From Fimbriiglobus ruber (lineage in GTDB: Bacteria; Planctomycetota; Planctomycetia; Gemmatales; Gemmataceae), in assembly GCF_002197845.1 (NCBI RefSeq), contig NZ_NIDE01000001.1:310001-374000 (forward strand): a stretch of DNA of 64,000 nucleotides. Direction: 5' to 3'. Shown piece after piece: positions 1-64,000 of this stretch. The notes beneath the pieces were generated by a model. The model was not told where the DNA came from, ran no database searches, and was given only the letters and a program-made list of their open reading frames with translations. The stretch's first letter is position 1. Every line of letters begins with the position of its first letter. The position numbers and the translations under genes are program-made.

Positions 1-420
1 AACCGCTAATCCCTCCTGGAGTAGCTTCGGGGCGTTGGGGTTCCACCAGCCGGCGAAGATGTGAGCCAGTTCGTGAGGGATCATTTCTTCGTACTCTTTC
101 CTGGCGTGCACTGCGATCAGCCAGTCGCGCCAACTTGCGAAGCCCCCCACCGGTTCGCCGTAAACTTCCGCGAGGTTCTCGGCCGAACGAAACAGGTAGA
201 CAGGCAGAGGGGCGGGAAGCAACCAGTGGGCCCGAAGTCGGCGGTCGAATCGCTGCTCCAGCACGCCAATTTCGAGTTCCAGCGTCTGCAGGACCAGGGC
301 AACGTCGAGAGGGTCAACTGCGGGGTCGTAACGCAAAAGGAATTGTCGCCCCAGCACCGCACGAAACGAACGAGTCGCGTTTGCCAATTTCGCCAACAGA
401 CGTATTTGGGATCGGCCCAT
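1..420 (-). CDS. Secreted or cytosolic HExxH metallopeptidase-like protein, 3' end beyond the window
   Basis: An open frame runs on the minus strand from an ATG at 420 off the left edge, giving 140 codons with no stop. Near residue 119 it reads PHELAHIFAGWW and then KLLQEGLA. An HELAH zinc site followed about 18 residues later by a glutamate (LLQEG) is the gluzincin pattern of M1-like and Peptidase_MA-like proteins. The start lies 16 bp beyond the stop of the DUF1501 gene on the same strand, so co-transcription is possible. No signal peptide is evident. The upstream sequence has only a weak Shine-Dalgarno. Peptidase activity is inferred from the motif; the substrate is unknown and the C-terminal half cannot be seen. 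Confidence 0.7.
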   Translation of the reverse strand, partial: MGRSQIRLLAKLANATRSFRAVLGRQFLLRYDPAVDPLDVALVLQTLELEIGVLEQRFDRRLRAHWLLPAPLPVYLFRSAENLAEVYGEPVGGFASWRDWLIAVHARKEYEEMIPHELAHIFAGWWNPNAPKLLQEGLAV

Positions 421-436
421 TATGGGGTCTCACGCG

Positions 437-1849
437 TTAAGCCAAGATCCCTTTGATCACGTGCCCGTGGACGTTCGTGAGTCGGCGCTGGGTGCCGTTG
501 TGGTAATAGGTCAGCTTTTCGTGGTCGATGCCGAATAAGTGCAGCACGGTGGCGTGGAAGTCGTACCACGGGACAGGGTTCTCCACCGCCTTCCAGCCGA
601 CTTCGTCCGTCGCCCCGTATGCGATTCCGGGCTTGAGGCCCGCGCCGGCGAGCCAGCAAGAGAAGCCGTAGCGGTTGTGGTCCCGGCCGGGGCCGACTGT
701 GCCGGCCGCGGACTGCGTGAACGGCGTCCGGCCGAACTCGGTCGTGAAGAGGACGAGCGTGTCGTCGAGCATCCCCCGCCGCTTCAGGTCGCTGACGAGG
801 GCGGCGACCGGTTGGTCGATCCGGGCTGCCTCGGCCGTGTGGTTCTGCTTGACGTTTTCGTGGGCGTCCCAGTTTACCCGCGGGTTGCCGCCGAGCGCGC
901 CGCCCGAGTAAATCTGGACGAACCGCACCCCGCGCTCCAACATCCGGCGGGCGAGCAGACACCGCCGACCGCAGTCAGCCGTTTCCGTGCGGTCGACGCC
1001 GTACATCGCTTTGGTCTCGGCCGATTCGCCGGACAGGTCGGCGAGTTTGGGCACCGCGAGCTGCATCCTGGCAGCCAGTTCGTAGCTCCGCGCCCGCGCC
1101 GAGAGATCGGCCTCGCCGCCGGACCGCTCGAAATGGCGTTCGTTGATCTGCTTCAAAAAGGCTCGTGACGCGGCCTCCTCGCTTTCGGCCACCGGCTTGG
1201 CCGGGAACAAGTCGCGAACGGGCTCGGGTCCGGAGCGGAACGCGACGCCCTGGTGCTTCGCCGGCAAGAAGCCGCCGGTCCAGTTCGACGACCCGCCGCC
1301 CGGCTCGCCGCGACCGTCGGGCAGAACGACGTAGGCCGGCAATTCGTCGGTCTCGCTTCCCAAACCGTAAGCGAGCCAGCTTCCCATCGAGGGGTATCCA
1401 TTGATCTGGAACCCGGTATTCAACACGAACAGGCCCGGTGTGTGGTTCGCTGTGTCAGCGACCATCGACCGGATCACAGTGAGGTTGTCCGCGTTTTCCG
1501 CAATGTGGGGGAAGAGGTCGGACATCACCAGCCCGGACTTCCCGCGCGGCTTGAATTCCCAGTCCGCCTTCCGCAGTGAACCGACCTGGCCGAAGAAGAT
1601 GTCCGGCGGCGAATCCATTTTCAACGACTGACCGTGTCGCCGCTCCAGGAACGGCTTGTAGTCGAGCGAGTCGAGGTGGCTCAACCCGCCGACGAGCGTG
1701 ATCTGCACCGCCCGCTTGGCCTTCGCGGGAAAATGCGTTCCCGCCCGGAGCGCGCCGTCGCGGCCGAGGAGATGAATCAGGGCCGTGGCCCCGAGCCCGC
1801 GCGCGGACCAAGACAGGAACCCGCGGCGATCGGAGAGTGGGAGTTCCAT
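437..1849 (-). CDS. DUF1501 domain protein (sulfatase-like fold)
   Basis: This 470-residue protein begins with a twin-arginine-like segment (DRRGFLSWSARGLGATALIHLLG), which suggests export. It carries the hallmarks of DUF1501 proteins: a GGLSHLDSLDYKP segment near the N-terminus, LTVIRSMVADTANHTPG in the middle, and NWDAHEN and TTEFGRTPFT towards the end. The fold is related to alkaline phosphatases and sulfatases, but the reaction is unknown. In planctomycetes these genes almost always sit beside a PSCyt1/DUF1549/DUF1553 gene, and that is the case here: the large partner lies 54 bp upstream on the same strand. The pair probably works together on an extracellular or periplasmic substrate (inference from conserved pairing). 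Confidence 0.9.
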   Translation of the reverse strand: MELPLSDRRGFLSWSARGLGATALIHLLGRDGALRAGTHFPAKAKRAVQITLVGGLSHLDSLDYKPFLERRHGQSLKMDSPPDIFFGQVGSLRKADWEFKPRGKSGLVMSDLFPHIAENADNLTVIRSMVADTANHTPGLFVLNTGFQINGYPSMGSWLAYGLGSETDELPAYVVLPDGRGEPGGGSSNWTGGFLPAKHQGVAFRSGPEPVRDLFPAKPVAESEEAASRAFLKQINERHFERSGGEADLSARARSYELAARMQLAVPKLADLSGESAETKAMYGVDRTETADCGRRCLLARRMLERGVRFVQIYSGGALGGNPRVNWDAHENVKQNHTAEAARIDQPVAALVSDLKRRGMLDDTLVLFTTEFGRTPFTQSAAGTVGPGRDHNRYGFSCWLAGAGLKPGIAYGATDEVGWKAVENPVPWYDFHATVLHLFGIDHEKLTYYHNGTQRRLTNVHGHVIKGILA

Positions 1850-1903
1850 GGCGGCCGGCCTCGTGCAATCGACGGGGAAGGATCTCTTGTCACCGCGTCA
1901 AAG

Positions 1904-4900
1904 TCATTCCACGATCACGAATTCGTTCGCGTTCAATAACGCGCGGCAGAGCGCCCTCAGCCCGTGCTTTTCAACCAAAGCCCGGGCGGCCGCGGTTTCG
2001 TCAGCATCGGGCTCACGCTGGAATGCGATTTGGTACGCGCGGCCGACCTGGTTGTCGATTCCATCGGGCACATCGCTGGTCACCCGTGCGGCAAAGGCTC
2101 CAGCCATGCGGAGGGCGAACGGGCCGTTCCACAGTGCGAGCGCTTGCAGCGGCGTGGTCGTGGACGCGCGGCGGGGGGCCGAACCAGCCGGGTCGGGGCA
2201 GTCGAAGGCTTCCAGCAGGCCAGGGTTCCCGCCCCGAGGAACGAACCGATAGATGCTGCGGCGGTGGAATTCGGGGCCGACCGGGTCTTCCGGGTCGTAG
2301 TAGATCGTTCCCGCCCCGCCGGACACGCGGTAGTCGTTGAAGCCCCGGCCGCCGACTGTGCGATTGAGTAGTCCGGCCGTCGCCAGCATGGCGTCGCGGA
2401 TCGCTTCCGCCTCTAGGCGCTGCGGCTTCTTCCGCCACACCAGTCGGCTGTCGGCGTCGATCGCTAAACACTCTTTCCGCGGGGCCGACGACTGGCGGTA
2501 AGCCGCGGACGTGACGATGAGCCGGTGCATTGCCTTGAGGTGATAGTCCCGGGCGACCAGTTCGGAAGCAAGCCAGTCGAGCAGTTCGGGGTGCGACGGC
2601 TTGCCGCCGTTAAAGCCGAAATCGTTCGGGGTCTCGACGATGCCGGTGCCGAAGTGGTGGTGCCACAATCGGTTCACGATCACCCGAGCGAACAGCGGGT
2701 TCGCCCGGTCGGTCACCCACGCGGCTAATTTCACCCGCCGTTCGGCTTCCGGCGCGTTCTCGACCAGGCCGAAGTCGGAAGACACGTGAGTCAGCGCGGC
2801 TAACGCGCCAGGGCGGACGGTCTCCGCCGGCTCCGTCACCTGGCCGCGCACCAGAACTCGCGTGATGGGCGGTTGCATCGGGACGGTCGCATAGATCTTT
2901 TTGCCGGCCTCGGCCTTCGCGCGATCCACGGCGGCCGTCGCCGCGGTGAGAGCCGCGCGAAGCCGGGTACGCTCCGCTCGCTTCTCGGCGGACAATGCGG
3001 CGGTCAAGTCGTCCTCGGTCACGTGGGACCGACCGGCGGCCGATGCGGCCACCTCTTTCGCGGTGAGGGCGCGATCGTACACGCGGGCGGCCAGGATCGT
3101 CCCGGCGAGCAACTTTTTCGCGTCGAACGGGTCGTGGCGGAGGCCCAGCGTGACAATGTACTGGCCTGCCTTGAACACTTGTGGACCGCTGGACTTGTAC
3201 GACACGCCGTAAGGCTTGCCGCTGCGGTAGCCGGTGATCGTACCGTCGACTGCGTAGGTCATCGCGAGGTGGACTGGTTCGTGGTCCGCATCCGGCTCGT
3301 TGTCGCCCTTGAAGGAGCTGGTACGCAGGAAGAAATTGCTCCCGGCCATCCACCGCCGCGGTTCCTGTTCTCCGAACACGATGGCGTCGAACGTCAGGCC
3401 GTCCGGCGTCTCAAGTGAAATTGCCGCACCGCCGCGCTGGTTCAGGTTGTCGAGGCGCACCCAGGCTTCCAGCGTTTTCTCGCGGAGGTCGTGGGGTAGT
3501 GGCGTACTTCGCGCGACGGCCGTTTTGCCGTCCAATTTTAAGCCCGCGGGTGTGTACGCGGCGGCGCCCGCGAGCGTCATCTTCGGGCCGGTCTCACGCA
3601 TCCCACCCTGCCCGCGGAAATCCCACGCGGCAACGGGACTCGGAGCCAGTGGGAGTTGATCCGCGCCCGCGCCCTTAATCCGCTCGGCCAGGATCGCCCG
3701 ACGGACGGGTTGTTCCAGGTCGTCGAGAGCCTGGGTCAACCGGCTCACTTCGGCCTCGGCCTTCGCCACCAACTCCTTTGCTGCTGCATTCGGCAACGTC
3801 CGCTCACCGTGCGTCACCCCGGAAATGCTGGCCGCGAGCCGGTAGTAGTCGCGCGACGAGATGGGGTCGAACTTGTGGTCGTGACAGCGTGCGCACTGAG
3901 CAGTCAACCCCACGAAGGTCTGCCCGATGTTGCCGACGAGGTCTTCGATCTCGTCCTGCCGCGCCGCTTGCCGAGCAATTTCCAGAGTTCCGAGAACCGT
4001 ATTGTGTACGCCGGCCACGAGGTAACCGCTGGCTTTCACCGCGTCGGGGTCGTCCGGATGGAGGACATCCCCTGCGAGTTGAAGGCGGGCGAATTCGTCG
4101 TATGGCAGATCCGCGTTCAGCGCGCGGATGACCCAATCGCGGTAGTGCCACGCCGTCGGCCGCTCTTCATTTCGCTCAAACCCGTGGGTTTCGCCGAACC
4201 GCACGACATCGAGCCAGTGCCGGGCCCACCGTTCGCCGTAATGCGGCGACGCGAGCAGTTTATCCACGAGCTTTTCGTAAGCGTCCGGCGCCTTGTCCTT
4301 CGCGAAGGCTTCGATCTCTTCGGCCGACGGCGGCAGGCCGGTCAGGTCGAAGTAGAGTCGGCGGGCGAGTGTCCGCCGGTCCGCTTCGGGTGACGGCGTC
4401 AGGCCGCTTTTCTTCATTTTGGCAAGGACAAGCGCATCGATCGGATTACGGCCCCAGGTCGAGTTCGCAGGTGCCGTCGGCCGTTGGATCGGTTTCAGCG
4501 ACCACCAATCAGTCCCCGCGCGGGTCGTGGTCGTGTAACGGAGCGGGTCGACCGGGTCGGTGCCCCAGGCGGCCCCGGATTCGATCCACTTCCGCAGGGT
4601 CGCACGGTCGGCGGCGGGTAGCGGCTTTTTGGGCGGCATTTTGTCGGCGGCGATTTGCTGCCACAACTTGCCGGCGGCGAGTTTGCCGGGCACGATCACG
4701 TCGTCCGCGAAGGCAGATGTCTTGTGGGACAGATCCAGGTCGCCGCGCGGCTTCGCCCCGCTGTGACACCCGAGGCAATGTTGCGCGAGTAGCGGGGCGA
4801 CGTCGCGATCGAAGTCCGGCTTGTTGACCGGCGGATCGGCCGCGGCTGCATGAGAGGCGAAAAGGAGAAACAATACGGCGGCGGTGCGAGACCGAATCAT
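1904..4900 (-). CDS. PSCyt1 / DUF1549 / LamG-like / DUF1553 planctomycete protein
   Basis: This protein of 998 residues has a signal peptide (MIRSRTAAVLFLLFASHAAAA). A planctomycete cytochrome C module with a CLGCHSG haem motif comes first. DUF1549 follows (NPIDALVLAKM, LYFDLTGLPPS, HYGERWARHWLDVVRFGE), then a CARCHDHKFDPIS motif, a concanavalin/LamG-like middle around residues 430-620, and DUF1553 at the end (ANPLFARVIVNRLWHHHFG, PSHPELLDWLA). The CxxCH motifs imply covalent haem and a secreted redox or polymer-binding role, but no member of this architecture has an established reaction. It leads the DUF1501 gene downstream and is probably the first gene of that operon. Confidence 0.93.
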   Translation of the reverse strand: MIRSRTAAVLFLLFASHAAAADPPVNKPDFDRDVAPLLAQHCLGCHSGAKPRGDLDLSHKTSAFADDVIVPGKLAAGKLWQQIAADKMPPKKPLPAADRATLRKWIESGAAWGTDPVDPLRYTTTTRAGTDWWSLKPIQRPTAPANSTWGRNPIDALVLAKMKKSGLTPSPEADRRTLARRLYFDLTGLPPSAEEIEAFAKDKAPDAYEKLVDKLLASPHYGERWARHWLDVVRFGETHGFERNEERPTAWHYRDWVIRALNADLPYDEFARLQLAGDVLHPDDPDAVKASGYLVAGVHNTVLGTLEIARQAARQDEIEDLVGNIGQTFVGLTAQCARCHDHKFDPISSRDYYRLAASISGVTHGERTLPNAAAKELVAKAEAEVSRLTQALDDLEQPVRRAILAERIKGAGADQLPLAPSPVAAWDFRGQGGMRETGPKMTLAGAAAYTPAGLKLDGKTAVARSTPLPHDLREKTLEAWVRLDNLNQRGGAAISLETPDGLTFDAIVFGEQEPRRWMAGSNFFLRTSSFKGDNEPDADHEPVHLAMTYAVDGTITGYRSGKPYGVSYKSSGPQVFKAGQYIVTLGLRHDPFDAKKLLAGTILAARVYDRALTAKEVAASAAGRSHVTEDDLTAALSAEKRAERTRLRAALTAATAAVDRAKAEAGKKIYATVPMQPPITRVLVRGQVTEPAETVRPGALAALTHVSSDFGLVENAPEAERRVKLAAWVTDRANPLFARVIVNRLWHHHFGTGIVETPNDFGFNGGKPSHPELLDWLASELVARDYHLKAMHRLIVTSAAYRQSSAPRKECLAIDADSRLVWRKKPQRLEAEAIRDAMLATAGLLNRTVGGRGFNDYRVSGGAGTIYYDPEDPVGPEFHRRSIYRFVPRGGNPGLLEAFDCPDPAGSAPRRASTTTPLQALALWNGPFALRMAGAFAARVTSDVPDGIDNQVGRAYQIAFQREPDADETAAARALVEKHGLRALCRALLNANEFVIVE

Positions 4901-5249
4901 ACCGTCTTCCGGTGCGAAGGGCGGGCTCGGGTGGGAGCAGATAGAGGTATCATCTCACACCCCTCGGGCGAGGTCCACAGTCACTCGGAAGGGATTGTCG
5001 GTAGTGGCGCATGATTTGCGCGGGCAATCGAGATCCGATTGTCGGCAGGCTGCTCGGCATCGCGCGTATACTTTCCCCCGTGCATGAATACTCGGAATAA
5101 TCGCTACGTTCGTATCCATCCTGCCGTTTTTACTCCATTCCGCGGCCGTTCCGTATCAGCTTACGCCACGCTCTCTGTTTACGATTCGTTTGTCTTGATG
5201 CGAAACGGTCCTCCTCAGGATGCCTTTTACCCGGCTGGAGGTCTCGGTC
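4901..5249. other. Intergenic region between divergent genes
   Basis: This stretch separates the minus-strand PSCyt1 gene from the plus-strand gene at 5250 and must hold both promoters. I could not pick convincing -35 and -10 boxes. A short run at about 5039-5100 looks coding in one frame but has no homology I recognise. No repeat or RNA structure was seen. Confidence 0.5.
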
Positions 5250-5720
5250 ATGGTCGATCGGTTGAAAAGCGCTGCGACCAAAGTCGTCACTCATCGAGAC
5301 ACGACCGAGATCGAGGATTTCGAGCGGAGAACGCTCGTGGACGATGTCGGGTCCGTCCCGTTGCCCGAATCACTCTACGCCTTGCTCGCATCCGTCCGGA
5401 CCACGGCCACCCAGATTCGCACGCTGTCAGCAGCCCTGCGAGGGTACGCCGCGTCGGACGAGATCACGGAACTGGCCCGGAAATTCGATCAGTTGGCCAC
5501 CCACACCGCGATTGCCGCCGCGGAGCTGGAACAGACCATTCGCGACGCGGACGACTACTACGTGCCCCGAATCTGGACCGGCTGCATGCGGGCGATGGAA
5601 ATCAATTATTTGTTGGCGCAACTCGTTGATGAATTGCGGGCGATCTTGCCGGAAGAGAAAGCGAGCGATTGGACTTCGTTGCCGGGTCTGCCGACGCGCC
5701 AACTTCAGGCCGCGGGTTGA
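5250..5720 (+). CDS. Hypothetical protein, helical
   Basis: The protein has 156 residues and I do not recognise its family. It is rich in Ala, Leu, Thr and Glu with long predicted helices (ALLASVRTTATQIRTLSAALRGYA, then TAIAAAELEQTIRDADDYYVP). An in-frame ATG lies 30 bp upstream at 5220. I chose 5250 because a full GGAGG stands nine bases ahead of it, while the earlier ATG has AGG directly abutting it. No signal peptide or membrane segment is visible. It ends six bases before the stop of the convergent pxpA gene. Confidence 0.7.
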   Translation: MVDRLKSAATKVVTHRDTTEIEDFERRTLVDDVGSVPLPESLYALLASVRTTATQIRTLSAALRGYAASDEITELARKFDQLATHTAIAAAELEQTIRDADDYYVPRIWTGCMRAMEINYLLAQLVDELRAILPEEKASDWTSLPGLPTRQLQAAG

Positions 5721-5725
5721 ACGAT

Positions 5726-6421
5726 TCACGCGAACGCTTTCAGCGTGAAGCCCCTGCGGAGAAGTTCCTCCCGCACGGCCTTCGCGAACGCCACCGCGTG
5801 CGGCGTGTCGCCGTGAACGCAGATCGTCCGCACCTTTTTATCGCGGACCAGCCACTCTACTTGCGCGACAGCCTCGGTGGGACTTTCGACCATCGCTCCC
5901 GGCTCACCCCGCGGGACGAGCGAACAGTCGGCGCGGTAGCGGCGATCCGCAAAGCCCTCGGCGACGAACGGCACCGAATACCTGTTGCAAAGGGTTTCGA
6001 GTACGGAATCGGGCAAGGCGACGACGCTCAGCTCGAACATCTGGGCGGCCAGGACCACACTCAGCGCGGCGTCGTTATCCCGGCAAGCCGCGTGGTACAA
6101 GGCGCCGTGCGGTTTGACGTACCGGACCTTTTGCTTGTCGGCGAGCGCGAGGCCGGAGAGCGCACCGATCTGGTAAGCACAAAGGTTGAAAACACTGAGC
6201 TGCGACATCGGAACGTCGCGGCGGCCGAAGAATTCCGGGTCCGCGTAGCCGGGGTGAGCCCCGACTGCCACCCGGGTTCCGGCCAGGCGGAGGGCGGCGC
6301 GGATTGTGTTGGGATTTCCCGCGTGGGCGCCACAGCTGATGTTCGCCGAGGTGACAAGCGGCATGAGTTCGGCGTCCGCCCCGACTCCTTCGCCGAGGTC
6401 CGCGTTCAGATCAATCTCCAA
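5726..6421 (-). CDS. pxpA: 5-oxoprolinase subunit PxpA (LamB/YcsF family)
   Basis: With PxpB and PxpC, PxpA forms the bacterial ATP-dependent 5-oxoprolinase, which opens pyroglutamate to glutamate in the cytosol. The sequence shows the family signature DLNADLGEG at the N-terminus, SANISCGAHAGNP, GAHPGYAD, VKPHGALYH and CVHGDTP near the C-terminus. The open frame extends 35 codons further upstream, but that stretch (MCPRGEDG...) does not look like the family. A TTG at 6421 preceded by GAGAGG starts the protein two residues before the conserved motif and gives 231 residues, close to the usual 240-255. PxpB and PxpC partners are not in the window. It is divergent from the hydrolase at 6532. Confidence 0.9.
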   Translation of the reverse strand: MEIDLNADLGEGVGADAELMPLVTSANISCGAHAGNPNTIRAALRLAGTRVAVGAHPGYADPEFFGRRDVPMSQLSVFNLCAYQIGALSGLALADKQKVRYVKPHGALYHAACRDNDAALSVVLAAQMFELSVVALPDSVLETLCNRYSVPFVAEGFADRRYRADCSLVPRGEPGAMVESPTEAVAQVEWLVRDKKVRTICVHGDTPHAVAFAKAVREELLRRGFTLKAFA

Positions 6422-6531
6422 GGTGGCAATCCTCTCCAGCGGGGCGAAAAACGGGAAATCGGCCGCCCGCCCGTTGCACGGCGCGGGCTTCTTTGGTTTG
6501 ATGCCATCCTCTCCACGAGGACACACACACT

Positions 6532-8463
6532 ATGCGCGCGATCGGGATCACGACCCTACTGTTATTCACTTTACCGGCCGTGGCGATTGCCCAACAGCCG
6601 CCCCCGCCCCCCGACCCGAACGACATCGCCGAGGCCACGCGGCAGATCAAGGCGGCGTACACCAAGTACGAATACCGCATCCCGATGCGGGACGGCAAGC
6701 GACTCTTCACATCCGTCTACGTCCCGAAAGACGCGTCGAAGCAATATCCGATGTTGCTGAGCCGGACGCCGTATTCGGTCGGCCCGTACGGCACCGACAA
6801 GTACCCCGACAAACTCCGCCCCGGCTTGCACTTCTCGAACGCCGGCTACATCTTCGTATACCAGGACGTTCGCGGGCGGTGGATGTCCGAGGGCGACTAC
6901 GTCAACATGCGGCCGCACAACCCGAAGAAGGGGCCGAAAGAAATCGACGAGAGTTCGGACACTTACGACACGATCGACTGGCTGCTGAAAAACGTGAAGG
7001 GACACAACAGCCGGGTCGGCATGTGGGGCATCTCGTACCCCGGGTTTTACACGGTTGCCGGGATGATCGAAGCCCACCCCGCACTCGTCGCCGTTTCGCC
7101 GCAAGCCCCCGTCACCGACTGGTTCACCGGCGACGACTTCCACCACAACGGCGCACTCTTCCTGCCGCATTGCTTTAACTTCATCGCCAATTTCGGCAAG
7201 CCGCGGCCGAGCCCGACGACCAAGGCCCAGTACCTGAAGTTCGACCACGGGACGCCGGACGGGTACAAGTTCTTCCTCGAAATGGGTCCCCTGGCAAATG
7301 CGGACAAGAAGTATTTCAAGGGCGACGTCGCGTTCTGGAACGAGGTCATGACCCACGGGACGTACGACGATTACTGGAAGGCGCGCAACATCCGCCAGCA
7401 CATCAAGGACATCCGCCCCGCGGTGATGTCGGTGGGTGGGTGGTTCGACGCGGAAAACCTGTTCGGCGCGGTCGAGACGTTCAAGAAAGTTGATGAAACC
7501 GGGTGGCCTAAAGGCGGGCTCCACCTCGTCATGGGCCCGTGGTCGCACGGGGCCTGGTCGAAATCGGACGGGGACAAACTCGGCGACGTCAGTTTCAACG
7601 CGAAGACGACCGAGTTTTATCGCGACCAAATCGAGTTGCCCTTTTTCGAACACCACCTGAAAGACCCCGAGGGCGAGTTCCACCACCCCCGCGCGTGGGT
7701 CTTCGAGACGGGAACGAACATCTGGCGGAAGTTCGAGACGTGGCCCCCGAAGGATGCGAAGACGACCGAGTTTTACTTCCACCCGGAAGGCAAGGTTTAC
7801 ACCTTCGCGCCGTCCAAATGGCCCTCCGGGATGACGCCCGAACCGGCTTACTTCGACGAGTTCGTGTCCGATCCCGCCAAGCCTGTGCCGTACATCAACA
7901 AGACCGGCATCGGGATGCTCGCCGAATACATGACCGCCGATCAACGCCACGCGGCCACACGGCCCGATGTCCTCGTCTACCAGACGGATGTGTTGGAAGA
8001 CGACACGACGATCACCGGCCCGCTGGACGTCGAGCTGAGTGTGAGTACCACCGGCACCGACGCCGACTGGATCGTGAAGGTGATCGACGTCTACCCGGAC
8101 GACCACGCGGACCCCGACCCGAACCCGGCGGGCGTGAAGATGGGCGCTTACCAGCAGCTCGTCCGCGGCGAGGTGATGCGCGGCAAGTTCCGGAACGGGC
8201 TCGACAAACCCGAGCCGTTCGAGCCGGGCCGGGTGGCGAAGGTCAAATGGACGATGCCGGATACGTGCCACACGTTCCGCGCCGGGCACCGGATCATGAT
8301 CCAGGTCCAAAGCACGTGGTTCCCGCTCGTCGACCGCAACCCCCAGGCATTCCTCGACATCTACGCGGCCAAGCCCGAAGATTTCAAAAAGCAAACTCAC
8401 CGCGTCTACCGGGGTCCGGACGCGGCCTCGAAGGTGACAGTCCGAGTATTGATGCCGCAATAG
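6532..8463 (+). CDS. CocE/NonD family hydrolase (X-Pro dipeptidyl-peptidase-like)
   Basis: This 643-residue secreted enzyme starts with a signal peptide (MRAIGITTLLLFTLPAVAIA). It has the S15/CocE layout: an alpha/beta-hydrolase domain with DGKRLFTSVYVPK, an oxyanion-region YQDVRGRWMSEG, and the nucleophile elbow GMWGISYPGFYT (Ser about residue 167). GWFDAENLFG holds the likely acid, GPWSHGAW the histidine, and a C-terminal jelly-roll (XPD C) domain ends in TCHTFRAGHRIMIQVQSTWFP. Members cleave esters or X-Pro peptides such as glutaryl-7-ACA or cocaine; the substrate here is unknown. The 110 bp upstream are shared with divergent pxpA. Confidence 0.9.
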   Translation: MRAIGITTLLLFTLPAVAIAQQPPPPPDPNDIAEATRQIKAAYTKYEYRIPMRDGKRLFTSVYVPKDASKQYPMLLSRTPYSVGPYGTDKYPDKLRPGLHFSNAGYIFVYQDVRGRWMSEGDYVNMRPHNPKKGPKEIDESSDTYDTIDWLLKNVKGHNSRVGMWGISYPGFYTVAGMIEAHPALVAVSPQAPVTDWFTGDDFHHNGALFLPHCFNFIANFGKPRPSPTTKAQYLKFDHGTPDGYKFFLEMGPLANADKKYFKGDVAFWNEVMTHGTYDDYWKARNIRQHIKDIRPAVMSVGGWFDAENLFGAVETFKKVDETGWPKGGLHLVMGPWSHGAWSKSDGDKLGDVSFNAKTTEFYRDQIELPFFEHHLKDPEGEFHHPRAWVFETGTNIWRKFETWPPKDAKTTEFYFHPEGKVYTFAPSKWPSGMTPEPAYFDEFVSDPAKPVPYINKTGIGMLAEYMTADQRHAATRPDVLVYQTDVLEDDTTITGPLDVELSVSTTGTDADWIVKVIDVYPDDHADPDPNPAGVKMGAYQQLVRGEVMRGKFRNGLDKPEPFEPGRVAKVKWTMPDTCHTFRAGHRIMIQVQSTWFPLVDRNPQAFLDIYAAKPEDFKKQTHRVYRGPDAASKVTVRVLMPQ

Positions 8464-8494
8464 TTTGTGGGAAGTGAACACTGCGGGGTGGAGT

Positions 8495-8776
8495 CTTGGG
8501 GCTCTGCCCCAAACCCCGCCGGAGGGGCCGGACCCCTCCGGACCTCCCATTTGCTCCCGATCAGTGGATCGATCCCAAAGCGGATCGCCCCACTGATCGC
8601 TCGCGGGACCGTTTCGAGAACCGATGAAGAGTGGCTGTCTTCCGGCCGCTATCAACCCAGACCCCTGCGAGCGACCCGCGGCCGGATCCGCTCTGGGATC
8701 CGGCCGCGGGTCGGGAGCAAATGGGAGGTCCGGAGGGGTCCGGCCCCTCCGGCGGGGTTTGGGGCAGAGCCCCAAG
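8495..8776. repeat. Perfect 66-bp inverted repeat pair in an intergenic region
   Basis: The segment 8495-8560 is the exact reverse complement of 8711-8776. The arms are very GC-rich and contain the smaller palindrome GGGGCTCTGCCCC and an internal CCGGAGGGGCCGGACCCCTCCGG. The 150-bp middle has shorter inverted pieces (for example GATCCGCTCTGGGATC) and no gene. It follows the CocE-like gene and precedes the sigma factor, with no flanking duplication seen. It could be a large terminator-like structure or a non-autonomous palindromic mobile repeat. Confidence 0.85.
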
Positions 8777-8941
8777 ACGCCCTCCCTGGAATTCTCAGCC
8801 ACCCGACCGCTTCGATCGCCTCTCACGCAATCCTTGATCGCCGCTGTCGCGTCCACTTATCAGTTTCCTTTTTTCAAATCTCTTCCCAAGCACCTCCGAA
8901 TCGCGGAAACTCGGCCGGCCCGCGTCGTCTAGTGATGTGAT

Positions 8942-9421
8942 ATGACCGCCCGGCAGCTAGCGGATCTGATTGACACTTACGCCCCGGCTCTGGTGCTGTT
9001 CGCCCGTCAGTGGTGCGCGGCCCCGGAAGACGTGGTGCAGGACGCCTTTTGTAAATTGGCGTCGCAGGCGGCCGTGCCGGACGATCCGGTCGCGTGGCTC
9101 TATCGGGTCACGCGCAACGCGGCGATCGACACGGGGAAAGCCGAACGGCGGCGGTCGCGGCGTGAGGCCGTGGTCGCCCGTTCGGTGCGCTGGTTTGATG
9201 AAAGCGCGATCGACGGACTCGACGCCGGGGCCGCCGTCGCGGCCCTGGAAGACTTGCCGGCGGACGAACGCGAGGTCATCGTAGCCCGCCTGTGGGGCGG
9301 GATGACCTTGGCTCAGATCGCGGTCGTGACCGTGTGTTCCGTGAGTACCGCGCACCGGCGGTATGAGGCGGGCCTCGCCGCGCTCCGCGAAAGGTTGGGT
9401 GTGATATGCCCGAAAACGTGA
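8942..9421 (+). CDS. ECF-type RNA polymerase sigma factor
   Basis: The product has 159 residues with the sigma-70 ECF layout. Region 2 holds PEDVVQDAFCKLA and DPVAWLYRVTRNAAIDTGKAERRRSRRE. Region 4 holds LPADEREVIVARLWGGMTLAQIA followed by the recognition helix VSTAHRRYEAGLAALRERLG. The N-terminus lacks a typical region 1 or extended domain, consistent with ECF factors. Its 3' end overlaps the next gene by 16 bases, a common arrangement for a sigma factor and its anti-sigma partner. The inducing signal cannot be read from the sequence. Confidence 0.9.
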   Translation: MTARQLADLIDTYAPALVLFARQWCAAPEDVVQDAFCKLASQAAVPDDPVAWLYRVTRNAAIDTGKAERRRSRREAVVARSVRWFDESAIDGLDAGAAVAALEDLPADEREVIVARLWGGMTLAQIAVVTVCSVSTAHRRYEAGLAALRERLGVICPKT

Positions 9422-9861
9422 CGCCGGACCCCGTGGCGAATCACCTCGCCCGGTTTACCCCGACCAGTACCGGCATCGACCGCGACGCCCTGTTGTTCGC
9501 CGCCGGCCGCGCGTCGGCCCGACCCGCTCGCGGTTGGCGGTCGTGGCGAACGGTCGCCGGCCTGCTCGCACTGTCGCAGACGGCGACTCTGGCGGCGTGG
9601 TTCGCCAGCACGCCGCCGGCGCCCCTACCCAGCCCGGTGGCGCCTGATCGTGACGTGGTAGGTCCGTCTTTACCAGCCGACCCGCCCGTACTTGCACCCA
9701 CATACACACCCGAGCCCATGGACCCGTCTTCGTACGGCGCCCTGGTCCGGCGTTGGGAGGCGGACGACTTGCCGCCGCCTCCCTCGGCGGCCGGAGTGCC
9801 CGGACCCGCGAGACCGGTTCTGTCCGTGGCGGCGGGCCACAGCACATGGATTCTGGAATAA
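9406..9861 (+). CDS. Putative membrane anti-sigma partner or sigma-linked hypothetical
   Basis: The protein has 151 residues. After about 45 soluble residues containing RASARPARGW comes one hydrophobic segment (TVAGLLALSQTATLAAWFAS), then a proline-rich tail. This single-span topology, and the 16-base overlap with the upstream ECF sigma gene, fit an anti-sigma factor that holds the sigma at the membrane. No zinc-binding HxxxCxxC anti-sigma signature is present, so the role is inferred from context only. Translation is probably coupled to the sigma gene. Confidence 0.6.
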   Translation: MPENVTPDPVANHLARFTPTSTGIDRDALLFAAGRASARPARGWRSWRTVAGLLALSQTATLAAWFASTPPAPLPSPVAPDRDVVGPSLPADPPVLAPTYTPEPMDPSSYGALVRRWEADDLPPPPSAAGVPGPARPVLSVAAGHSTWILE

Positions 9862-9882
9862 TCCCTTGAACAGGAGTTACTT

Positions 9883-11397
9883 GTGCGAGTTCCTCATCTC
9901 TCCGTTGCAACGCTCGGATTGATAGCGGTTTTGGCCGGTCGAACAGGTGCTCAACCACCGATCAAGCCCAAGGACGACAGACTCGTTATCCCGATGACGT
10001 TGACGCCAACTGCGGTCGAGAAGCCGCTATCGCGAACATACCTGCTGCCGGAATTCAGGGAGCGGATTGCCGGCAACCGCGTTCAGATGTTTCTCCGCTG
10101 CTTCATGGAGCAGGACACCTTTTTCAGTCGGGAGGAATCGTTGAAGCGTCAGAAATGGAGCGAAGCCACGATCGAACAACTCCGGTCCGACCCTCGCTCA
10201 CCACCACGGCATGAGCCCAAGAAGGCGAACGCCGAACCCGCGGACCCCAAAGATCTCGGCCTACCCCCCCTCGCGGAGTTGAGGAATTACGGCGGGCGAC
10301 TGATCGAGCGCGACATGTATGACGCCGCACGGATGTCGAGCGTCGACTGGCAACTCGATTACTTCCTCCGCCGCGACGGCGTCAACACTCTGCTGCCGGA
10401 CGTCCAAAAGATGCGTTCGCTCGCGCAAGTGCTTCAAACTCGCGTTCGCGGGGAAATCGCGGCCCGCGACTTCCCGGCCGCGATCCACACGCTGAAAACG
10501 ATGTTCGCCCTCTCGCAGACTATGGAACCACACCCGACTCTTATCGGCCACCTTGTCGGCATCGCGATCGGCAGCCTCGCTGTGAACGCGCTGGAAGAAA
10601 TGATCCAAGAGCCCGGCTGCCCGAACATGTTCTGGGCCCTTGTGGATCTGCCCCTGCCGTTGCTGTCGGTCCGGTCCGGAGTCTCGGGTGAGCGCTCCTG
10701 GCTCACAGTCGACGTTGAAGATCTTAAGAACAGTCCCGATCCGATCACGGACGAGGCGATCAACCGGAGACTCGACAGGTTGGTGAACGATCTTCAAATG
10801 GGAGGCGGGGAACCCGGACAGAATTCGTTCCTGAAATGGCTCGGTGGTCCGAAGGCTTTGCTCCAGGTTCGGGCGAAAGACGAGGACGAAGTGCGGGGCG
10901 CACGGGCCCGACTGATAAAAGCTGGCCTCAAGCCCGAGTATGTGGCAGTCTGGACACCGCTGCAGGTCATTTTTCTCGACGAGGTGATGAATTACGAGGT
11001 CGTGCGTGACGACATGATGAAGTGGATGAATCTTCCGAACTGGCAAGCCGTGTCAGGGCTCGCGGGTGCGGAAGTCGAGTTGAAAAAGATTCAGCACCAG
11101 TCTCCGCTGTTCAGTCTCCTCCCCGCGATCTCGCGCGTCCGTGTGGCATACGCCCGATTCGATCAGCGGTTCGCCTATCTCCGTGTGATCGAGGCGATCC
11201 GTCTCCACGCCCACGAGAACGCCGGCAAACTCCCAGCCTCCCTGGCGGACATCAAACTGCCGCTGCCGGTCGACCCGGTAAACGGGAAGCCGTTTGAATA
11301 TTCGGTCAAGGATGGCACCGCCACCTTGCACGGGGCAAATCCGCACGACAACCGACCCGAAACGAATCGGTACTACGAAATCCGCATCAAAAAGTAG
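9883..11397 (+). CDS. Secreted hypothetical protein
   Basis: The product has 504 residues, with a GTG start supported by AGGAG about eight bases upstream. The N-terminus (LSVATLGLIAVLAGRTGAQ) is a signal peptide. I do not recognise a catalytic motif. The C-terminal 100 residues (RVAYARFDQRFAYLRVIEAIRLHAHENAGKLPASLADIKLPLPVDPVNGKPFEYSV) resemble the tail found on many planctomycete secreted proteins of unknown role, with a pseudopilin-like 'LPASLADI...DPVNGKPF' feature. It follows the sigma/anti-sigma pair by 21 bp and is likely co-transcribed, so it may be a target or accessory of that regulon (inference). Confidence 0.75.
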   Translation: MRVPHLSVATLGLIAVLAGRTGAQPPIKPKDDRLVIPMTLTPTAVEKPLSRTYLLPEFRERIAGNRVQMFLRCFMEQDTFFSREESLKRQKWSEATIEQLRSDPRSPPRHEPKKANAEPADPKDLGLPPLAELRNYGGRLIERDMYDAARMSSVDWQLDYFLRRDGVNTLLPDVQKMRSLAQVLQTRVRGEIAARDFPAAIHTLKTMFALSQTMEPHPTLIGHLVGIAIGSLAVNALEEMIQEPGCPNMFWALVDLPLPLLSVRSGVSGERSWLTVDVEDLKNSPDPITDEAINRRLDRLVNDLQMGGGEPGQNSFLKWLGGPKALLQVRAKDEDEVRGARARLIKAGLKPEYVAVWTPLQVIFLDEVMNYEVVRDDMMKWMNLPNWQAVSGLAGAEVELKKIQHQSPLFSLLPAISRVRVAYARFDQRFAYLRVIEAIRLHAHENAGKLPASLADIKLPLPVDPVNGKPFEYSVKDGTATLHGANPHDNRPETNRYYEIRIKK

Positions 11398-11442
11398 CCC
11401 CACCGACATGGCGTTTTCGGGCCGCGTGCCGATGATAAAGGC

Positions 11443-12312
11443 ATGCGGCTCCCGATTTTTGAACAGTTCTTCGGCGTCGATTTCAGCGGGGCCAAGAAGG
11501 CTGGCGAGACCATCTGGGTCGCTCGGCTCGAACCCGTATCCCGCTCACGACGCCGAAAGGTACCACCGTTTCGGCTCACCTCGTTGGACCGCCTGGACAC
11601 ATTGGCGGGGACGGCCGATCGCGGGCCCGCCCTGCGATTTCTGGTGAACCACGTCCTCGTTTCCGAAGCCGCTCTGTGGGGGTTCGATTTTCCCTTCGGC
11701 CTCCCTGTAGAGTTGTTCCCTGACCGAACTCCCTGGCTGGCGCAGTTCGCGTTCCTCGCCGAATGGGAGGAAGCCGCTTACGCGTGCGGGGTCGAGTGCA
11801 TCCGCCGGGCGCGGCTGGTCGGGGAGAAGATGCACATCCGGCGGGCCACCGACAGCGACGCGAAAGCCCCGTTCGACTGCTACCACTACCGCATCATCTA
11901 TCAGACCTTTTATGGCATGCGGGACGTGGTCGACCCACTCCGCCGGACCCCGGGGACGGCCGTTTTGCCCTTCCAATACCGCAAACTGCGGACGGCGAAG
12001 CGTGTGGTCGTCGAGTGTTGTCCGGGTTCGGTGTTGAAGAAACTCAAGTTGCCACACCAGAACTACAAACAGCCCGCGGGCGGCCCGTTAACCCACAAGC
12101 GACGATTAACACGGCATGTCATCCTCGACTGGCTGAGCGGCCTCGTGCGGTTCGACGATCGGTTCCGGAGGGTGATGATGCGGAACCCTGGTGGTGACGC
12201 GATGGACGCCGTGATTGCGGCCGCCGGGGCGGCCCTCGCCGTGCCGTCCGCCGATCACGCACGGATCGCCCGACACCCGCGTTACCCGCGCGAAGGCTTC
12301 CTGTTTTGCTGA
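11443..12312 (+). CDS. DUF429 family protein (RNase H-like fold)
   Basis: The protein has 289 residues. The N-terminus FFGVDFSGAKKAGETIWVA carries the first conserved aspartate of DUF429. GFDFPFGLP and ECCPGSVLK in the body and GGDAMDAVIAAAGAAL near the C-terminus provide the other conserved acids. The family is predicted to adopt an RNase H-like nuclease fold, but activity is unproven. A GATAAAGGC stretch shortly upstream gives a modest ribosome site. It stands alone between the secreted protein and a palindromic repeat region. Confidence 0.75.
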   Translation: MRLPIFEQFFGVDFSGAKKAGETIWVARLEPVSRSRRRKVPPFRLTSLDRLDTLAGTADRGPALRFLVNHVLVSEAALWGFDFPFGLPVELFPDRTPWLAQFAFLAEWEEAAYACGVECIRRARLVGEKMHIRRATDSDAKAPFDCYHYRIIYQTFYGMRDVVDPLRRTPGTAVLPFQYRKLRTAKRVVVECCPGSVLKKLKLPHQNYKQPAGGPLTHKRRLTRHVILDWLSGLVRFDDRFRRVMMRNPGGDAMDAVIAAAGAALAVPSADHARIARHPRYPREGFLFC

Positions 12313-12395
12313 GCCCGATCGTCAACCCAAGACAGAAAAACGATGCTCATGTGGCCGAAGAGGTGTTTCGGCCCGACCGCAGCTTTCCCGTCCTG

Positions 12396-12605
12396 CCCCC
12401 ACCGGCGCTCGGCGCGGGTCTCCGACCCCGCCGCTCTTCGGACCGCAGGTCTCCCACGCCAGCCGGGCGCAGGCGGCGGTGTCCGAGGGTGAGCGTCGGG
12501 AGACCTGCGGTCCGAAGAGCGGCGGGGTCGGAGACCCGCGCCGAGCGCCGACCTGCGGTCCGAAGAGCGGCGGGGTCGGAGACCCGCGCCGAGCGCCGGT
12601 GGGGG
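12396..12605. repeat. GC-rich inverted repeat with a tandemly doubled right arm
   Basis: The left arm (about 12396-12455) reads as the reverse complement of the right arm at about 12498-12550. That right arm is then repeated directly at 12551-12605. The shared core contains GGTCTCCGACCCCGCCGC and GGCGCTCGGCGCGGG. A diverged relative of the same core occurs at about 18650-18715. No gene or target duplication accompanies it. It appears to be a dispersed palindromic element of this genome. Confidence 0.8.
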
Positions 12606-12659
12606 CGATTGCGGCGGGAAGTTACGCCCTTCCACCTTTCCAGCCACATGAGCCAAAAA

Positions 12660-12700
12660 CGAATCGGCCCGGGACGGTATGATCGTCCCGGGCCGATTCG
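12660..12700. terminator. Bidirectional hairpin terminator
   Basis: A perfect 17-bp stem (12660-12676 with 12684-12700) encloses a 7-base loop. It lies 18 bp after the stop of the minus-strand surface protein gene and between two convergent genes. TTTCC follows on the plus strand. It can serve both strands. Confidence 0.8.
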
Positions 12701-12718
12701 TTTCCAGTTGACGCCGGA

Positions 12719-15700
12719 TTAGCCGACGAATACGCCGCCCGTGAACCCGGGGAATGCGTCGAGGCTGAACGTCGAGGTCGGCGAAGACGGGTCGGCCGTA
12801 ATCGCCTTACCTGTGTACCCTGTGACGGTGCTTCCCGCACCCGTCCCGTCCCCGACGACCAGACTGGCCTGCGAGGTACCGTCGAGGTTTTTGATCGCGA
12901 CGCGGACGCCGCCCCGGTTGTTGACGTCCCCGGCGAAGAAGTCCGCGTCGGTTTTCACCACGTTCGTCAGGAGCGATGCCCCGTCGAAGACGGTGACCCG
13001 CGGGCCGCCGCCGGGGCCGCCGCCGGTTATGATGTCGGCGTGGCCGTCCCCGTTGATGTCGCCGACGGCGACGTACGCGCCGTTGGTCAGTGTCGGCTCG
13101 TAAGCGAAGAAGTCGCCGAATAGCTTGACCGGATTGGCCGCCCCGGACGCGACCGATTTGCCGTCGAACCCGGCGATCCGCGGGCCGCCGCCGAACCCGG
13201 CCGCGACCACCACGTCCCCGAACCCGTCCCCGTTGATGTCGCCGACCGCGGCGCGGGCGCCGCCGCGGAAGTTCGGGTCATCGATTCCGAGGAAGCGATC
13301 GATCTGCGCCGGTTGCCCGAATGTCTGACCGTTGGCCAGTCCCTGGAGCAGTTTGGCCCCGTCGTACACGGCGACCACCGGCCCCCCGGTCTGGTCCGGG
13401 GTGACGATCACGTCCGGTACGCCGTCCCCGTTCACGTCCCCGACGGCCACGAACACCCCGCCCGTGAACGTGGATTCAAACGGCTGGAATGTGGCCAACA
13501 CGGCCCCGGTCTTTCCGTCGAGGATCTCCACCTCGTTCGCGACGCCCGGCCCCGTCCCGACCACGATGTCGGCTACGCCGTCGTTGCTGAAGTCCGCGGC
13601 CGCGACCCGGACCCCGCCCGTAAAGCTCGACGAGAACACGGTCGTGGCGGCCAGGGCTTGAGACTGGTTGGCGTTGAACGACTCGACCGTCGGGCTCCCG
13701 CCCGCGTCCGCCCCGACGGCAAATTGCGAATAGCCGACCAGGAGCGGTGACGGGGTGCTACCGGACGGCGGCTGAACGGTCTGGGTGATCTGCGCAGCCG
13801 CACTCTCGGCGGTGTTCGAGTCGCCGTTGTACGTGGCCGTGATCGTGTGAGAGCCGGCGGTCAGGGCGGCCGTGGTGAGCGTGGCGACGCCGCTCGAATT
13901 CACGGCCTGTATGGCGAGGACGGTCGAATTCGTCATGTCCCTGAACGTGACGGTCCCGGTCGGCGTCGCCACCCCCGGACTGGTGACACTGACGGTCGCG
14001 GTGAATGTGACGGACTGGCCGGAGGTGGACGGGTCCGGGGCCGCGGACAGGGCTACGCTGGTCGCCGCCGTGTTGACCTGTTCGTCCGGCGACAGCGTCG
14101 CGGTACTCGTCTGGAAGCCGCCGGTGGTCGGGTAGGTCACCGTGACCGTGTGGCTGCCGACGGCCAAGGACGTCGGCGAGTAGGTCGCCGTCCCACTGGT
14201 GCCGAGTGTCACGGCGACCGGGGTTCCGCCGTCGATCGAGAAGTTTACGGAACCCGTCGGCGTGCCCGCCCCGGACGGCGCCGTCACTGTCGCGGTGAAC
14301 GTGACGGGCTGGCCGATCGCGGCGGGGTTGGCCGACGACGTGAGCGTCGTGGTCGTGGCCGCGGTGACCGTTTGCGTGACGGTCCCGTTGCTGGCCGTCA
14401 GGCTGTAGTTGCCCTGGGTGAACCCGCTGTAATTCGCGGTGATCGTTTGCGTCCCGACGCTCACGCCCGTGGTCGTCAGGGTCGCGGTCCCGCTGGTCAA
14501 CGGGACCGCCGTGCCGAGAGGGGTCGTTCCCTGGAAGAAGGTGACGGTTCCCCCGGTCGGGTTCGACCCCGCCGCCGATCCGGCCACCGTCGCGGTGAAC
14601 GTGACGGACTGGCCGGCCGTGGACGCGGGCGCGGACGACGTGACGGTCGTGGTCGTGGTCGGGGACTGGTACTCGTACGCGCCGGCGTCGATCGTGCCGT
14701 TGATCACGCGGTTGAAGCCGGTCCCCCGTTCGTCGGTGGTCAGCCCGGCGGTGGTCACGCCCTTGTCGATCGCGGGGCTGCCGGCGAGGAGGGCGACCGT
14801 GTCCAGCGGGATCGCGTCGGCGTTCGCCCCGACGACCGGCCCGGCGTTGTTTTGAAGGCTGCCGAGCATCGGGTTGAGCGGGGTGGCGGTCGTGCCGCTC
14901 TGGGTCGTCGCGGCCGTAAAGCCGGTGTTGCCGCCGCCCGTTCCGCTCACGCCGATCAGGTTGCCGCCGTTGTCGGTGAAGGTGCCGGACGGGTTGTCGG
15001 CGTCCGTCCCGGTGGTCGCCGTGTTGGTGGCGAGGATGGTGTTCTGGAGGGCGACCGCGCCGGCCGCGCCGGCCCAGAAGATGCCGCCGCCGCTGGTCGC
15101 CAGGTTGGTGCTGATGGTGTCGTTCAAGAGGGACAGGTCGCCGGTGAACGCGGCCGGGAGGTCGATCCCGCCGCCGTTGGGCGTGCTGCCGTTGATCGCC
15201 TCGTTGCCCGAAATCGTCGAGTTGGTAATGGTCGACCCCGCGGTCGCCCCGGTCCCGGTCGTCGCGAGTTCGATGCCGCCGCCGGCGACGGCCGTGTTGC
15301 CGGCGATCGTACTGGCGGTGACCGTCAGGGTCGTGGGCGTGGGTGACGCGGCGGGGGTTCCGGCCGCGTTGGGCGTGGCGGCGATGCCCCCGCCGGCGCC
15401 GCCGCTCGTATTCCCCTTGATCTCGCTGCTGGTGATCGTGACGGACGGGCCGCCTTCGGCGATGCCGCCGCCGTTCCCGGTGGCGATGTTGGCCACGATG
15501 AAACTGTTCGAGACGTTCAAGGTGCCCAGGTTATTTTCGTCCGCGAAGCCGCCCCCGAAGCTTCCGGTCACGTTGTTCGCGAGCGTGCTGTTGACGATCG
15601 TGACCACCCCGTTCCCGGCGTTGCCGATACCGCCCCCGTCCCCGTTCGTGGCCGTGTTGTTGCTGACGACGGCCGCCGTCACGCCGAGCGACGCGCTTTG

Positions 15701-16672
15701 ATTCGTCACGATCGTCGCGGTCGCCGCGGCACCAGTCCCCCCGCCGCCCGTGAACGCGATCGTCGGGGTCGACGTGTACCCGATCCCGCTATTGGTGATG
15801 GTCACGGCCGTGACCTGGCCGTTGGAAACCGTGGCGGTCGCCGTCGCCCCGGTCCCGCCGCCGCCCGAGAACGTGACGGTCGGGGCCGACGTGTATCCGG
15901 TTCCGCCGGTCGTCACGACGACGCTGTCGACCGCGCCGGCGATCGCGTCGAGCCAGATCCCGGCGCCCTGGTTCACGCTGGAGTTGCCGGTCACGCTCGA
16001 ACCGGCGTTGACGAAAACGCTGCCCTTGCCGTCCAACTCGATGCCGCCGCCGGCGTCGCCCGCGTGGTTGTTGCTGACCGCGCTGTTGTTGACGGTCAGT
16101 GTCCACGGCGTGCTGCCGGCCTCGTTTTCCATCGCGATGCCGCCGCCGTCGGCGGCGGCGGTGTTGTTAGTGACCGTCATATCGGTCAGGGTGACGTTCG
16201 CCGTCCCCTGGCTGCGAATCCCGCCCCCACTGCCGGCGGCGTTGATCCCGGACGTCACACCATTTTGTATCGTGAAACCCTGCATCGAAACGGTAAACGC
16301 CGTTCCGCTCGCGGCGGCCGGGTTGACGTCGAACACGCGGTTCAGGTGGTTGCCATCGACGGAGACGGTGCCGCCGCTCGTGTTGATGATGGTCAGGTCG
16401 CCGCCGGACGGTAGGATCGCGAATTCGCCGGCGGCGTTGTCCGTTTCCCCGGGCGTGCCGGGAAGGGTGATGGCGTAATCCCCGGCGACGGTCAGGTTGA
16501 TCGTGTTCCCGCCCGGCGTGGCGTTGGCGGCCTGAATGGCGGAGCGGAGGGACACCGTGCCCGAAGCCGGGTTCAGGACGTCGGTCAACGTATTCACGTT
16601 GAACACCGCGGGGGTAGCCCGGGATTCCAGACATTCCACGAAGAGCTTGCGACGTGAGTTGAAGTGACGCAT
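12719..16672 (-). CDS. Giant surface protein: beta-helix, Ig-like repeats, FG-GAP propeller
   Basis: From the ATG at 16672 the protein has 1317 residues; an in-frame extension of 52 codons upstream looks non-coding. The N-terminus [22 protein letters not shown] is the LExR-type leader of planctomycete exported proteins, followed by a degenerate CSLREA-like motif ([16 protein letters not shown]). Residues of about 90-690 form a right-handed parallel beta-helix with many GGGI and NN.A turns. Then come four bacterial Ig-like (Big_3-type) domains with VTFTATV repeats. The C-terminal third has five to six VCBS/FG-GAP units ([16 protein letters not shown]). FG-GAP units bind calcium and often mediate adhesion. 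Role in the cell envelope or adhesion is inferred. Confidence 0.88.
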
Positions 16673-17048
16673 GGTGTTCGTCCGTTTAAAATAAGGAGAG
16701 AACGGGGTAGCGACGGGCTGTATAGAAAGCCAATCCGATTCCGGCCGGCAGAAAACATCGTGCCAACCGAGTCGGATTGAAGTGATGTTTTCTGTTTTTC
16801 CCCAATACCAGTGCTGAAACCCGCACACCGAAGCCTGCCAGGGCAGCCTCAGCTGGCAAAATCAGGAAAGTTCTGTTACCCACCCCAGTTGTTCATATAG
16901 ACGGCTTTCAATTTAAATCAACGGCGATCCAGATTAATGAGCCTTGTTTATGGATCATCACGGTATCGCCCGGACTCCATGAACCGTTTATAAAAGGCGA
17001 GCAGACTCCTGCCATTGCGAGTGGGGAAAACGGGCGGGCGACGAGTCG
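16673..17048. other. Intergenic region, transition from GC-rich to AT-richer DNA
   Basis: This stretch lies upstream of the surface protein gene (minus) and upstream of the ADP-ribosyltransferase cassette (plus). The GC-rich character drops visibly after about 16870, marking the left side of the AT-richer insert. I see no gene, repeat or clear promoter in it. Confidence 0.5.
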
Positions 17049-17192
17049 GTGGAGAGTAACAATATTCCCGTCGAAGAATTACACACGGCGTGCCGTATTT
17101 TGGGAATTAAGGCGTTCGGTAGCGCTAGCGACGTTCTGAACAGCTTGTTGGACGCGATTCCGCTCGCGACTAAAACTGCTCTTGGTTTTTAA
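17049..17192 (+). CDS. Small ORF ahead of the ADP-ribosyltransferase gene
   Basis: A 47-codon frame from a GTG at 17049 reads as plausible protein (IPVEELHTACRILGIKAF, then SDVLNSLLDAIPLATKTALGF). It stops 22 bases before the start I prefer for the next gene. The composition looks helical and coding-like, but the ribosome site is weak and no family is recognised. It might be a third component of the cassette, or the remnant of a larger gene whose upstream part is lost. Confidence 0.35.
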   Translation: MESNNIPVEELHTACRILGIKAFGSASDVLNSLLDAIPLATKTALGF

Positions 17193-17214
17193 AAACAAGC
17201 GAGCGAGGAATACC

Positions 17215-18006
17215 GTGGCCAAAAGACGCGAAGAAAACTCAAGTACATTTGACCAAGCAAAATGCCCGAACTGCGAGGAAGAGCAGAGCTTGATGCTTCT
17301 GGCAGATTCCCAAGAAAAAGCAGAAAAACAAAAACGAAGCGGGAAGCCTTTGTTTTTTGTCGCCCAGTTTGGATGCGTAAATTGCAAGACATTGTTTAAA
17401 TGGGCACAAAGAGCCCCTCGATACGTAGTTGGATACCACGGCTGTTCAAGGGATTTTGCGGAAAGTCTTCGTTCCAAAAAGGTTTCGGTTAGTGAATGGG
17501 CGTACAGTGAAAAAAGTTATGAGTGGCTTGGCAAAGGGGTGTATTTCTGGGAAGATGCACCAGGAAGAGCGTGGCAGTGGGCCCGAATAAGGTTTCCCAA
17601 AAACCCTGCTGTCGTGGCAACCACCATAAAATTGGGAGCCTGCGTCGATTTGGCTGATACGAAATTTACAGGCTTGTTGAGCGGTTCTTTTTTGGACCTT
17701 AAGGCTTCCTACGGAGCGGAAAAGCCGCCACGACCTTTGCCGCAAAACCGCAACGCTCCCCAAAGGCCTGGCGAGGAACCCGACGAGGACTTTAAAGTTC
17801 GAAAACTCGACGCCGTCGTGGTAAACAATTTGATTACAATCATGGAGAAGGGGGGTGCGAAAATCCAAACGGTTCGCTGCCCTTTTGAAGAAGGAAAAGC
17901 CGCATTCCCGGGCGCGAAAATCAAAATGCAGTCCCACGTACAAATTGCGGTTCTGGACAGGGAATGCATCGATAAACGAATTTGGTTAATACCGGAGGTG
18001 ATGTGA
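17215..18006 (+). CDS. PARP-like ADP-ribosyltransferase with N-terminal zinc ribbon
   Basis: From a GTG at 17215 with GAGGA ahead of it, the protein has 263 residues; a TTG 33 bp upstream is the alternative. Cys17-x2-Cys20 and Cys54-x2-Cys57 form a likely zinc ribbon. The body then reads YHGCS (74-78), SYEWLGKGVYFWE (101-113) and GRAWQWA. The HG pair followed by GKGVYF is the NAD-pocket signature of PARP/ART enzymes (H and Y of the H-Y-x triad). The third catalytic position is not obvious, so H-Y-E chemistry is unproven. Codon use is AT-richer than neighbours, suggesting transfer. It is translationally coupled to the next gene. A toxin or anti-phage effector is the likely role (inference). 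Confidence 0.6.
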   Translation: MAKRREENSSTFDQAKCPNCEEEQSLMLLADSQEKAEKQKRSGKPLFFVAQFGCVNCKTLFKWAQRAPRYVVGYHGCSRDFAESLRSKKVSVSEWAYSEKSYEWLGKGVYFWEDAPGRAWQWARIRFPKNPAVVATTIKLGACVDLADTKFTGLLSGSFLDLKASYGAEKPPRPLPQNRNAPQRPGEEPDEDFKVRKLDAVVVNNLITIMEKGGAKIQTVRCPFEEGKAAFPGAKIKMQSHVQIAVLDRECIDKRIWLIPEVM

Positions 18007-18197
18007 TGTCAGCAGATGAGCTGGTCGCGATAGCGAAGAAAGGAATTGCGGAAAGCTTGGCGGAAGGCTCAAGAAATACATTTCGCAGATTGGTCGAACG
18101 CGGGGTTATTGACGAGCAAGGGAAAGTATTGTTGGGGAACAGGGAAAGACGAGAGGAAACGCCGACAAACACTTCATCGGAATCAACCGAGCAATAA
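18006..18197 (+). CDS. Small partner of the ADP-ribosyltransferase (possible antitoxin)
   Basis: The ATG at 18006 overlaps the stop of the upstream gene in the form TGATG, with GGAGGTGATG directly ahead as a strong ribosome site. The product has 63 residues: a charged helix (ADELVAIAKKGIAESLAEG), then RRLVERGVIDEQGKVLL, then a polar Glu/Thr/Ser tail. The family is not recognised. Size, coupling and position match antitoxins or immunity partners, but no DNA-binding motif is evident. It is followed by a terminator, so the cassette closes here. Confidence 0.6.
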   Translation: MSADELVAIAKKGIAESLAEGSRNTFRRLVERGVIDEQGKVLLGNRERREETPTNTSSESTEQ

Positions 18198-18203
18198 AGT
18201 AAA

Positions 18204-18225
18204 GCCCCGCAAATGCGGGGTCTTT
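18204..18225 (+). terminator. Rho-independent terminator after the ART cassette
   Basis: The stem GCCCCGC / GCGGGGT around an AAAT loop, followed by CTTTC, lies directly after the partner gene's stop. Confidence 0.75.
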
Positions 18226-18249
18226 CTACACTTCCTCAAAACACTCGCG

Positions 18250-18465
18250 TCACTTCTTCGGCAAATCATCCACCAACTCGAACCATTCCTCTTCAGTAAC
18301 AACCTTCCCCTACTCGTCCAGAACCCGCCCCTCGGCATCCAGCCGCTGACCCAGTTCGTTAACCAAGTTGAAGCCCTCGTCAACGAAGCGACCCTCCTTG
18401 TTTATCAAGCGGAGGTCTTTGTCAACCAGCCCGTATTTGAGCAGGAAGGCGTTCTCCGGTAACGC
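18250..18465 (-). pseudogene. Degraded coding remnant
   Basis: Read on the minus strand, one frame gives ADALPENAFLLKYGLVDK, then LRLINKEGRFVDEGFNLVNE, then LGQRLDAEGRVLDE, an internal TAG, and GKVVTEEEWFELVDDLPKK before TGA. The composition is clearly protein-like, but there is no start codon and one internal stop, and the upstream part runs into a repeat. The 'VDE.GRV' phrases faintly echo the 'IDEQGKVL' phrase of the small partner gene at 18006, so it could be a decayed relative. The function is unknown. Confidence 0.45.
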
Positions 18466-18472
18466 ATCCGCC

Positions 18473-18774
18473 GGTCCTAAAAACCGGGGTTTCCGCGCAA
18501 TAAATGCAAAAAATGCTTCGGCTCAGCCAAGGCCCGGCATTCGCGGAGACGCGCGCTGGTCCCAAAACCGGAGTTTCCGCGCAATAAATGCAAAAAATGC
18601 GGCTCATGAGGCGGCCGAGGTGGAGTAAACATCCCGCCGCAATGTCCCCCGCGCCGAGCGCCGGTGGCGCGGCCGAATGGCGGGGTCGGAGACCCGCTCC
18701 GAGCGCGTCCCGGAATTCGCGGAGACGCGCCGGTCCCAAAACCGGGGGTTTCCGCGCAATAAATGCAAAAAATG
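18473..18774. repeat. Three direct copies of a roughly 42-bp repeat
   Basis: Copies at 18473-18515, 18558-18599 and 18732-18774 share GGTCCCAAAACCGGGGTTT, then CCGCGCAATAAATG, then CAAAAAATG, with only a few substitutions. Two are preceded by TTCGCGGAGACGCGC. Between the second and third copies lies a GC-rich palindromic piece related to the one at 12396. No gene is seen in the surrounding 18470-18990. The repeat is probably a dispersed intergenic element. Confidence 0.8.
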
Positions 18775-18992
18775 TTTCCTCTCGGCCAAAGCTCGACTAC
18801 CACGAGGCGTTCCACGGGTTGGTTGGAATGGGTCGACTATCAACTGCCGAACGCCTAACTGATCGATCCCGTCACAGCGCGGGTCCTCGGTCCGTCATAG
18901 CCGCTCCAGTCCGGTCACGATCAGCTGGAATGACCCGGCGGCAATTTTCATGTCGCGAGCCCGCGCCGGCTCGGATTTGTTAAACTACGGCT

Positions 18993-21900
18993 ATGAATCC
19001 CATCGTTTTCGCAATGCGGCGGCCGTACGCGGTCATGGTCGGCGTTGTCGCCGTTGTCGTGGGGTCGGTCCTGGCGATGACGCGGACCAAGGTCGACGTC
19101 TTCCCGAGCTTGAACCAGCCGGTCGTCTACGTCTGTCAACCCTACGGCGGCATGACGCCCCAGCAGATGGAAGGGTTACTCACCAGCTACTACGAATTTC
19201 ACTTTCTCTACGTCGGCGGGATTCACCACATCGAGTCGAAGAACATCCAGGGAATGACGCTGCTCAAGCTCTATTTCCACCCCGGGACGGACATGGCGCA
19301 GGGGATGGCCGAGACCGTCGCCGCCGTCAACCGGGCCCGGTACATGATGCCGCCGGGGACCGTCCCGCCGTTCATCACGCGGCTCGATACCGGGAGCGCG
19401 GGCGTCGGGTATCTGGTGCTTTCGAGCGACACCAAATCGATCAAGGACATTCAAGACACGGCCACGCTCAAGGTACGGCCGATGTTCGCGAGCGTGCCGG
19501 GCATGTCCAGCCCGCCCGCGTTCGGCGGGAACCAGCGGGCGATCGTCATCACGGCCGACCCGGACAAACTCCGAGCCCAGAACATTACCGGCGAGCAATT
19601 GACCGAAGCCGTCATGCAAGGAAACGCGGTCACACCGTCGGGGAACATGCGGATCGGGGACGAGTTGTTTGTGGTGAGTTCGAACGCGATGGTCGGGGCG
19701 GACCCGCGGACGGAACTCGGGGCCGTTCCGGTGAAACTCGGCGATCAGCCCGTTTTCCTGCGAGACGTGGCCACGATCGAAGACGGGTCGGACATCACGG
19801 CCGGGTACAGTCTGGTCAACGGCCGGCGGTCGGTTTACATCCTCGTGACCAAGCGGTCGGACGCGTCCACCGTGAGCGTGGTCAACGAACTGAAGAAAGC
19901 CCTGCCGCGGATGCGGGAAGCCGCCGCCGGGGTCGACGTCGAATTCGCGTTCGACCAGTCGCCGTTGGTGACTAACGCCATGTGGGGGGTGGGGACGGAA
20001 GGGGCAATCGGTGCGGTACTCACCGGGTTGATGGTACTCATTTTCCTCCACGACTGGCGGACGGTCGTCGTCGTGGTCCTCAACATTCCGCTCGCGCTAC
20101 TGGCGTCCGTCTTCGCGCTGTGGGCGTCCGGGCAGACGATCAACCTGATGTCGCTGGGCGGTCTCGCCTTGGCCGTGGGCATCCTGGTCGACGAGGCGAC
20201 GGTCGAGGTGGAGAACATCCACACGCAATTGGAGCGGAACGATAACGTCGCCCGCGCGGTGCGGCGCGGGAACCAGGAGACCGCCGTCCCGCGGCTCCTC
20301 GCCATGCTGTGCGTGTTGGCCGTGTTCATCCCGTCGTTCTTCATGCAGGGGGCGGCCCGCGAGTTGTTCGTCCCCCTCTCGCTCGCCGTCGGGTACGCGA
20401 TGGTCGCATCATACCTGTTGTCCAGCACGTTCGTCCCGGTCCTCTGCGTCTGGCTGATCCGCCCGCACGCGCATCACGACACGGCTCACAAGACCGCCCC
20501 GCGGCCGGCCCTGTTCACCAAGTTTCAACGTGCTTATGAGCAAGTGCTCGGGCGGCTGCTCGCCGCTCGCTCACTCGTCGCCGTGGTCTACTTCGTGGCC
20601 GCGGCCGGACTGCTCGCGGGCCTGGCAACCGTGATCGGCACGTCCGTCTTCCCCGCGACTGATCAAGGGCAGTTTCAATTACGGATGCGGGCGCCGACCG
20701 GGACGCGGATCGAGCGGACCGAAGAACTGGGCCGGGAAGCCATCCGGTTGATCGAAGCGGAAGCCGGGCCGGGGAACGTGGCCATGAGCGTCGGCTACGT
20801 CGGCATGTTCCCGACGAATTACCCGATCCAGGCCGTCCACCAGTGGACCAGCGGGCCGGAAGAAATGATTCTGAAAGTCGCCCTCAAGGCCGAGAGCGGC
20901 ATCCGCGTCGAAGAGTTCAAATCCCGCCTCCGCGGCGTACTCCCGACTGCCCTCCGCGACTGGCTCAAGACCCGCTGGCGCGCCGAGGGCGTTTCTCCCG
21001 CGGAGTTGGACGTACGGGCCGCCGGGTTGCGGTTGTCGTTCGAGCCGGGCGACTTGATCAACGAGGTCATGAGTTTCGGCTCGCCGTCGCCGGTCGATGT
21101 GCAAGTCAGTGGACCGAAACACGAAGCCAACATGCACGTCGCCCGACGAATATTCGACAAGATGAACGAGGTGCCCGAGCTTCGCGACCTCCAAATCGCC
21201 CAGTCGCTGGAGTACCCGACGGTCGACGTGGTGATCGACCGCGAACGGGCCGCAACCCTCGGGCTGACGGCCAAGACCGTCGGCACTGCGATGATCCCGG
21301 CCACCGCGTCGAGCCGGTACATGAACCCGATTTACTGGCGGGACCCGGCCAGCGGGCAGGCGTACATTGTGCAAGTACAAATGCCGCCCGCGCGGATGGA
21401 CTCGCCGGCGGAAATCGGCATGATCCCGGTCCGCGGCGGCCGTCAGCGGACCGAGCCGAGCGCGGGCGATACCGGCATGATGGCTCACGCCGGGGCGGGT
21501 GGTGGGGCGGTTCTATTGCGCGATGTGGCGACGGTCCGCCGGGCCGACCCGACCCCGGGCGAGATCGACCGGTATAACATGCGGCGGCTCATCGGCATCA
21601 CCGCGAACATCGGGACGACCGACCTGGGCAAAGTCGGCCGCGGCGTGCGCCGGGCGATCGCGGCCGCGACGCGCGAAGAAATCGAAGCCCACTACTCAAC
21701 CCAGGCCAAAAAGCTTCGAGCCGACGACCCGGGAACCCCCGCGGCTATTCAAAAGCTGGAAAATCAGAAGTTGGCCGATCTCGCGGCCGGAAAGTTGCCC
21801 GGCGGCATCCTCGTCGACGTCCGCGGGCAGATCGAATCGCTCGACGTGGTGATGCGGAATCTGATGGTCGGGCTGGCGATCGCGATCCTCGCCATCTTCC

Positions 21901-22436
21901 TCCTCCTGACCGCGTACTTCCAATCGATCCGGCTCGCGATCGTCTCCGTGGCGGCGGTGCCGGCAACCCTCTGCGGGGTGGCTGTCGCCCTCGCGGCGAC
22001 GGGAACGACGCTGAATTTGCAGTCCTTCATGGGGGCGATCATGGCCGTCGGGGTGGCCGTGGCGAACGCGATTCTGTTGGTCACGTTCGCCGAGCGGAGC
22101 CGCATTCAGCACGGGCACGCCGTCCGCGCGGCCGCGGACGGCGGCGTCTCGCGCCTCCGCCCGATTCTGATGACCAGCGCGGCGATGGCGGCCGGGATGA
22201 TCCCGATGGCACTCGGGCTCTCGGAAGGGGGCGACCAAACCGCCCCGCTCGGTCGGGCTGTTCTTGGTGGAGTCGTTTTCTCGACGTTCGCAACGTTGTT
22301 CGCACTGCCGACGATTTTCGCCGTCGTTCAGCGAAGGGCGAGCGTCGCGTCCGCCTCTCTCGACCCGGACGATGCGGAAAGCACCCGGTACGACGTGGAC
22401 GCGGTGCGCCTATTCAACGACCAGAGTTCGAACTGA
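18993..22436 (+). CDS. RND efflux transporter permease (AcrB/HAE1-like)
   Basis: The product has 1147 residues, the expected size for an inner-membrane RND pump. The N-terminal helix (RRPYAVMVGVVAVVVGSVLA) is followed by the first porter domain. TM2-6 come at about 325-480, with the GGLALAVGILVDEATVEVENI helix carrying an acid of the proton relay type. A second porter half follows, then C-terminal membrane helices (LMVGLAIAILAIFLLLTAYFQS, FMGAIMAVGVAVANAILLV). An insertion with QAKKLRADDPGTPAAIQKLENQK lies in the second half. These pumps use the proton gradient to expel drugs or metals through an adaptor and an outer-membrane channel. Neither partner gene is adjacent. Confidence 0.92.
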   Translation: MNPIVFAMRRPYAVMVGVVAVVVGSVLAMTRTKVDVFPSLNQPVVYVCQPYGGMTPQQMEGLLTSYYEFHFLYVGGIHHIESKNIQGMTLLKLYFHPGTDMAQGMAETVAAVNRARYMMPPGTVPPFITRLDTGSAGVGYLVLSSDTKSIKDIQDTATLKVRPMFASVPGMSSPPAFGGNQRAIVITADPDKLRAQNITGEQLTEAVMQGNAVTPSGNMRIGDELFVVSSNAMVGADPRTELGAVPVKLGDQPVFLRDVATIEDGSDITAGYSLVNGRRSVYILVTKRSDASTVSVVNELKKALPRMREAAAGVDVEFAFDQSPLVTNAMWGVGTEGAIGAVLTGLMVLIFLHDWRTVVVVVLNIPLALLASVFALWASGQTINLMSLGGLALAVGILVDEATVEVENIHTQLERNDNVARAVRRGNQETAVPRLLAMLCVLAVFIPSFFMQGAARELFVPLSLAVGYAMVASYLLSSTFVPVLCVWLIRPHAHHDTAHKTAPRPALFTKFQRAYEQVLGRLLAARSLVAVVYFVAAAGLLAGLATVIGTSVFPATDQGQFQLRMRAPTGTRIERTEELGREAIRLIEAEAGPGNVAMSVGYVGMFPTNYPIQAVHQWTSGPEEMILKVALKAESGIRVEEFKSRLRGVLPTALRDWLKTRWRAEGVSPAELDVRAAGLRLSFEPGDLINEVMSFGSPSPVDVQVSGPKHEANMHVARRIFDKMNEVPELRDLQIAQSLEYPTVDVVIDRERAATLGLTAKTVGTAMIPATASSRYMNPIYWRDPASGQAYIVQVQMPPARMDSPAEIGMIPVRGGRQRTEPSAGDTGMMAHAGAGGGAVLLRDVATVRRADPTPGEIDRYNMRRLIGITANIGTTDLGKVGRGVRRAIAAATREEIEAHYSTQAKKLRADDPGTPAAIQKLENQKLADLAAGKLPGGILVDVRGQIESLDVVMRNLMVGLAIAILAIFLLLTAYFQSIRLAIVSVAAVPATLCGVAVALAATGTTLNLQSFMGAIMAVGVAVANAILLVTFAERSRIQHGHAVRAAADGGVSRLRPILMTSAAMAAGMIPMALGLSEGGDQTAPLGRAVLGGVVFSTFATLFALPTIFAVVQRRASVASASLDPDDAESTRYDVDAVRLFNDQSSN

Positions 22437-22536
22437 GCCGCGAAGATTGCCCTTCCGCTCGACGCGGCTCCGACGCTAGGATTCTGCCTTAAACCGGTCG
22501 GAACTGCTGGCGGTTGCCGACCGTAGGGCATGATAG

Positions 22537-23415
22537 ATGATGAAGTTGGTGAAGGCGATCATTCCGAAGTCCGTCCGCGCGCCGGTCCGGTGCGCGCTGG
22601 AAATCGCATACGCGAAGTCGACCAGGTCGTGGACGGCACGTTCCTGGATGTGTGACCTGCGCGACGCGTGGGACTGGGTTTGGGGCCGGCACGATCCGCT
22701 GACTCCCCCGCGGAAACTCGTGTTCGGCATTGGCGGCGGCTTTGAAGTCGGGCCGCGGTTCGTCCGCCACTTCCGCGAATTGGCGGGACTCCGCCCGGAC
22801 GAAGCCGTTCTGGATATCGGGTGCGGCGTCGGGCGGATGGCCCTCCCTCTGACGACCTATCTCTCACCGGCCGGGCGGTACGAAGGCTTCGACATTATGC
22901 GGCCGAACGTCGGGTGGTGCCGGGGCGCGATCACGCCGCGGTTCCCGAACTTCCGATTCCGCCACGCGGACATTTTCAACAACGAATACAACCCGCTCGG
23001 TAAGATTCGCGGTCGCGAGTTCCGCTTCCCTTACGCGGACGCGTCATTCGATTTCGCCTTTCTCACATCCGTATTTACGCACATGCTGCCGGACGAGGTG
23101 GCCCACTACTTGAGTGAGATCGGCCGCGTCCTGAAGCCGGGCGGCCGGTGTTTCGCGACCGTTTACCTGCTCAACGACGAATCGAATCGTCTCGTCGAAG
23201 CCGGACAAAGCAAATTTACCCTGTTTCCGCAAGAAGGTTTCCACCGCGTTCACAGCCAGGTGGTGCCCGAGGCGTGTGTGGCTTTGGACGAGAACTGGTT
23301 CGATAGGGCGACTTCCGCGGCCGGTCTTTCGGTCGATCGGCCGGCTTACTACGGCGCGTGGTCCGGACAAGAGAAGTGGACCGATTTTCAGGACATCGTC
23401 GTCTTGCGGAAATGA
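22537..23415 (+). CDS. Class I SAM-dependent methyltransferase
   Basis: This 292-residue protein carries the SAM-binding motif I VLDIGCGVGR at residues 91-100. The acidic residue EGFDI follows, then SFDFAFLTSVFTHMLPDEVAHYLSEIGRVLKPGGRCFATVY, the motif IV to post-III region. This is the Methyltransf_11/25-type Rossmann fold. The substrate is unknown. The 60-residue lead with basic and aromatic residues is longer than usual and may bind the acceptor. A GATAGATG stretch gives a poor ribosome site, and the start could be the second Met. Confidence 0.85.
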   Translation: MMKLVKAIIPKSVRAPVRCALEIAYAKSTRSWTARSWMCDLRDAWDWVWGRHDPLTPPRKLVFGIGGGFEVGPRFVRHFRELAGLRPDEAVLDIGCGVGRMALPLTTYLSPAGRYEGFDIMRPNVGWCRGAITPRFPNFRFRHADIFNNEYNPLGKIRGREFRFPYADASFDFAFLTSVFTHMLPDEVAHYLSEIGRVLKPGGRCFATVYLLNDESNRLVEAGQSKFTLFPQEGFHRVHSQVVPEACVALDENWFDRATSAAGLSVDRPAYYGAWSGQEKWTDFQDIVVLRK

Positions 23416-23440
23416 GCGTATGGTCGCTGAGACGAAGAAA

Positions 23441-23465
23441 GCCCGCCGGGTCCGACCCGACGGGC
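23441..23465. terminator. Hairpin between convergent genes
   Basis: GCCCGCCGGGTC pairs with GACCCGACGGGC with one mismatch around a single-base turn, flanked by AAAG on the left. It lies between the methyltransferase and the YciE-like gene and can end both. Confidence 0.6.
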
Positions 23466-23491
23466 TCACGAAGTCGCGACGTCTTCCGTTT

Positions 23492-23986
23492 TTATGCGTG
23501 AACCGCCAGATGGTTGACTTGCGTCTCGGCGATCCGGGATAGCGTTTCGTCGGCTTTCTTCTCTTCGTCGAGCGTTTCGTGCAACGCGACGGCGATGTCG
23601 GAGTAGCCCAACCGCTTGGCGAACGCGCAGAGCGCCCCGTAGAGGGCCATTTCGTAGTGTTCCACCTTTTGTGCGGCGGCAATCAAGCCGGCGTCTTGAA
23701 CCTCGGGTTCGAGTCCCAGTCCGATGATCTCTTCGCCTTCTTCGACTAGCCCTTGCATTGCCTCACAGGCGTTGCCGGACGGCGAGCAGTTGAGCTGATC
23801 GCACACGTGTTTCAGACGGCTCACGTGGTTTCTGGTTTCGGCGAGGTGGTGTTCGAATCCCGCCCGTAGATCCTCGGAATGCGACGCCTTCGCCATTTTC
23901 GGCAAGGCTCGCAACAACTGAGTTTCGGCACTGTAGGCGTCTTGAAGTTGGTTCACGAACAAGTCGTACATGGATTTGGCGGCCAT
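23492..23986 (-). CDS. YciE/DUF892 ferritin-like protein
   Basis: From the ATG at 23986, with GGGAG ahead, the product has 164 residues. It opens with MAAKSMYDLFVNQLQDAYSAE, the DUF892 start. Helices follow with ALPKMAKASHSEDLRAGFEHHL, ETRNHVSRL and KVEHYEMALYGAL, whose Glu and His positions fit a di-metal four-helix bundle of the ferritin superfamily. Members such as YciE/YciF are stress-induced and of unclear chemistry. An 18-codon upstream extension of the frame lacks a ribosome site. It stands alone. Confidence 0.88.
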   Translation of the reverse strand: MAAKSMYDLFVNQLQDAYSAETQLLRALPKMAKASHSEDLRAGFEHHLAETRNHVSRLKHVCDQLNCSPSGNACEAMQGLVEEGEEIIGLGLEPEVQDAGLIAAAQKVEHYEMALYGALCAFAKRLGYSDIAVALHETLDEEKKADETLSRIAETQVNHLAVHA

Positions 23987-24151
23987 GGTCTGCTCCCGGA
24001 AAAGAGAGTTCGAGAAGCGAAACAGAGGTGAACAAAACAAACTGTCGCTGTCGGGAATCGCTCGCGTCGATGCCGATCCCCGAACAGCAACGGCTCCTAA
24101 CTCGACCAGAGTGGTACGCCTCGAATCGTTCGTCGCCCCGAGCCCTGGACT

Positions 24152-24403
24152 TCACGCAACGGCGTGTGCGACTCGCGACGACCGTCGGGTCGGCAGCGGC
24201 AGATCGTCTTCGCCTTCGTCCGCGACCGGGGTGCCGATGGAAATCAGGAGGCGGCCGAAGCCTTCGTCCGAAACGCCCAAAAACTTCTCCCAGTTCAGTC
24301 TCGAGAACTGCCGCGCTTCTTCGCGCGACCGACCCACGTTTTCCTCGTTCTTGAGAAACCAGATATATGCCGAGAACTGGGCTGATAGTTGAAGCGGATT
24401 CAT
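24152..24403 (-). CDS. Small hypothetical protein
   Basis: The ORF gives 83 residues starting MNPLQLSAQFSAYIWFLKN, followed by SREEARQFSRLNWEKFLGVSDEGFGRLL and a polar tail. The first 60 residues look like a folded helical protein; the family is not recognised. It lies on the same strand as the YciE-like gene, 165 bp upstream of it, and may share a stress-related role (weak inference). Confidence 0.5.
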   Translation of the reverse strand: MNPLQLSAQFSAYIWFLKNEENVGRSREEARQFSRLNWEKFLGVSDEGFGRLLISIGTPVADEGEDDLPLPTRRSSRVAHAVA

Positions 24404-24922
24404 CGGTCCTCCGTCAACGGATGGAGTTCAATCGAATCACGAGAAATCGTTCCGTTTTCATTCTCGTGGAAGTCGAATGGTTATAAGCATTTCGCGCGCC
24501 GCTTCATATTCAAAGCAGGTCTGAAGTAGGATTTTTGACAAAGCCAGGTGATAGGTGTCGCGCGTGCCGTGCTTTACGGCACAGGTGGGTTCCGCAATGC
24601 GTTCTCTTTGCCAGAATCTGAAATTGTAATCATTACGAACTGGCTGAAGCATCTACCGCGAAAGTCGTGCTGCCCTATCGTCGCAAGTTATTCATATTTA
24701 TCATTTTGCGATTGGGCGATCCGTTTGCGTCTTCACCCTGGATTCACACGATTTCCCATTGATCCCAGTTTGACGAGGTATTCACAATTCTGCGCGGTCC
24801 GCTGCTTTTTTGAGTCAAGTGCGCGGCAGTTCGCGCAATTTGTGGGTGAGAACGTCTGATTTGGTAACACGGGCTGAGTCGATAATCCGGGTAGTAACCG
24901 TGATGCCGAGAGGATGGATTCC
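24404..24922. other. AT-richer intergenic region
   Basis: About 500 bp upstream of the export lipoprotein hold no convincing gene. A plus-strand frame at 24548-24859 gives unlikely, Cys/Phe-rich protein without a ribosome site. Regulatory sequence for 24923 must lie here, but I cannot place it. Confidence 0.5.
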
Positions 24923-25846
24923 ATGAAAGCGTTCGCGCGTCTGTTGCCCGCCGCCGTATTCCTTGCGGCCCTCAGTACGACCGGATGCGGCAGTTCGCTC
25001 GGGCAGTCGTTCGGGCTGTCCGCCCCGCAACATAAATTGCTGGACGAAGCCAAGCAGTTCCGTGCCGTGCAACCCCCGGTCGCACCGCGGGAACTCGCCA
25101 AGTCGTTACACAACACGTACATCGTCGAAGCCGGCGACGTGTTGCTCGTTCAACCGGTCGAATTCGACGCCCCGATCCGCCTCGGGGGCGACCAGACGGT
25201 CTTCTCGGACGGCACGATCGACCTCGGGAAATATGGCCGCCCGGTCGTTGCGGGAAAGACCCTTCCGGTTATCCAGGGCGAAATCCAACAGATCATCCGC
25301 GAGAAGGAAAAGGCCCAGCCCAAGGATAAGGCTGACGCCGACCCGATGACGTTCGCGATCACGGTCCGCCTCGTCAACCGGGTGAGCAAGGTCTACTACG
25401 TTCTTGGTGAAGTTAACGCGCCAGGAGCCTTCCCGATCAACGGACGCGAGACCGTTCTCGACGCGATCATCGCCGCCGGCGGGTTGACCCGTCAGGCCTC
25501 CGAGAAGAACATCATCGTCTCACGCCCGACCCAGCCGGACGGTTGCCGCATCGTGTTTCCGGTCTGCTACCCGCAGATCGTCCAACTCGGGGACACGACG
25601 ACGAACTATCAACTCCTGCCGGGCGACCGCGTGTTCGTGCCGGGGCGGTCGTTTACGGAAGACTTGTGTCAGAGCAAGAAGAAAGATTGCCCGCCGTGTA
25701 ACCAACGTCAGATTCCGTGCAACGGTCCGTCGTGCGGCGCTGCCGGGGCGGGCTACGCCCTCCCGGGCACACCGGATGCGGTCCCGACGACGGCCCCCGG
25801 CGTTCTCCCGGTCGCCCCGGCGCCGGCGCCTGTCGTGGGTAAGTAA
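24923..25846 (+). CDS. Polysaccharide export lipoprotein (Wza/SLBB type)
   Basis: From the ATG at 24923 (GAGAGGA about nine bases ahead; an ATG at 24914 is the alternative) the product has 307 residues. A lipobox signal peptide (AAVFLAALSTTGCG) puts it in the outer membrane. The Poly_export domain reads YIVEAGDVLLVQPV, then DGTIDLGKYGRPVVAGKTL, and an SLBB domain reads YYVLGEVNAPGAFPINGRETVLDAIIAAGGLT. The C-terminus has a cluster of cysteines (CQSKKKDCPPCNQRQIPCNGPSCG) and then a Pro/Ala tail. Wza-like proteins form the export channel for extracellular polysaccharide. Wzc-like and glycosyltransferase partners are absent nearby. The cysteine cluster is unusual. Confidence 0.85.
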   Translation: MKAFARLLPAAVFLAALSTTGCGSSLGQSFGLSAPQHKLLDEAKQFRAVQPPVAPRELAKSLHNTYIVEAGDVLLVQPVEFDAPIRLGGDQTVFSDGTIDLGKYGRPVVAGKTLPVIQGEIQQIIREKEKAQPKDKADADPMTFAITVRLVNRVSKVYYVLGEVNAPGAFPINGRETVLDAIIAAGGLTRQASEKNIIVSRPTQPDGCRIVFPVCYPQIVQLGDTTTNYQLLPGDRVFVPGRSFTEDLCQSKKKDCPPCNQRQIPCNGPSCGAAGAGYALPGTPDAVPTTAPGVLPVAPAPAPVVGK

Positions 25847-25873
25847 ACGGCCGGAGTGAATACGAACGGATAA

Positions 25874-25904
25874 AGAGCCGGCCACTGATCAAGTGGCCGG
25901 CTCT
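25874..25904. terminator. Bidirectional terminator
   Basis: A perfect 13-bp stem (AGAGCCGGCCACT with AGTGGCCGGCTCT) with a 5-base loop is followed by GTTTATT. It lies between the export lipoprotein and the convergent PSCyt1 gene. Confidence 0.85.
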
Positions 25905-25906
25905 GT

Positions 25907-28900
25907 TTATTCAACCACGGCGAACTCGTTCGTCTCCAAAAGTAGATGACACCATGCGGCCCACGCTTCGCGCGTGCTGTCGCTCACTTTCAGGAATTCG
26001 AGCCCGATCTTTCGCTCGTCGGAGGTGGCGGCGCGGCCGAACACGACGCGGGCTGCGAAATCGAGCCGGTCGGCGTCGGCGCCCGGTTGCCCCAGAACGC
26101 GGGCGGCGAGTGCGGCGGCTTGCTTCTTCACGAACGGGTGGTTCATCAGGAACAGGGCCTGCGGCGCGACGGTCGAGACGGTCCGCTTTTCGACCGGGGA
26201 CGTGCTGTCGGCCGCATCGAATAGGGGGCCGAAGCCGGTCCGGTCGGACCGGATCGTCATCAGGTACAACGAGCGGCGGGGCGCGTTGAAATCGCGGGTT
26301 GCCAGACCGCCGCGGGCGGAGTCGAGTTTGCCCGCGACGAAGAGCAGGCTGTCGCGAATCGCCTCGGCTTCGAGCCGGTGCCGGGGGTACCGGCCCCACA
26401 ACTTGTTGTCCGGGTCGGCGGCGAGAGTCGCCGGATCGGCGGCCGCGGACTGCCGGTATGTGGCGGTGAGAAGGAGCCGCTTGTGAAATGCTTTAAGCGA
26501 CCACCCGCCGTCCACAAGTGTGCGGGCGAGGTAATCGAGTAATTCCGGGTGGGTCGGCCGCTCGCCGAGCGCGCCGAAATTGCTGGGCGTCCGCACGAGA
26601 CCTTCGCCGAAATGGAACTGCCAGACGCGGTTCGCGATCACGCGAGAAGTCAGCGGGTGGTCGGCCCGGGTAATCCAGTCGGCCAGTTCCTTCCGCCCGC
26701 TGCCCGTCTGGATTTCGGGCGGGTTGGCTACGTGGATGACCGCGGGGAAGCCTCGCGAGACGAGATCCCCGAGGCGGTCGTACCGCCCGCGCAGATGGAC
26801 CTTGACGTCGTGTATGCCGGCGTGCGGACTGCCCGGGACGCCGCCGTCCTGGGCGCCGTTGGCGAGTGATCGCGGCGCCGCCAGTTCTTTCTTGAGCCCG
26901 GCAATCTCGGTCCGTATGCGGTCCACGGCGGCCCGGCCTTCTGGCGTGTCGAGGTCGCTCAGGTCGCCGGTCGCCGGGATGAACGGCGCGCCCCCGGCGG
27001 CCGAGATCACCGCGGCCGTCTCGCGGGCGGCGCTTTCCAGTGCGGGGCGGGTGCGCTTGCCACTGACGGTATCGGCGCGGGCGGTCGCCCACTTCGCGAG
27101 CGCGCCGGCGACCGCGGGCGGCAGTGGCGGTGTCGAGTCGCGGACGTCTTCGACCGTCCACGGTCCGACTTTCGCGGGGCCGGACGGAATCGCGGCCACC
27201 CAGTCGGCCGCGGCGTTCCACTTCTGCGCCCCCTGCGAGACGACGAATTCCAGGCCGGTCGTGTCGCAGGTGTATTCCGCGCGGCGTTTCACCACCAGTT
27301 CGATCCGGTCGCCGGGCGAGACGTGCGTGGTGAGAATCTTGGCCCGGCCGAATTCTTCCGCGCGGCCGTTGTCGATCGTCCCCGCCGCCAACGAGGCGGC
27401 GCCGCCGGGGACCGGGATCACCCTCAGTTCCCAGGTCACGCCGTCGCCGCAGGACGCGTCGAGGTCGGTCAGTTTCCCGCGGAGTTCGATGCTTCCCGCG
27501 ACCGGGCTGGTCCAGACGAGGGCGACGTCCGTCGCCGACCCGGGGTGGGCCGCGATGGTTTTTGGGGGCATCGCGAGTGTCGAGACGTGGGCGACGTTCC
27601 CGCTCACGTTCACCGTGAACGAGAAGCACTCGGCGTGATTCCGCCAGACGTGGAGCCCTTTTATTCCGAGGGCGTCGGGGAGGTGGGTTCCGAGGAGAGT
27701 GCCCGGGGCCGTTTTGACCGTACCTCGGCAGAGGCGGAGCCAGCGGGGGTTGAGGTTCTTGGCCTTCGCGGCCGCCGCGAGGGCCGCCGGATCGGTCAGA
27801 TCGTGTGCGGCGAGCAGGTGGGCGGGCAGCTGGTCCCGGAACCGCTGCTTCGCCCGTTCTCGCTGGGTGACGAGAGCGGCCGTTAGCGCTTGTTCAAGGT
27901 CCTTCAACTGCCGCTCGCGGTCTTCGCGCTGCCGGACGAGCGTCGCGGTTTCGAGAGGAATGCGGAGCATCGGCGGGCCGTCGGTCTTCAGTCCGACGCT
28001 GGGTAGGATGTGAGTACTGAAGAAGATGCCCGCGAGCCGGTAGTAATCGCGCGTCGCGATCGGGTCGAACTTGTGGTCGTGGCACCGGGCGCAGGCAATC
28101 GTCAGCCCGAGCAGAGAGCGGCCCACGACGTCGATTTGGTCGTCCACAATGTCGGTCAGGAGTTTGTCCTTGTCCGCGTCCCCGCCACCCCAGTTGCCGA
28201 GTGCGAGCATGCCCGTCGCGACGATGCCGTCGGGCCGCTCGGCTTCCGGGAGTGGAAGAAGGTCGCCGGCGAGTTGCATGCGGACGAACTGGTCGTACGG
28301 CAGGTCGCGGTTGAGGGACGCAACCACCCAGTCCCGATACCGCCACGCGTCGAGGCAGTCGTGATCTGATTTGCCGGTAACACGCGAGTCGAACGAGTCA
28401 CAGTACCGAACGAGATCGAGCCAGTGGCGCCCCCAGTGTTCTCCGTAAGCGGGCGACGCGAGCAGGTTGTCGATTACCTTTTCGTAAGCGTTGGGGGTCG
28501 TGTCCGCGACGAACGCCTCCACGGCTTCAGGAGTTGGCGGCAGGCCGGTCAAGTCGAAGGTCACGCGGCGAATGAGGGTACGGCGGTCGGCCGCGGGGGC
28601 GGGCTTCAATCCGCGGGCTTCCAATTTCGCGAGGACGAAGCGGTCGACCGGGTCGCGCGGCCACGAGGTATTCTTGACTTGAGGCGGTTCCGAACGCACG
28701 ACGGGTTGAAACGACCAGTGCGACCCGGACCCGGCCAACGTTGACTTCGCGTCCCGCCCGAGAAGTGGCGCGTCATAGGGCGCCCCCAGGTCGATCCACT
28801 CGGCGATCGTTTTGATAGCCGATTCGGGTAACTTGTCCGCGTTTTCAGGCATATCCGGCATTTTTTGGTGGGCGACGAGTTGGTACAGCAGGCTCCCCTT

Positions 28901-29164
28901 CGCGTCGCCCGGTACGACCGCGCGGCCGTGTTCCCCGCCCTTCAGCGCCGCGTCGCGGGTCGCCAGGTCGAACCCGGCCTCGGTCTTCTTACCCCCGTGG
29001 CAACGGAGACAGTTTTTGACGAATACTTCGCGGACACGCGATTTGAATAGCTCCGTGCCCCGCGTCATTTTCGCGGCGTGGTCGGCCGGGACCGGGTCGG
29101 CACACCTGGCGGTCGAAATCCATGTCAACCAAATACACAGGGCAAGAGCGAAGGCCCGCGACAT
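25907..29164 (-). CDS. PSCyt1 / DUF1549 / DUF1553 planctomycete protein
   Basis: From the ATG at 29164 the product has 1085 residues with a signal peptide (MSRAFALALCIWLTWISTARC). The order is the same as in the gene at 1904: a cytochrome module with CLRCHGGKKTEAGFDLATR, DUF1549 (DPVDRFVLAKLEARGLKPAP, VTFDLTGLPPTPEAVEAF), CARCHDHKFDPIA, a long middle of about 350 residues, and DUF1553 (HPLTSRVIANRVWQFHFGEGLVRTPSNFG). Unlike the gene at 1904 it has no DUF1501 neighbour. The frame extends 39 codons upstream without a credible start. The reaction is unknown. Confidence 0.92.
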   Translation of the reverse strand: MSRAFALALCIWLTWISTARCADPVPADHAAKMTRGTELFKSRVREVFVKNCLRCHGGKKTEAGFDLATRDAALKGGEHGRAVVPGDAKGSLLYQLVAHQKMPDMPENADKLPESAIKTIAEWIDLGAPYDAPLLGRDAKSTLAGSGSHWSFQPVVRSEPPQVKNTSWPRDPVDRFVLAKLEARGLKPAPAADRRTLIRRVTFDLTGLPPTPEAVEAFVADTTPNAYEKVIDNLLASPAYGEHWGRHWLDLVRYCDSFDSRVTGKSDHDCLDAWRYRDWVVASLNRDLPYDQFVRMQLAGDLLPLPEAERPDGIVATGMLALGNWGGGDADKDKLLTDIVDDQIDVVGRSLLGLTIACARCHDHKFDPIATRDYYRLAGIFFSTHILPSVGLKTDGPPMLRIPLETATLVRQREDRERQLKDLEQALTAALVTQRERAKQRFRDQLPAHLLAAHDLTDPAALAAAAKAKNLNPRWLRLCRGTVKTAPGTLLGTHLPDALGIKGLHVWRNHAECFSFTVNVSGNVAHVSTLAMPPKTIAAHPGSATDVALVWTSPVAGSIELRGKLTDLDASCGDGVTWELRVIPVPGGAASLAAGTIDNGRAEEFGRAKILTTHVSPGDRIELVVKRRAEYTCDTTGLEFVVSQGAQKWNAAADWVAAIPSGPAKVGPWTVEDVRDSTPPLPPAVAGALAKWATARADTVSGKRTRPALESAARETAAVISAAGGAPFIPATGDLSDLDTPEGRAAVDRIRTEIAGLKKELAAPRSLANGAQDGGVPGSPHAGIHDVKVHLRGRYDRLGDLVSRGFPAVIHVANPPEIQTGSGRKELADWITRADHPLTSRVIANRVWQFHFGEGLVRTPSNFGALGERPTHPELLDYLARTLVDGGWSLKAFHKRLLLTATYRQSAAADPATLAADPDNKLWGRYPRHRLEAEAIRDSLLFVAGKLDSARGGLATRDFNAPRRSLYLMTIRSDRTGFGPLFDAADSTSPVEKRTVSTVAPQALFLMNHPFVKKQAAALAARVLGQPGADADRLDFAARVVFGRAATSDERKIGLEFLKVSDSTREAWAAWCHLLLETNEFAVVE

Positions 29165-29419
29165 GGCGAGAACCTCGGCGGTCGAGATGGGGCGCTGGGG
29201 TGGGATAAGATCAGGATACGTGGACAGGCGTCGGGGACGCAAGGACGAAAAGACAGCGAACGGCAAGAGTCCCTTGATCACGACCCGAAAGGCTATCCTG
29301 TGGTTTCAAGACGACCGGCTGCCGGGGCTGTCTGATTTTGTCGCCCTTCGCCCGTCCCCGGCCGTACCTCCTACTATGAAATAGGTCACGCAAATTCCTC
29401 CGGCGACCGGAGACGATTG

Positions 29420-30292
29420 ATGCCGTCCGACGACGATAGCGACGAATCCGATCTGCTCGGCCCGGCGCGCCCGCTGCTCGCCACCGCCCTGCGGCTCGGT
29501 TCCCGGGCGGAAGAGGCCGGGGATTACGCCGGCTGTCGGGCGCTGTACGCCTGCACGGCCCGGCTCGCCCGGAAGGTCCGCGGGCTCGGCGAAGTCGCGG
29601 ACTTCCGGCTCGAACGCGCGCTGGAGGAAGCCGAGGCGGAGACCGACCCGGCCGGCCAGACGGACTCCCTCCGTGGCGAACTCGAAGCGTTGCTCGGCGA
29701 CGACGACTCCGAGGCAAAACCGGAGCCGCCGCCGACCGACCCACTGGCGGCGACCCAGACGTATATCGCGATGGCCATTTCGATCGGCGCGCCGGCCTAT
29801 AACACTGGCGACCGCCAGGGTTGCTTTGACGTCTACGCCTGTACCGCCCGGATGATCCTGGCGACGGTCCAACCGCCCGGCGAGGCCGCGGCCAAACTGA
29901 CGGAAGCACTCCGGCGGTGCGACGAGCTGGGCGAAGTCGACGAACAGGCCTGGGCCATGCGCCACGCCTTCGACGCGGTCGGGGAGATGGGGCCGGGTGC
30001 CGAAGGGGTTGCCCCGCGGGAGGTTCGCGTCATGTTGTCGGTCGCGGTGTCGATCGGGGCACCCGCGTTCAATCTCGGCGACCACCGCGGCTGTTTCGAA
30101 GTCTACGCTTGCACGGCCCGGTTGTTGGCGAACTCGTCCGCCGTGCCGGACGGCGTGAAGCAGGCCTTGCGACGGGCTCTGGAGCAGGCGAGCGTGGTCC
30201 CGAGCGTGACCCGGCAGGCGTGGATCTTGCGCGAGACCTTCGACGCCCTCCTTGCCGGCGGGGCGGACGAACCCGCGAAGCCTCGCGGTTGA
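29420..30292 (+). CDS. Repeat protein with three Cys-containing TPR-like units
   Basis: From the ATG at 29420 the product has 290 residues. Three units of about 95 residues each carry the same phrase: [32 protein letters not shown] and [16 protein letters not shown]. The phrase follows an A-x-x-x-GAPA-x-N helix and precedes an LxxAL helix. Each unit therefore presents two cysteines in a fixed GC...YAC pattern. No signal peptide is visible. The helical repeats suggest a binding scaffold; ligand unknown. It ends just before tadA on the same strand. Confidence 0.7.
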
Positions 30293-30324
30293 CCCCGAGT
30301 GCCTTTTGTTCCGTTCCCCGGACC

Positions 30325-30846
30325 GTGCGTGCGACCGTGCTGTCACCCTTCGATTTAGCCTTCACCGACCCGCGGCACCCGTTCCATCTCTTGCACATGG
30401 AGATGGCGCTGGACGAGGCGGCCGCGGCCGGGGACGAAGACGAAGTCCCGGTCGGGGCGGTCATCGTCTCGCTCGACCGGGGCGAAGTCATCGCCCGGGC
30501 GCACAACCAGCGCGAGCAGCTCTGCGACCCGACGGCCCACGCCGAGATGATCGCACTCACCCAGGCCGCGACCGCCCTCGGGTCGTGGCGGTTAGAACGG
30601 TGCCTCCTTTACGTGACCCTAGAGCCGTGCCCGATGTGCGCGGGGGCGATCGTCCAGGCACGGGTTCCGGTCGTCGTCTACGGGTGTACCGACCCGAAGG
30701 CCGGCGCATGTCACACGCTGTACCAGATCACCTCGGACCCGCGGTTGAACCACCGCTGCCAAGTGATCGGCGGTGTGGAGGCGGACCGCTGTGCCGGGTT
30801 GCTGTCCGCGTTCTTCGCCCGCAAGCGGGCGATGGGGAAGAAATAG
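30325..30846 (+). CDS. tadA: tRNA-specific adenosine deaminase TadA
   Basis: TadA converts adenosine 34 to inosine in tRNA-Arg(ACG). The zinc-dependent deaminase motifs are present: HAE at residues 72-74 and PCPMC at 101-105, with the core EVPVGAVIV and a C-terminal helix. The start is uncertain: I take the GTG at 30325 (173 residues), with a GTG at 30337 as alternative. The ATG at 30397 would remove the first helix. The C-terminal region ([30 protein letters not shown]) is typical of TadA and separates it from guanine or cytosine deaminases. Confidence 0.9.
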
Positions 30847-31080
30847 CGGCCGCCGACGGACCGTTCCGTATCGGCAGTTGAATCCATTTCGCCCGCTCCA
30901 GTCAGCAGCCCCGCCGTTCCGTCGGCACAACCGCTACCGTCGGCGCGGCCGTCGGTGCTACCACGCCGGCGGCGCGAACTGGTGCTAGGCCGGCACGCGC
31001 CGGGGTGTTAAATTGGCAGAACGAGATTCTTGCCGCGTGCCGCCGCCCGGCCCTCGGCCGGGTCATCCGGAGGTCACATC

Positions 31081-32877
31081 ATGCGGTTCCACCCCGCGAT
31101 TGCCATAACGACGATCGCCGTCCTCTCGTTCGCGGGCCGCGCGGCGGCGCAATTCGCCGCGGTCCCCCCAGAACGATCCGCACTCGAGCGATTAAACCTG
31201 CGGAGCGAGTGGACTTCGTTCATCCCGATCGAGGGGCGCGACGACGGTATCGGCCAGGTTCAAGTGGCGGACGAAGACCAGGTCTTCGTCCAGACCAAGG
31301 CCGGCCTCTTGATCGCCCTGGACGCGCGGACGGGCCACATGCAGTGGTCGCTCCGCTACCCGGCCGCGAACGCCCCCCTGTACCCGGTCGGGTACAACGA
31401 TCGGTTCGTGTACGCGGTCAACGTCACCCGCCTGGTCATCGTCCACCGGTATTCCGGGCTGGTCGAATTCGACTACGAAATGCCCGGGGCGATCACGTCC
31501 GGGCCGGTCCCCGATCGGGATTTGGTGTACGTGATTTTGAACGGCACCCGGGTGATGGCGTACAAGTTCCCGTCCCTCATCAAGGCGGCCGACCAGGCCG
31601 ACCGGCGGCGGGCGCCCGGGGCCGGCAAGCCGGTGAACCCGGCCGACGCGGCGGCCGCCCGGTTCGCGACCGGAACCGGATTCCCGTTTCGGGAAGAGTC
31701 GTTCGACCAACCCCGTTACAAGGTCGACCAGTCCGAACCTGCCGTCGGGCTGGGGACCATCCAAAGGACTCCGTCGCTCTCCGCGTTACCGAGCATTACC
31801 CCGCCCTACACACTGCAGAACCGGTTGCTAGCGTCGACGCCGTCTCTGGCGGTCGTTGCGAACTTGCGCCAGCCGTACCACTACCGCGCGGAATTCATGC
31901 AGTACAACCAGCGGACGCCATCGGTTTCGGCCATCCCCCCGTCGATCGCCCGGGTTCACCAGCTGGCGAATCTTCGACCCCGAGCCGTCACGCCCGATGT
32001 CGTGTGGGCACACGGGGTCGGCCGGCGACTCCAGTTTGAACCGATTTTGACCGACACGGAGTCTTATTCCCCCAAGGAACCGCGGATCGTTCGTTTGTGG
32101 GCGACGACCGATAATGCGACTCGTCTGATTTCTCTCACCCGCACCAACGGAGACTTGGAGATCGATTTTCCCCTCCAGGACACCATCGCGTCCCCGCTCT
32201 CGGGACCGGCATTTATCGGCGGGGATGTGCTGTTGGGCTTCGTCGGGCTCGTGGACGGGAACCTGGTCGCCGTCGACCTGCTCCGTGGTGGGGAGGCCGG
32301 AATCCGGGTGGAATGGCGGGCGAACGTCGGCGGGTTGATTAACCACAAACCACTCGCGACCCCGGACGCCGTTTTCGCGTCCGGGGACAACTCCGGCCTG
32401 TCGAAGATCGATATCCAGACGGGCGAGCTGCTATGGAAGACCGAGAGGAACGTGGACCGGGTGGTCGCCGTGAACGACGAATTCGTCTACGGCCTGGACC
32501 GCACCGGCACGATCCAGTTGTTCGACCGAAAGAAGCCGGGCACCGGTGATTACCGAGTGATCGGTTCGGTCGGCCAACTCTCAATGACCGGGTTCGACGT
32601 CAAAGTGATGAACGAGCAAACCGACCGGATTGTGATGGCGGCGAACTCGGGGATCATGGTTTGCCTGCGGGACGCTTCGCCCAAGTACTCGAGGCCGGTA
32701 AGAATCGCCGCGCCGGGAAAGCCGGTCGTCAAGAAAGTCGAACCGAAAGACCCGGCCATGATGCCGGAAGACCCCCCCAAGGAAGAGCCCAAGAAGGAAG
32801 AGCCGAAAAAGGAAGCGCCCAAGAAGGAAATAAAGAAAGACGAACCCAAGAAGGAAATGAAAAAGGACGACAACTAG
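31081..32877 (+). CDS. Secreted PQQ-like beta-propeller protein with Lys/Glu tail
   Basis: From the ATG at 31081, preceded by GGAGG, the product has 598 residues with a signal peptide (AIAITTIAVLSFAGRAAAQ). PQQ-like propeller blades are visible: LLIALDARTGHMQWSLRYP, VYVILNGTRVMAYKF, NSGLSKIDIQTGELLWKTE. The last 50 residues are repeats of KKEEPKKE, a highly charged tail that may bind cell wall polymer or nucleic acid. There is no PQQ-dehydrogenase catalytic motif, so a scaffold role is more likely than an enzyme. The function is unknown. Confidence 0.8.
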   Translation: MRFHPAIAITTIAVLSFAGRAAAQFAAVPPERSALERLNLRSEWTSFIPIEGRDDGIGQVQVADEDQVFVQTKAGLLIALDARTGHMQWSLRYPAANAPLYPVGYNDRFVYAVNVTRLVIVHRYSGLVEFDYEMPGAITSGPVPDRDLVYVILNGTRVMAYKFPSLIKAADQADRRRAPGAGKPVNPADAAAARFATGTGFPFREESFDQPRYKVDQSEPAVGLGTIQRTPSLSALPSITPPYTLQNRLLASTPSLAVVANLRQPYHYRAEFMQYNQRTPSVSAIPPSIARVHQLANLRPRAVTPDVVWAHGVGRRLQFEPILTDTESYSPKEPRIVRLWATTDNATRLISLTRTNGDLEIDFPLQDTIASPLSGPAFIGGDVLLGFVGLVDGNLVAVDLLRGGEAGIRVEWRANVGGLINHKPLATPDAVFASGDNSGLSKIDIQTGELLWKTERNVDRVVAVNDEFVYGLDRTGTIQLFDRKKPGTGDYRVIGSVGQLSMTGFDVKVMNEQTDRIVMAANSGIMVCLRDASPKYSRPVRIAAPGKPVVKKVEPKDPAMMPEDPPKEEPKKEEPKKEAPKKEIKKDEPKKEMKKDDN

Positions 32878-32894
32878 CCGAAGGTGTGTGGGCA

Positions 32895-32955
32895 GTTTCC
32901 AACGTGCCCATACATCTCCCCCACCAAGACACCACCCGTCGGGCACGTTGGAAAC
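32895..32955. repeat. 15-bp inverted repeat downstream of the propeller gene
   Basis: GTTTCCAACGTGCCC at 32895-32909 is exactly inverted at 32941-32955. The 31-base interval and the lack of a T-run make it a poor intrinsic terminator. It may be another small dispersed palindrome. Confidence 0.7.
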
Positions 32956-33038
32956 GTGCCTCCACAAGTTATCCGGCGTTGTTTTGCGGGGGGCCAATCG
33001 GCCCCCGCCTTCATTGCTAGACAGACGCGAGGACGGCA

Positions 33039-34748
33039 TTGCTCTGGTTCCGCGCGACCGGGTGTGTGGTGCTAATGGTCCTGTTGGCTGCTCCCGTGAT
33101 GCTGCCGGTGGTCGAGGCTGCGCAGGGGGTGTCGCGGGCTGAAGGTGAAGAAGTCGGGCGCGTCGCGGGGCTGGCCGCGAACACACTCGGCTTGATCGTC
33201 GCGGCGTGTCTGATCGCAGTCCCGGTCGGCGTACTCGCGGCTCTGGTGATCGAGCGAATCCGGGTTCCGGGGCGCGGCCCTTTACGAGCCTTACTGCTGT
33301 TGGGCTTGTTCGTGCCGCTTCCGGTCTACGCCGTGGCGTGGCAGGTCGTGCTGGAGAAATGGCTCCCGCCGATGACGTTGGGGCCCGGCCAGGTCGCCTG
33401 GCGGCCGTGGGCGCAGGGTCTCTTGCCGGCGGCCTGGGTTCATGGCGTGGCCGCGATCCCGTGGGTCGTCTGGATCGTGACCGCGGGCCTCCGCGGGGCG
33501 GACCGGGGACTGGAAGAAGACGCGCTGATGATCGCCGGCCCCCGGGCCGTCGTCCGCCGGGTGCTGATCCCGCGGGCCGCGATCGCGGCGGTCGCGGCGG
33601 GCGGGTGGGTCGCCGTCCAGACCGCGACGGAAATCCCGATCACGGACGCGATGATGGTCCGCACGTTCGCGGAAGAAGTGTATACCCAGTTCGTCTCGGC
33701 GTCCGAAGGTTTGGCGGGCGCGGTAATCGTTGCACTCCCCGCGTGGGTAATCGCGGTCGTGGTCGGGGGCTGGCTCGCCCGGCGGACCGTCATCTCGTTC
33801 GGCCCTCCGCCCGGCGAAGTGGGCCAACCGGTGCCCCTTCGATTCGCTCCAGCGGTACGATGGGTCGCCACGGGAGCTGTCTGGCTGGGCGCGCTCTTGG
33901 CGGCTGGGTTGCCGCTACTCGCGCTCGTCTGGAAGGCGGGCGGTGGCACGACGCGGACCGGGTGGACCGTGACCATGCTGTTGGGGGAGATGCGAAAGGT
34001 GCTGGTCACGGACGGCATCGTCCTTATGGAAAGTCTCGCGGTCGCGGTAGCGGTGGGTCTCGCGGCTGCTTCGTTGGCCTGGATCGCAAGCTGGCTGGCG
34101 ACGGGTTCGCGGTGGTTCGCCCGTTTTCTTTTTGTCCTGTGCGTGGTCCTGGCGGTTGCCCCGGGGCCGGTGGTCGGCCTGGGGATGAAGACCGCGATCG
34201 GTCAGCTCGTCGATGTCGAGGCCTGGTTTTTCGCCCAACTTGGCTCCGCGCCGACGTTTTTCCCGATTCGATCCACTTTGTACGACCAACCGTCTCCGGT
34301 GCCGGGTGCGTGGGCGACCCTGGTCCGATACTTCCCGGTCGCCGTTGTTGTCCTCTGGCCGGCTCTGCGAGCCATTCCGCGTGACCTTCTCGACCAGGCG
34401 AAAATCGACGGCGTGGGTGTGACCGGCGAATGGCGGCTCGTGATCGTCCCACTTACCGGGGTGGCGTTTGCGCGGGCCACGATCGCGGTGAGTGCGCTAG
34501 CCCTTGGGGAAGTGAGTGCGTCCAAACTGGTGCACACTCCGGGATGGTCCGCTTACATCCTTCGGCTGTTCGACCAGATGCACTACGGTGCCGAGTCGAC
34601 GGTAGCCGCACTCTGTCTCGCCCAAATCGCCGCCACCGCGGCCGCGGCAGGGTTGGCGATGTGGGCGATGGGCGGAGCGCTGATGCGACCGCCCACGACT
34701 CACGTTGCCGAACCCGCGGAAGAGTTTCTTGACACTGCCCGGAGGTAG
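33039..34748 (+). CDS. ABC transporter permease with two fused membrane domains
   Basis: The start is a TTG with GAGGA upstream, giving 569 residues. About 12 membrane helices fall in two similar halves. Each half holds a BPD_transp_1-like coupling motif: EEDALMIAGPRAVVRRVLIPRA in the first and LDQAKIDGVGVTGEWRLVIVPLTGV in the second. This two-in-one layout is typical of iron(III) (FbpB/SfuB) and thiamine permeases. No ATPase or binding protein is visible in the window, so the substrate cannot be assigned. The gene ends 236 bp before an AT-rich island. Confidence 0.8.
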   Translation: MLWFRATGCVVLMVLLAAPVMLPVVEAAQGVSRAEGEEVGRVAGLAANTLGLIVAACLIAVPVGVLAALVIERIRVPGRGPLRALLLLGLFVPLPVYAVAWQVVLEKWLPPMTLGPGQVAWRPWAQGLLPAAWVHGVAAIPWVVWIVTAGLRGADRGLEEDALMIAGPRAVVRRVLIPRAAIAAVAAGGWVAVQTATEIPITDAMMVRTFAEEVYTQFVSASEGLAGAVIVALPAWVIAVVVGGWLARRTVISFGPPPGEVGQPVPLRFAPAVRWVATGAVWLGALLAAGLPLLALVWKAGGGTTRTGWTVTMLLGEMRKVLVTDGIVLMESLAVAVAVGLAAASLAWIASWLATGSRWFARFLFVLCVVLAVAPGPVVGLGMKTAIGQLVDVEAWFFAQLGSAPTFFPIRSTLYDQPSPVPGAWATLVRYFPVAVVVLWPALRAIPRDLLDQAKIDGVGVTGEWRLVIVPLTGVAFARATIAVSALALGEVSASKLVHTPGWSAYILRLFDQMHYGAESTVAALCLAQIAATAAAAGLAMWAMGGALMRPPTTHVAEPAEEFLDTARR

Positions 34749-34984
34749 GCGAACGCAAGAGCTAGCCAGCGACTTGCCAATTGTCGCAGCAGAACCGGAT
34801 CTTAAACACAGCTACGTACAGAAGCGCAATCGCTGGGAAAAAAAGCTGCTGGGATTCGGACCCTCGCAGCAAACGTGGTTCTGGTGGCAAGAAGCAGCCG
34901 GTATGAGAACCGTGGTTTGCTGGAAAGATCTTTCTACCCGCGCCTTCCAAATACTTCCTATTTATATCGATTACGAAGTGCGAA

Positions 34985-36740
34985 TTATCCGCCAGTAGGC
35001 CTCGCCTGACGGCGAAGCGTTTCTACCGCTTCGATAATTGGATCTGGCTGAGCAGGTAGCGTATCCCATTCTTTCCAGAAGTCGCGAGTCGCACTTTCGG
35101 GACAGACAGTTGGCTTATCCAACTTTATGCGGGTCGGCAACATAACTGCGTCCCCCAAAACTAACGCTTCTCCTATGTCAAGCAGAGGTAAAATATCAAT
35201 CGCCCCGCCATCGAATCCGGCATAAGCCGACGCACAACCGACTGATCTTCGTCGTTAGTCAAACGCAAAGCCAAAAAATTATTGCACTGACTAAGAATCG
35301 TACGGCTCACGTCGGCAGGTCGTTGGCTAACCACGAGCAATGAAACTCCATACTTGCGACCCTCTTTGGCAATGCGCTCAAAGGATTCCAGAGCGCGACG
35401 CTCAACTTCTGTTGCATCACTTTTGACTGGCAAATAAAGGTGCGCTTCATCACAAACAAGCGTGAATGGTGTTCGTTGCAGTGGTGCCGTCCAAAATTGT
35501 ACGTGATACAACAACCTTGCAAACAATCCCACCACAATAGGTAACACATCGGATGGGACTTCTGAGAAGTCTACAATTTTAATGCCCCGGTGCGATTGAT
35601 TTGAGCCAAGCAGCTTTACCATTTGTGAACTCAGCCAGTCGTACTCAGAAGTCTTTGACGGTGGCTGAAATAAAAATCCGTACCGCCGGTCTTCGATTTT
35701 TGATTGCAATCGGGAGATAAAACGAGTTAGCTTTCCTCCCATTCTCCCTTTATTTCTCTACCACCAGAGCCCGTACTTTTTTGCTTATCATCTTTTTCCA
35801 GCAGATTCAGAAGATCATTAATTGCGTAAGGAATAGGCGAATCAACCGTAAAGGTATTCTGCACATCATTTTTTCCTTCTGCCGATAAACGTTCGCCCTT
35901 CAATGCGCGTACATGAGCAGTAAAGCGAGATGCTTGATTCGGGGCATTTTGATCACTACGATCCAAAATCATTGACAGCATTTCTTCCCTATTTAATAAC
36001 CAATATGGAAGAAACAAAACGCCATCGGCTGGAGCACGCAAATCACCCGGCCCTGCAACACGAAATCCTTGCGCAAAATTACCCTCTCCTTGAGTAAGAG
36101 GGCTGTACTCGCCATGCATGTCAAGGACAATAATGTTGGGGTATTTTAGTTGTTTGGCACGTTCGAGAAGCAAGGCTACCGCCCAACTTTTACCTGACCC
36201 CGTACTTCCAAGAATCGCCGCATGTCGCTGGAAGAGTTTGTCTCCGCATGCAATCGCCAGAGCAGTTGGGTCATTGACAAAATGTCCAAGTCTCAATTGC
36301 GATTCTACAGGTATATCTGCCGCCAATAAGCCCATAAACATTTGAAGATTGTGTCCATCGATCAGATAGCATTCTCGGCCTATCTGCGGAAAAGAATCCG
36401 CTCCACGCTTAAATGTGTTAGTAGCGTCGCCATGCACGGTTCTATAAGTACCAATAAGCACAGCACGAATCAAATCCTCAAATCGTGTTGTTTCTCCAAT
36501 CTCATTATTATCTTCATCGTGATCCAAATGCACCCCATCCTTCGCCGAACGGGTCAGACGCTCTACCATGCCGATCAATAGTTCGTGTTGTGTAGAGCCG
36601 CGAATTGCCAGAAGGTTACCCACGCAGAGACGGGATGCGTGTTCAGGGTCGCTCACCTCAATAGCAACCCTGCTGGTATCAACAGCAACAACACTACCAA
36701 TGTCTTCGCCATCATCAAAGACAAATATTGGCCTGCTCAC
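34985..36740 (-). pseudogene. herA: HerA-type ATPase/translocase of a SIR2-HerA defence pair, two frameshifts
   Basis: The native start is a GTG at 36740 overlapping the SIR2 stop as GTGA. The first part reads SRPIFVFDDGEDIGSVVAV, Walker A GSTGSGKS (178-185) and IIVLDMHGEYSPL, then stops at 35727 after REIKGEWEES. One base shift at 35738-35740 restores GGKLTRFISRLQSK and Walker B FTLVCDEAHLYLP, with arginine-finger region SQRPADVSRTILSQCNNF. A second shift at 35203-35206 restores AIDILPLLDIGEALVLGDAVMLP and the end at 34985. The repaired protein has 585 residues, the usual size for these HerA proteins. Family members form hexamers that assemble with SIR2 NADases against phage. As read it would give two truncated polypeptides. 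Confidence 0.85.
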
Positions 36741-37779
36741 GATTTGAATACCTCGCTGATAAGCCCAAACACATCCCACATGCCACTATTTGGGATAAAA
36801 TCATCGCTCGATCGAGTTATGCATCTTGTCCCAAATGTGGCCCACTTGCCCCTTGTACTAAGGCGATAGCCTTGGGACTTTCTCTTATCATCTTCTCTGC
36901 ATTTGCCGTAAGCCCCATTGCCATAATAACAGCAGGCTTACCATCACGAAGTCGCTGAGAGAGGTGCGTCTCTAGGTGATTGTCATTAAATCCATAACCG
37001 ATAATTAAAAAACGACTCGCATTATCGATTGCATCATTAGCTTTTTCACGATGCCGATCAAATGGTTCATGATAGCCGGCAGCATACTTACTTAGGCCCG
37101 GAGTAATAATCAACGGCGATTCATCTAGTTCTAGCGAGCACCGTATTGTCTCGTCTTCAATCCGATACCAGTCAAGACTGCCATGCGGCTTGTACAGCCT
37201 AATTCGATCGAGCCATTTCAAGTTATGCTTTCTTCCGCGAATCTGTATCGATTTTGCACAAATATATTTTGCAGTTTCCGGTTCATATATTCCGCTATAG
37301 TGTCCGACAAACATAGAATCGGCTGGCTTTCCAGCTTTTTCTACCGCGCATTCTATTAGTCGGTCGTAATTAGTCGTAATAACCGGAAGCCCTGCTGCAG
37401 GAATAACCAAGTGCGGCAATAGACGAGTTAACCGCATTTCTTTTCTATTTTTTATGCAATTCTTAACGACACGGCATTCATGCTGTCGGATAAAATTTGC
37501 CGTGTGGAGCACGATTGCCGCGACAATATCTGTAGTAGGATTATGTTTACTTAGAGCCGACTCTAGATCAATTCCACTCTTAATATCTGCGTTGATTTCC
37601 TGCCATTCTGACACCAACGCGCCATTTTCTAGTCCGTTTGCAACATGTTCACCAAGATAGTCGCCCAATCCTTTCATTCCGGGAATACCTTCTGCCATCG
37701 ACAGCCCCGAGCCAACAATTAAAACAAGTCCATCTGTAAAGTGGTTCTGAAGCGTTCTTTTCAGCTCGTCAATATTCAT
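36737..37779 (-). pseudogene. SIR2-family NADase of a SIR2-HerA defence pair, C-terminal frameshift
   Basis: SIR2-type defence proteins deplete NAD+ on infection. The frame shows the NAD-binding GSGLS (23-27), TTNYDRLIE (135-143), the HGSLDW catalytic segment (199-204) and FLIIGYGFNDNHLE. As read it ends early at 36817. Adding one base within 36841-36852 continues into GTRCITRSSDDFIPNSGMWD and VFGLISEVFKS, ending at 36737. That end overlaps the HerA GTG by four bases, exactly as expected for an operon, so the shifted end is the ancestral one. The repaired length is 347 residues. The pair sits in AT-rich DNA between core genes, consistent with horizontal gain. Confidence 0.85.
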
Positions 37780-38282
37780 AGCATACGCTCATCAGCACTT
37801 GCGGCATGCGATTATTAAAATAATATGAATCAAAAACAATAAGACTAAACAATCTAATAAATTGCATAGCAACTTCGCATGCTTGTTTTCCATTTCTGAG
37901 TTAATTCACTTTAACTGCCGAGATCGGCTATGCAAAGTACATTTCAGATTTTTGGTAAATGCTCACAAGAATCGGATTGCTGGCAGACCATCGCGGCGCA
38001 AGTCGTTATCAATAAACTAGACTCAGAAATCTGGAATTCTCCCTTGGAGCGAGGCTAATTCGAGCAACTAATTCTGTTGAGCGATTTTACGCAGACAAAT
38101 TGTTCGAAGATAGAGGGATTGTAGCGAATGTTCGGCGCAGCTGGCCTTCAAAAAGCTGGCCTATAAATCCTTTCTCAACACCCTGCAACGGTGCTACAAG
38201 TTTACCTCGATCCCACCTCATTTGGGGATTGTGGATATTAGCCCGGTGCCCGGCGAAGCCGCGGGCACCGGGAAGCGGCGGG
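37780..38282. other. AT-rich upstream region of the SIR2-HerA island
   Basis: This AT-rich stretch lies upstream of the SIR2 gene and should carry its promoter. A segment near 38145-38235 reads as coding-like in one plus frame (QLAFKKLAYKSFL, TLQRCYKFTSIPPHLGIVDI) but has no start and could be a remnant. The composition returns to GC-rich at about 38240, marking the island edge. A short palindrome CCCGGTGCCCG...CGGGCACCGG lies at 38243-38271. Confidence 0.5.
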
Positions 38283-38435
38283 TTATTTTGCGGCCGGCGT
38301 GTATTTCGCCGGCTCTTCTTGCGCTTTCTTGGCACAGTCGTCACAGCAAACGACAACCTCCTTGCCGCCAACTTGGACTTTGATCCCGCCGTCTTGAATA
38401 TCCCAATCGCAGACGGGGCACTTCACCGGCTTCAT
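38283..38435 (-). CDS. Small zinc- or heavy-metal-binding protein (TRASH-like)
   Basis: The product has 50 residues from the ATG at 38435, preceded by GAGGA about eight bases ahead. Cysteines are arranged KCPVCDWDI ... VVVCCDDCAKKA, the CxxC...CCxxC pattern of TRASH/YHS-like metal-binding peptides. The rest is Lys/Gln rich. Such small proteins serve as metal chaperones or sensors. It is followed upstream on the same strand by an AraC regulator, which may or may not control it. Confidence 0.75.
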   Translation of the reverse strand: MKPVKCPVCDWDIQDGGIKVQVGGKEVVVCCDDCAKKAQEEPAKYTPAAK

Positions 38436-38524
38436 GAAACGTCCTCGGTAACGGAAACGAGCGTAAGGGCGTCGCGGCGGTCGCGGCTGTTCCTTACGAG
38501 GGCATCTTTGCGGGACCGGAGAAT

Positions 38525-39436
38525 CTAGACTTCCAGATTCTTGCTCAGTTCGCGGAGCGTGCGACGGCTCGCGCTCAATCGGACGGACGACGGCGAGCGG
38601 CCGAATTCGCGGCGAAAGGTGTCGGTGAAGTGGCTGTGGCTGGAAAAGCCGAGGTCGAGGGCGAGCGCCGTGAGGTCGTCGGCACCGCTCCCCAGTCGTT
38701 CCAGGGCCGCGCGGAGGCGCAGCCGGGTCAAGTAGGCATGGACTGGTGTGTTGGTTCTTTGCTGGAAGATGCGGGCGAAATGAAACGGGGACGTGTGAAC
38801 GGCTCCGGCCACGTCCTCCAGCGTCAGGCGTTCGCCCAGGCGGCTCGCGAGCCAGGTTTTGGCCGCCTCGACGCGGTCCGTGTGATCGGCCTCCGTCCCG
38901 GGTCGCTTCCGCCGCTTGGCCCCGTGCCGCGCGAACGCGGCCGCCAACACGTCGGCCGCGACTTGGAGCGCCGTCACGTCGGCCCAAAGCGGTTCCAGCG
39001 GCTCCACGGCTTCCAGCCTTCGGACGAGTTCGCGGTGCTGCCAAAAGGCGGCGGGCTCGCACGGGCCGGTCACGAACGGAAACGGCCGATCGGGGTGATC
39101 GTCGACCGTCGGGTCGAGTTCGCGGACGATGTCGGTGAGCAAACGCGGCGGGATCACGAAGACGGTGCCGCGGTCGCCGCAGTCGGCCGGGTGGCTGACG
39201 CGGTACGACGAGCCCTTCGAGAAAAAGACGGCCTGGTTAACGTCGGCCGTCTCGGTTCGGCGGCCGAAGTGCTTGCAAAACGTCCCGTGCCGCATGAGGA
39301 CGATGTGGTTGTCGGCAGAGTGTTCCTCGGCCGCCGGTCCGCCCCGGTCGATGTGGCAGTTGTAATCGCGCACGCCGACGACGGGGCTGTCGTAGAGCGG
39401 GCTGAACGTGAGCAGGCTTTCGGGGCGCCTCGGCAT
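38525..39436 (-). CDS. AraC family transcriptional regulator
   Basis: From the ATG at 39436 the product has 303 residues; a TTG at 39472 is possible. The N-terminal half is a cupin-like sensor (DSPVVGVRDYNCHIDRG, SKGSSYRVSHP). The C-terminal 100 residues hold the two helix-turn-helix motifs: LTLEDVAGAVHTSPFHFARIFQQRTNTPVHAYLTRLRLRAALERL and LTALALDLGFSSHSHFTDTFRREFGRSPSSVR. It stands divergently from nuoJ, 150 bp away, but a link to nuo control is only positional. Confidence 0.88.
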   Translation of the reverse strand: MPRRPESLLTFSPLYDSPVVGVRDYNCHIDRGGPAAEEHSADNHIVLMRHGTFCKHFGRRTETADVNQAVFFSKGSSYRVSHPADCGDRGTVFVIPPRLLTDIVRELDPTVDDHPDRPFPFVTGPCEPAAFWQHRELVRRLEAVEPLEPLWADVTALQVAADVLAAAFARHGAKRRKRPGTEADHTDRVEAAKTWLASRLGERLTLEDVAGAVHTSPFHFARIFQQRTNTPVHAYLTRLRLRAALERLGSGADDLTALALDLGFSSHSHFTDTFRREFGRSPSSVRLSASRRTLRELSKNLEV

Positions 39437-39588
39437 GTTCACACTCGTAACGGATCGACCGCCCCGAATCAAGGCAGGGGTCGATCACGATCCCGACCGA
39501 TCGGCGCTTGCATTCCGTGCCCCGGCCGCTTATCCCTTACTCCACGTGCTTCGCGCTTCCTCTTCCATCACGCGCGGCCGGGGACCGG

Positions 39589-40146
39589 ATGACGCTTCCG
39601 TTACTGTTGTTCGCGATCGTGGCGGCGATCACGGCCGGGTCCGCGCTGGGGGTCGTTCTTTCGCGGAGCGTGGTCCGTGCGGCCGTGTGGCTGCTGTTCA
39701 CGTTGATCGGGGTGAGCTTCGTTTACCTGTTGCTCGGCGCCGAATTCCTCGGAGCAGCACAACTCATCGTTTACGTGGGCGGCACACTCGTTCTCGTCGT
39801 GTTCGGCGTCATGCTCACGAGCCAGGGGCCGTTCGGCGGGGCTCGCCCGCACGGGGCCGAGTGGTTCGTCGGCGGGACGTTGGCCGCGGTGCTGTTCTCG
39901 TTGCTGGTACTCGTCTCACTACAGATTGCCGCCCCCGTACCGGACCCCGGTGGGGACGGTCACCCACTCCCCGGCGCGGGGCCGCTCGGGCTCGCGTTCC
40001 TTGGCGTTGCCCAGCAGTCCCCGCCTGGATCGATGGCGGTCACGTTCCTGCTACCGTTCGAGATCGTGTCGATTCACCTGCTCGTCGTCCTGATCGCCGC
40101 AGCGTACCTCGCCCGCGCGAAGCGCCGTGCCGCGGGGGGCTCATGA
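39589..40146 (+). CDS. nuoJ: NADH-quinone oxidoreductase subunit J
   Basis: NuoJ is a membrane subunit of respiratory complex I. The product has 185 residues with five membrane helices. The characteristic AAQLIVYVGGTLVLVVFGVML segment carries the conserved pi-bulge region, followed by a final helix ending in LLVVLIAAAYLARAKR. The ATG at 39589 follows GGGGACC. An upstream extension of the frame lacks a ribosome site. It overlaps nuoK by four bases (ATGA), the normal coupling in nuo operons. Confidence 0.93.
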   Translation: MTLPLLLFAIVAAITAGSALGVVLSRSVVRAAVWLLFTLIGVSFVYLLLGAEFLGAAQLIVYVGGTLVLVVFGVMLTSQGPFGGARPHGAEWFVGGTLAAVLFSLLVLVSLQIAAPVPDPGGDGHPLPGAGPLGLAFLGVAQQSPPGSMAVTFLLPFEIVSIHLLVVLIAAAYLARAKRRAAGGS

Positions 40147-40457
40147 ACGACATCGGACTCGCACCGTTCCTGATCCTGTCCGCGTTTCTGTTCGCCTGCG
40201 GCGTTCTGTGCTTTGCGACCAAGCGGAACGCGATCGGGATTCTGATGGGCGTGGAACTCGTCCTGAACGCGGCGAACGTGAACTTCGTGGCCTGCGCGCG
40301 GTTCGTCCCGTCGCTGCGGATCGAGGGCCAGGTGTTCGCGATCCTGGTCATCGTCCTGGCCGCGGCCGAAGCTGCCGTCGCGCTCGCGATCTTCCTGAAT
40401 TTCTACAACAACCACGCCACCGTGGACGTGGACGAGGCCACCGACCTCAAGGGCTGA
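40143..40457 (+). CDS. nuoK: NADH-quinone oxidoreductase subunit K
   Basis: The product has 104 residues with three helices. The first is APFLILSAFLFACGVLCFA. The second, ILMGVELVLNAANVNFV, contains the conserved Glu of the proton channel. The third is VFAILVIVLAAAEAAVALAIFLNFY, with the second conserved Glu. It starts inside the nuoJ stop codon and ends 12 bp before nuoL. Confidence 0.95.
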   Translation: MNDIGLAPFLILSAFLFACGVLCFATKRNAIGILMGVELVLNAANVNFVACARFVPSLRIEGQVFAILVIVLAAAEAAVALAIFLNFYNNHATVDVDEATDLKG

Positions 40458-40469
40458 CCCCGACACGCC

Positions 40470-42740
40470 ATGACCGAATTCTTCGACGCCATACCCGGTC
40501 GGTTGTTCGCCGCGGCCACCCTGCTCCCACTGGTGCCGGTGGTCCTGATGGCGTGCGCCGCCACCGTCCGTAGTCTCTCTCGACCCCACGCCCGGAACGG
40601 CGGGTGGCCCGCGGCGGTCTACCGGCTCTTCGGCGGCGATCAACCGCGGAAGGTGGGCGGCTATCTCGTCCTCGCGACTCTCGTCCTCGCGACGGTCTGC
40701 GCGACCACGGGGTTGCTGCACTACCTGCACGACGCTGACACTGGGACGCCGTCCGCCGCAAGGTGGGCCGAAAGCGTCGACTGGATCAAGATCGGTGCGG
40801 CCAAGGGGGACCATCCCGCCACGGCTCTTCGCCTGGGTTACCGCGTCGACATGCTCACCGCCATCATGGTCACGATGGTCACGTTCGTGGCGTCCTTGAT
40901 CGTGTTGTTTTCGATTGGTTACATGAAGGACGAAACCGAGAAACGGCACGTCGATCACGAAGTTCATGAAGTGCCGCGTGGCGGGTCGGCGGACTCACAC
41001 GGCAGCGGATCGCATCACGCGGCAGCCGCGTCCCACAACGGCGATCACTCGGCGCCCGCAAATTCCTCGGAACACGGCTACGCACGCCGCGGGCGGTTCG
41101 GGCAGTTCTTCTTTTACCTCTCGTTGTTCGCGTTCTCGATGCTCAACCTACTCATCGCGGACAACCTGCTGCAGGTATTCGTCGGCTGGGAGTTGGTCGG
41201 CGTTTGCTCGTTTTTCCTAATCGGGTTCTACTACGAACGGCCCTCGGCCTCGGCTGCCGCGAACAAGGCCTTCATCATGAATCGTATCGGGGACGCCGGG
41301 TTCCTGATCGGGATCGCGATCGCCTGGACCGTCTTCGGCACGCTCAACATCCAGGATCTCATCACCGCCGTCACGAGTAACCGCCCCGCGGCCCTCACGG
41401 ATAATTTGTGGCTCCTGATGGGCCTGGGTCTGTTCCTCGGTTGCGTCGGCAAGTCCGCCCAGTTCCCGCTGCACACCTGGCTGCCAGACGCGATGGAAGG
41501 GCCGACGCCCGTGTCCGCCCTCATTCACGCGGCCACGATGGTCGCGGCCGGTGTGTATCTCGTCGGCCGATGTTATCCACTCTTTTCGCCGACCGTCCTG
41601 CTCGTCATCGCGTACACCGGAGCGTTCACACTCTTCCTCGCGGCCACCATCGCCTGCCTGCAAACGGACATCAAGCGCGTCCTCGCGTATTCGACCGTGA
41701 GCCAGCTCGGGTACATGATGCTGGCCCTCGGCGTTGGCGGATGGGCGGCGGGGTTGTTCCACTTGCTCACGCATGCCTTTTTCAAGGCGCTTTTGTTCCT
41801 CGGTTCCGGCAGCGTCATCTACGGCTTGCACCACGAGCAAGACTTAAAGAACATGGGCGGGCTGCGATGGAAGATGCCGCTGACAGCGTACACCATGCTC
41901 GTCGGCGTGCTGGCGATCGCGGGCTTCCCACTACTGAGCGGGTGGTACAGTAAAGATCTGGTTCTCGCCCAGGCGTGGGGCTTCGCGGTCAACGCGGGGG
42001 CACACCAACTTCTGTGCATCGTACCGCTGTTCACGGTCGCCCTGACCGGCTGTTACATGACCCGTCTCTGGTTGCTCGCCTTCGCCGGAGAACCGCGGAA
42101 CGAGCGTGTTTACGCTCACGCGCACGAGTCGCCGATCAGTATGACATTGCCGCTCGTCGTGCTGGCTGCGTTCAGTGTTGCGGTCGGGTGGGGGTGGCCC
42201 GCGTGGAGTGCGGACGCGAGTTACCTGTATCACTTACTTCACTCCGCGGAGCCGGCGAGCGTGGCCGTTCAATTCGCGGACACCAACGAGGCGGCCGAAC
42301 ATGGCCACCACGCCGCCGGGCTCGTCGCGCTCTTGGCCGCGGCGCTCGGGGCCGGGATTGCGATCGCCTTGCACCGGCGGTCCGCCCTTCTTTCGGCGAG
42401 CCAGCCCGGAGCGGTCGGGTTTCTGGGCCAGGCGATCCGGCACAAATGGTATTTCGACGAACTGTACGCGGCACTCTTCACCCGCCCGACCGTGCGACTC
42501 GCTTACGCTGCTGCGGCGACAGACAAGCGTCCCACCGGCACCGGCGATTCCGATACCCGTCTCGACCCGTTGACACTCGACGGCCTGCTGAACGCCATCG
42601 GCCAACTCGCCGGTCGAGCCGGCGGTGCCCTCCGTTACGCCCAAACCGGCCTCGTCCGGCGGTACGTGCTGGTGCTGGCCTTGACCGTGGCGGGCTTGCT
42701 CGGGATGCTGGCGGCGACGCGCGGAGCTTGGATGCCGTGA
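40470..42740 (+). CDS. nuoL: NADH-quinone oxidoreductase subunit L
   Basis: This 756-residue antiporter-like subunit has the expected helix-rich core: FVGWELVGVCSFFLIGFY with the TM5 glutamate, SAQFPLHTWLPDAMEGPTPVSALIHAATMVAAGVYL with the channel lysine/histidine region, and QTDIKRVLAYSTVSQLGYMM. A histidine-rich soluble insertion lies at about 153-205 (HVDHEVHEV, SHHAAAASHNGDH), longer than in typical NuoL. The C-terminal amphipathic lateral helix region is present. It couples quinone reduction to proton pumping. Confidence 0.95.
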   Translation: MTEFFDAIPGRLFAAATLLPLVPVVLMACAATVRSLSRPHARNGGWPAAVYRLFGGDQPRKVGGYLVLATLVLATVCATTGLLHYLHDADTGTPSAARWAESVDWIKIGAAKGDHPATALRLGYRVDMLTAIMVTMVTFVASLIVLFSIGYMKDETEKRHVDHEVHEVPRGGSADSHGSGSHHAAAASHNGDHSAPANSSEHGYARRGRFGQFFFYLSLFAFSMLNLLIADNLLQVFVGWELVGVCSFFLIGFYYERPSASAAANKAFIMNRIGDAGFLIGIAIAWTVFGTLNIQDLITAVTSNRPAALTDNLWLLMGLGLFLGCVGKSAQFPLHTWLPDAMEGPTPVSALIHAATMVAAGVYLVGRCYPLFSPTVLLVIAYTGAFTLFLAATIACLQTDIKRVLAYSTVSQLGYMMLALGVGGWAAGLFHLLTHAFFKALLFLGSGSVIYGLHHEQDLKNMGGLRWKMPLTAYTMLVGVLAIAGFPLLSGWYSKDLVLAQAWGFAVNAGAHQLLCIVPLFTVALTGCYMTRLWLLAFAGEPRNERVYAHAHESPISMTLPLVVLAAFSVAVGWGWPAWSADASYLYHLLHSAEPASVAVQFADTNEAAEHGHHAAGLVALLAAALGAGIAIALHRRSALLSASQPGAVGFLGQAIRHKWYFDELYAALFTRPTVRLAYAAAATDKRPTGTGDSDTRLDPLTLDGLLNAIGQLAGRAGGALRYAQTGLVRRYVLVLALTVAGLLGMLAATRGAWMP

Positions 42741-42767
42741 CGACTCGGGGCAACCCATTTAAGGAGT

Positions 42768-42865
42768 AGTTAAAAATTAAAAGTTAAAAATTAAAAAAGA
42801 AATCAAGCCCAATGAGCCCGATGTGTGGATTTCGTTTTTTAATTTTTAACTTTTAATTTTTAACT
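42768..42865. repeat. AT-rich 31-bp perfect inverted repeat between nuoL and nuoM
   Basis: The arm at 42768-42798 is exactly inverted at 42835-42865. Each arm is two tandem copies of AGTTAAAAATTAAA plus a short A-run, with a 36-base middle that has a second inner pair (GAAATC / GATTTC). It lies in the 140-bp gap between nuoL and nuoM, in GC-rich surroundings, and would fold in the nuo mRNA. It may be a small inserted element or an mRNA processing structure. Confidence 0.9.
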
Positions 42866-42880
42866 TTCTCAAGGATCGCG

Positions 42881-44779
42881 ATGTTTAACCTGTTCGACCC
42901 GTTCAAGCGCGAACTCGACATGATTCTCCTGGCGTCGCTGGTGTTCTTACCGGCGGCCGTGGCGGGCGTCATTTTGCTGATCCCGAGCCGGTTCCGGGAA
43001 CTCATGCGCTGGGTCGCGCTCATCGGGACGGCGTCCACCCTCACGCTCGGCGCTTGCCGGGTCATCGACTACTACACGCTACTCGACCTCTATTCGGACC
43101 GGAGCACGCGGACGCTCAACCACCCCGCGACGCAACTCGACGCCCGGTCCGACCAGCAAAACAGCGACATGGCCCGGGCCAAGGCGTCCGCCTACAGCAG
43201 CTTCGACCTGCTGACCCGTCGACCCTGGATTTCCCGGTTCGACATCGAATTCGCCCTCGGCGTCGACGGGATCAACCTCTCGCTCGTACTTCTGACGTGC
43301 CTGGTCTGCACGCTGGCGGTCGTCGCCAGTTGGACGATCGAGAAGTACCTCAAGGGCTACCTCGCGCTCCTACTGTTGCTCCAAACAGGGGTACTCGGAG
43401 CATTCCTGTCGATCGACCTCTTTCTCTTCTACGTCTTTTACGAAGTCATGCTCCTACCCATGTACTTCCTGATCGGTCTGTGGGGCGGCGGGCGGCGGAA
43501 GTACGCGGCCGTGAAGTTCGTGATTTACACTCTGTTCGGCAGCGTCGGCCTGTTGGCCGCAATCATCGCGCTCTACTCCGTAAATGTTCGCGACTTCGTC
43601 GATACAGAAGTTGTGGAAGCGCGAGCGGCCGACCTTCACCGCGACAACCACTCTCTTTCCCTGGATGACGCCCGCGCCCGGGTCGAGATCCACACGTTCG
43701 ACCCGTTCACTTTGACCCGCGTCGGCGCGGCGGTCATGCTCGTGCTGAATGGTCAAGAAGACCGAATCGCCGTCCGCGACAAGCCGGCCGACGAACACCT
43801 GCCGAACGACGCATCAACCGCGGTGAAGTTGTTCGCACCGGGCGTCGATCGCACGGCCGCAATCGCGCGGCTCAAGGCCCAGTCGGTCTGCACGCGGGAG
43901 TTCCAGTACATCGTCTTCGCTCTCCTGTTCATTGGGTTCGCCGTGAAGGTGCCGATCGTGCCGCTCCACTCGTGGCTACCCGACGCGCACGTCGAGGCGC
44001 CGACGCCCGTGAGCATGATTCTGGCCGGCGTGCTGCTCAAACTCGGCGGGTACGGGCTGATTCGGTTCGCGTTCCCACTCTGCCCGTGGGCCGCGGATCA
44101 ACTTTCGTGGTGGGTTGGGCTGATTGGTGTGATCGGGATCGTGTACGGTGCGCTGGTGGCGATGGGGCAGACCGATTTCAAGAAACTGCTTGCGTACTCG
44201 TCCGTCAGTCACATGGGCTATGTCGTCCTCGGCCTGGCCGCGTGGTCGTCGGGCGAGCGGTCGGCGTACTGGGAGTGGGGGGTGAACGGGGCGGTGTTCC
44301 AGATGATCGCTCACGGCATCACGGCGTCCGCCCTCTTCTTCGTGGTCGGTGTCGTTTACGACCGCGCCCACCACCGCGAGATCGATCGCTTCGGCGGACT
44401 GTTGGAGCCGATGCCGGTTTTCGGCGGACTGAGTGCCGTGTTGTTCTTCGCCTCGCTGGGTTTACCGGGTCTGTGTGGGTTCGTGGGCGAGTTCCAGGTC
44501 ATTCTGGCGGCGTGGAACTGCTGCCCCGGGTTGGCCATCCCCGCGATCCTGGCCACCATTGTCACGGCCGGCTATCTCCTGTGGACGTGGCAGCGGGTAT
44601 TCCTGGGCACGAACCCGGCCACGCGCGAATACCCGGACGTCTCCGCCCGCGAGTTCGTGGTCCTGGCCCCGTTCGTATTGCTGTCGATCGCCCTCGGTAT
44701 CTTGCCCGGGTTCCTGGTCTACCAGTGGGTCGAACCGAGCGTGCAAGGATGGGTGGATCTCCTCTCCCGACTGAAATAA
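42881..44779 (+). CDS. nuoM: NADH-quinone oxidoreductase subunit M
   Basis: NuoM of 632 residues, longer than the usual 480-510. The conserved core is present: FYVFYEVMLLPMYFLIGLWGG with the TM5 glutamate, KVPIVPLHSWLPDAHVEAPTPVSMILAGVLLKLGGYGLIRF, and QTDFKKLLAYSSVSHMGYVVLG. The extra length comes from a soluble insertion at about 60-110 after the first helices, and another at about 240-335 between membrane segments (ARAADLHRDNHSLSLDDARARVEI, then DRIAVRDKPADEHLP). AAGGA precedes the ATG. NuoN is not next, so the operon ends here. Confidence 0.94.
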   Translation: MFNLFDPFKRELDMILLASLVFLPAAVAGVILLIPSRFRELMRWVALIGTASTLTLGACRVIDYYTLLDLYSDRSTRTLNHPATQLDARSDQQNSDMARAKASAYSSFDLLTRRPWISRFDIEFALGVDGINLSLVLLTCLVCTLAVVASWTIEKYLKGYLALLLLLQTGVLGAFLSIDLFLFYVFYEVMLLPMYFLIGLWGGGRRKYAAVKFVIYTLFGSVGLLAAIIALYSVNVRDFVDTEVVEARAADLHRDNHSLSLDDARARVEIHTFDPFTLTRVGAAVMLVLNGQEDRIAVRDKPADEHLPNDASTAVKLFAPGVDRTAAIARLKAQSVCTREFQYIVFALLFIGFAVKVPIVPLHSWLPDAHVEAPTPVSMILAGVLLKLGGYGLIRFAFPLCPWAADQLSWWVGLIGVIGIVYGALVAMGQTDFKKLLAYSSVSHMGYVVLGLAAWSSGERSAYWEWGVNGAVFQMIAHGITASALFFVVGVVYDRAHHREIDRFGGLLEPMPVFGGLSAVLFFASLGLPGLCGFVGEFQVILAAWNCCPGLAIPAILATIVTAGYLLWTWQRVFLGTNPATREYPDVSAREFVVLAPFVLLSIALGILPGFLVYQWVEPSVQGWVDLLSRLK

Positions 44780-44781
44780 CG

Positions 44782-44821
44782 ACGGTGCCCGGCAGGTGGC
44801 TGGCCACCTGCCGGGCACCGT
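44782..44821. terminator. Strong bidirectional terminator after nuoM
   Basis: A near-perfect 18-19 bp stem (ACGGTGCCCGGCAGGTGG with its complement) lies between convergent nuoM and the thioredoxin-like gene. There is no T-run on the plus side, so rho-independent action is likely but not certain. Confidence 0.75.
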
Positions 44822-44849
44822 TGGCTTGCGAGTTGACACTTCTCGTTCG

Positions 44850-45794
44850 TTATCGAACCACCTTGTTCCCCGCGCGATCGACCCACGGGAACGGCGTGAC
44901 CACATCCACAGGCTTGGTCGACACTTTTTCGCCGAGGATGTTTTCGAACACAGTGCCGTAAACCTTTTCGATCTTCGTCATGGCGTGGGCGGCCAGCAGT
45001 TGATGGACGACGGCCTGGTTGTTTACCACCACCCGGCGACCGCCCTTGGCCCCCAGCGCGCGGGCGCCGGGTGCGGCGTTCGCGGCGTCCTGGCGGCGCT
45101 GGAACTCGGCTTCGGTCAATCGCACGTCCGGCCCGTCGATCGGCGGGGGCGGCAGTTTCGGGGCGAGCGGGCGGCCGGTCGGGTCGCGGTAGGTGAGCGC
45201 GTCGGCATTGTCCTGGGCCTCGGGTTGGTCCCAGGTGACGGCTTCGACCGCCAGCCCCGTGTCGGTCCGCAGTTTGTCCGCGTGGGCCGTGCGGAAAGCG
45301 GCTTTAAACTTCCCGCCGTCTCCCTTGCTCTCAGCTATCGCCCGCTTGGTCGTGTCCACGACCCATTTGGCTTCGCGGAGAAACGTCGCCGCGTCGACCG
45401 GGCCGGCGACCGCGTGCAGCACTCGACCGTCTGGGGCGCAGAAGTACGACGCGACGTTCCCGCCCTGTTTGGCGGCGCCGACGATCTTGAATGTTCCCAC
45501 TTTTTGGAATGACGCGACGAAGTGTTCGTTCAGGAATTTGCCGACTTCGGGATTCGCGAGGGCACTCACACGGAGCGCTTCGGCGTTGTTTCAGGTGAAT
45601 CGCGGGTCTTCAAAATTCCCGGAGACGTGGAGTACGAAAACGAGCTTTTCCTGTTTGAGTGCGGTCGCGGCAGCCACTTTCGGCGTGTCCACGAACTCGA
45701 CCGCCGTGCCGAAGCATGTTGTCTCGATGCCTGCGGCGGACGCCGAGCCGGCGAGAATCGCCGCGGCGGCCAGAGCCAATGTCAACCGGCGCAT
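44850..45794 (-). CDS. Secreted thioredoxin-fold protein with an in-frame TGA (possible selenoprotein)
   Basis: The minus-strand frame starts at an ATG at 45794 with a signal peptide (RRLTLALAAAAILAGSASAA). It reads KLVFVLHVSGNFEDPRFT, meets TGA at 45593-45591, then continues without shift as NNAEALRVSALANPEVGKFLNEHFV and on to 44850. The total is 314 codons before the final stop, including the TGA. The strand-helix pattern (beta strand, short loop, then TGA where thioredoxins carry their reactive Cys) fits a thioredoxin-like protein. Twelve bases after the TGA a six-base-pair hairpin with loop CGUGU follows. Either the TGA encodes selenocysteine or it is a nonsense mutation; the otherwise intact frame favours the former. 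Confidence 0.6.
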
Positions 45795-45846
45795 GAGAGG
45801 AACCCTCCGAACATTTGAAGTAGCCGAACGCGAAACGGAACGGTTT

Positions 45847-45932
45847 GCGCTAATTTGGAGTGCGGCGCTTTACCGCCGCTTTAGTTTTTAAAAGCAAAAG
45901 CAGCGGTAAAGCGCCGCACTCCAAATTAGCGC
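45847..45932. repeat. 29-bp perfect inverted repeat
   Basis: The arm 45847-45875 is exactly inverted at 45904-45932. The 28-base middle contains a second imperfect pairing (GCTTTAG.TTTTTAAAAGCAAAAGC). It lies in the gap between divergent genes at 45794 (-) and 46165 (+), so it is not a normal terminator position. It is probably a mobile palindromic repeat. Confidence 0.85.
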
Positions 45933-46164
45933 ACCGTATTGAGTAAGACGAGGGCGGGGACGTTTCGGATTGGCGGTCGTTACAAAGCCGATACTCGTTG
46001 AATAGGGTGGGAGGAGTCCGAAATTCGTCGTTTGCACCCGGAGTTGTAACGACCAACAGCCTGGAAACACGCGTCGAATCTGGTCCTTGCTGGCGCTCGC
46101 GGAAATGTTTAGCATGACGCAACTGCCCGCCTGGTTCGAACCCTTCCCCCGATTTGAGTTGACC

Positions 46165-46914
46165 ATGAAACTGCCCCTGCTGTTGATCCCCTTTGCCCTC
46201 GTAACCGTCTCCGCCCCGGCCGCCGCGCCCACCCCGATACCTGACCAGCCGATCGCCGAGAAGAAGGAACTTCTCTTCTCGGACGACTTCGAGGGTGCCG
46301 TCCCCGCCAAGGTGTGGCACAAGGTCGTCCCGACGTTCGCCGTCGAGAAGGGCACCCTCAAGGGCACCCAGACCCGCGACAAGAACGTCCCGGCCGCCGA
46401 CGGTAAACCCGCCGTCACGGCACATGCCGCCGTTCACGGCCTGGAGATCCCCACGAAGGACAGCGTCGTCGAGGTCAAAATCAAGTTTGAAGGGGCCACG
46501 ATGATCGATGTCGAGTTCGACGACCGGAAATACACCGGCGCCCATTACGGTCACCTCTGCCGGGCCCAGGTCAGGCTCAACGGCGTCACTCTCATTGACG
46601 AACGGGACGGCGGCATGCGGAACGACATTTACGAAATGAAGAAAGACCCAGCCAAGAAAGCCGAAGTCGCGAAACTCCTCGTCGGCCGCAGCGCGACCTA
46701 CCCGACCAAGCTCGAAACCGGACGGTGGTACACGCTAGTTGTCGAGACGGTCGGCGACGAGATGCGGGTGACGATCGACGGCAAGCCGGCTGGTTACCTC
46801 AAGTCGTCCGGCATTGCCCACCCGACCAAGTCCAAGATCGAACTGGGCGTGGCCGGCAAGGACGGGCTCTTCGACGACATCAAGGTGTGGAACGCCGAAC
46901 CCGCCAAGCGGTAA
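46165..46914 (+). CDS. Secreted DUF1080-like (3-keto-disaccharide hydrolase-like) protein
   Basis: From the ATG at 46165 the product has 249 residues with a signal peptide (LPLLLIPFALVTVSAPAAA). The jelly-roll sequence LLFSDDFEGAVPAKVWHKVVPTFAVEKGTLKG, VVEVKIKFEGATMIDVEFDD, GRWYTLVVETVGDEMRVTIDGKPAGYLKS and KDGLFDDIKVWNA matches the laminin-G/DUF1080 pattern common in planctomycete secretomes. Enzyme or binding role uncertain. It is followed by an alpha/beta hydrolase 47 bp downstream, likely one operon. Confidence 0.75.
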   Translation: MKLPLLLIPFALVTVSAPAAAPTPIPDQPIAEKKELLFSDDFEGAVPAKVWHKVVPTFAVEKGTLKGTQTRDKNVPAADGKPAVTAHAAVHGLEIPTKDSVVEVKIKFEGATMIDVEFDDRKYTGAHYGHLCRAQVRLNGVTLIDERDGGMRNDIYEMKKDPAKKAEVAKLLVGRSATYPTKLETGRWYTLVVETVGDEMRVTIDGKPAGYLKSSGIAHPTKSKIELGVAGKDGLFDDIKVWNAEPAKR

Positions 46915-46961
46915 CGCGCCGGGTTGGATTCGCAGTTCCCATCCTTGCCACCGGGTGCCCG

Positions 46962-48977
46962 ATGCCGCCGTTCGTCCGATGTCTGGCCGCGGCCGTGCTG
47001 GTCGCGCTCACATGCCCGAGCGCGGTCCCGGCGCCCGTCGACCACCCGGCAGGTCTTTCCACGGACGACGCGGCGCAGATCGATCGCGACCTCGCGCGGC
47101 TCATCGAACTCCTCGACCGCGCGAGGAAGGAAAAGCCGCTCACCCCCGAGCGCGCCGACCTCATCGCCGACGTCGATGTCTACCGTAAGGGCGTCGTCTG
47201 GGCACTGAAGTACGAGCCGAAGCTCGAACCCGCGGACGTGGCTCTCGTCAAGAAGTCGCTCGCCCGCGGCATCGAGCGGGCCGACGCGTTGGTCGCCGGC
47301 AACCCGACCTGGGCCGCGCGGAAGGGGAAACTCGTCCACGGGTACGTGTCCGCCGTGGATAACTCGGTGCAACCGTTCGGGCTGATCGTCCCCGCCGGGT
47401 ACGATCCTGCGAAGTCGTCCCGACTGGACGTGGTGCTGCATGGCAGTTCAAAGCCGGTCGGCTTGAGCGAACTGCGGTTCATGAGTCGCTTCGACGAGGG
47501 CGACGGCCCGGCGAAGAACTCGCCGGGCACGGACTTCATCGAATTACACCCGCTCGGCCGCGTCGAGAATTGCTACCGCTGGGCCGGCGAGACGGACGTA
47601 TTCGAGGCGATCGCGGCCGTCCGCCGACGATACAACATTGATCCCGACCGGATCGTCCTCCGCGGCATGTCGATGGGCGCGTCGGGCACGTGGCACCTCG
47701 GGCTCAAGTACCCGGACCGGTTCGTCGCTCTCGGCCCGTACTGCGGGTACGTCGACACCCACGAGTTCTCGCAGACCCCGCTGTCCAATTTCGTGAAGGT
47801 CGGACCACTCCCGCCGCACCAGGAGCGGGGACTGCACATGCTCGATTCGGTCGACTACGCCGCGAACGCGGGCGTGGTCCCGGCCGTCGCGTGCATCGGC
47901 GAGAAGGACGTCTTCTTCCGGGCGCACGTCATCATGGGTGAGGCGATGGCGCGGGAGGGGTTAACGATGGTTAACCTGATCTCGCCCGGCACCGGACACG
48001 TGATCGACCCGAAGACGCACGCCGAACAGATGCGACAGATCCGGGCGTTCACCGACCGGGGCGAGGACCGCGCGCCGAAGCACGTCCGGTTCGTCACCTG
48101 GACGCTCAAGTACAACGAGTGCCACTGGCTCCGCGTCCTCGGCCTCGGCGAACATTACGCGCGGGCGGGAATGGATGCGTCGGTCCTGGCCGACGGCACT
48201 GTGGAGGTGAAGGAGCCGAAGAATGTCACCCGCTTCGCACTGTTGCCCCCGGTGCTACAAGAGGCCACCCCGAAACTCCGCGTCGACGGAGCGGAAGTAG
48301 CTCTCCCATCGCGCGATAAAACCGCGACCCCGGCGCGACCCGTGATCGGGCAACGGGGTGGGAAATGGGCTTACCTGGGCGAACTCGGCGCGGTCGCGCT
48401 CGGTGGCAAACGACCCGGCTCGCAAGGTCCGATCGACGACGCCTTCACAACCCCGTTCCTTTGCGTCCGCGGCACCGGCCGGGCGTGGAACCCGGCAGTG
48501 CAGACCTGGGCCGACGCGAGCCTCCGACGATTCGCTTACGAGTGGCACAGGTACTTCCGCGGCGAGTTGCCAGTGAAAGACGACACCGCAATCACCGACG
48601 ACGATATTAAGCGAAACAACCTGATCCTGTTCGGCGACCCCGGCAGCAACACCCTCATAGCCCGCGTCCTTCCAAAACTGCCGGTGAAATGGACCGAGAA
48701 GGAAGTCGTGGTCGGCACGGCCACTTACCCGGCGGCCGACCATGCCCCCGTGCTAATCCAGCCGAATCCGCTCGCCCCCAGCCGATACGTGGTTCTCAAC
48801 AGCGGCCACACATTCCACGAGAAGGATCTGGCGTCGCTGAATTATTTGCTATTTCCGCGACTGGGCGACTGGGCGGTTCTGAAAGTGGGGGCAAAATCAC
48901 CGACGAACCCGTCCGAGCCTTTGGAAGAAGAGGTGATCCGCGCCGGGTACTTCGACGAGCGCTGGCTTCTGCCGTGA
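46962..48977 (+). CDS. Secreted alpha/beta-hydrolase, prolyl oligopeptidase-like
   Basis: The ATG at 46962 gives 671 residues with a signal peptide (FVRCLAAAVLVALTCPSAVPA). The hydrolase core shows RLDVVLHGSSKP (oxyanion region) and VLRGMSMGASGTWHLGLKYPDRFVALGPYCG (nucleophile Ser in GMSMG). GEKDVFFRA is a probable acid region and GTGHVIDP holds the histidine. The second half (KHVRFVTWTLKYNECHWLRVLGL, DDAFTTPFLCVRG, NLILFGDPGSNTLIARVLPKLPV) resembles domains fused to such esterases in planctomycetes. Substrate unknown. Confidence 0.8.
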   Translation: MPPFVRCLAAAVLVALTCPSAVPAPVDHPAGLSTDDAAQIDRDLARLIELLDRARKEKPLTPERADLIADVDVYRKGVVWALKYEPKLEPADVALVKKSLARGIERADALVAGNPTWAARKGKLVHGYVSAVDNSVQPFGLIVPAGYDPAKSSRLDVVLHGSSKPVGLSELRFMSRFDEGDGPAKNSPGTDFIELHPLGRVENCYRWAGETDVFEAIAAVRRRYNIDPDRIVLRGMSMGASGTWHLGLKYPDRFVALGPYCGYVDTHEFSQTPLSNFVKVGPLPPHQERGLHMLDSVDYAANAGVVPAVACIGEKDVFFRAHVIMGEAMAREGLTMVNLISPGTGHVIDPKTHAEQMRQIRAFTDRGEDRAPKHVRFVTWTLKYNECHWLRVLGLGEHYARAGMDASVLADGTVEVKEPKNVTRFALLPPVLQEATPKLRVDGAEVALPSRDKTATPARPVIGQRGGKWAYLGELGAVALGGKRPGSQGPIDDAFTTPFLCVRGTGRAWNPAVQTWADASLRRFAYEWHRYFRGELPVKDDTAITDDDIKRNNLILFGDPGSNTLIARVLPKLPVKWTEKEVVVGTATYPAADHAPVLIQPNPLAPSRYVVLNSGHTFHEKDLASLNYLLFPRLGDWAVLKVGAKSPTNPSEPLEEEVIRAGYFDERWLLP

Positions 48978-49080
48978 CACGCCTATAAATGAAGCGGAAA
49001 GTGATTCCAGGCGTCACGTCGAAGCACATTTCGGGTGACGATTCGGGGCACTGATGAATTTTGTGGCACACGAACGAAAG

Positions 49081-49105
49081 AAGCCCCCGGCTCGGCCGGG
49101 GGCTT
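49081..49105 (-). terminator. Terminator of the RRM gene
   Basis: An 11-bp stem AAGCCCCCGGC / GCCGGGGGCTT with TCG loop is followed on the minus strand by TCTTTCGTTC, downstream of the RRM stop. Confidence 0.75.
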
Positions 49106-49132
49106 CCGTTACTTCGTAGCCTGCGCAGGTCA

Positions 49133-49420
49133 TTAGCGGTTGTTGTGGCCGCCGTACCCGCCACCGGTCCGCGGGCGGTCTTCACGCGGCTTGGCTTCGT
49201 TCACGGTCAGGGTCCGCCCCTGAAACTCCCGCGCGTTGAGTTGTTGGATCGCGGTGTCGCCCCCGCTGTTCATCTCGACGAAGGCGAACCCCCGGCTCTG
49301 GCCCGTTTCCCGGTCGGTCACCACTTGGGACTTGGCCACCTCACCGAATTCCCCGCACAGGGTCGCGAGGTCGTCCGATGTGGTGCCGAAGGCCAGGTTT
49401 CCGACGTATAGCTTCTTCAC
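49133..49420 (-). CDS. RRM-domain RNA-binding protein
   Basis: The product has 95 residues with a single RNA recognition motif. RNP2 is KLYVGNLAF at residues 3-11 and RNP1 is SRGFAFVEM around residue 45. The tail is Arg/Gly-rich (PREDRPRTGGGYGG), like bacterial cold-shock-linked RBPs. A single RRM with a GR tail is typical for cyanobacterial and planctomycete Rbp proteins that bind RNA broadly. It stands alone with its own terminator. Confidence 0.93.
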   Translation of the reverse strand: MKKLYVGNLAFGTTSDDLATLCGEFGEVAKSQVVTDRETGQSRGFAFVEMNSGGDTAIQQLNAREFQGRTLTVNEAKPREDRPRTGGGYGGHNNR

Positions 49421-50012
49421 GAATCACCTTCTGGGACCGTATCCCGGTCCCATGAACGAACAGACTGCCCACGCCGGCCAGATGCCGGCAGGACGGACGC
49501 GCGAACAGGGTCGGGCATACGAGCCCGTCCCATCGGCAGAACCAGTTGAGCGATCTCGGGTACGTAATCGGAGGGGAGGCTCAGAGTTGTAGCACCAAGA
49601 CAGATCAGACCGGCAGTGGCGATCGAGTTCGTCGTCGCGGGCGGGAGTCCGACCCCACCCAAAAGTAATATATCGACTGAAACATTATTTTACAATGCCG
49701 ATTCGAGGAAAGGCACCATTTCGCCCACGATCTCCTATGGCCCACAGGACTGACAAGAAAAGGAGCGATCATCCGGATCACCCTGCAGTGTACGCGGCGG
49801 TCGGCAAAACGAGTGGCTGTTCCCGCCCTCGGATTCGGTCACGTCGGGAGGTGCCGTAGCCGCGGACGTCCTGATTCTGTTAGCGTACTGGGACGACTAA
49901 AACCGGCTTGCGCTAGCGTTGGCGGACCGTACCGAAAGACAATCGATATCGTCATCTCGTCGTGCCGCCGAAAGGTGACGCCCGCGCACTCATTCCACCA
50001 CGGGGAACGACT
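49421..50012. other. Intergenic region upstream of the RRM gene and the Clp-N gene
   Basis: About 590 bp hold promoters for the divergent RRM and Clp-N genes. A short AT-rich patch (about 49660-49695) stands out. A minus frame across 49417-49662 is not convincing. A GGGACCG...CGGTCCC palindrome just before the RRM start (49434-49452) could be an operator or mRNA leader. Confidence 0.5.
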
Positions 50013-50504
50013 GTGGAATACCAACGCTTAACGGACAGCTACCGAAAGGTGATGCAACTCGCGAAAGAGTATGCGCTACAGCTAAACCTCGAGTACATCG
50101 ACACCGAACACGTCCTCGTCGGCCTACTCAAAGAGGAGACTGGCGTCGCGGCCGACGTCCTGAAAAATTTCGGCGTCGAATTGGCCAAGGTTCAGGAAGA
50201 AATCGAGCGGAACAGTCCAAGATATACGAGCGGTGAACCCGCAATTGCCGGCCGACTTCCGCACACCCCGCGCGTGAGAGAAGTGGTGTCGTACTCCCTG
50301 GAGGAAGCGAAGGCACGGAACCACCAAGTTGGGACGGAGGACTTGTTGCTGGGGTTAGTACGCCCGTCTTCAGATGGCCAGCCGAACATCGCCGTTACGA
50401 TTCTGAACAGGCTGTATCGGTTGACGCCTGATGTGGTCCGAAAGGACGTGCTGGCGCACCTCGGGGCGGCATCAACAAACGAGCAAAGGGAAAAAATGTC
50501 GTGA
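50013..50504 (+). CDS. Clp N-terminal repeat domain protein
   Basis: From a GTG at 50013, with GGGGAAC about six bases ahead, the product has 163 residues. It holds two Clp_N repeats: RKVMQLAKEYALQLNLEYIDTEHVLVGLLKEETGVAADVLKNFGV and RVREVVSYSLEEAKARNHQVGTEDLLLGLVRPS. This is the substrate- or adaptor-binding part of ClpC without the ATPase modules, as in ClpS-like accessory proteins. It could regulate ClpCP or act as a decoy. An extension of 17 codons upstream has no ribosome site. Confidence 0.88.
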   Translation: MEYQRLTDSYRKVMQLAKEYALQLNLEYIDTEHVLVGLLKEETGVAADVLKNFGVELAKVQEEIERNSPRYTSGEPAIAGRLPHTPRVREVVSYSLEEAKARNHQVGTEDLLLGLVRPSSDGQPNIAVTILNRLYRLTPDVVRKDVLAHLGAASTNEQREKMS

Positions 50505-50755
50505 CCCGTTGAACAGGTCATGTACCAGGGGAATGGCCGCCAATTTCCTCCCCTTTTGGATTGTCGGTAACGAGCAAGAAAATCACGATCGAGTTTCGTG
50601 CGACGAACCCGGCTGAAAAGATGATGGCAACGCCCGTCGCCTGGACCGGGAACAATCGGCCACGAATTCGGTACCCGATCAGCCCGTCGCGGGGAAGTAG
50701 GCACGGGAAGCGACGCGAAAGGGCGAGTGGTCTTGAGGACTACGCGCGGACGCGC

Positions 50756-51434
50756 CTACTCGGTCCACTTACCGGCGAAATACGAGTAGTGTTTCGCGTC
50801 GTTATCCTTCCATCGATCGTCTTTTCCGTCGTAAAGACGGGCGAACTCTTTGACCCCGTTCGTGACGTTTTCCAGTTCGATGTAGTCGTCCGTGCGATCG
50901 GTTTCGATCCACTGGAGGCGGTTATTTTCCGGGGTGAGTTCCTCCCACACGGCCTTCTTGACTTGCCGCATTGTTCCTTTCGGGTGCGTCCACACGTGCC
51001 GCTTGTCAGTCGGGTCGAGTCGCTTCTTGACCCACTCGAATTCCTTTTCGAGTGCCGCCGCCGCCGCGTCCTTCTTAGGTACGGACGTAGTCTTTGATGG
51101 CCGCGCTGTAGGCCTGTTCGACTTTTTTGTGGGCGAGAATGAACTCCTGTTTGTTCGTCAAGGGGACGTAGGCTGGTAACTCGTCCGTCAGCGCGAATGC
51201 CTTCGAATCTTGGCGCAACTGATCGACGGATTTCTTGTCCCCTTTCTGGCGAGCCGCGCCCTCGCGCTTCTCGAAAAAGCGCTCGGCGCCCGTGCGAGCT
51301 TTCGCCAGTTCGGTCTTGTACGTGGCGAGAGCCTTGTCCAATTTATCCCGTATTGGGTCGGGGTCATCCTGGGCGCTGGCCGACAGAGCGACGACGGCGG
51401 CCACGAATGACGCCGCGAACAGGCGAATCGGCAT
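50756..51434 (-). pseudogene. Secreted hypothetical protein split by one frameshift
   Basis: From 51434 the frame gives a signal peptide (LFAASFVAAVVALSASA) and a helical part to NKQEFILAHKKVEQAYSAAIKDYVRT, then stops at 51075. The next frame continues directly with KKDAAAAALEKEFEWVKKRLDP, then GTMRQVKKAVWEELTPENNRL, then RTDDYIELENVTNGVKEFARLYDG and ends at 50756. The two halves join naturally at the KDYVR-KKDA point if one base is removed near 51075-51085. The whole would have about 225 residues. The family is not recognised; the LamG-free 'WEELTPENNRL..IETDRTDDYIEL' end resembles planctomycete secreted domains. Either a real mutation or a base error. Confidence 0.65.
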
Positions 51435-51738
51435 GGGAATCGTCTCCGGTAAGGTGTCCGGCCCGCGCAGAAGATTGTCTCCGAGTGCTACTCACGTTAC
51501 CCGCTAACCTACGTACTTGCAGCGATCGCGAGTACACCACCGATTTCCGTCTTCCGCGACTCCGGACTTTAAGGTCACGGTCGCGTTTCCCCGCCGCGCG
51601 GATGAACTTCGGGGTACGATCGTTGTCGCGGAGGGTAGGGAAGGATGCTCGCGAGAGGAAACGCGGGCTGTGGGCCGGAGACTCGCCCGCCCCGCCGTAG
51701 GAGTGGCGGCGGAACAGGCGACAACGACATCGGGAAAA
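51435..51738. other. Intergenic region
   Basis: Contains the promoter region of the frameshifted gene at 51434. No gene, repeat or RNA was recognised. Confidence 0.4.
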
Positions 51739-51954
51739 TCAGATCGCGGTCAGTCGCTCTGCCGACACGACGGCGTCAAACGCAACCCGCGCCTCTCGCT
51801 CCGACGGCCAGTTGTTCAGGGCTTGGGGCGTGCCGGTCGTGAAGTCCGGCACGTGGTCGAGAACAGTTCGGGTGATCACCCATCTGATTCCGTCTGCTTG
51901 CCCGAAGTTCACTTGGGTGCATTTAAATTCGACGTTGCCCACGACTTCGCGCAT
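51739..51954 (-). CDS. Small hypothetical protein
   Basis: 71 residues from an ATG at 51954 with AGAGGCAAGAA upstream, a good ribosome site. The sequence alternates beta-like and polar segments (EVVGNVEFKCTQVNFGQ, GIRWVITRTVLDHVPDF), ending in REARVAFDAVVSAERLTAI. Family unknown. It overlaps the next small frame upstream by 32 bases in another register. Confidence 0.6.
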   Translation of the reverse strand: MREVVGNVEFKCTQVNFGQADGIRWVITRTVLDHVPDFTTGTPQALNNWPSEREARVAFDAVVSAERLTAI

Positions 51955-52078
51955 TTCTTGCCTCTTTTGTTAATACCTGATCAAGATCATACCCCATCTT
52001 CGCGGCGACTTCGAGCGCGAGTCGCTCGTCCCGCTCGGCGTAAAGCTGGGTGACGTCGGCCTGGGAGTAGCGGATCAT
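51923..52078 (-). CDS. Small hypothetical protein overlapping the next gene
   Basis: 51 residues: MIRYSQADVTQLYAERDE, then RLALEVAAKMGYDLDQVLTK, then EARNARSRGQRRI. The helical, charged sequence is protein-like. The ribosome site is problematic because GGAG abuts the ATG. The 32-base overlap with the gene at 51739 suggests an operon of two very small genes. Not recognised. Confidence 0.4.
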   Translation of the reverse strand: MIRYSQADVTQLYAERDERLALEVAAKMGYDLDQVLTKEARNARSRGQRRI

Positions 52079-52358
52079 CTCCGAAGGGTATCAAGTCGTT
52101 TTGTAGAGGGGTGATGCTGTTTAATTTGCACAACCTCGGGAAGCGACTCGACCCGTTCCATACTGATGCGTCGAGCCCGAACCCGAGGCCGAGGCGGTCC
52201 CGGTGGCCGTTGTCGTGACGGTTGCCGGTGACCCTGTTGCCATCGAGGTCGAGGCGGACCCGTCGGTCCCGCGCCGGTACGTGATGAACCCGAGATAACT
52301 CTAATTTTCGCTTAATTTTACCAGATAAGATTACCTCCACCCATAAAACGGAGGTCGT

Positions 52359-52721
52359 GTGCGAACTTACTGGACCAATCGAAACTTCCTGATTTTGGTT
52401 TGTGCCGTGCTGGGTACGATCGTTTCGATTTTGTATTTCGGTCTATACGAGAAGTGGAGCCCGTGGCCGATCTGTGCTGTCGAGTGGCACGATCAAATTA
52501 CTACGATAGATTTTTTCATTTACTCATATAATTTTTATCGCATAGGAGATATCAGTCAGGTAGATTTTGAAGCTCGATTACAATTTTTCCGGTGGATCCC
52601 CGTAGTCCTTAAAATCCTTTGGGGCACGTTCATCGGTGGGGTGTTCGGACGCATCTTGTACGGGATTCTTAGAGAGCGTGAAGTGATTTCCATTCGGGAT
52701 ACCGTGAGTGAACCCAAGTGA
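52359..52721 (+). CDS. Small membrane protein
   Basis: A GTG start at 52359 with GGAGGTC just upstream gives 120 residues. There are two hydrophobic segments: NFLILVCAVLGTIVSILYFGLY near the N-terminus and WIPVVLKILWGTFIGGVFGRILYGIL near the C-terminus, with a soluble stretch between. Family unknown. The last 53 bases overlap the 3' end of the truncated integrase on the other strand, and that overlap marks where the integrase gene was cut off. Confidence 0.65.
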   Translation: MRTYWTNRNFLILVCAVLGTIVSILYFGLYEKWSPWPICAVEWHDQITTIDFFIYSYNFYRIGDISQVDFEARLQFFRWIPVVLKILWGTFIGGVFGRILYGILREREVISIRDTVSEPK

Positions 52722-53340
52722 ATAATGTTGTGGTCTCGTCCTCGGTCGGAACGGGCTTTTTGGTTTTCTCGGCCTTGGGTGCCTTGATCCCATGCCACGG
52801 ATTTTTCGCCATGTGGCCGAGGTCGATCAGGTGATTAGTGAAGGCACTCAAAGCGCGGAGGTTATACGACAAGGAGACGGGGGATCGGACTCCCCCACCC
52901 TTTCCCTTTTTGGACGGTGCGGCCAACCAGAGTTTTGCGGAGTGGCGGGCGCGGTCCTCGCTGATGTCGACCGGGCTTTCGACCTCGGGCATGGTTTCGC
53001 GAAACGCCTTGACCCCGGATCGGAACGAGCGGAGTGTTTCGGGGCGGGCGTGGGGAGATGTTTTTTCCACTTCTGCTAACAAGTCGTCCCACGTCTTTCT
53101 TTCCAACGACGGGAAAAGCGACGGCGGGCGGTAGTGGTTTTTGATAAGGCGAACCGCATCGGCGTGAAACTCGGCGGGCGGGTGTTGTCCGCGAATTTCA
53201 TGTGTGGTCAGCAGGCGTTGCCGTTCGCCTTGTTCGTCCAAAAACACGATGACCCACCGGCCCCGGTCGGTCCGCTTTACGGCTGAATAGCCGACGGATT
53301 GCCCGCCGATGTCTGCGAGGTGCGCGAATTTTTTCGACAT
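52669..53340 (-). pseudogene. Truncated tyrosine recombinase (N-terminal half)
   Basis: The 223-residue product aligns along its whole length with the first 230 residues of the intact integrase at 57484. Examples are LTTHEIRGQHPPAEFHADAVRLIKNHYRPPSLFPS against LTVHDIRGKNPPAEFHEDAAKIIKAVYRPPSLFPS, and TLFTWVHSRYPEWKSLH against HFFAWVYSRYPAWVSLH. It stops right there, so the catalytic domain with Arg, His-x-x-Arg and Tyr is missing. It is therefore an inactive remnant of an older insertion of the same element type. The breakpoint is at about 52669. Confidence 0.85.
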
Positions 53341-53347
53341 CGTTCGA

Positions 53348-53382
53348 CCTCTGGTGAATGAGCTGAGACAGCTTACCAGAGG
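53348..53382. promoter_or_regulatory. Palindrome between integrase remnant and lipoprotein gene (module A)
   Basis: CCTCTGGT (53348-53355) is inverted as ACCAGAGG (53375-53382), with an inner AGCT...AGCT. It lies immediately upstream of the integrase start. The equivalent place in module B has a different palindrome, so these may be specific operators. Confidence 0.5.
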
Positions 53383-53707
53383 ACTTGAGATTGGGCGATC
53401 GCCTTGGTGTCTTTATTTTCTTCTGGCTATTTTTCTTGACCCTCGATCTTACGATTGCTATTTCGCCCGCATGTTTCGGCTCAAAATCCTACCGCTGTGC
53501 TGGTTCTTTGCCGCGGTCGGTTGCTCGTTCCTCACGGGATCAAAACCCGATATGGTCGAGCTTGATAAGCCGTTGCTTGAGCAGTTCGTGGGCTCAATAC
53601 CCGGTGCGGTCGAGAAGGAAAAGCCCTCGCTCGATCGGCTCACGGGTTCAAAACCCGATGTAGTCGAACTAAAGAAGCCGTTGCTTAAGCGGCTTGTGGA
53701 TTCAGTA

Positions 53708-55258
53708 CCAGCCCTTTCAACATGGCCCCTTGTTGCGAAATTCCTTCAACAAGCGGGCGGTTGAGTAATGTTTGTGTCTTTTGTTGTACACCGGTTTCTT
53801 TTTCGGTGGCTTTTTCGGTCCACGTTTGCTCCGGGTTAAGGCCGGGAGGTTGACATGCTTGGCGAGCGATCGCAGCAGCCTCGCCAGGGTCGACGGCGAC
53901 AAACGGCTCCAACCCAACCACGGGTCGGGCGGTAGGTACTTCATCAGTGTGCGATAATCATGGGCGCTTTCGTCGGCCAAGTAGTGGCCTGAGATTTCCG
54001 CCTCCGCCTCGACGCCATGCACCGAACGAATCGCGGAACGGACCACGGCCACGGCATTCCCGGCCAGCAATGCCATGGCGAAGCCAAACAATGCGGCCCG
54101 CGGTTGGCCCCGCCCTGGCTGTTCGCAGTTCAACTCTTGGGTGAGATACTGAAAATGGTTTTCGATAGTCCAGCGCAACAAGTAGAGTTCGGCAATCCGC
54201 TCGGCCGACACGTCGTCTGGCAAGTGGGTCAACACCGCCAGGGTGCGGTCGCCGTTACGGGTTTTGGCGAACAAGCGAATTTCGATCCGCCTCAGGGACA
54301 GGACGTCCCCAGTGTCCAAGTCGGTGGCCCGCACGCGTTGTTCGTAGATCGTCCCGGTGGCGGTTTTCCCGCAGTACTTCAGCCGGCTGACGGGCTCGCA
54401 CGGCAGGCTCCGGCGGTGTTGCCGAACGAGTACAAAAGCCTTTCGGCCGGGGACACCGAACACGAACCGCACCGTACAAAAATTGCGGTCGGCAACGAAC
54501 ACATCGTTGGCCTGCACGCGGGGCAGCAGTTGCGTCAGCAGAGCGCGCTCCTGAGGATACGCGTCTTCGCACAGCACCAAATCGGTGGCGAACCCCACCC
54601 CGGGTTCGTAGACCACCAGCGACTTGCCCGGCAAACAGGCATTGAGCCATTGCCGCAACGGTGTCAACCGATGGTGGGTGCCCGCCAACACATTGCCGTC
54701 GAGGACGCGCATGCGATAACCCGGCAGCGGTTCGTTGCGGGCGTTCGGCTTCGCATCCAGCACTTGGCCGCACCGCTGGCCGCTGTACCGCACCACCGCC
54801 TCGCTGACCGCCGGTTGCAGTCGGCCCAACTTGCCATACACCGCCTGGAACGACGTCGTGATCGTGGGTTGCGTCTCGGTCGGATCGGCTTGGTAGGCCG
54901 CATGGACCGAGGCCCGCATGCCGGCCGCCACTTGGATCAGCAACCCCACCAATGCCGAGAGCGTCAATTCGCGGGTATACTGATCGGGTGCGTGTTCCTG
55001 GAACAACTGTTCCAGGGTGGGCTCGTCCAGCATCCATTCCCGCGTACCTCGCACCATGACTCCCAACGGCACCACCAGGCCATGCGGCACCAGGGTGATG
55101 GGGATTTCCGCATAGGCGGGGCGCGCCAGCAGTTGTTCGAGCGGGTCGGGTTTCCGCGGCTTCGGTGGGAGACGCATCCTTGCCTCTCGCGAAAAAGCCG
55201 CATGTAATCGATTACGCTCCCGGGTGATAGGTCAAAGAGTTCATGTTGAAAGGGCTGG
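53708..55258. mobile_element. IS4-family insertion sequence, 1551 bp, with 9-bp target duplication
   Basis: The left end CCAGCCCTTTCAACATG is repeated inverted at the right end (17 perfect bases). The target duplication GATTCAGTA stands at 53699-53707 and 55259-55267. The element contains one transposase gene on the minus strand. Its perfect ends and duplication indicate a recent insertion. Confidence 0.95.
53717..55177 (-). CDS. IS4-family transposase
   Basis: DDE transposase of 486 residues. The first aspartate is in RVLDGNVLAGTHHR and the second in VFVADRNFCTVRF. The IS4 Y-x2-R-x3-E signature is visible as YLLRWTIENHFQYLTQELN. The C-terminus is basic (RSKRGPKKPPKKKPVYNKRHKHY). It fills almost the whole element, its stop lying nine bases inside the left end. 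It appears intact and could be active. Confidence 0.93.
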   Translation of the reverse strand: MRLPPKPRKPDPLEQLLARPAYAEIPITLVPHGLVVPLGVMVRGTREWMLDEPTLEQLFQEHAPDQYTRELTLSALVGLLIQVAAGMRASVHAAYQADPTETQPTITTSFQAVYGKLGRLQPAVSEAVVRYSGQRCGQVLDAKPNARNEPLPGYRMRVLDGNVLAGTHHRLTPLRQWLNACLPGKSLVVYEPGVGFATDLVLCEDAYPQERALLTQLLPRVQANDVFVADRNFCTVRFVFGVPGRKAFVLVRQHRRSLPCEPVSRLKYCGKTATGTIYEQRVRATDLDTGDVLSLRRIEIRLFAKTRNGDRTLAVLTHLPDDVSAERIAELYLLRWTIENHFQYLTQELNCEQPGRGQPRAALFGFAMALLAGNAVAVVRSAIRSVHGVEAEAEISGHYLADESAHDYRTLMKYLPPDPWLGWSRLSPSTLARLLRSLAKHVNLPALTRSKRGPKKPPKKKPVYNKRHKHYSTARLLKEFRNKGPC

Positions 55259-55600
55259 GATTCAGTACCCAACTCGGTCGAGCTTAAAAAGCCGTTGCTC
55301 GATTGGGACGTGGGCACAATCTTCGGGACTACTCAGCCGTTGCTGGACAAGGTGTACGGACTATATGGGACCGCTCAGCCATTGGTGGAAAGGCTTTACG
55401 GCTCCACTGGGTCGTTGTTTGACCGGATGTGCGGGACCAATGAACCGAATAAGCCGATTCTGAATCGCCTTTTGGGGGACGATCCTTTATTTCCCGAACC
55501 GAAAAACCCAAGCAATCTTTATAAATTTATAGATCAATCGGCCTATTCTGTTTTTGTTGTTATTGGAGTATTCGGCTATTTCGCACAAGGGCTGAGGTAG

Positions 55601-55855
55601 TTATTTTCGTCTAGACTTGGCGAAGTGGTCGAGGTCTTCCTTTCGGTAACGGCCCGTCTTCTGCCGTTTGATCTGAACGGCCCAATTTCGGAACGTCCCG
55701 TAGCTCACATTCAGATAGGTTGCGGCCTCGCGTGCGGTCAGGTAGGGAGAGTCCACCGGGCGGGCAGGTTGCTTTGTTTTCGCTTTTTCCCGTGCGGCCA
55801 ATGCCTCCGCAGCCAGCGCCATCGAACCCGTCGCAACCGTTCTTGCTAATTTCAC
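55601..55855 (-). CDS. Excisionase-like helix-turn-helix protein (module A)
   Basis: 84 residues. The C-terminal half YLTAREAATYLNVSYGTFRNWAVQIKRQKTGRYRKEDLDHFAK is a MerR/excisionase-type HTH_17 domain. The N-terminus is alanine-rich. Its stop codon abuts the stop of the lipoprotein gene with no gap (TAG then TTA). The same tail-to-tail arrangement occurs in module B. Such small HTH proteins direct excision by tyrosine recombinases, or repress the integrase promoter. Confidence 0.85.
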   Translation of the reverse strand: MKLARTVATGSMALAAEALAAREKAKTKQPARPVDSPYLTAREAATYLNVSYGTFRNWAVQIKRQKTGRYRKEDLDHFAKSRRK

Positions 55856-55922
55856 ATCTTCGGGAAGACTGACTCTATTGTGTGCAGATTGTAATATTAT
55901 GATGTTCCAGCCATCGACGAAT

Positions 55923-56210
55923 TCACACCAACAGAGTTTGGGTACTTTGCGACGTGGGACCGCCCCGGGTGGGGGCGGGAGGAGTATTACCGCGGCATGA
56001 CGGTTCGCGTCGGTCAGGGTATCGTAACGAGCCTACTATCATTGAGGCAAACCAACCGGACATTACCGTCGGAAGGATGAGGGTCCGTAACCAAGTGAAG
56101 TGATCCGGCATCAGCCCAATCGCCTTGAGGGGGAGAAGGAACCCGTATGCCGTCAGGAGCCCCAGAGAAAACGCATAAATCGTGAACCGTTCGGCCCTGT
56201 CCTTTTGCAT
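55923..56210 (-). CDS. Small membrane protein
   Basis: 95 residues with two hydrophobic spans (FTIYAFSLGLLTAYGFLLPL and LRTLILPTVMSGWFASMIVGSL) and a polar tail. No family is recognised and the ribosome site is weak. It lies between the module A HTH gene and the IS5-type element and may be element cargo. The about 140 bp to its right contain no other gene. Confidence 0.45.
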   Translation of the reverse strand: MQKDRAERFTIYAFSLGLLTAYGFLLPLKAIGLMPDHFTWLRTLILPTVMSGWFASMIVGSLRYPDRREPSCRGNTPPAPTRGGPTSQSTQTLLV

Positions 56211-56351
56211 GGGTGGCTACTTACGCAAACAAAGGGGGACGAGCGGGGTAATCTCCGTAAAGCACAACGCTGAGAATTTATCAAAATCACCTCTGCCCGA
56301 TTCGCTGGTGTCTCTTTGGTGTCTTTATTCGGTGACACCGGCTGACAGTTA

Positions 56352-57302
56352 GAGGCTGTCCGAAAAGTGACCTTGCTGTAAGTTGTGCGTCTCTTGTAAG
56401 TTAGTCGCTCCTTCGTACTCGAGGAGCGAAGTCATGGATGCGACCGTTCGCAAACCGTATCCGACCGATTTGACCGACCTCCAATGGGAGATCATCCAGG
56501 TCGTCCTGCCGGCCGCCCGACCCGGAGGACGCCCCCGGTCGGTGGACCTCCGGGAGGTGCTGAACGCGATCGTGTACGTGAACCGGTCGGGGTGTCAGTG
56601 GTCGATGCTCCCGCACGACTTCCCGGCCAAGAGTACGGTGTACGAATACTTCGCCCAGTGGCGGGACGATGGCACCTGGCAAGAACTCCTGGATGTCCTC
56701 CGGGAGGGGTATCGGGAAGTCCACGCCCCGAGTCACGAGCGGACCCCGAGTGCCGCGAGCATCGACAGCCAGTCGGTCAAAGGGACCGAACACGCGGGCG
56801 GGAACGGGTACGATGCGGGCAAGAAAATCCAGGGCCGGAAGCGGTCGATCGTGGTCGATACGCTGGGCCTGCTGATGGTCGTGGCGGTGACCGCCGGGCA
56901 CGTCGACGACGCGGCCGCGGCCCCGACCGTACTCGAAGGGTTGGACCGTGACGCGTACCCGCGATTGAAGGTCGTGTGGGCCGACGGGAAGTACCACAAC
57001 CATGCCCTGAACGGGTGGAAAGACGGCCACCCGGAACTCGGATGGGAACTCGTCATCGTCCGCCGACCGGACGGGGTCAAGGGGTTCACCCTGTTACCCA
57101 AGCGGTGGGTCGTCGAGCGGACGTTCGGGTGGCTCGGGCGGGCCCGGCGGTTAAGTCGTAATTATGAGCGACTGAATAGTTCCAGCGAATCCATGATTCG
57201 TGTGCGGTCAATCCAGCTGATCCTCAATCGCATGGATCCACAAGAGCGTTATCCCCCGTTTAAATATAGAGTTGCATCAAAATAGTCTTCCCGGACAGGC
57301 TC
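56352..57302. mobile_element. IS5-family insertion sequence, 951 bp, TTA target duplication
   Basis: The ends GAGGCTGTCCGAAAAGT (left) and GAGCCTGTCCGGGAAGA (right, inverted) match with few changes. The flanks are TTA on both sides (56349-56351 and 57303-57305), the usual 3-base TNA duplication of the IS1031/IS427 type. It contains one transposase gene on the plus strand. Confidence 0.92.
56434..57285 (+). CDS. IS5-family transposase
   Basis: From the ATG at 56434, with GAGGAGCGAAGTC upstream, the product has 283 residues in a single frame. It starts YPTDLTDLQWEIIQVVLPA and carries ASIDSQSVKGTEH (first Asp), VVWADGKYHNHA (second Asp) and LPKRWVVERTFGWLGRARRLSRNYERL (the final Glu helix). Everything needed is present. 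Many relatives use a programmed frameshift between two ORFs; this one does not. Confidence 0.93.
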   Translation: MDATVRKPYPTDLTDLQWEIIQVVLPAARPGGRPRSVDLREVLNAIVYVNRSGCQWSMLPHDFPAKSTVYEYFAQWRDDGTWQELLDVLREGYREVHAPSHERTPSAASIDSQSVKGTEHAGGNGYDAGKKIQGRKRSIVVDTLGLLMVVAVTAGHVDDAAAAPTVLEGLDRDAYPRLKVVWADGKYHNHALNGWKDGHPELGWELVIVRRPDGVKGFTLLPKRWVVERTFGWLGRARRLSRNYERLNSSSESMIRVRSIQLILNRMDPQERYPPFKYRVASK

Positions 57303-57380
57303 TTAGTGGCACCTAATGACATTTCTCCGCTAAGAACTTGTTTCAACCCACCGTAATCGCTTGATTTGTAAGGGAAAATG

Positions 57381-57410
57381 AAAGAACCCGCAGGATACTG
57401 CGGGTTCTTT
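57381..57410 (-). terminator. Terminator downstream of the tRNA remnant
   Basis: A perfect 12-bp stem (AAAGAACCCGCA / TGCGGGTTCTTT) with a 6-base loop, followed on the minus strand by CATTTTCCC. It directly follows the tRNA 3' end, as a native tRNA terminator would. Confidence 0.85.
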
Positions 57411-57415
57411 CACGA

Positions 57416-57456
57416 GTACCGAGGGCCGGACTTGAACCGGCGACCCATCGCTTATG
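57416..57456 (-). tRNA. 3'-half tRNA fragment (attachment site remnant)
   Basis: On the minus strand the T arm GCCGG-TTCAAGT-CCGGC is perfect, followed by the acceptor strand CCTCGGT and A. Ahead of it lie the variable GGGTC, the 3' anticodon stem GCGAT and CATAA of the anticodon loop. Homology then fades: the expected 5' stem is not there. It is thus a tRNA 3' half starting in the anticodon loop, possibly CAT anticodon, the typical crossover product of tyrosine integrases. The integrase gene ends 28 bp away. Confidence 0.75.
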
Positions 57457-57483
57457 AAATGATATTTCAACACGAAATAACGC

Positions 57484-58752
57484 TTATTTCAAGCGGTTTT
57501 CTGGTTCCACTTCAGCCTTTGGTTCCTCAATGGTTCCACAATTCGCTTTCACCGGCTCGACCATCTTCAGCAACGCCTCGGCAATTTTGAGTTGTCCGGG
57601 CGCGTCGGCGTAGACTTGCGTGGCGTCGAGGTAATGGGCACGGGCCGTTTCCGGAAGCACCGACATCAAGTGAGCGGCCTTGTCCTCGTTGCCGATCACC
57701 TCGACCGCCGTCGTGATCGCACGCCGTTTCAGGCCGTGTGGCGTCATCCGCGGACGGTCGGGGTTCTGATCGCTGTACTCCCGGCAGAGATTGTTCAGGA
57801 CGAAGTAAACGGTCTTCCACGAATACGACTCGGGCAGACCGTTACTCATCTTCCGGAACTTCGGTATGTCTTTAAAAACCCCTTCCCAAAGATGAACCTT
57901 CCCGGCGGTCGCTTTGAGATCTTCGCGGAGGGAATCGGGGATCGGGAAAACCCGGTCGGTCTTGGTCTTCACGACCTCGGCGGGAAAGACGAGAAGGTTG
58001 CCGTTAAGGAATTCCGTCTTGAGTTGGCATACGTCCGAGGTTCGGCACCCTGAAATTAATTTGATCTTCAGCAGAGTGTGGAGACTGACCCAAGCCGGGT
58101 AGCGGGAATAAACCCACGCGAAAAAATGCGTCGTCTCGTCCCCGGTCGGGACGTGTTTCATTTTGCGTTCACCCTTCTCGATCTTAAATCCGTACCAAGG
58201 GTTTCGCGTCAGGACGCCGAGCTGAACGAGGTGATTCGAGAACGAGGACAAGGCCCGCATGTAGTAGGAGAGAGTGGCCGGGCTTCGCGGTTTGGCCGGG
58301 ACTGATACCCTCTTTTGCTTACTGGTCCCCGCAAGCCACAATTTCGCGAACCGACGGACGTTCTCGTCCGAGGCGTCGAGGGGACTGCCCATCTCGGGCA
58401 TGGTCTCTTTCACGGCTTTGACGGCGGCGCGGAAAGACCTGATGGTTTCGTCCCGTGCGTTCGGAGTCGTGGTAATCACTTCCTCTAAGCAGTCGTCCCA
58501 CGATTTGTTTTTGATCGACGGAAAGAGGGAGGGCGGACGGTAAACAGCTTTGATGATTTTGGCCGCGTCTTCATGAAACTCGGCAGGAGGATTCTTCCCC
58601 CTGATGTCGTGGACGGTCAGGATTTTTTTTCGCTTGCCCGCGTCGTCATCGAACGCGACCACCCACTTTCCACGATCGGCCCGGGGATTGGCCGCGTAGG
58701 GAATCTTTACGCCGTCCCCGAGGTCGACCGCGAAATCGTATCGTCGTCCCAT
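57484..58752 (-). CDS. Tyrosine recombinase / integrase (module B)
   Basis: 422 residues. The N-terminal 220 hold SAM-like and core-binding regions (RPPSLFPSIKNKSWDDCLEEV, YYMRALSSFSNHLVQLG). The catalytic domain has the first Arg in SGCRTSDVCQL, the lysine in VVKTKTDR, HGLKRRA for the His-x-x-Arg box, and the nucleophile Tyr in ARAHYLDATQVYA. It lies next to the tRNA 3' fragment and should catalyse integration there. It is paralogous to the truncated gene at 52669. The C-terminal 40 residues are acidic and unusual. Confidence 0.93.
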   Translation of the reverse strand: MGRRYDFAVDLGDGVKIPYAANPRADRGKWVVAFDDDAGKRKKILTVHDIRGKNPPAEFHEDAAKIIKAVYRPPSLFPSIKNKSWDDCLEEVITTTPNARDETIRSFRAAVKAVKETMPEMGSPLDASDENVRRFAKLWLAGTSKQKRVSVPAKPRSPATLSYYMRALSSFSNHLVQLGVLTRNPWYGFKIEKGERKMKHVPTGDETTHFFAWVYSRYPAWVSLHTLLKIKLISGCRTSDVCQLKTEFLNGNLLVFPAEVVKTKTDRVFPIPDSLREDLKATAGKVHLWEGVFKDIPKFRKMSNGLPESYSWKTVYFVLNNLCREYSDQNPDRPRMTPHGLKRRAITTAVEVIGNEDKAAHLMSVLPETARAHYLDATQVYADAPGQLKIAEALLKMVEPVKANCGTIEEPKAEVEPENRLK

Positions 58753-58760
58753 TTGATCCT

Positions 58761-58787
58761 CCGGTAAGGTTCAAGAGATCTTACCGG
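58761..58787. promoter_or_regulatory. Palindrome upstream of the integrase (module B)
   Basis: CCGGTAAG (58761-58768) inverted as CTTACCGG (58780-58787), directly upstream of the integrase start codon. It is a likely operator for integrase autoregulation or for the HTH protein. Confidence 0.5.
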
Positions 58788-58878
58788 ATGAATCAGGATT
58801 GGGCAATCGCTTGGGTTCCACTATTTTCTAGTAAGTATTTTTCTTGACCCTCGATCTTACGATTGCTATTTCGCCCGC

Positions 58879-59439
58879 ATGTTTCGGCTCAAAATCCTAC
58901 CGCTGTGCTTGTTCTTCATTGCGGTCGGTTGCTCGTTCCTTAAGGGACCAAAACCCGATATGGTCGAGCCTGATAAACCGTTACTTGAACGGTTCGTGAG
59001 TTCAATACCCGGTGGGGTCGAGAAGGATAAGCAGTCGCTCGATCGGCTCCCGGGTTCAAAACCCGATGTAGTCGAACCAAAGAATCCGTTGCTTAAGCGG
59101 CTTGTCGATTCAGTACCCAACTCGGTCGAGCTTAAAAAGCCGTTGCTCAATTGGAACGTAGGCATCTCCGGGACTACTCAGCCGTTGCTGGACAGGGTGT
59201 ACGGGCTATATGGGACCGCTCAGCCATTGGTGGAAAGGCTTTACGGCTCCACGGAGTCGTTGTTCGATCGGCTGAGCGGCACCACTAAACCGAATAAGCC
59301 GATTTTGAATCGTTTGTTTGGGGACGATCCTTTATTCCCCGAGCCCAAAAACCCAAGCGACCTCTACAAATTTGTAGATCAACTAGCTTATCCTGTTTTC
59401 GTTGTCGCAGGAGTAGCCGGTTTTTTCGCACAAAGGTAG
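58879..59439 (+). CDS. Repeat lipoprotein inside the integrase/excisionase module
   Basis: 186 residues. The N-terminus LPLCLFFIAVGCSFL has a lipobox. Then follow at least seven repeats of roughly 18 residues built on a K-P-L-L-(E/K)-R-(F/L)-V phrase: KPDMVEPDKPLLERFVS, IPGGVEKDKQSLDRLPG, KPDVVEPKNPLLKRLVD, VPNSVELKKPLLNWNVG, TTQPLLDRVYGLYG, TAQPLVERLYGSTE, SLFDRLSG. A hydrophobic C-terminus (LAYPVFVVAGVAGFFA) may be a second anchor. No family is recognised. It lies antisense between integrase and HTH in both modules, so it belongs to the element itself rather than being random cargo. Confidence 0.75.
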   Translation: MFRLKILPLCLFFIAVGCSFLKGPKPDMVEPDKPLLERFVSSIPGGVEKDKQSLDRLPGSKPDVVEPKNPLLKRLVDSVPNSVELKKPLLNWNVGISGTTQPLLDRVYGLYGTAQPLVERLYGSTESLFDRLSGTTKPNKPILNRLFGDDPLFPEPKNPSDLYKFVDQLAYPVFVVAGVAGFFAQR

Positions 59440-59715
59440 TTATTTTCTTCTCGTCTTTGCGAAGTTGTCGAGGTCTTCCTTTCGGAAACGACCCGTCTTC
59501 TGCTTTTTGATTTTGGTGGCCCAATTCCGAAACGTGCCGTAACTCACGTTCAAATAAAGCGCGGCCTCGCGTGCGGTCAGGTAGGGAGAGTCCACCGGGC
59601 GGGCAGGTTGTTTTGCTTTTTCCCGTGCGGCCCGTGCTTCCGCGGCCAACTCCATAACCTCGGCATAGCAACCATTATTGCCGGTCGGGATCGCGTAGTC
59701 TCTGAAGTCTTCCAT
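59440..59715 (-). CDS. Excisionase-like helix-turn-helix protein (module B)
   Basis: From the ATG at 59715 the product has 91 residues; a frame extension to 59742 is less likely. PYLTAREAALYLNVSYGTFRNWATKIKKQKTGRFRKEDLDNFAKTRRK is nearly identical to the module A copy. The N-terminus (MEDFRDYAIPTGNNGCYAEV) differs. Stop codons of this gene and the lipoprotein gene abut. It probably controls the integrase. Confidence 0.87.
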   Translation of the reverse strand: MEDFRDYAIPTGNNGCYAEVMELAAEARAAREKAKQPARPVDSPYLTAREAALYLNVSYGTFRNWATKIKKQKTGRFRKEDLDNFAKTRRK

Positions 59716-59846
59716 GATGAATTTCCGTGACGGGCGACACACCTATGATTTTAGACTAATGTCACTCACCGTCAATACGCGCCAATAAAGGAACCGGCGA
59801 CTTTGCGGCTCAAAAATTGTCGGGTGGCAGGACGCTAAATAGGGAT

Positions 59847-60152
59847 ATGAGCAACCAAACGGAAATCGTAACTGACGTTCACCTCGAAACCGACCGCGGC
59901 CAAATCATCCTCGACGTGACGAAAACGGACGACGTAGCGACCAAGGCCGACTTGCTGTTCGTGGCCGCGCAACTCAGCATGTTGTGGGCGTGTTTCGGGT
60001 TTTATTGCGCCGAACACACGACCTCGACGGGGAATTTTTGGTTCTGGACTATCATGGCGGCGGGCAACGTCGGCTTTGCGATTCGGGATATCTATCTGTG
60101 GCGGAAGTTAATGAAAAAGAAAATCGAGCCCGAAATCCGTCACGTAAATTAA
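59847..60152 (+). CDS. Small membrane protein, island cargo
   Basis: From the ATG at 59847, with AGGG ahead, the product has 101 residues. A soluble start (EIVTDVHLETDRGQIILDVTKTDD) precedes two hydrophobic spans, one at FVAAQLSMLWACFGFYC and one at FWFWTIMAAGNVGFAIRDIYLW, and a basic tail. Family unknown. It ends before a strong terminator. Its role may be tied to the island's defence or conjugation genes, but nothing shows which. Confidence 0.6.
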   Translation: MSNQTEIVTDVHLETDRGQIILDVTKTDDVATKADLLFVAAQLSMLWACFGFYCAEHTTSTGNFWFWTIMAAGNVGFAIRDIYLWRKLMKKKIEPEIRHVN

Positions 60153-60193
60153 GATCTAAAAGATAAATAATTCACATTCATTCTCTCTTCTCT

Positions 60194-60222
60194 GGTGTGG
60201 GCGGCTCGTTGCCGCCCACACC
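60194..60222 (+). terminator. Strong rho-independent terminator
   Basis: The stem GGTGTGGGCGGC / GCCGCCCACACC with a TCGTT loop is followed by ATTTTTTATTT. Confidence 0.9.
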
Positions 60223-60270
60223 ATTTTTTATTTGAAGACAGGCAAACCGGGTTGTTGTGTCGCCTGTCAG

Positions 60271-60295
60271 TCGCCCGCGCTCGTTGTGCGGGCGA
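60271..60295. terminator. Second terminator hairpin between convergent genes
   Basis: TCGCCCGC pairs with GCGGGCGA around GCTCGTTGT and is followed by TTTTATTTTT. It lies right at the end of the minus-strand HEPN gene. A further inverted pair GACAGGC / GCCTGTC (60237-60268) sits between the two terminators. Confidence 0.75.
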
Positions 60296-60297
60296 TT

Positions 60298-61737
60298 TTA
60301 TTTTTCAGAATAAACACAATTCGCGAAAAGAACGACATTTTTAATGGTATCGATTTGCGTCTCCAGCAAACTTTGCTGACTACTGTCGATCGTCGAATTG
60401 TCGATGAGGGAAAGTCTATTCCTCTTGTCAGGGAGAGCACATAAAGAAATTATCAATACGGCCCGCAGGTAGGAAATACATTTTCCAAGAATTCCCTCCG
60501 GTCCTCCATAGCCTTTTATCCTTTCACTTAAATTTGCGTTAATTTTATTGTCGCCGTGAACGAAATTACTCCGAATTTTATATGCGTCGGAGATCAGTGC
60601 CTTCACATCTAATGGACTAAATCCAACAATTCCAAGCAGCGTCGGGAGACGAATTTCGAGCTGATATTTCTTGCCTTTCCTGCCATCATTTTCCCGAACG
60701 AGGAGGCTTTCCAAACCAGTTACAGCCGTAGCAATCCTGTAATCGTCTAGACCCTGCTTTACGAGGGCATCTGAAAAGCGGTGATATCCAGTTGCCAAAT
60801 GATCTACTCGGGTATTTTCTTCCAAGAATTGATCTGAGACGAGTCGGGGGGACAATTGCTCGCAAGCGATCTTAAATTTCTCTTTGTTATTGTCAGTTAA
60901 AATTGCAAACGACGGCCTTCCCGGATTCTCATTAGTGCAGATGGTATTAGTTAACTCCCCACGCAAGGTCACGCTGGTGCATATAGCCGTCCTGATCTTG
61001 ACAGCTTTTCCCGTTGCCAATCGTAGAATCGCTCTAAACCAACCGATAATTTTCATGACATCTTTAACGCCCGAAAAATTCCCCTCAAATTCCCCAATCG
61101 CATCACTTCTGTCGTCGGCCAATGCGTGTTCAATTCCCACGGTAGCCGTGTATTCAAAATCGGTTGGCACAGGCTGACGTATCTTTAAGTTCAGGTCGTC
61201 GAACTTCAAAGAAAGTGGTTCGCAAAGAACCACCAGTCCGACAATTCTTAAAGAAACTTTTACTAGTTGCCCCGCAAATGCATTTCTGTCGTCGGCGGGG
61301 CGATCAACGAGTGCTTCACGCATTTGATCCGCAACGGAAATCGAAACGTCACTTCGGTTAAAAGCGTGATCCAGAATGTTGCCTAGATATTGCTTGAGGT
61401 GGTCTTCTTTTGTTCCGTTTGATAGTACTTCTGCCCATTCAAGGCACGAGGACAGGGAAATAATTATCTGTGCGATTTCATTCGTCCACACACCTTTTTC
61501 GCTTAACTGGCCATGTCCCGCAAAAGTATGCAATCCAAAGTCGTTGTACAAAAATCGGTCCCGATTCACGGTACACGTCATCATTGCCCGCGAAAATGTT
61601 GGCCGAGCCCCCTGTAGTTGTCGCATTCTGACCTCGACCACGGCTTTTTCAGCCAAAGTCCGTAAAAGATCAAGCGACCTAATGCGTTGCTCTGCGGTCA
61701 TGTTACCGTCCCTCGACTTAAATGAATACGTGCTCAT
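60298..61737 (-). CDS. Apea-like HEPN domain protein
   Basis: From the ATG at 61737 (AAGG ahead) the product has 479 residues. The C-terminal third reads HRFSDALVKQGLDDYRIATAVTGLESLLV, then KKYQLEIRLPTLLGIVGFSPLDVKALISDAYKIRSNFVHGDNK. The RSNFVHG motif (about 389-395) is the Rx4H catalytic pattern of HEPN ribonucleases, in the Apea-like subtype. The N-terminal 320 residues (LDLLRTLAEKAVVEVRMRQ, ATVGIEHALADD) are not recognised and may sense a ligand. Apea-like HEPN proteins occur in defence islands; RNA cleavage is inferred. The gene is AT-richer than the core genes. Confidence 0.75.
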   Translation of the reverse strand: MSTYSFKSRDGNMTAEQRIRSLDLLRTLAEKAVVEVRMRQLQGARPTFSRAMMTCTVNRDRFLYNDFGLHTFAGHGQLSEKGVWTNEIAQIIISLSSCLEWAEVLSNGTKEDHLKQYLGNILDHAFNRSDVSISVADQMREALVDRPADDRNAFAGQLVKVSLRIVGLVVLCEPLSLKFDDLNLKIRQPVPTDFEYTATVGIEHALADDRSDAIGEFEGNFSGVKDVMKIIGWFRAILRLATGKAVKIRTAICTSVTLRGELTNTICTNENPGRPSFAILTDNNKEKFKIACEQLSPRLVSDQFLEENTRVDHLATGYHRFSDALVKQGLDDYRIATAVTGLESLLVRENDGRKGKKYQLEIRLPTLLGIVGFSPLDVKALISDAYKIRSNFVHGDNKINANLSERIKGYGGPEGILGKCISYLRAVLIISLCALPDKRNRLSLIDNSTIDSSQQSLLETQIDTIKNVVLFANCVYSEK

Positions 61738-61913
61738 TTTACGCCTTCGCACCACAAAAGACTAATGGCGTAGCTCCCTCCGTCGACAAGAAATATTCGC
61801 CCAAGTCAGCTCCCGACACCGACTTAAGATCACATTCGCTCGCGCGATTGACCTTACAAGTCGCCGAGCGTACAATGCCTCCGACCACATTTTTTTTCTC
61901 AGAGGTCGAGGCG

Positions 61914-62396
61914 ATGAGAAAATTCCTGTTGCTGGTGGCGTTGGCGGGATGTCAGGCCGCGGACGAACAACCAACGGCCCGCCGATCGCTCCCAAGCGGC
62001 TCAGAACAGGCCCAGATAGCCAGATTGACCAACGCCGCGGAGGAACAAACAACGGCCTACGGACTGCTTTTCGCCTTCAAATGGGACGCGACCTCGGCCA
62101 ACAAAAAGTACAAAAACAAAATCGTGACGGTCTCGGGCGGGGAAGTCGACCACATCGACCGGACCGCCTCGGGGAAAGGGCACGTCGCGCTTTATGTCGG
62201 CCCCGAACCCACGGATCTCATTCATTGCTATTTCGAGCGGGGCGACCTCGACCTCGAACCCGGCCAATTTGTTTTTTTGTCGGGCCGGTGCCGCGGACTG
62301 ATGGCCGGGACGGTCGTTCTGGACAGTTGCGAAATTGGTTTGGTCGCGGACACGCCCGAGGAGTTGTGCCAAAAATCGATCGCGACACGAAAATAA
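61914..62396 (+). CDS. OB-fold-like lipoprotein (tRNA_anti-like)
   Basis: From the ATG at 61914 with GAGG upstream the product has 160 residues. A lipobox appears as LLLVALAGCQA. After a polar linker, TTAYGLLFAFKWDATSANKKYKNKIVTVSGGEVDHIDRTASGKGHVALYVG begins a domain like the tRNA_anti-like OB fold, whose usual phrase is an 'N...A...KYKGK.v.V.G.V..I' start. The family is often seen as a secreted nucleic-acid-binding-like fold of unknown ligand. Upstream ORF extension lacks start signals. Confidence 0.65.
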   Translation: MRKFLLLVALAGCQAADEQPTARRSLPSGSEQAQIARLTNAAEEQTTAYGLLFAFKWDATSANKKYKNKIVTVSGGEVDHIDRTASGKGHVALYVGPEPTDLIHCYFERGDLDLEPGQFVFLSGRCRGLMAGTVVLDSCEIGLVADTPEELCQKSIATRK

Positions 62397-62400
62397 AAAA

Positions 62401-62429
62401 ACAGGCCCGAGGGGTTTCCTCGGGCCTGT
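62401..62429. terminator. Terminator hairpin closing the repeat array and the lipoprotein gene
   Basis: A perfect 12-bp stem ACAGGCCCGAGG / CCTCGGGCCTGT is flanked by an A-run on its left, so on the minus strand it ends in a T-run (TTTTTTTATTTTC). It therefore ends transcripts arriving from the array on the minus strand, and could also stop the plus-strand lipoprotein message. Confidence 0.85.
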
Positions 62430-62935
62430 TCCGTTGCCGATGCCGCACTTTGCCATACCATGCCGTCGCCGCACTTTGCCCTACCGAACCCCGCCGACGC
62501 CGTTCGTCGCCAAAAATTACACTGCCAACGCCGTTACGTGACATTTTTTTTCACAACCTCGCCTTTGCCTGACGCCTTTTGAAAAAACTACGCCTTTGCG
62601 ATCAGTTCGTGACTATTCCATCGCCTGAACTTGCCAAACCGTACCGATGCTGTCACTGCTCTCTCAACTGTGCCTTTGCAACAAAAAAACGCAACTGCGC
62701 CGCTGCAAATCTTAACTACTCCGGACTCTCGCCAAACGATCAGAACTTTGCCGTTACGGAAGATCACAATCTACGCCGTTGCATAAAAACACCCTTCGGC
62801 AATATGCCGCTGCAAAAATAAACCCCACTTTTGATTTCAATGCCGTTGCGAAAATTCACTTTCGTGACAATGCCATCGCATTACCCCACAATGCCATCGC
62901 GGAACCTCAAATTACTATGCCCTTGCCGTCTAAAC
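62430..62935 (-). repeat. Array of about 16 degenerate short repeats, non-coding, about 31-base period
   Basis: No frame stays open. On the plus strand the core ACWAYGCCGTTGC (minus: GCAACGGCRTWGT) recurs with drift. Positions of its GCC are 62436, 62468, 62499, 62530, 62561, 62592, 62623, 62672, 62699, 62731, 62750, 62775, 62806, 62842, 62872, 62893 and 62919. The first seven are 31-32 bases apart; the rest vary from 19 to 49. The interval sequences differ from one another. The array begins 40 bp after the stop of the RAMP-like gene on the same strand and ends at a terminator, so it can be part of that transcript. The core is too degenerate for a normal CRISPR. Confidence 0.7.
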
Positions 62936-62958
62936 GTTTCTTTACTTTGCTGGTACGT

Positions 62959-63549
62959 TTAAATTTCGACAAATTCGACCACTTCAAAAGCCCCATACCC
63001 GCCCGTTCTCCATTGTCCGAGGCCGATGAATTTGCCGTAAGACAAAACCTCGCGGACGCACGCCTCCGTCACTCCCAACACGTCGAGGACTTCCAACTCG
63101 AATTCGATTACCGTCCCGGCTTTCAGAACGTCTGACCGCGTCAACGCGACCCGTGGGCCTAGCGGCGTCTCGGCCCGCAACGGGCGTTCAAGAACCTCGG
63201 TCGGGTCCGGAAGCCTGATCCTACGTGGCCAGACGAACACCGACCTCTTGAACTTGTCTTTTAATTGTTTCATCGCGCCGAATTGTTTAAGAGTCCTTGC
63301 ACTTTCACAAAGAAAACCCTTCACGGCGTAGTTGTAAATAAAGTGACCTTCGTCATCGCGCATGAAACCGGTCCACCCACGGGCCTCGACTTCGTCTAGA
63401 TCCTCGACGGTGGCGGCCTCTTCATCAACTAGGCCCATATCAACGGCCTTACTCGCCACGAAATCGCGATAAATATTTTGGTTCTTGGGGGTGGTCCCCA
63501 AGAGGTCTTCGACCAACTTCAACCTGACTTTGTATTTCGTACTTTCCAA
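62959..63549 (-). CDS. RAMP-like (Cas6/Cas7-fold-like) protein
   Basis: A TTG at 63549 with AAAGG ahead gives 196 residues. It opens YKVRLKLVEDLLGTTPKNQNIYRDFVASKA and has an internal YNYAVKGFLCESARTLKQ, then KRSVFVWPRRIRLPDPTEVLERPLRAETPLGPRVALTRSDVLKAGTVIEFELEVLD. The C-terminus GLGQWRTGGYGAFEV is a glycine-rich loop as in RAMP RNA-binding proteins. Related proteins occur as orphan hypotheticals in phages and prophages, so a phage protein is the alternative. There is no accompanying Cas gene. It is followed directly by the repeat array, which makes array RNA a candidate ligand (inference). Confidence 0.6.
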   Translation of the reverse strand: MESTKYKVRLKLVEDLLGTTPKNQNIYRDFVASKAVDMGLVDEEAATVEDLDEVEARGWTGFMRDDEGHFIYNYAVKGFLCESARTLKQFGAMKQLKDKFKRSVFVWPRRIRLPDPTEVLERPLRAETPLGPRVALTRSDVLKAGTVIEFELEVLDVLGVTEACVREVLSYGKFIGLGQWRTGGYGAFEVVEFVEI

Positions 63550-63638
63550 TAGTGCCTTTCATGGGGAGCGACTTGCCCCCCTATTGTGTGTATCAGAGTA
63601 ACAAAATTTCATTTTCGGCGCAACAGAGATTTTGAGGT

Positions 63639-63908
63639 CTAAAACTGGTGGATTTTTTTGTGGCAGATTTCACAAACCAAGGACAAGACGCCGAGGTGAT
63701 CCATCTCCCGACCGACGACAGACGAGCCATCTGGCAGGCGATAAGTACGGTGATGGACGTGACCGGACAGATTGAAAACAGAACAGAGATCGACGCCGCA
63801 CTCTTGGCAAATTCCTTGGTCCCTTTTCCAAATCCTCGACCTGCATTCCTGCCAGTACGGAGACGTTAAAAATTGACGATATAATCGCTGTCGTAAAGTT
63901 AGTGCCAC
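63639..63908 (-). CDS. HNH endonuclease-like protein
   Basis: 89 residues. The treble-clef HNH core is complete: CQEC (34-37), the metal/catalytic HVHH (50-53), DHLGVLSLVC and CEICHKKIH (79-87) with its CxxCH. The N-terminus (LRQRLYRQFLTSPYWQECRSRIWKRD) is the usual HNH helix. Small free HNH proteins are common next to phage terminases, so it may be a phage gene. It lies 90 bp upstream of the RAMP-like gene on the same strand, likely in one transcript. A palindromic operator precedes it. Confidence 0.87.
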   Translation of the reverse strand: MALTLRQRLYRQFLTSPYWQECRSRIWKRDQGICQECGVDLCSVFNLSGHVHHRTYRLPDGSSVVGREMDHLGVLSLVCEICHKKIHQF

Positions 63909-63920
63909 ACACTATCTAGG

Positions 63921-63944
63921 TTGCAACTTTTGAAATAGTTGCAA
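63921..63944. promoter_or_regulatory. Palindromic operator between HNH gene and rightward gene
   Basis: TTGCAACT (63921-63928) is inverted as AGTTGCAA (63937-63944). Its right half overlaps the -35 box of the rightward promoter, so a bound repressor would block it. It stands 13 bases ahead of the HNH start and may control both directions. Confidence 0.6.
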
Positions 63945-63967
63945 GGAATCTCACGGTTTGTTATAAT
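63939..63967 (+). promoter_or_regulatory. Sigma-70 type promoter for the rightward gene
   Basis: TTGCAA at 63939-63944 and TATAAT at 63962-63967 are separated by exactly 17 bases. The start codon at 63995 with GGAG about nine bases ahead fits this promoter. Confidence 0.75.
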
Positions 63968-63994
63968 CATCACTACTCTAGGACGGAGACACCT

Positions 63995-64000
63995 ATGATA
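63995..64000 (+). CDS. Start of a further gene, cut by the window edge
   Basis: ATG ATA with CGGAGACACCT directly upstream, and a strong promoter 30 bases ahead. Only two codons are visible. Given the shared operator it may encode the repressor of the HNH/RAMP transcript (guess). Confidence 0.5.

What the first reader, a model, noticed from the sequence alone, without database searches (positions are those of the whole stretch)
34985..37779. SIR2-HerA defence pair broken by three identical-type frameshifts
SIR2 is disrupted near 36841-36852 and HerA near 35738-35740 and 35203-35206. Each lesion is cured by adding one G at a short G-run on the coding strand, and each cure restores clear family sequence; the first also restores a GTGA stop/start overlap. 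Three lesions of the same sign in 2.8 kb, while most long genes of the window are intact, could mean decay of a costly defence system, deliberate -1 ribosomal slippage, or a homopolymer undercall.
Basis: partly seen in the sequence, partly recalled or inferred. Interest (0 to 1): 0.75.

Follow-up and report, generated by a model that had tools for sequence, protein, structure and literature searches.

The report
Defence gene pair with probable sequencing errors
A planctomycete carries an ordinary SIR2-HerA anti-phage gene pair that reads as broken in three places, and the breaks are most likely missing letters in the published sequence, because the same kind of error occurs across this genome, even in the only copy of an essential gene.

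Summary
On the minus strand (37779-34988) a SIR2 gene and a HerA gene change frame three times, and each time the sequence holds one base too few for the family frame. Of 37 related loci, 30 carry both genes intact, and none needs a frame change at these places. The pair is a normal member of the SIR2-HerA defence type, in a 42-48% GC island of a roughly 65% GC genome.

The breaks are best explained as single-base undercalls in the assembly. In 361 kb of homology-tested coding DNA from the same genome I found 12 frame changes, all of the missing-base kind. One is in the genome's only lgt gene, which is essential in Gram-negative bacteria. An independent codon-usage scan gave 25 missing against 2 extra, strongly enriched at G/C runs of 5 or more. 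Two relatives show no such pattern. The island has no nonsense codon and no change at 190 near-invariant positions, unlike a decaying pair.

Three errors in 2.8 kb with runs of only 3-4 exceeds the genome-wide rate, so a local quality dip must be assumed. Recent decay is the real rival (about 0.18). Programmed slippage is not supported. Resequencing would settle it.

The parts
36820..37779 (-). SIR2 gene, main part: NADase-type SIR2 domain with TTNYD and KPHGS motifs
   Evidence: PADLOC SIR2 PDLC04082 E=7e-124; Pfam SIR2_2 E=1.9e-12; PDB SIR2 chains 8yhx, 8j4u, 8w9l
36740..36852 (-). SIR2 C-terminal tail, in the next frame, ending in a GTGA overlap with the HerA start
   Evidence: PDLC04082 positions 308-343 (E=0.006); aligns with ortholog tails; overlap also in 25 of 34 orthologs
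36833..36852 (-). frame change 1 (SIR2): one base fewer than the family frame
35730..36740 (-). HerA gene, N-terminal part with Walker A GSTGSGKS
   Evidence: PADLOC HerA PDLC04101 E=1.4e-144; Pfam DUF87 E=3.6e-25
35734..35739 (-). frame change 2 (HerA), directly after the conserved tryptophan
   Evidence: alignment
35176..35739 (-). HerA gene, middle part with Walker B CDEAH and the SQRP motif
   Evidence: PADLOC HerA PDLC04104 E=6.9e-99; PDB HerA 8xau E=1.1e-38
35201..35209 (-). frame change 3 (HerA), at a GGGG run
34988..35209 (-). HerA gene, C-terminal part
   Evidence: PADLOC HerA PDLC04104 positions 308-376 E=2.5e-28
34800..38300 (.). low-GC island that holds the pair; no tRNA, Rfam RNA or flanking mobile-element repeat found
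   Evidence: GC 0.38-0.53 against 0.62-0.74 around it

Best explanation
This is a horizontally acquired but ordinary SIR2-HerA anti-phage pair whose three frame breaks are most likely single-base undercalls in the genome assembly, so the living cell probably has both genes intact. By analogy with studied members, the SIR2 protein would be an NAD+-consuming enzyme and HerA a hexameric ATPase that binds the SIR2 assembly and switches it on during infection, stopping phage by emptying NAD+ and possibly cutting DNA. Shown here: gene content, order, overlap, intact catalytic motifs, the genome-wide error signature, and the lack of other decay. Inferred: that these three particular sites are errors, and the function.
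For: (1) Homology scan of 361 kb of coding DNA of this genome: 12 frame changes, 12 of 12 of the missing-base kind; the two relatives gave 2 each in 132 and 123 kb, at least one of each looking like a plain gene boundary. (2) One hit is lgt. The genome has no other copy, and in every relative whose lgt also matches in two halves, both halves share one open frame, while here they do not (384 against 493 aa). Lgt is essential in Gram-negative bacteria (established knowledge). (3) Codon-usage scan: 25 missing-base against 2 extra-base breaks in 1.38 Mb coding; 14 of the 25 lie within 30 nt of a G/C run of at least 5, against 9% of random coding windows; the relatives show 5 against 3 and one such run. 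The longest G/C run near the 12 homology hits exceeds random (P=0.0005). (4) All three island breaks have the same sign and lie at G-runs, although A/T runs of 4 or more outnumber G/C ones 32 to 10 in the island. (5) No nonsense codon; 0 changes at 157 near-invariant HerA and 33 SIR2 columns. (6) Long-read assembly errors are known to be mostly false single-base deletions at homopolymers of 2-8 bases (PMC12007338).
Against: The island has only G/C runs of 3-4 at the breaks. With the genome's own rate per run length, 0.01-0.05 errors are expected there, and a triple this dense is expected only about 0.001-0.1 times in the whole genome. Ignoring run length, the 12-in-361-kb rate gives about 0.1 in the island. 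A local quality or coverage dip must therefore be assumed, and no reads were available. Other low-GC stretches look mostly intact, for example a 1356-aa SIR2-domain gene, so low GC alone is not the cause. The sequencing platform is unknown to me.
Confidence: 0.77

Rival explanations
1. The pair is truly inactivated: a foreign, costly defence system lost its function recently through three small deletions, with too little time since for other damage.
For: Three breaks in 2.8 kb is denser than the genome-wide error rate predicts. The island is AT-rich and foreign, no same-genus relative carries the pair, and loss of costly defence genes is common. A few orthologs elsewhere also look broken, at other places (L014, L026, L037).
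Against: One break would suffice; three frame breaks without any nonsense codon or any change at 190 near-invariant columns is unusual. With about 10 substitutions per indel in neutral DNA (textbook value), about 4.7 such changes are expected, P(0) about 0.01. All three lie at G-runs though A/T runs dominate, and the same signature is found in an essential gene.
Confidence: 0.18
2. Mixture: one or two breaks are real mutations and the others are undercalls.
For: Would ease the density problem.
Against: No feature separates the three sites; all share sign and run type.
Confidence: 0.04
3. Programmed -1 ribosomal slippage regulates the pair.
For: All three changes have the -1 sign, and two overlaps contain an X XXY YYZ heptamer in the right phase (36835 TTTGGGA, 35751 AAAGGGA).
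Against: The third site has none. Slippage at AAAGGGA would replace the tryptophan that every displayed ortholog keeps. At least 30 ortholog pairs read straight through, and three successive slips would leave almost no product.
Confidence: 0.01

Closest known systems
SIR2-HerA anti-phage system (PADLOC SIR2 and HerA models; structures such as 8su9/8j4u, 8wod, 8yhx)
   Same: SIR2 gene followed by HerA on one strand with an NTGA overlap, PADLOC matches at 7e-124 and 1.4e-144, catalytic and ATPase motifs present
   Different: Both genes read as frame-broken in this assembly; the subgroup is distant from the solved ones (SIR2 E of only 7e-7) and far below NCBIfam's equivalog cut-offs
HerA-DUF4297 and related HerA partner systems
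   Same: The closest solved HerA by E-value for the middle part is 8xau, listed as HerA; HerA-DUF4297 uses the same kind of hexameric HerA (PMC12198126)
   Different: The partner here is a SIR2 protein, with no DUF4297 match
Homopolymer-associated false deletions in draft assemblies
   Same: Missing-base sign, association with homopolymers, breaks in genes that relatives keep intact
   Different: Runs of only 3-4 and locally dense; platform not known

Membership tests
SIR2-HerA defence system | SIR2-domain protein with NADase catalytic motifs | tested here: met
   PDLC04082 E=7e-124; TTNYD and KPHGS read in the sequence, matching the N-Y-D and H residues described in PMC11263360
SIR2-HerA defence system | HerA/FtsK-type ATPase with Walker A and B | tested here: met
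   PDLC04101, 04104, 04105; GSTGSGKS and CDEAH present
SIR2-HerA defence system | the two genes adjacent, same strand, SIR2 first | tested here: met
   same order in the ortholog loci
SIR2-HerA defence system | both genes open from start to stop | tested here: not met
   three frame changes in the deposited sequence; whether they exist in the cell is the open question
SIR2-HerA defence system | NCBIfam equivalogs NF042942 and NF042944 above cut-off | tested here: not met
   34.9 of 500 bits and 181 of 850 bits on the fragments; a different subgroup
SIR2-HerA defence system | SIR2 dodecamer with HerA hexamer, NAD+ depletion, phage protection | not testable with these tools
   needs biochemistry and phage assays
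Homopolymer undercall artefact | excess of missing-base over extra-base frame changes in the same assembly | tested here: met
   12:0 and 25:2
Homopolymer undercall artefact | breaks in genes that must work | tested here: met
   only lgt copy is frame-broken
Homopolymer undercall artefact | reads contradict the consensus at the sites | not testable with these tools
   no reads available
Programmed -1 frameshifting | slippery heptamer at each site, consistent with the conserved product | tested here: not met
   absent at site 3; at site 2 it conflicts with the conserved tryptophan
Pseudogene decay | relaxed constraint beyond the frame breaks | tested here: not met
   0 changes at 190 near-invariant columns, no nonsense codon; very recent loss would also look like this

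The most novel reading that the evidence does not exclude
The deposited sequence is right and the pair is kept as a silent defence reserve that is expressed only when slippage or reversion at G-runs restores the frames, a form of phase variation.
Probability: 0.02. Interest if true: 0.75.

Novelty: new member of a known kind. Interest (0 to 1): 0.12.

Why it matters
It removes a tempting story of a triple-broken defence system and gives a warning: this assembly appears to contain a few hundred false frameshifts (12 per 361 kb scales to about 400, an extrapolation), so pseudogene or defence-system counts for this genome, the largest reported for a planctomycete if the identification is right, would be unreliable.

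Tried and rejected
A first version of the frame-change scan used costs that could not detect shifts and found none; it was replaced. The claim that a triple is expected by chance at the genome rate was considered (rate without run length gives about 0.5 such clusters per genome) and not relied on, because with run length it falls to 0.001-0.1. AT-rich DNA as such being error-prone was rejected because other low-GC genes look intact. The closest ortholog, L006, seemed broken at the third site, but its contig ends there in unrelated sequence. Literature on the sequencing method of Fimbriiglobus ruber was not held. Flanking repeats, tRNAs and Rfam RNAs gave nothing. Synteny with same-genus relatives was uninformative.

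Full report
Observation. The minus strand between 37779 and 34988 carries a SIR2 gene followed by a HerA gene, and three frame changes of one sign interrupt them. The fragments match consecutive parts of the same PADLOC profiles, so the homology runs through the breaks. Orthologs narrow the breaks to 36852-36833, 35739-35734 and 35209-35201. The sequence holds one base fewer than the family frame at each.

What the pair is. PADLOC SIR2 (E=7e-124) and HerA (1.4e-144, 6.9e-99, 2.5e-28 for the three parts) identify a SIR2-HerA defence pair. Pfam (SIR2_2, DUF87) and PDB chains from SIR2-HerA and other HerA complexes agree. NCBIfam equivalogs are matched far below their cut-offs, so it is another subgroup. 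A scan of GTDB genomes returned 44 loci, of which L006-L042 are close relatives, from Planctomycetota, Proteobacteria, Acidobacteria, Nitrospirota and others; 30 of these 37 have both genes intact, and 25 of 34 share the NTGA stop/start overlap. Relatives also sit on plasmids (57% identity at best); phage records gave only one weak match, to a terminase.

Setting. The genome is 12,363,577 bases in 20 contigs, which matches the 12.364 Mbp reported for Fimbriiglobus ruber (PMC5915940); the identification rests on size and family context only. The pair lies in a 3.3-kb island of about 46% GC. Among 59 relatives searched, none has a close copy; the best is a 50%-identical fragment in G022. The own genome has only this one.

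Is the breakage real? I tested the rest of the same assembly. Searching 1.66 Mb of it with ORFs from two family members covered 361 kb of coding DNA and gave 12 frame changes, all with one base missing; the same test in the two relatives gave 2 each in 132 and 123 kb, at least one of each looking like a gene boundary. Several of the 12 are insertion-sequence genes, which may really be broken, but others are a DEAD-box helicase, an aminotransferase, kinases and lgt. lgt occurs once. In relatives whose lgt also gives two matched halves, both halves share one open frame; here they do not. A loss of Lgt should be lethal in a Gram-negative bacterium (established knowledge), so this break is almost certainly an error.

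A second scan, by codon usage alone, found 25 missing-base and 2 extra-base breaks in 1.38 Mb of coding DNA. Fourteen of the 25 have a G/C run of 5 or more nearby, against 9.4% of random coding windows. The relatives gave 2:2 and 3:1, with one such run among eight. The assembly therefore has a homopolymer-undercall signature. Published work on long-read assemblies describes the same signature (PMC12007338).

Decay or error at this locus? For decay speak the density and the foreign origin. The genome's own rate per run length predicts 0.01-0.05 errors in the island, so three are unexpected unless quality was locally poor. Other low-GC genes in the sample look intact. Against decay: no nonsense codon and no change at 157 + 33 near-invariant columns, where about 4.7 changes would be expected if three indels were accompanied by a usual load of substitutions (the ratio of 10 is from general knowledge). 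Breaks at G-runs are also surprising for natural slippage in DNA where A/T runs of 4 or more outnumber G/C runs 32 to 10. I weigh this at about 0.77 for error, 0.18 for decay and 0.04 for a mixture.

Programmed slippage. Two in-phase heptamers exist, one site has none, and the one at the first HerA site conflicts with a conserved tryptophan. Orthologs need no slippage. I consider it very unlikely.

Mechanism. If intact, the pair would work like studied SIR2-HerA systems: SIR2 forms a dodecamer, a HerA hexamer binds to it, NAD+ is consumed, and phage DNA may be degraded (PMC12198126 and PMC11263360). None of this was tested here.

Limits. No reads, one sample of 13% of the genome, distant reference genomes, and an organism name inferred from size.

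Noticed in passing
G000 C3:132380-133650 (L178, L179): The genome's only lgt gene is frame-broken in the assembly, next to a CCCC run; probably a sequencing error.
   Followed up: yes
G000 C1:212956-217023, outside the window: An intact 1356-aa low-GC gene with a SIR2 domain at its N-terminus, a likely second defence gene.
   Followed up: partly
window 56371-57282 (+): An IS4/5-type transposase; a close copy elsewhere on the same contig (C1:445607-446517) carries a missing-base frame change.
   Followed up: partly
window 57487-58770 (-): Integrase-like protein (weak Phage_integrase match) beside low-GC DNA at 58.6-62.2 kb, perhaps the edge of a mobile element.
   Followed up: no
window 60301-61761 (-): 487-aa low-GC ORF with no Pfam match.
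   Followed up: no
window 17140-18003 (+): Low-GC 288-aa ORF in a 2-kb low-GC patch, no Pfam match.
   Followed up: no
G000 C1:376.8-391.6 kb, beyond the window's right end: Low-GC stretch with ORFs that look like prophage structural genes.
   Followed up: no
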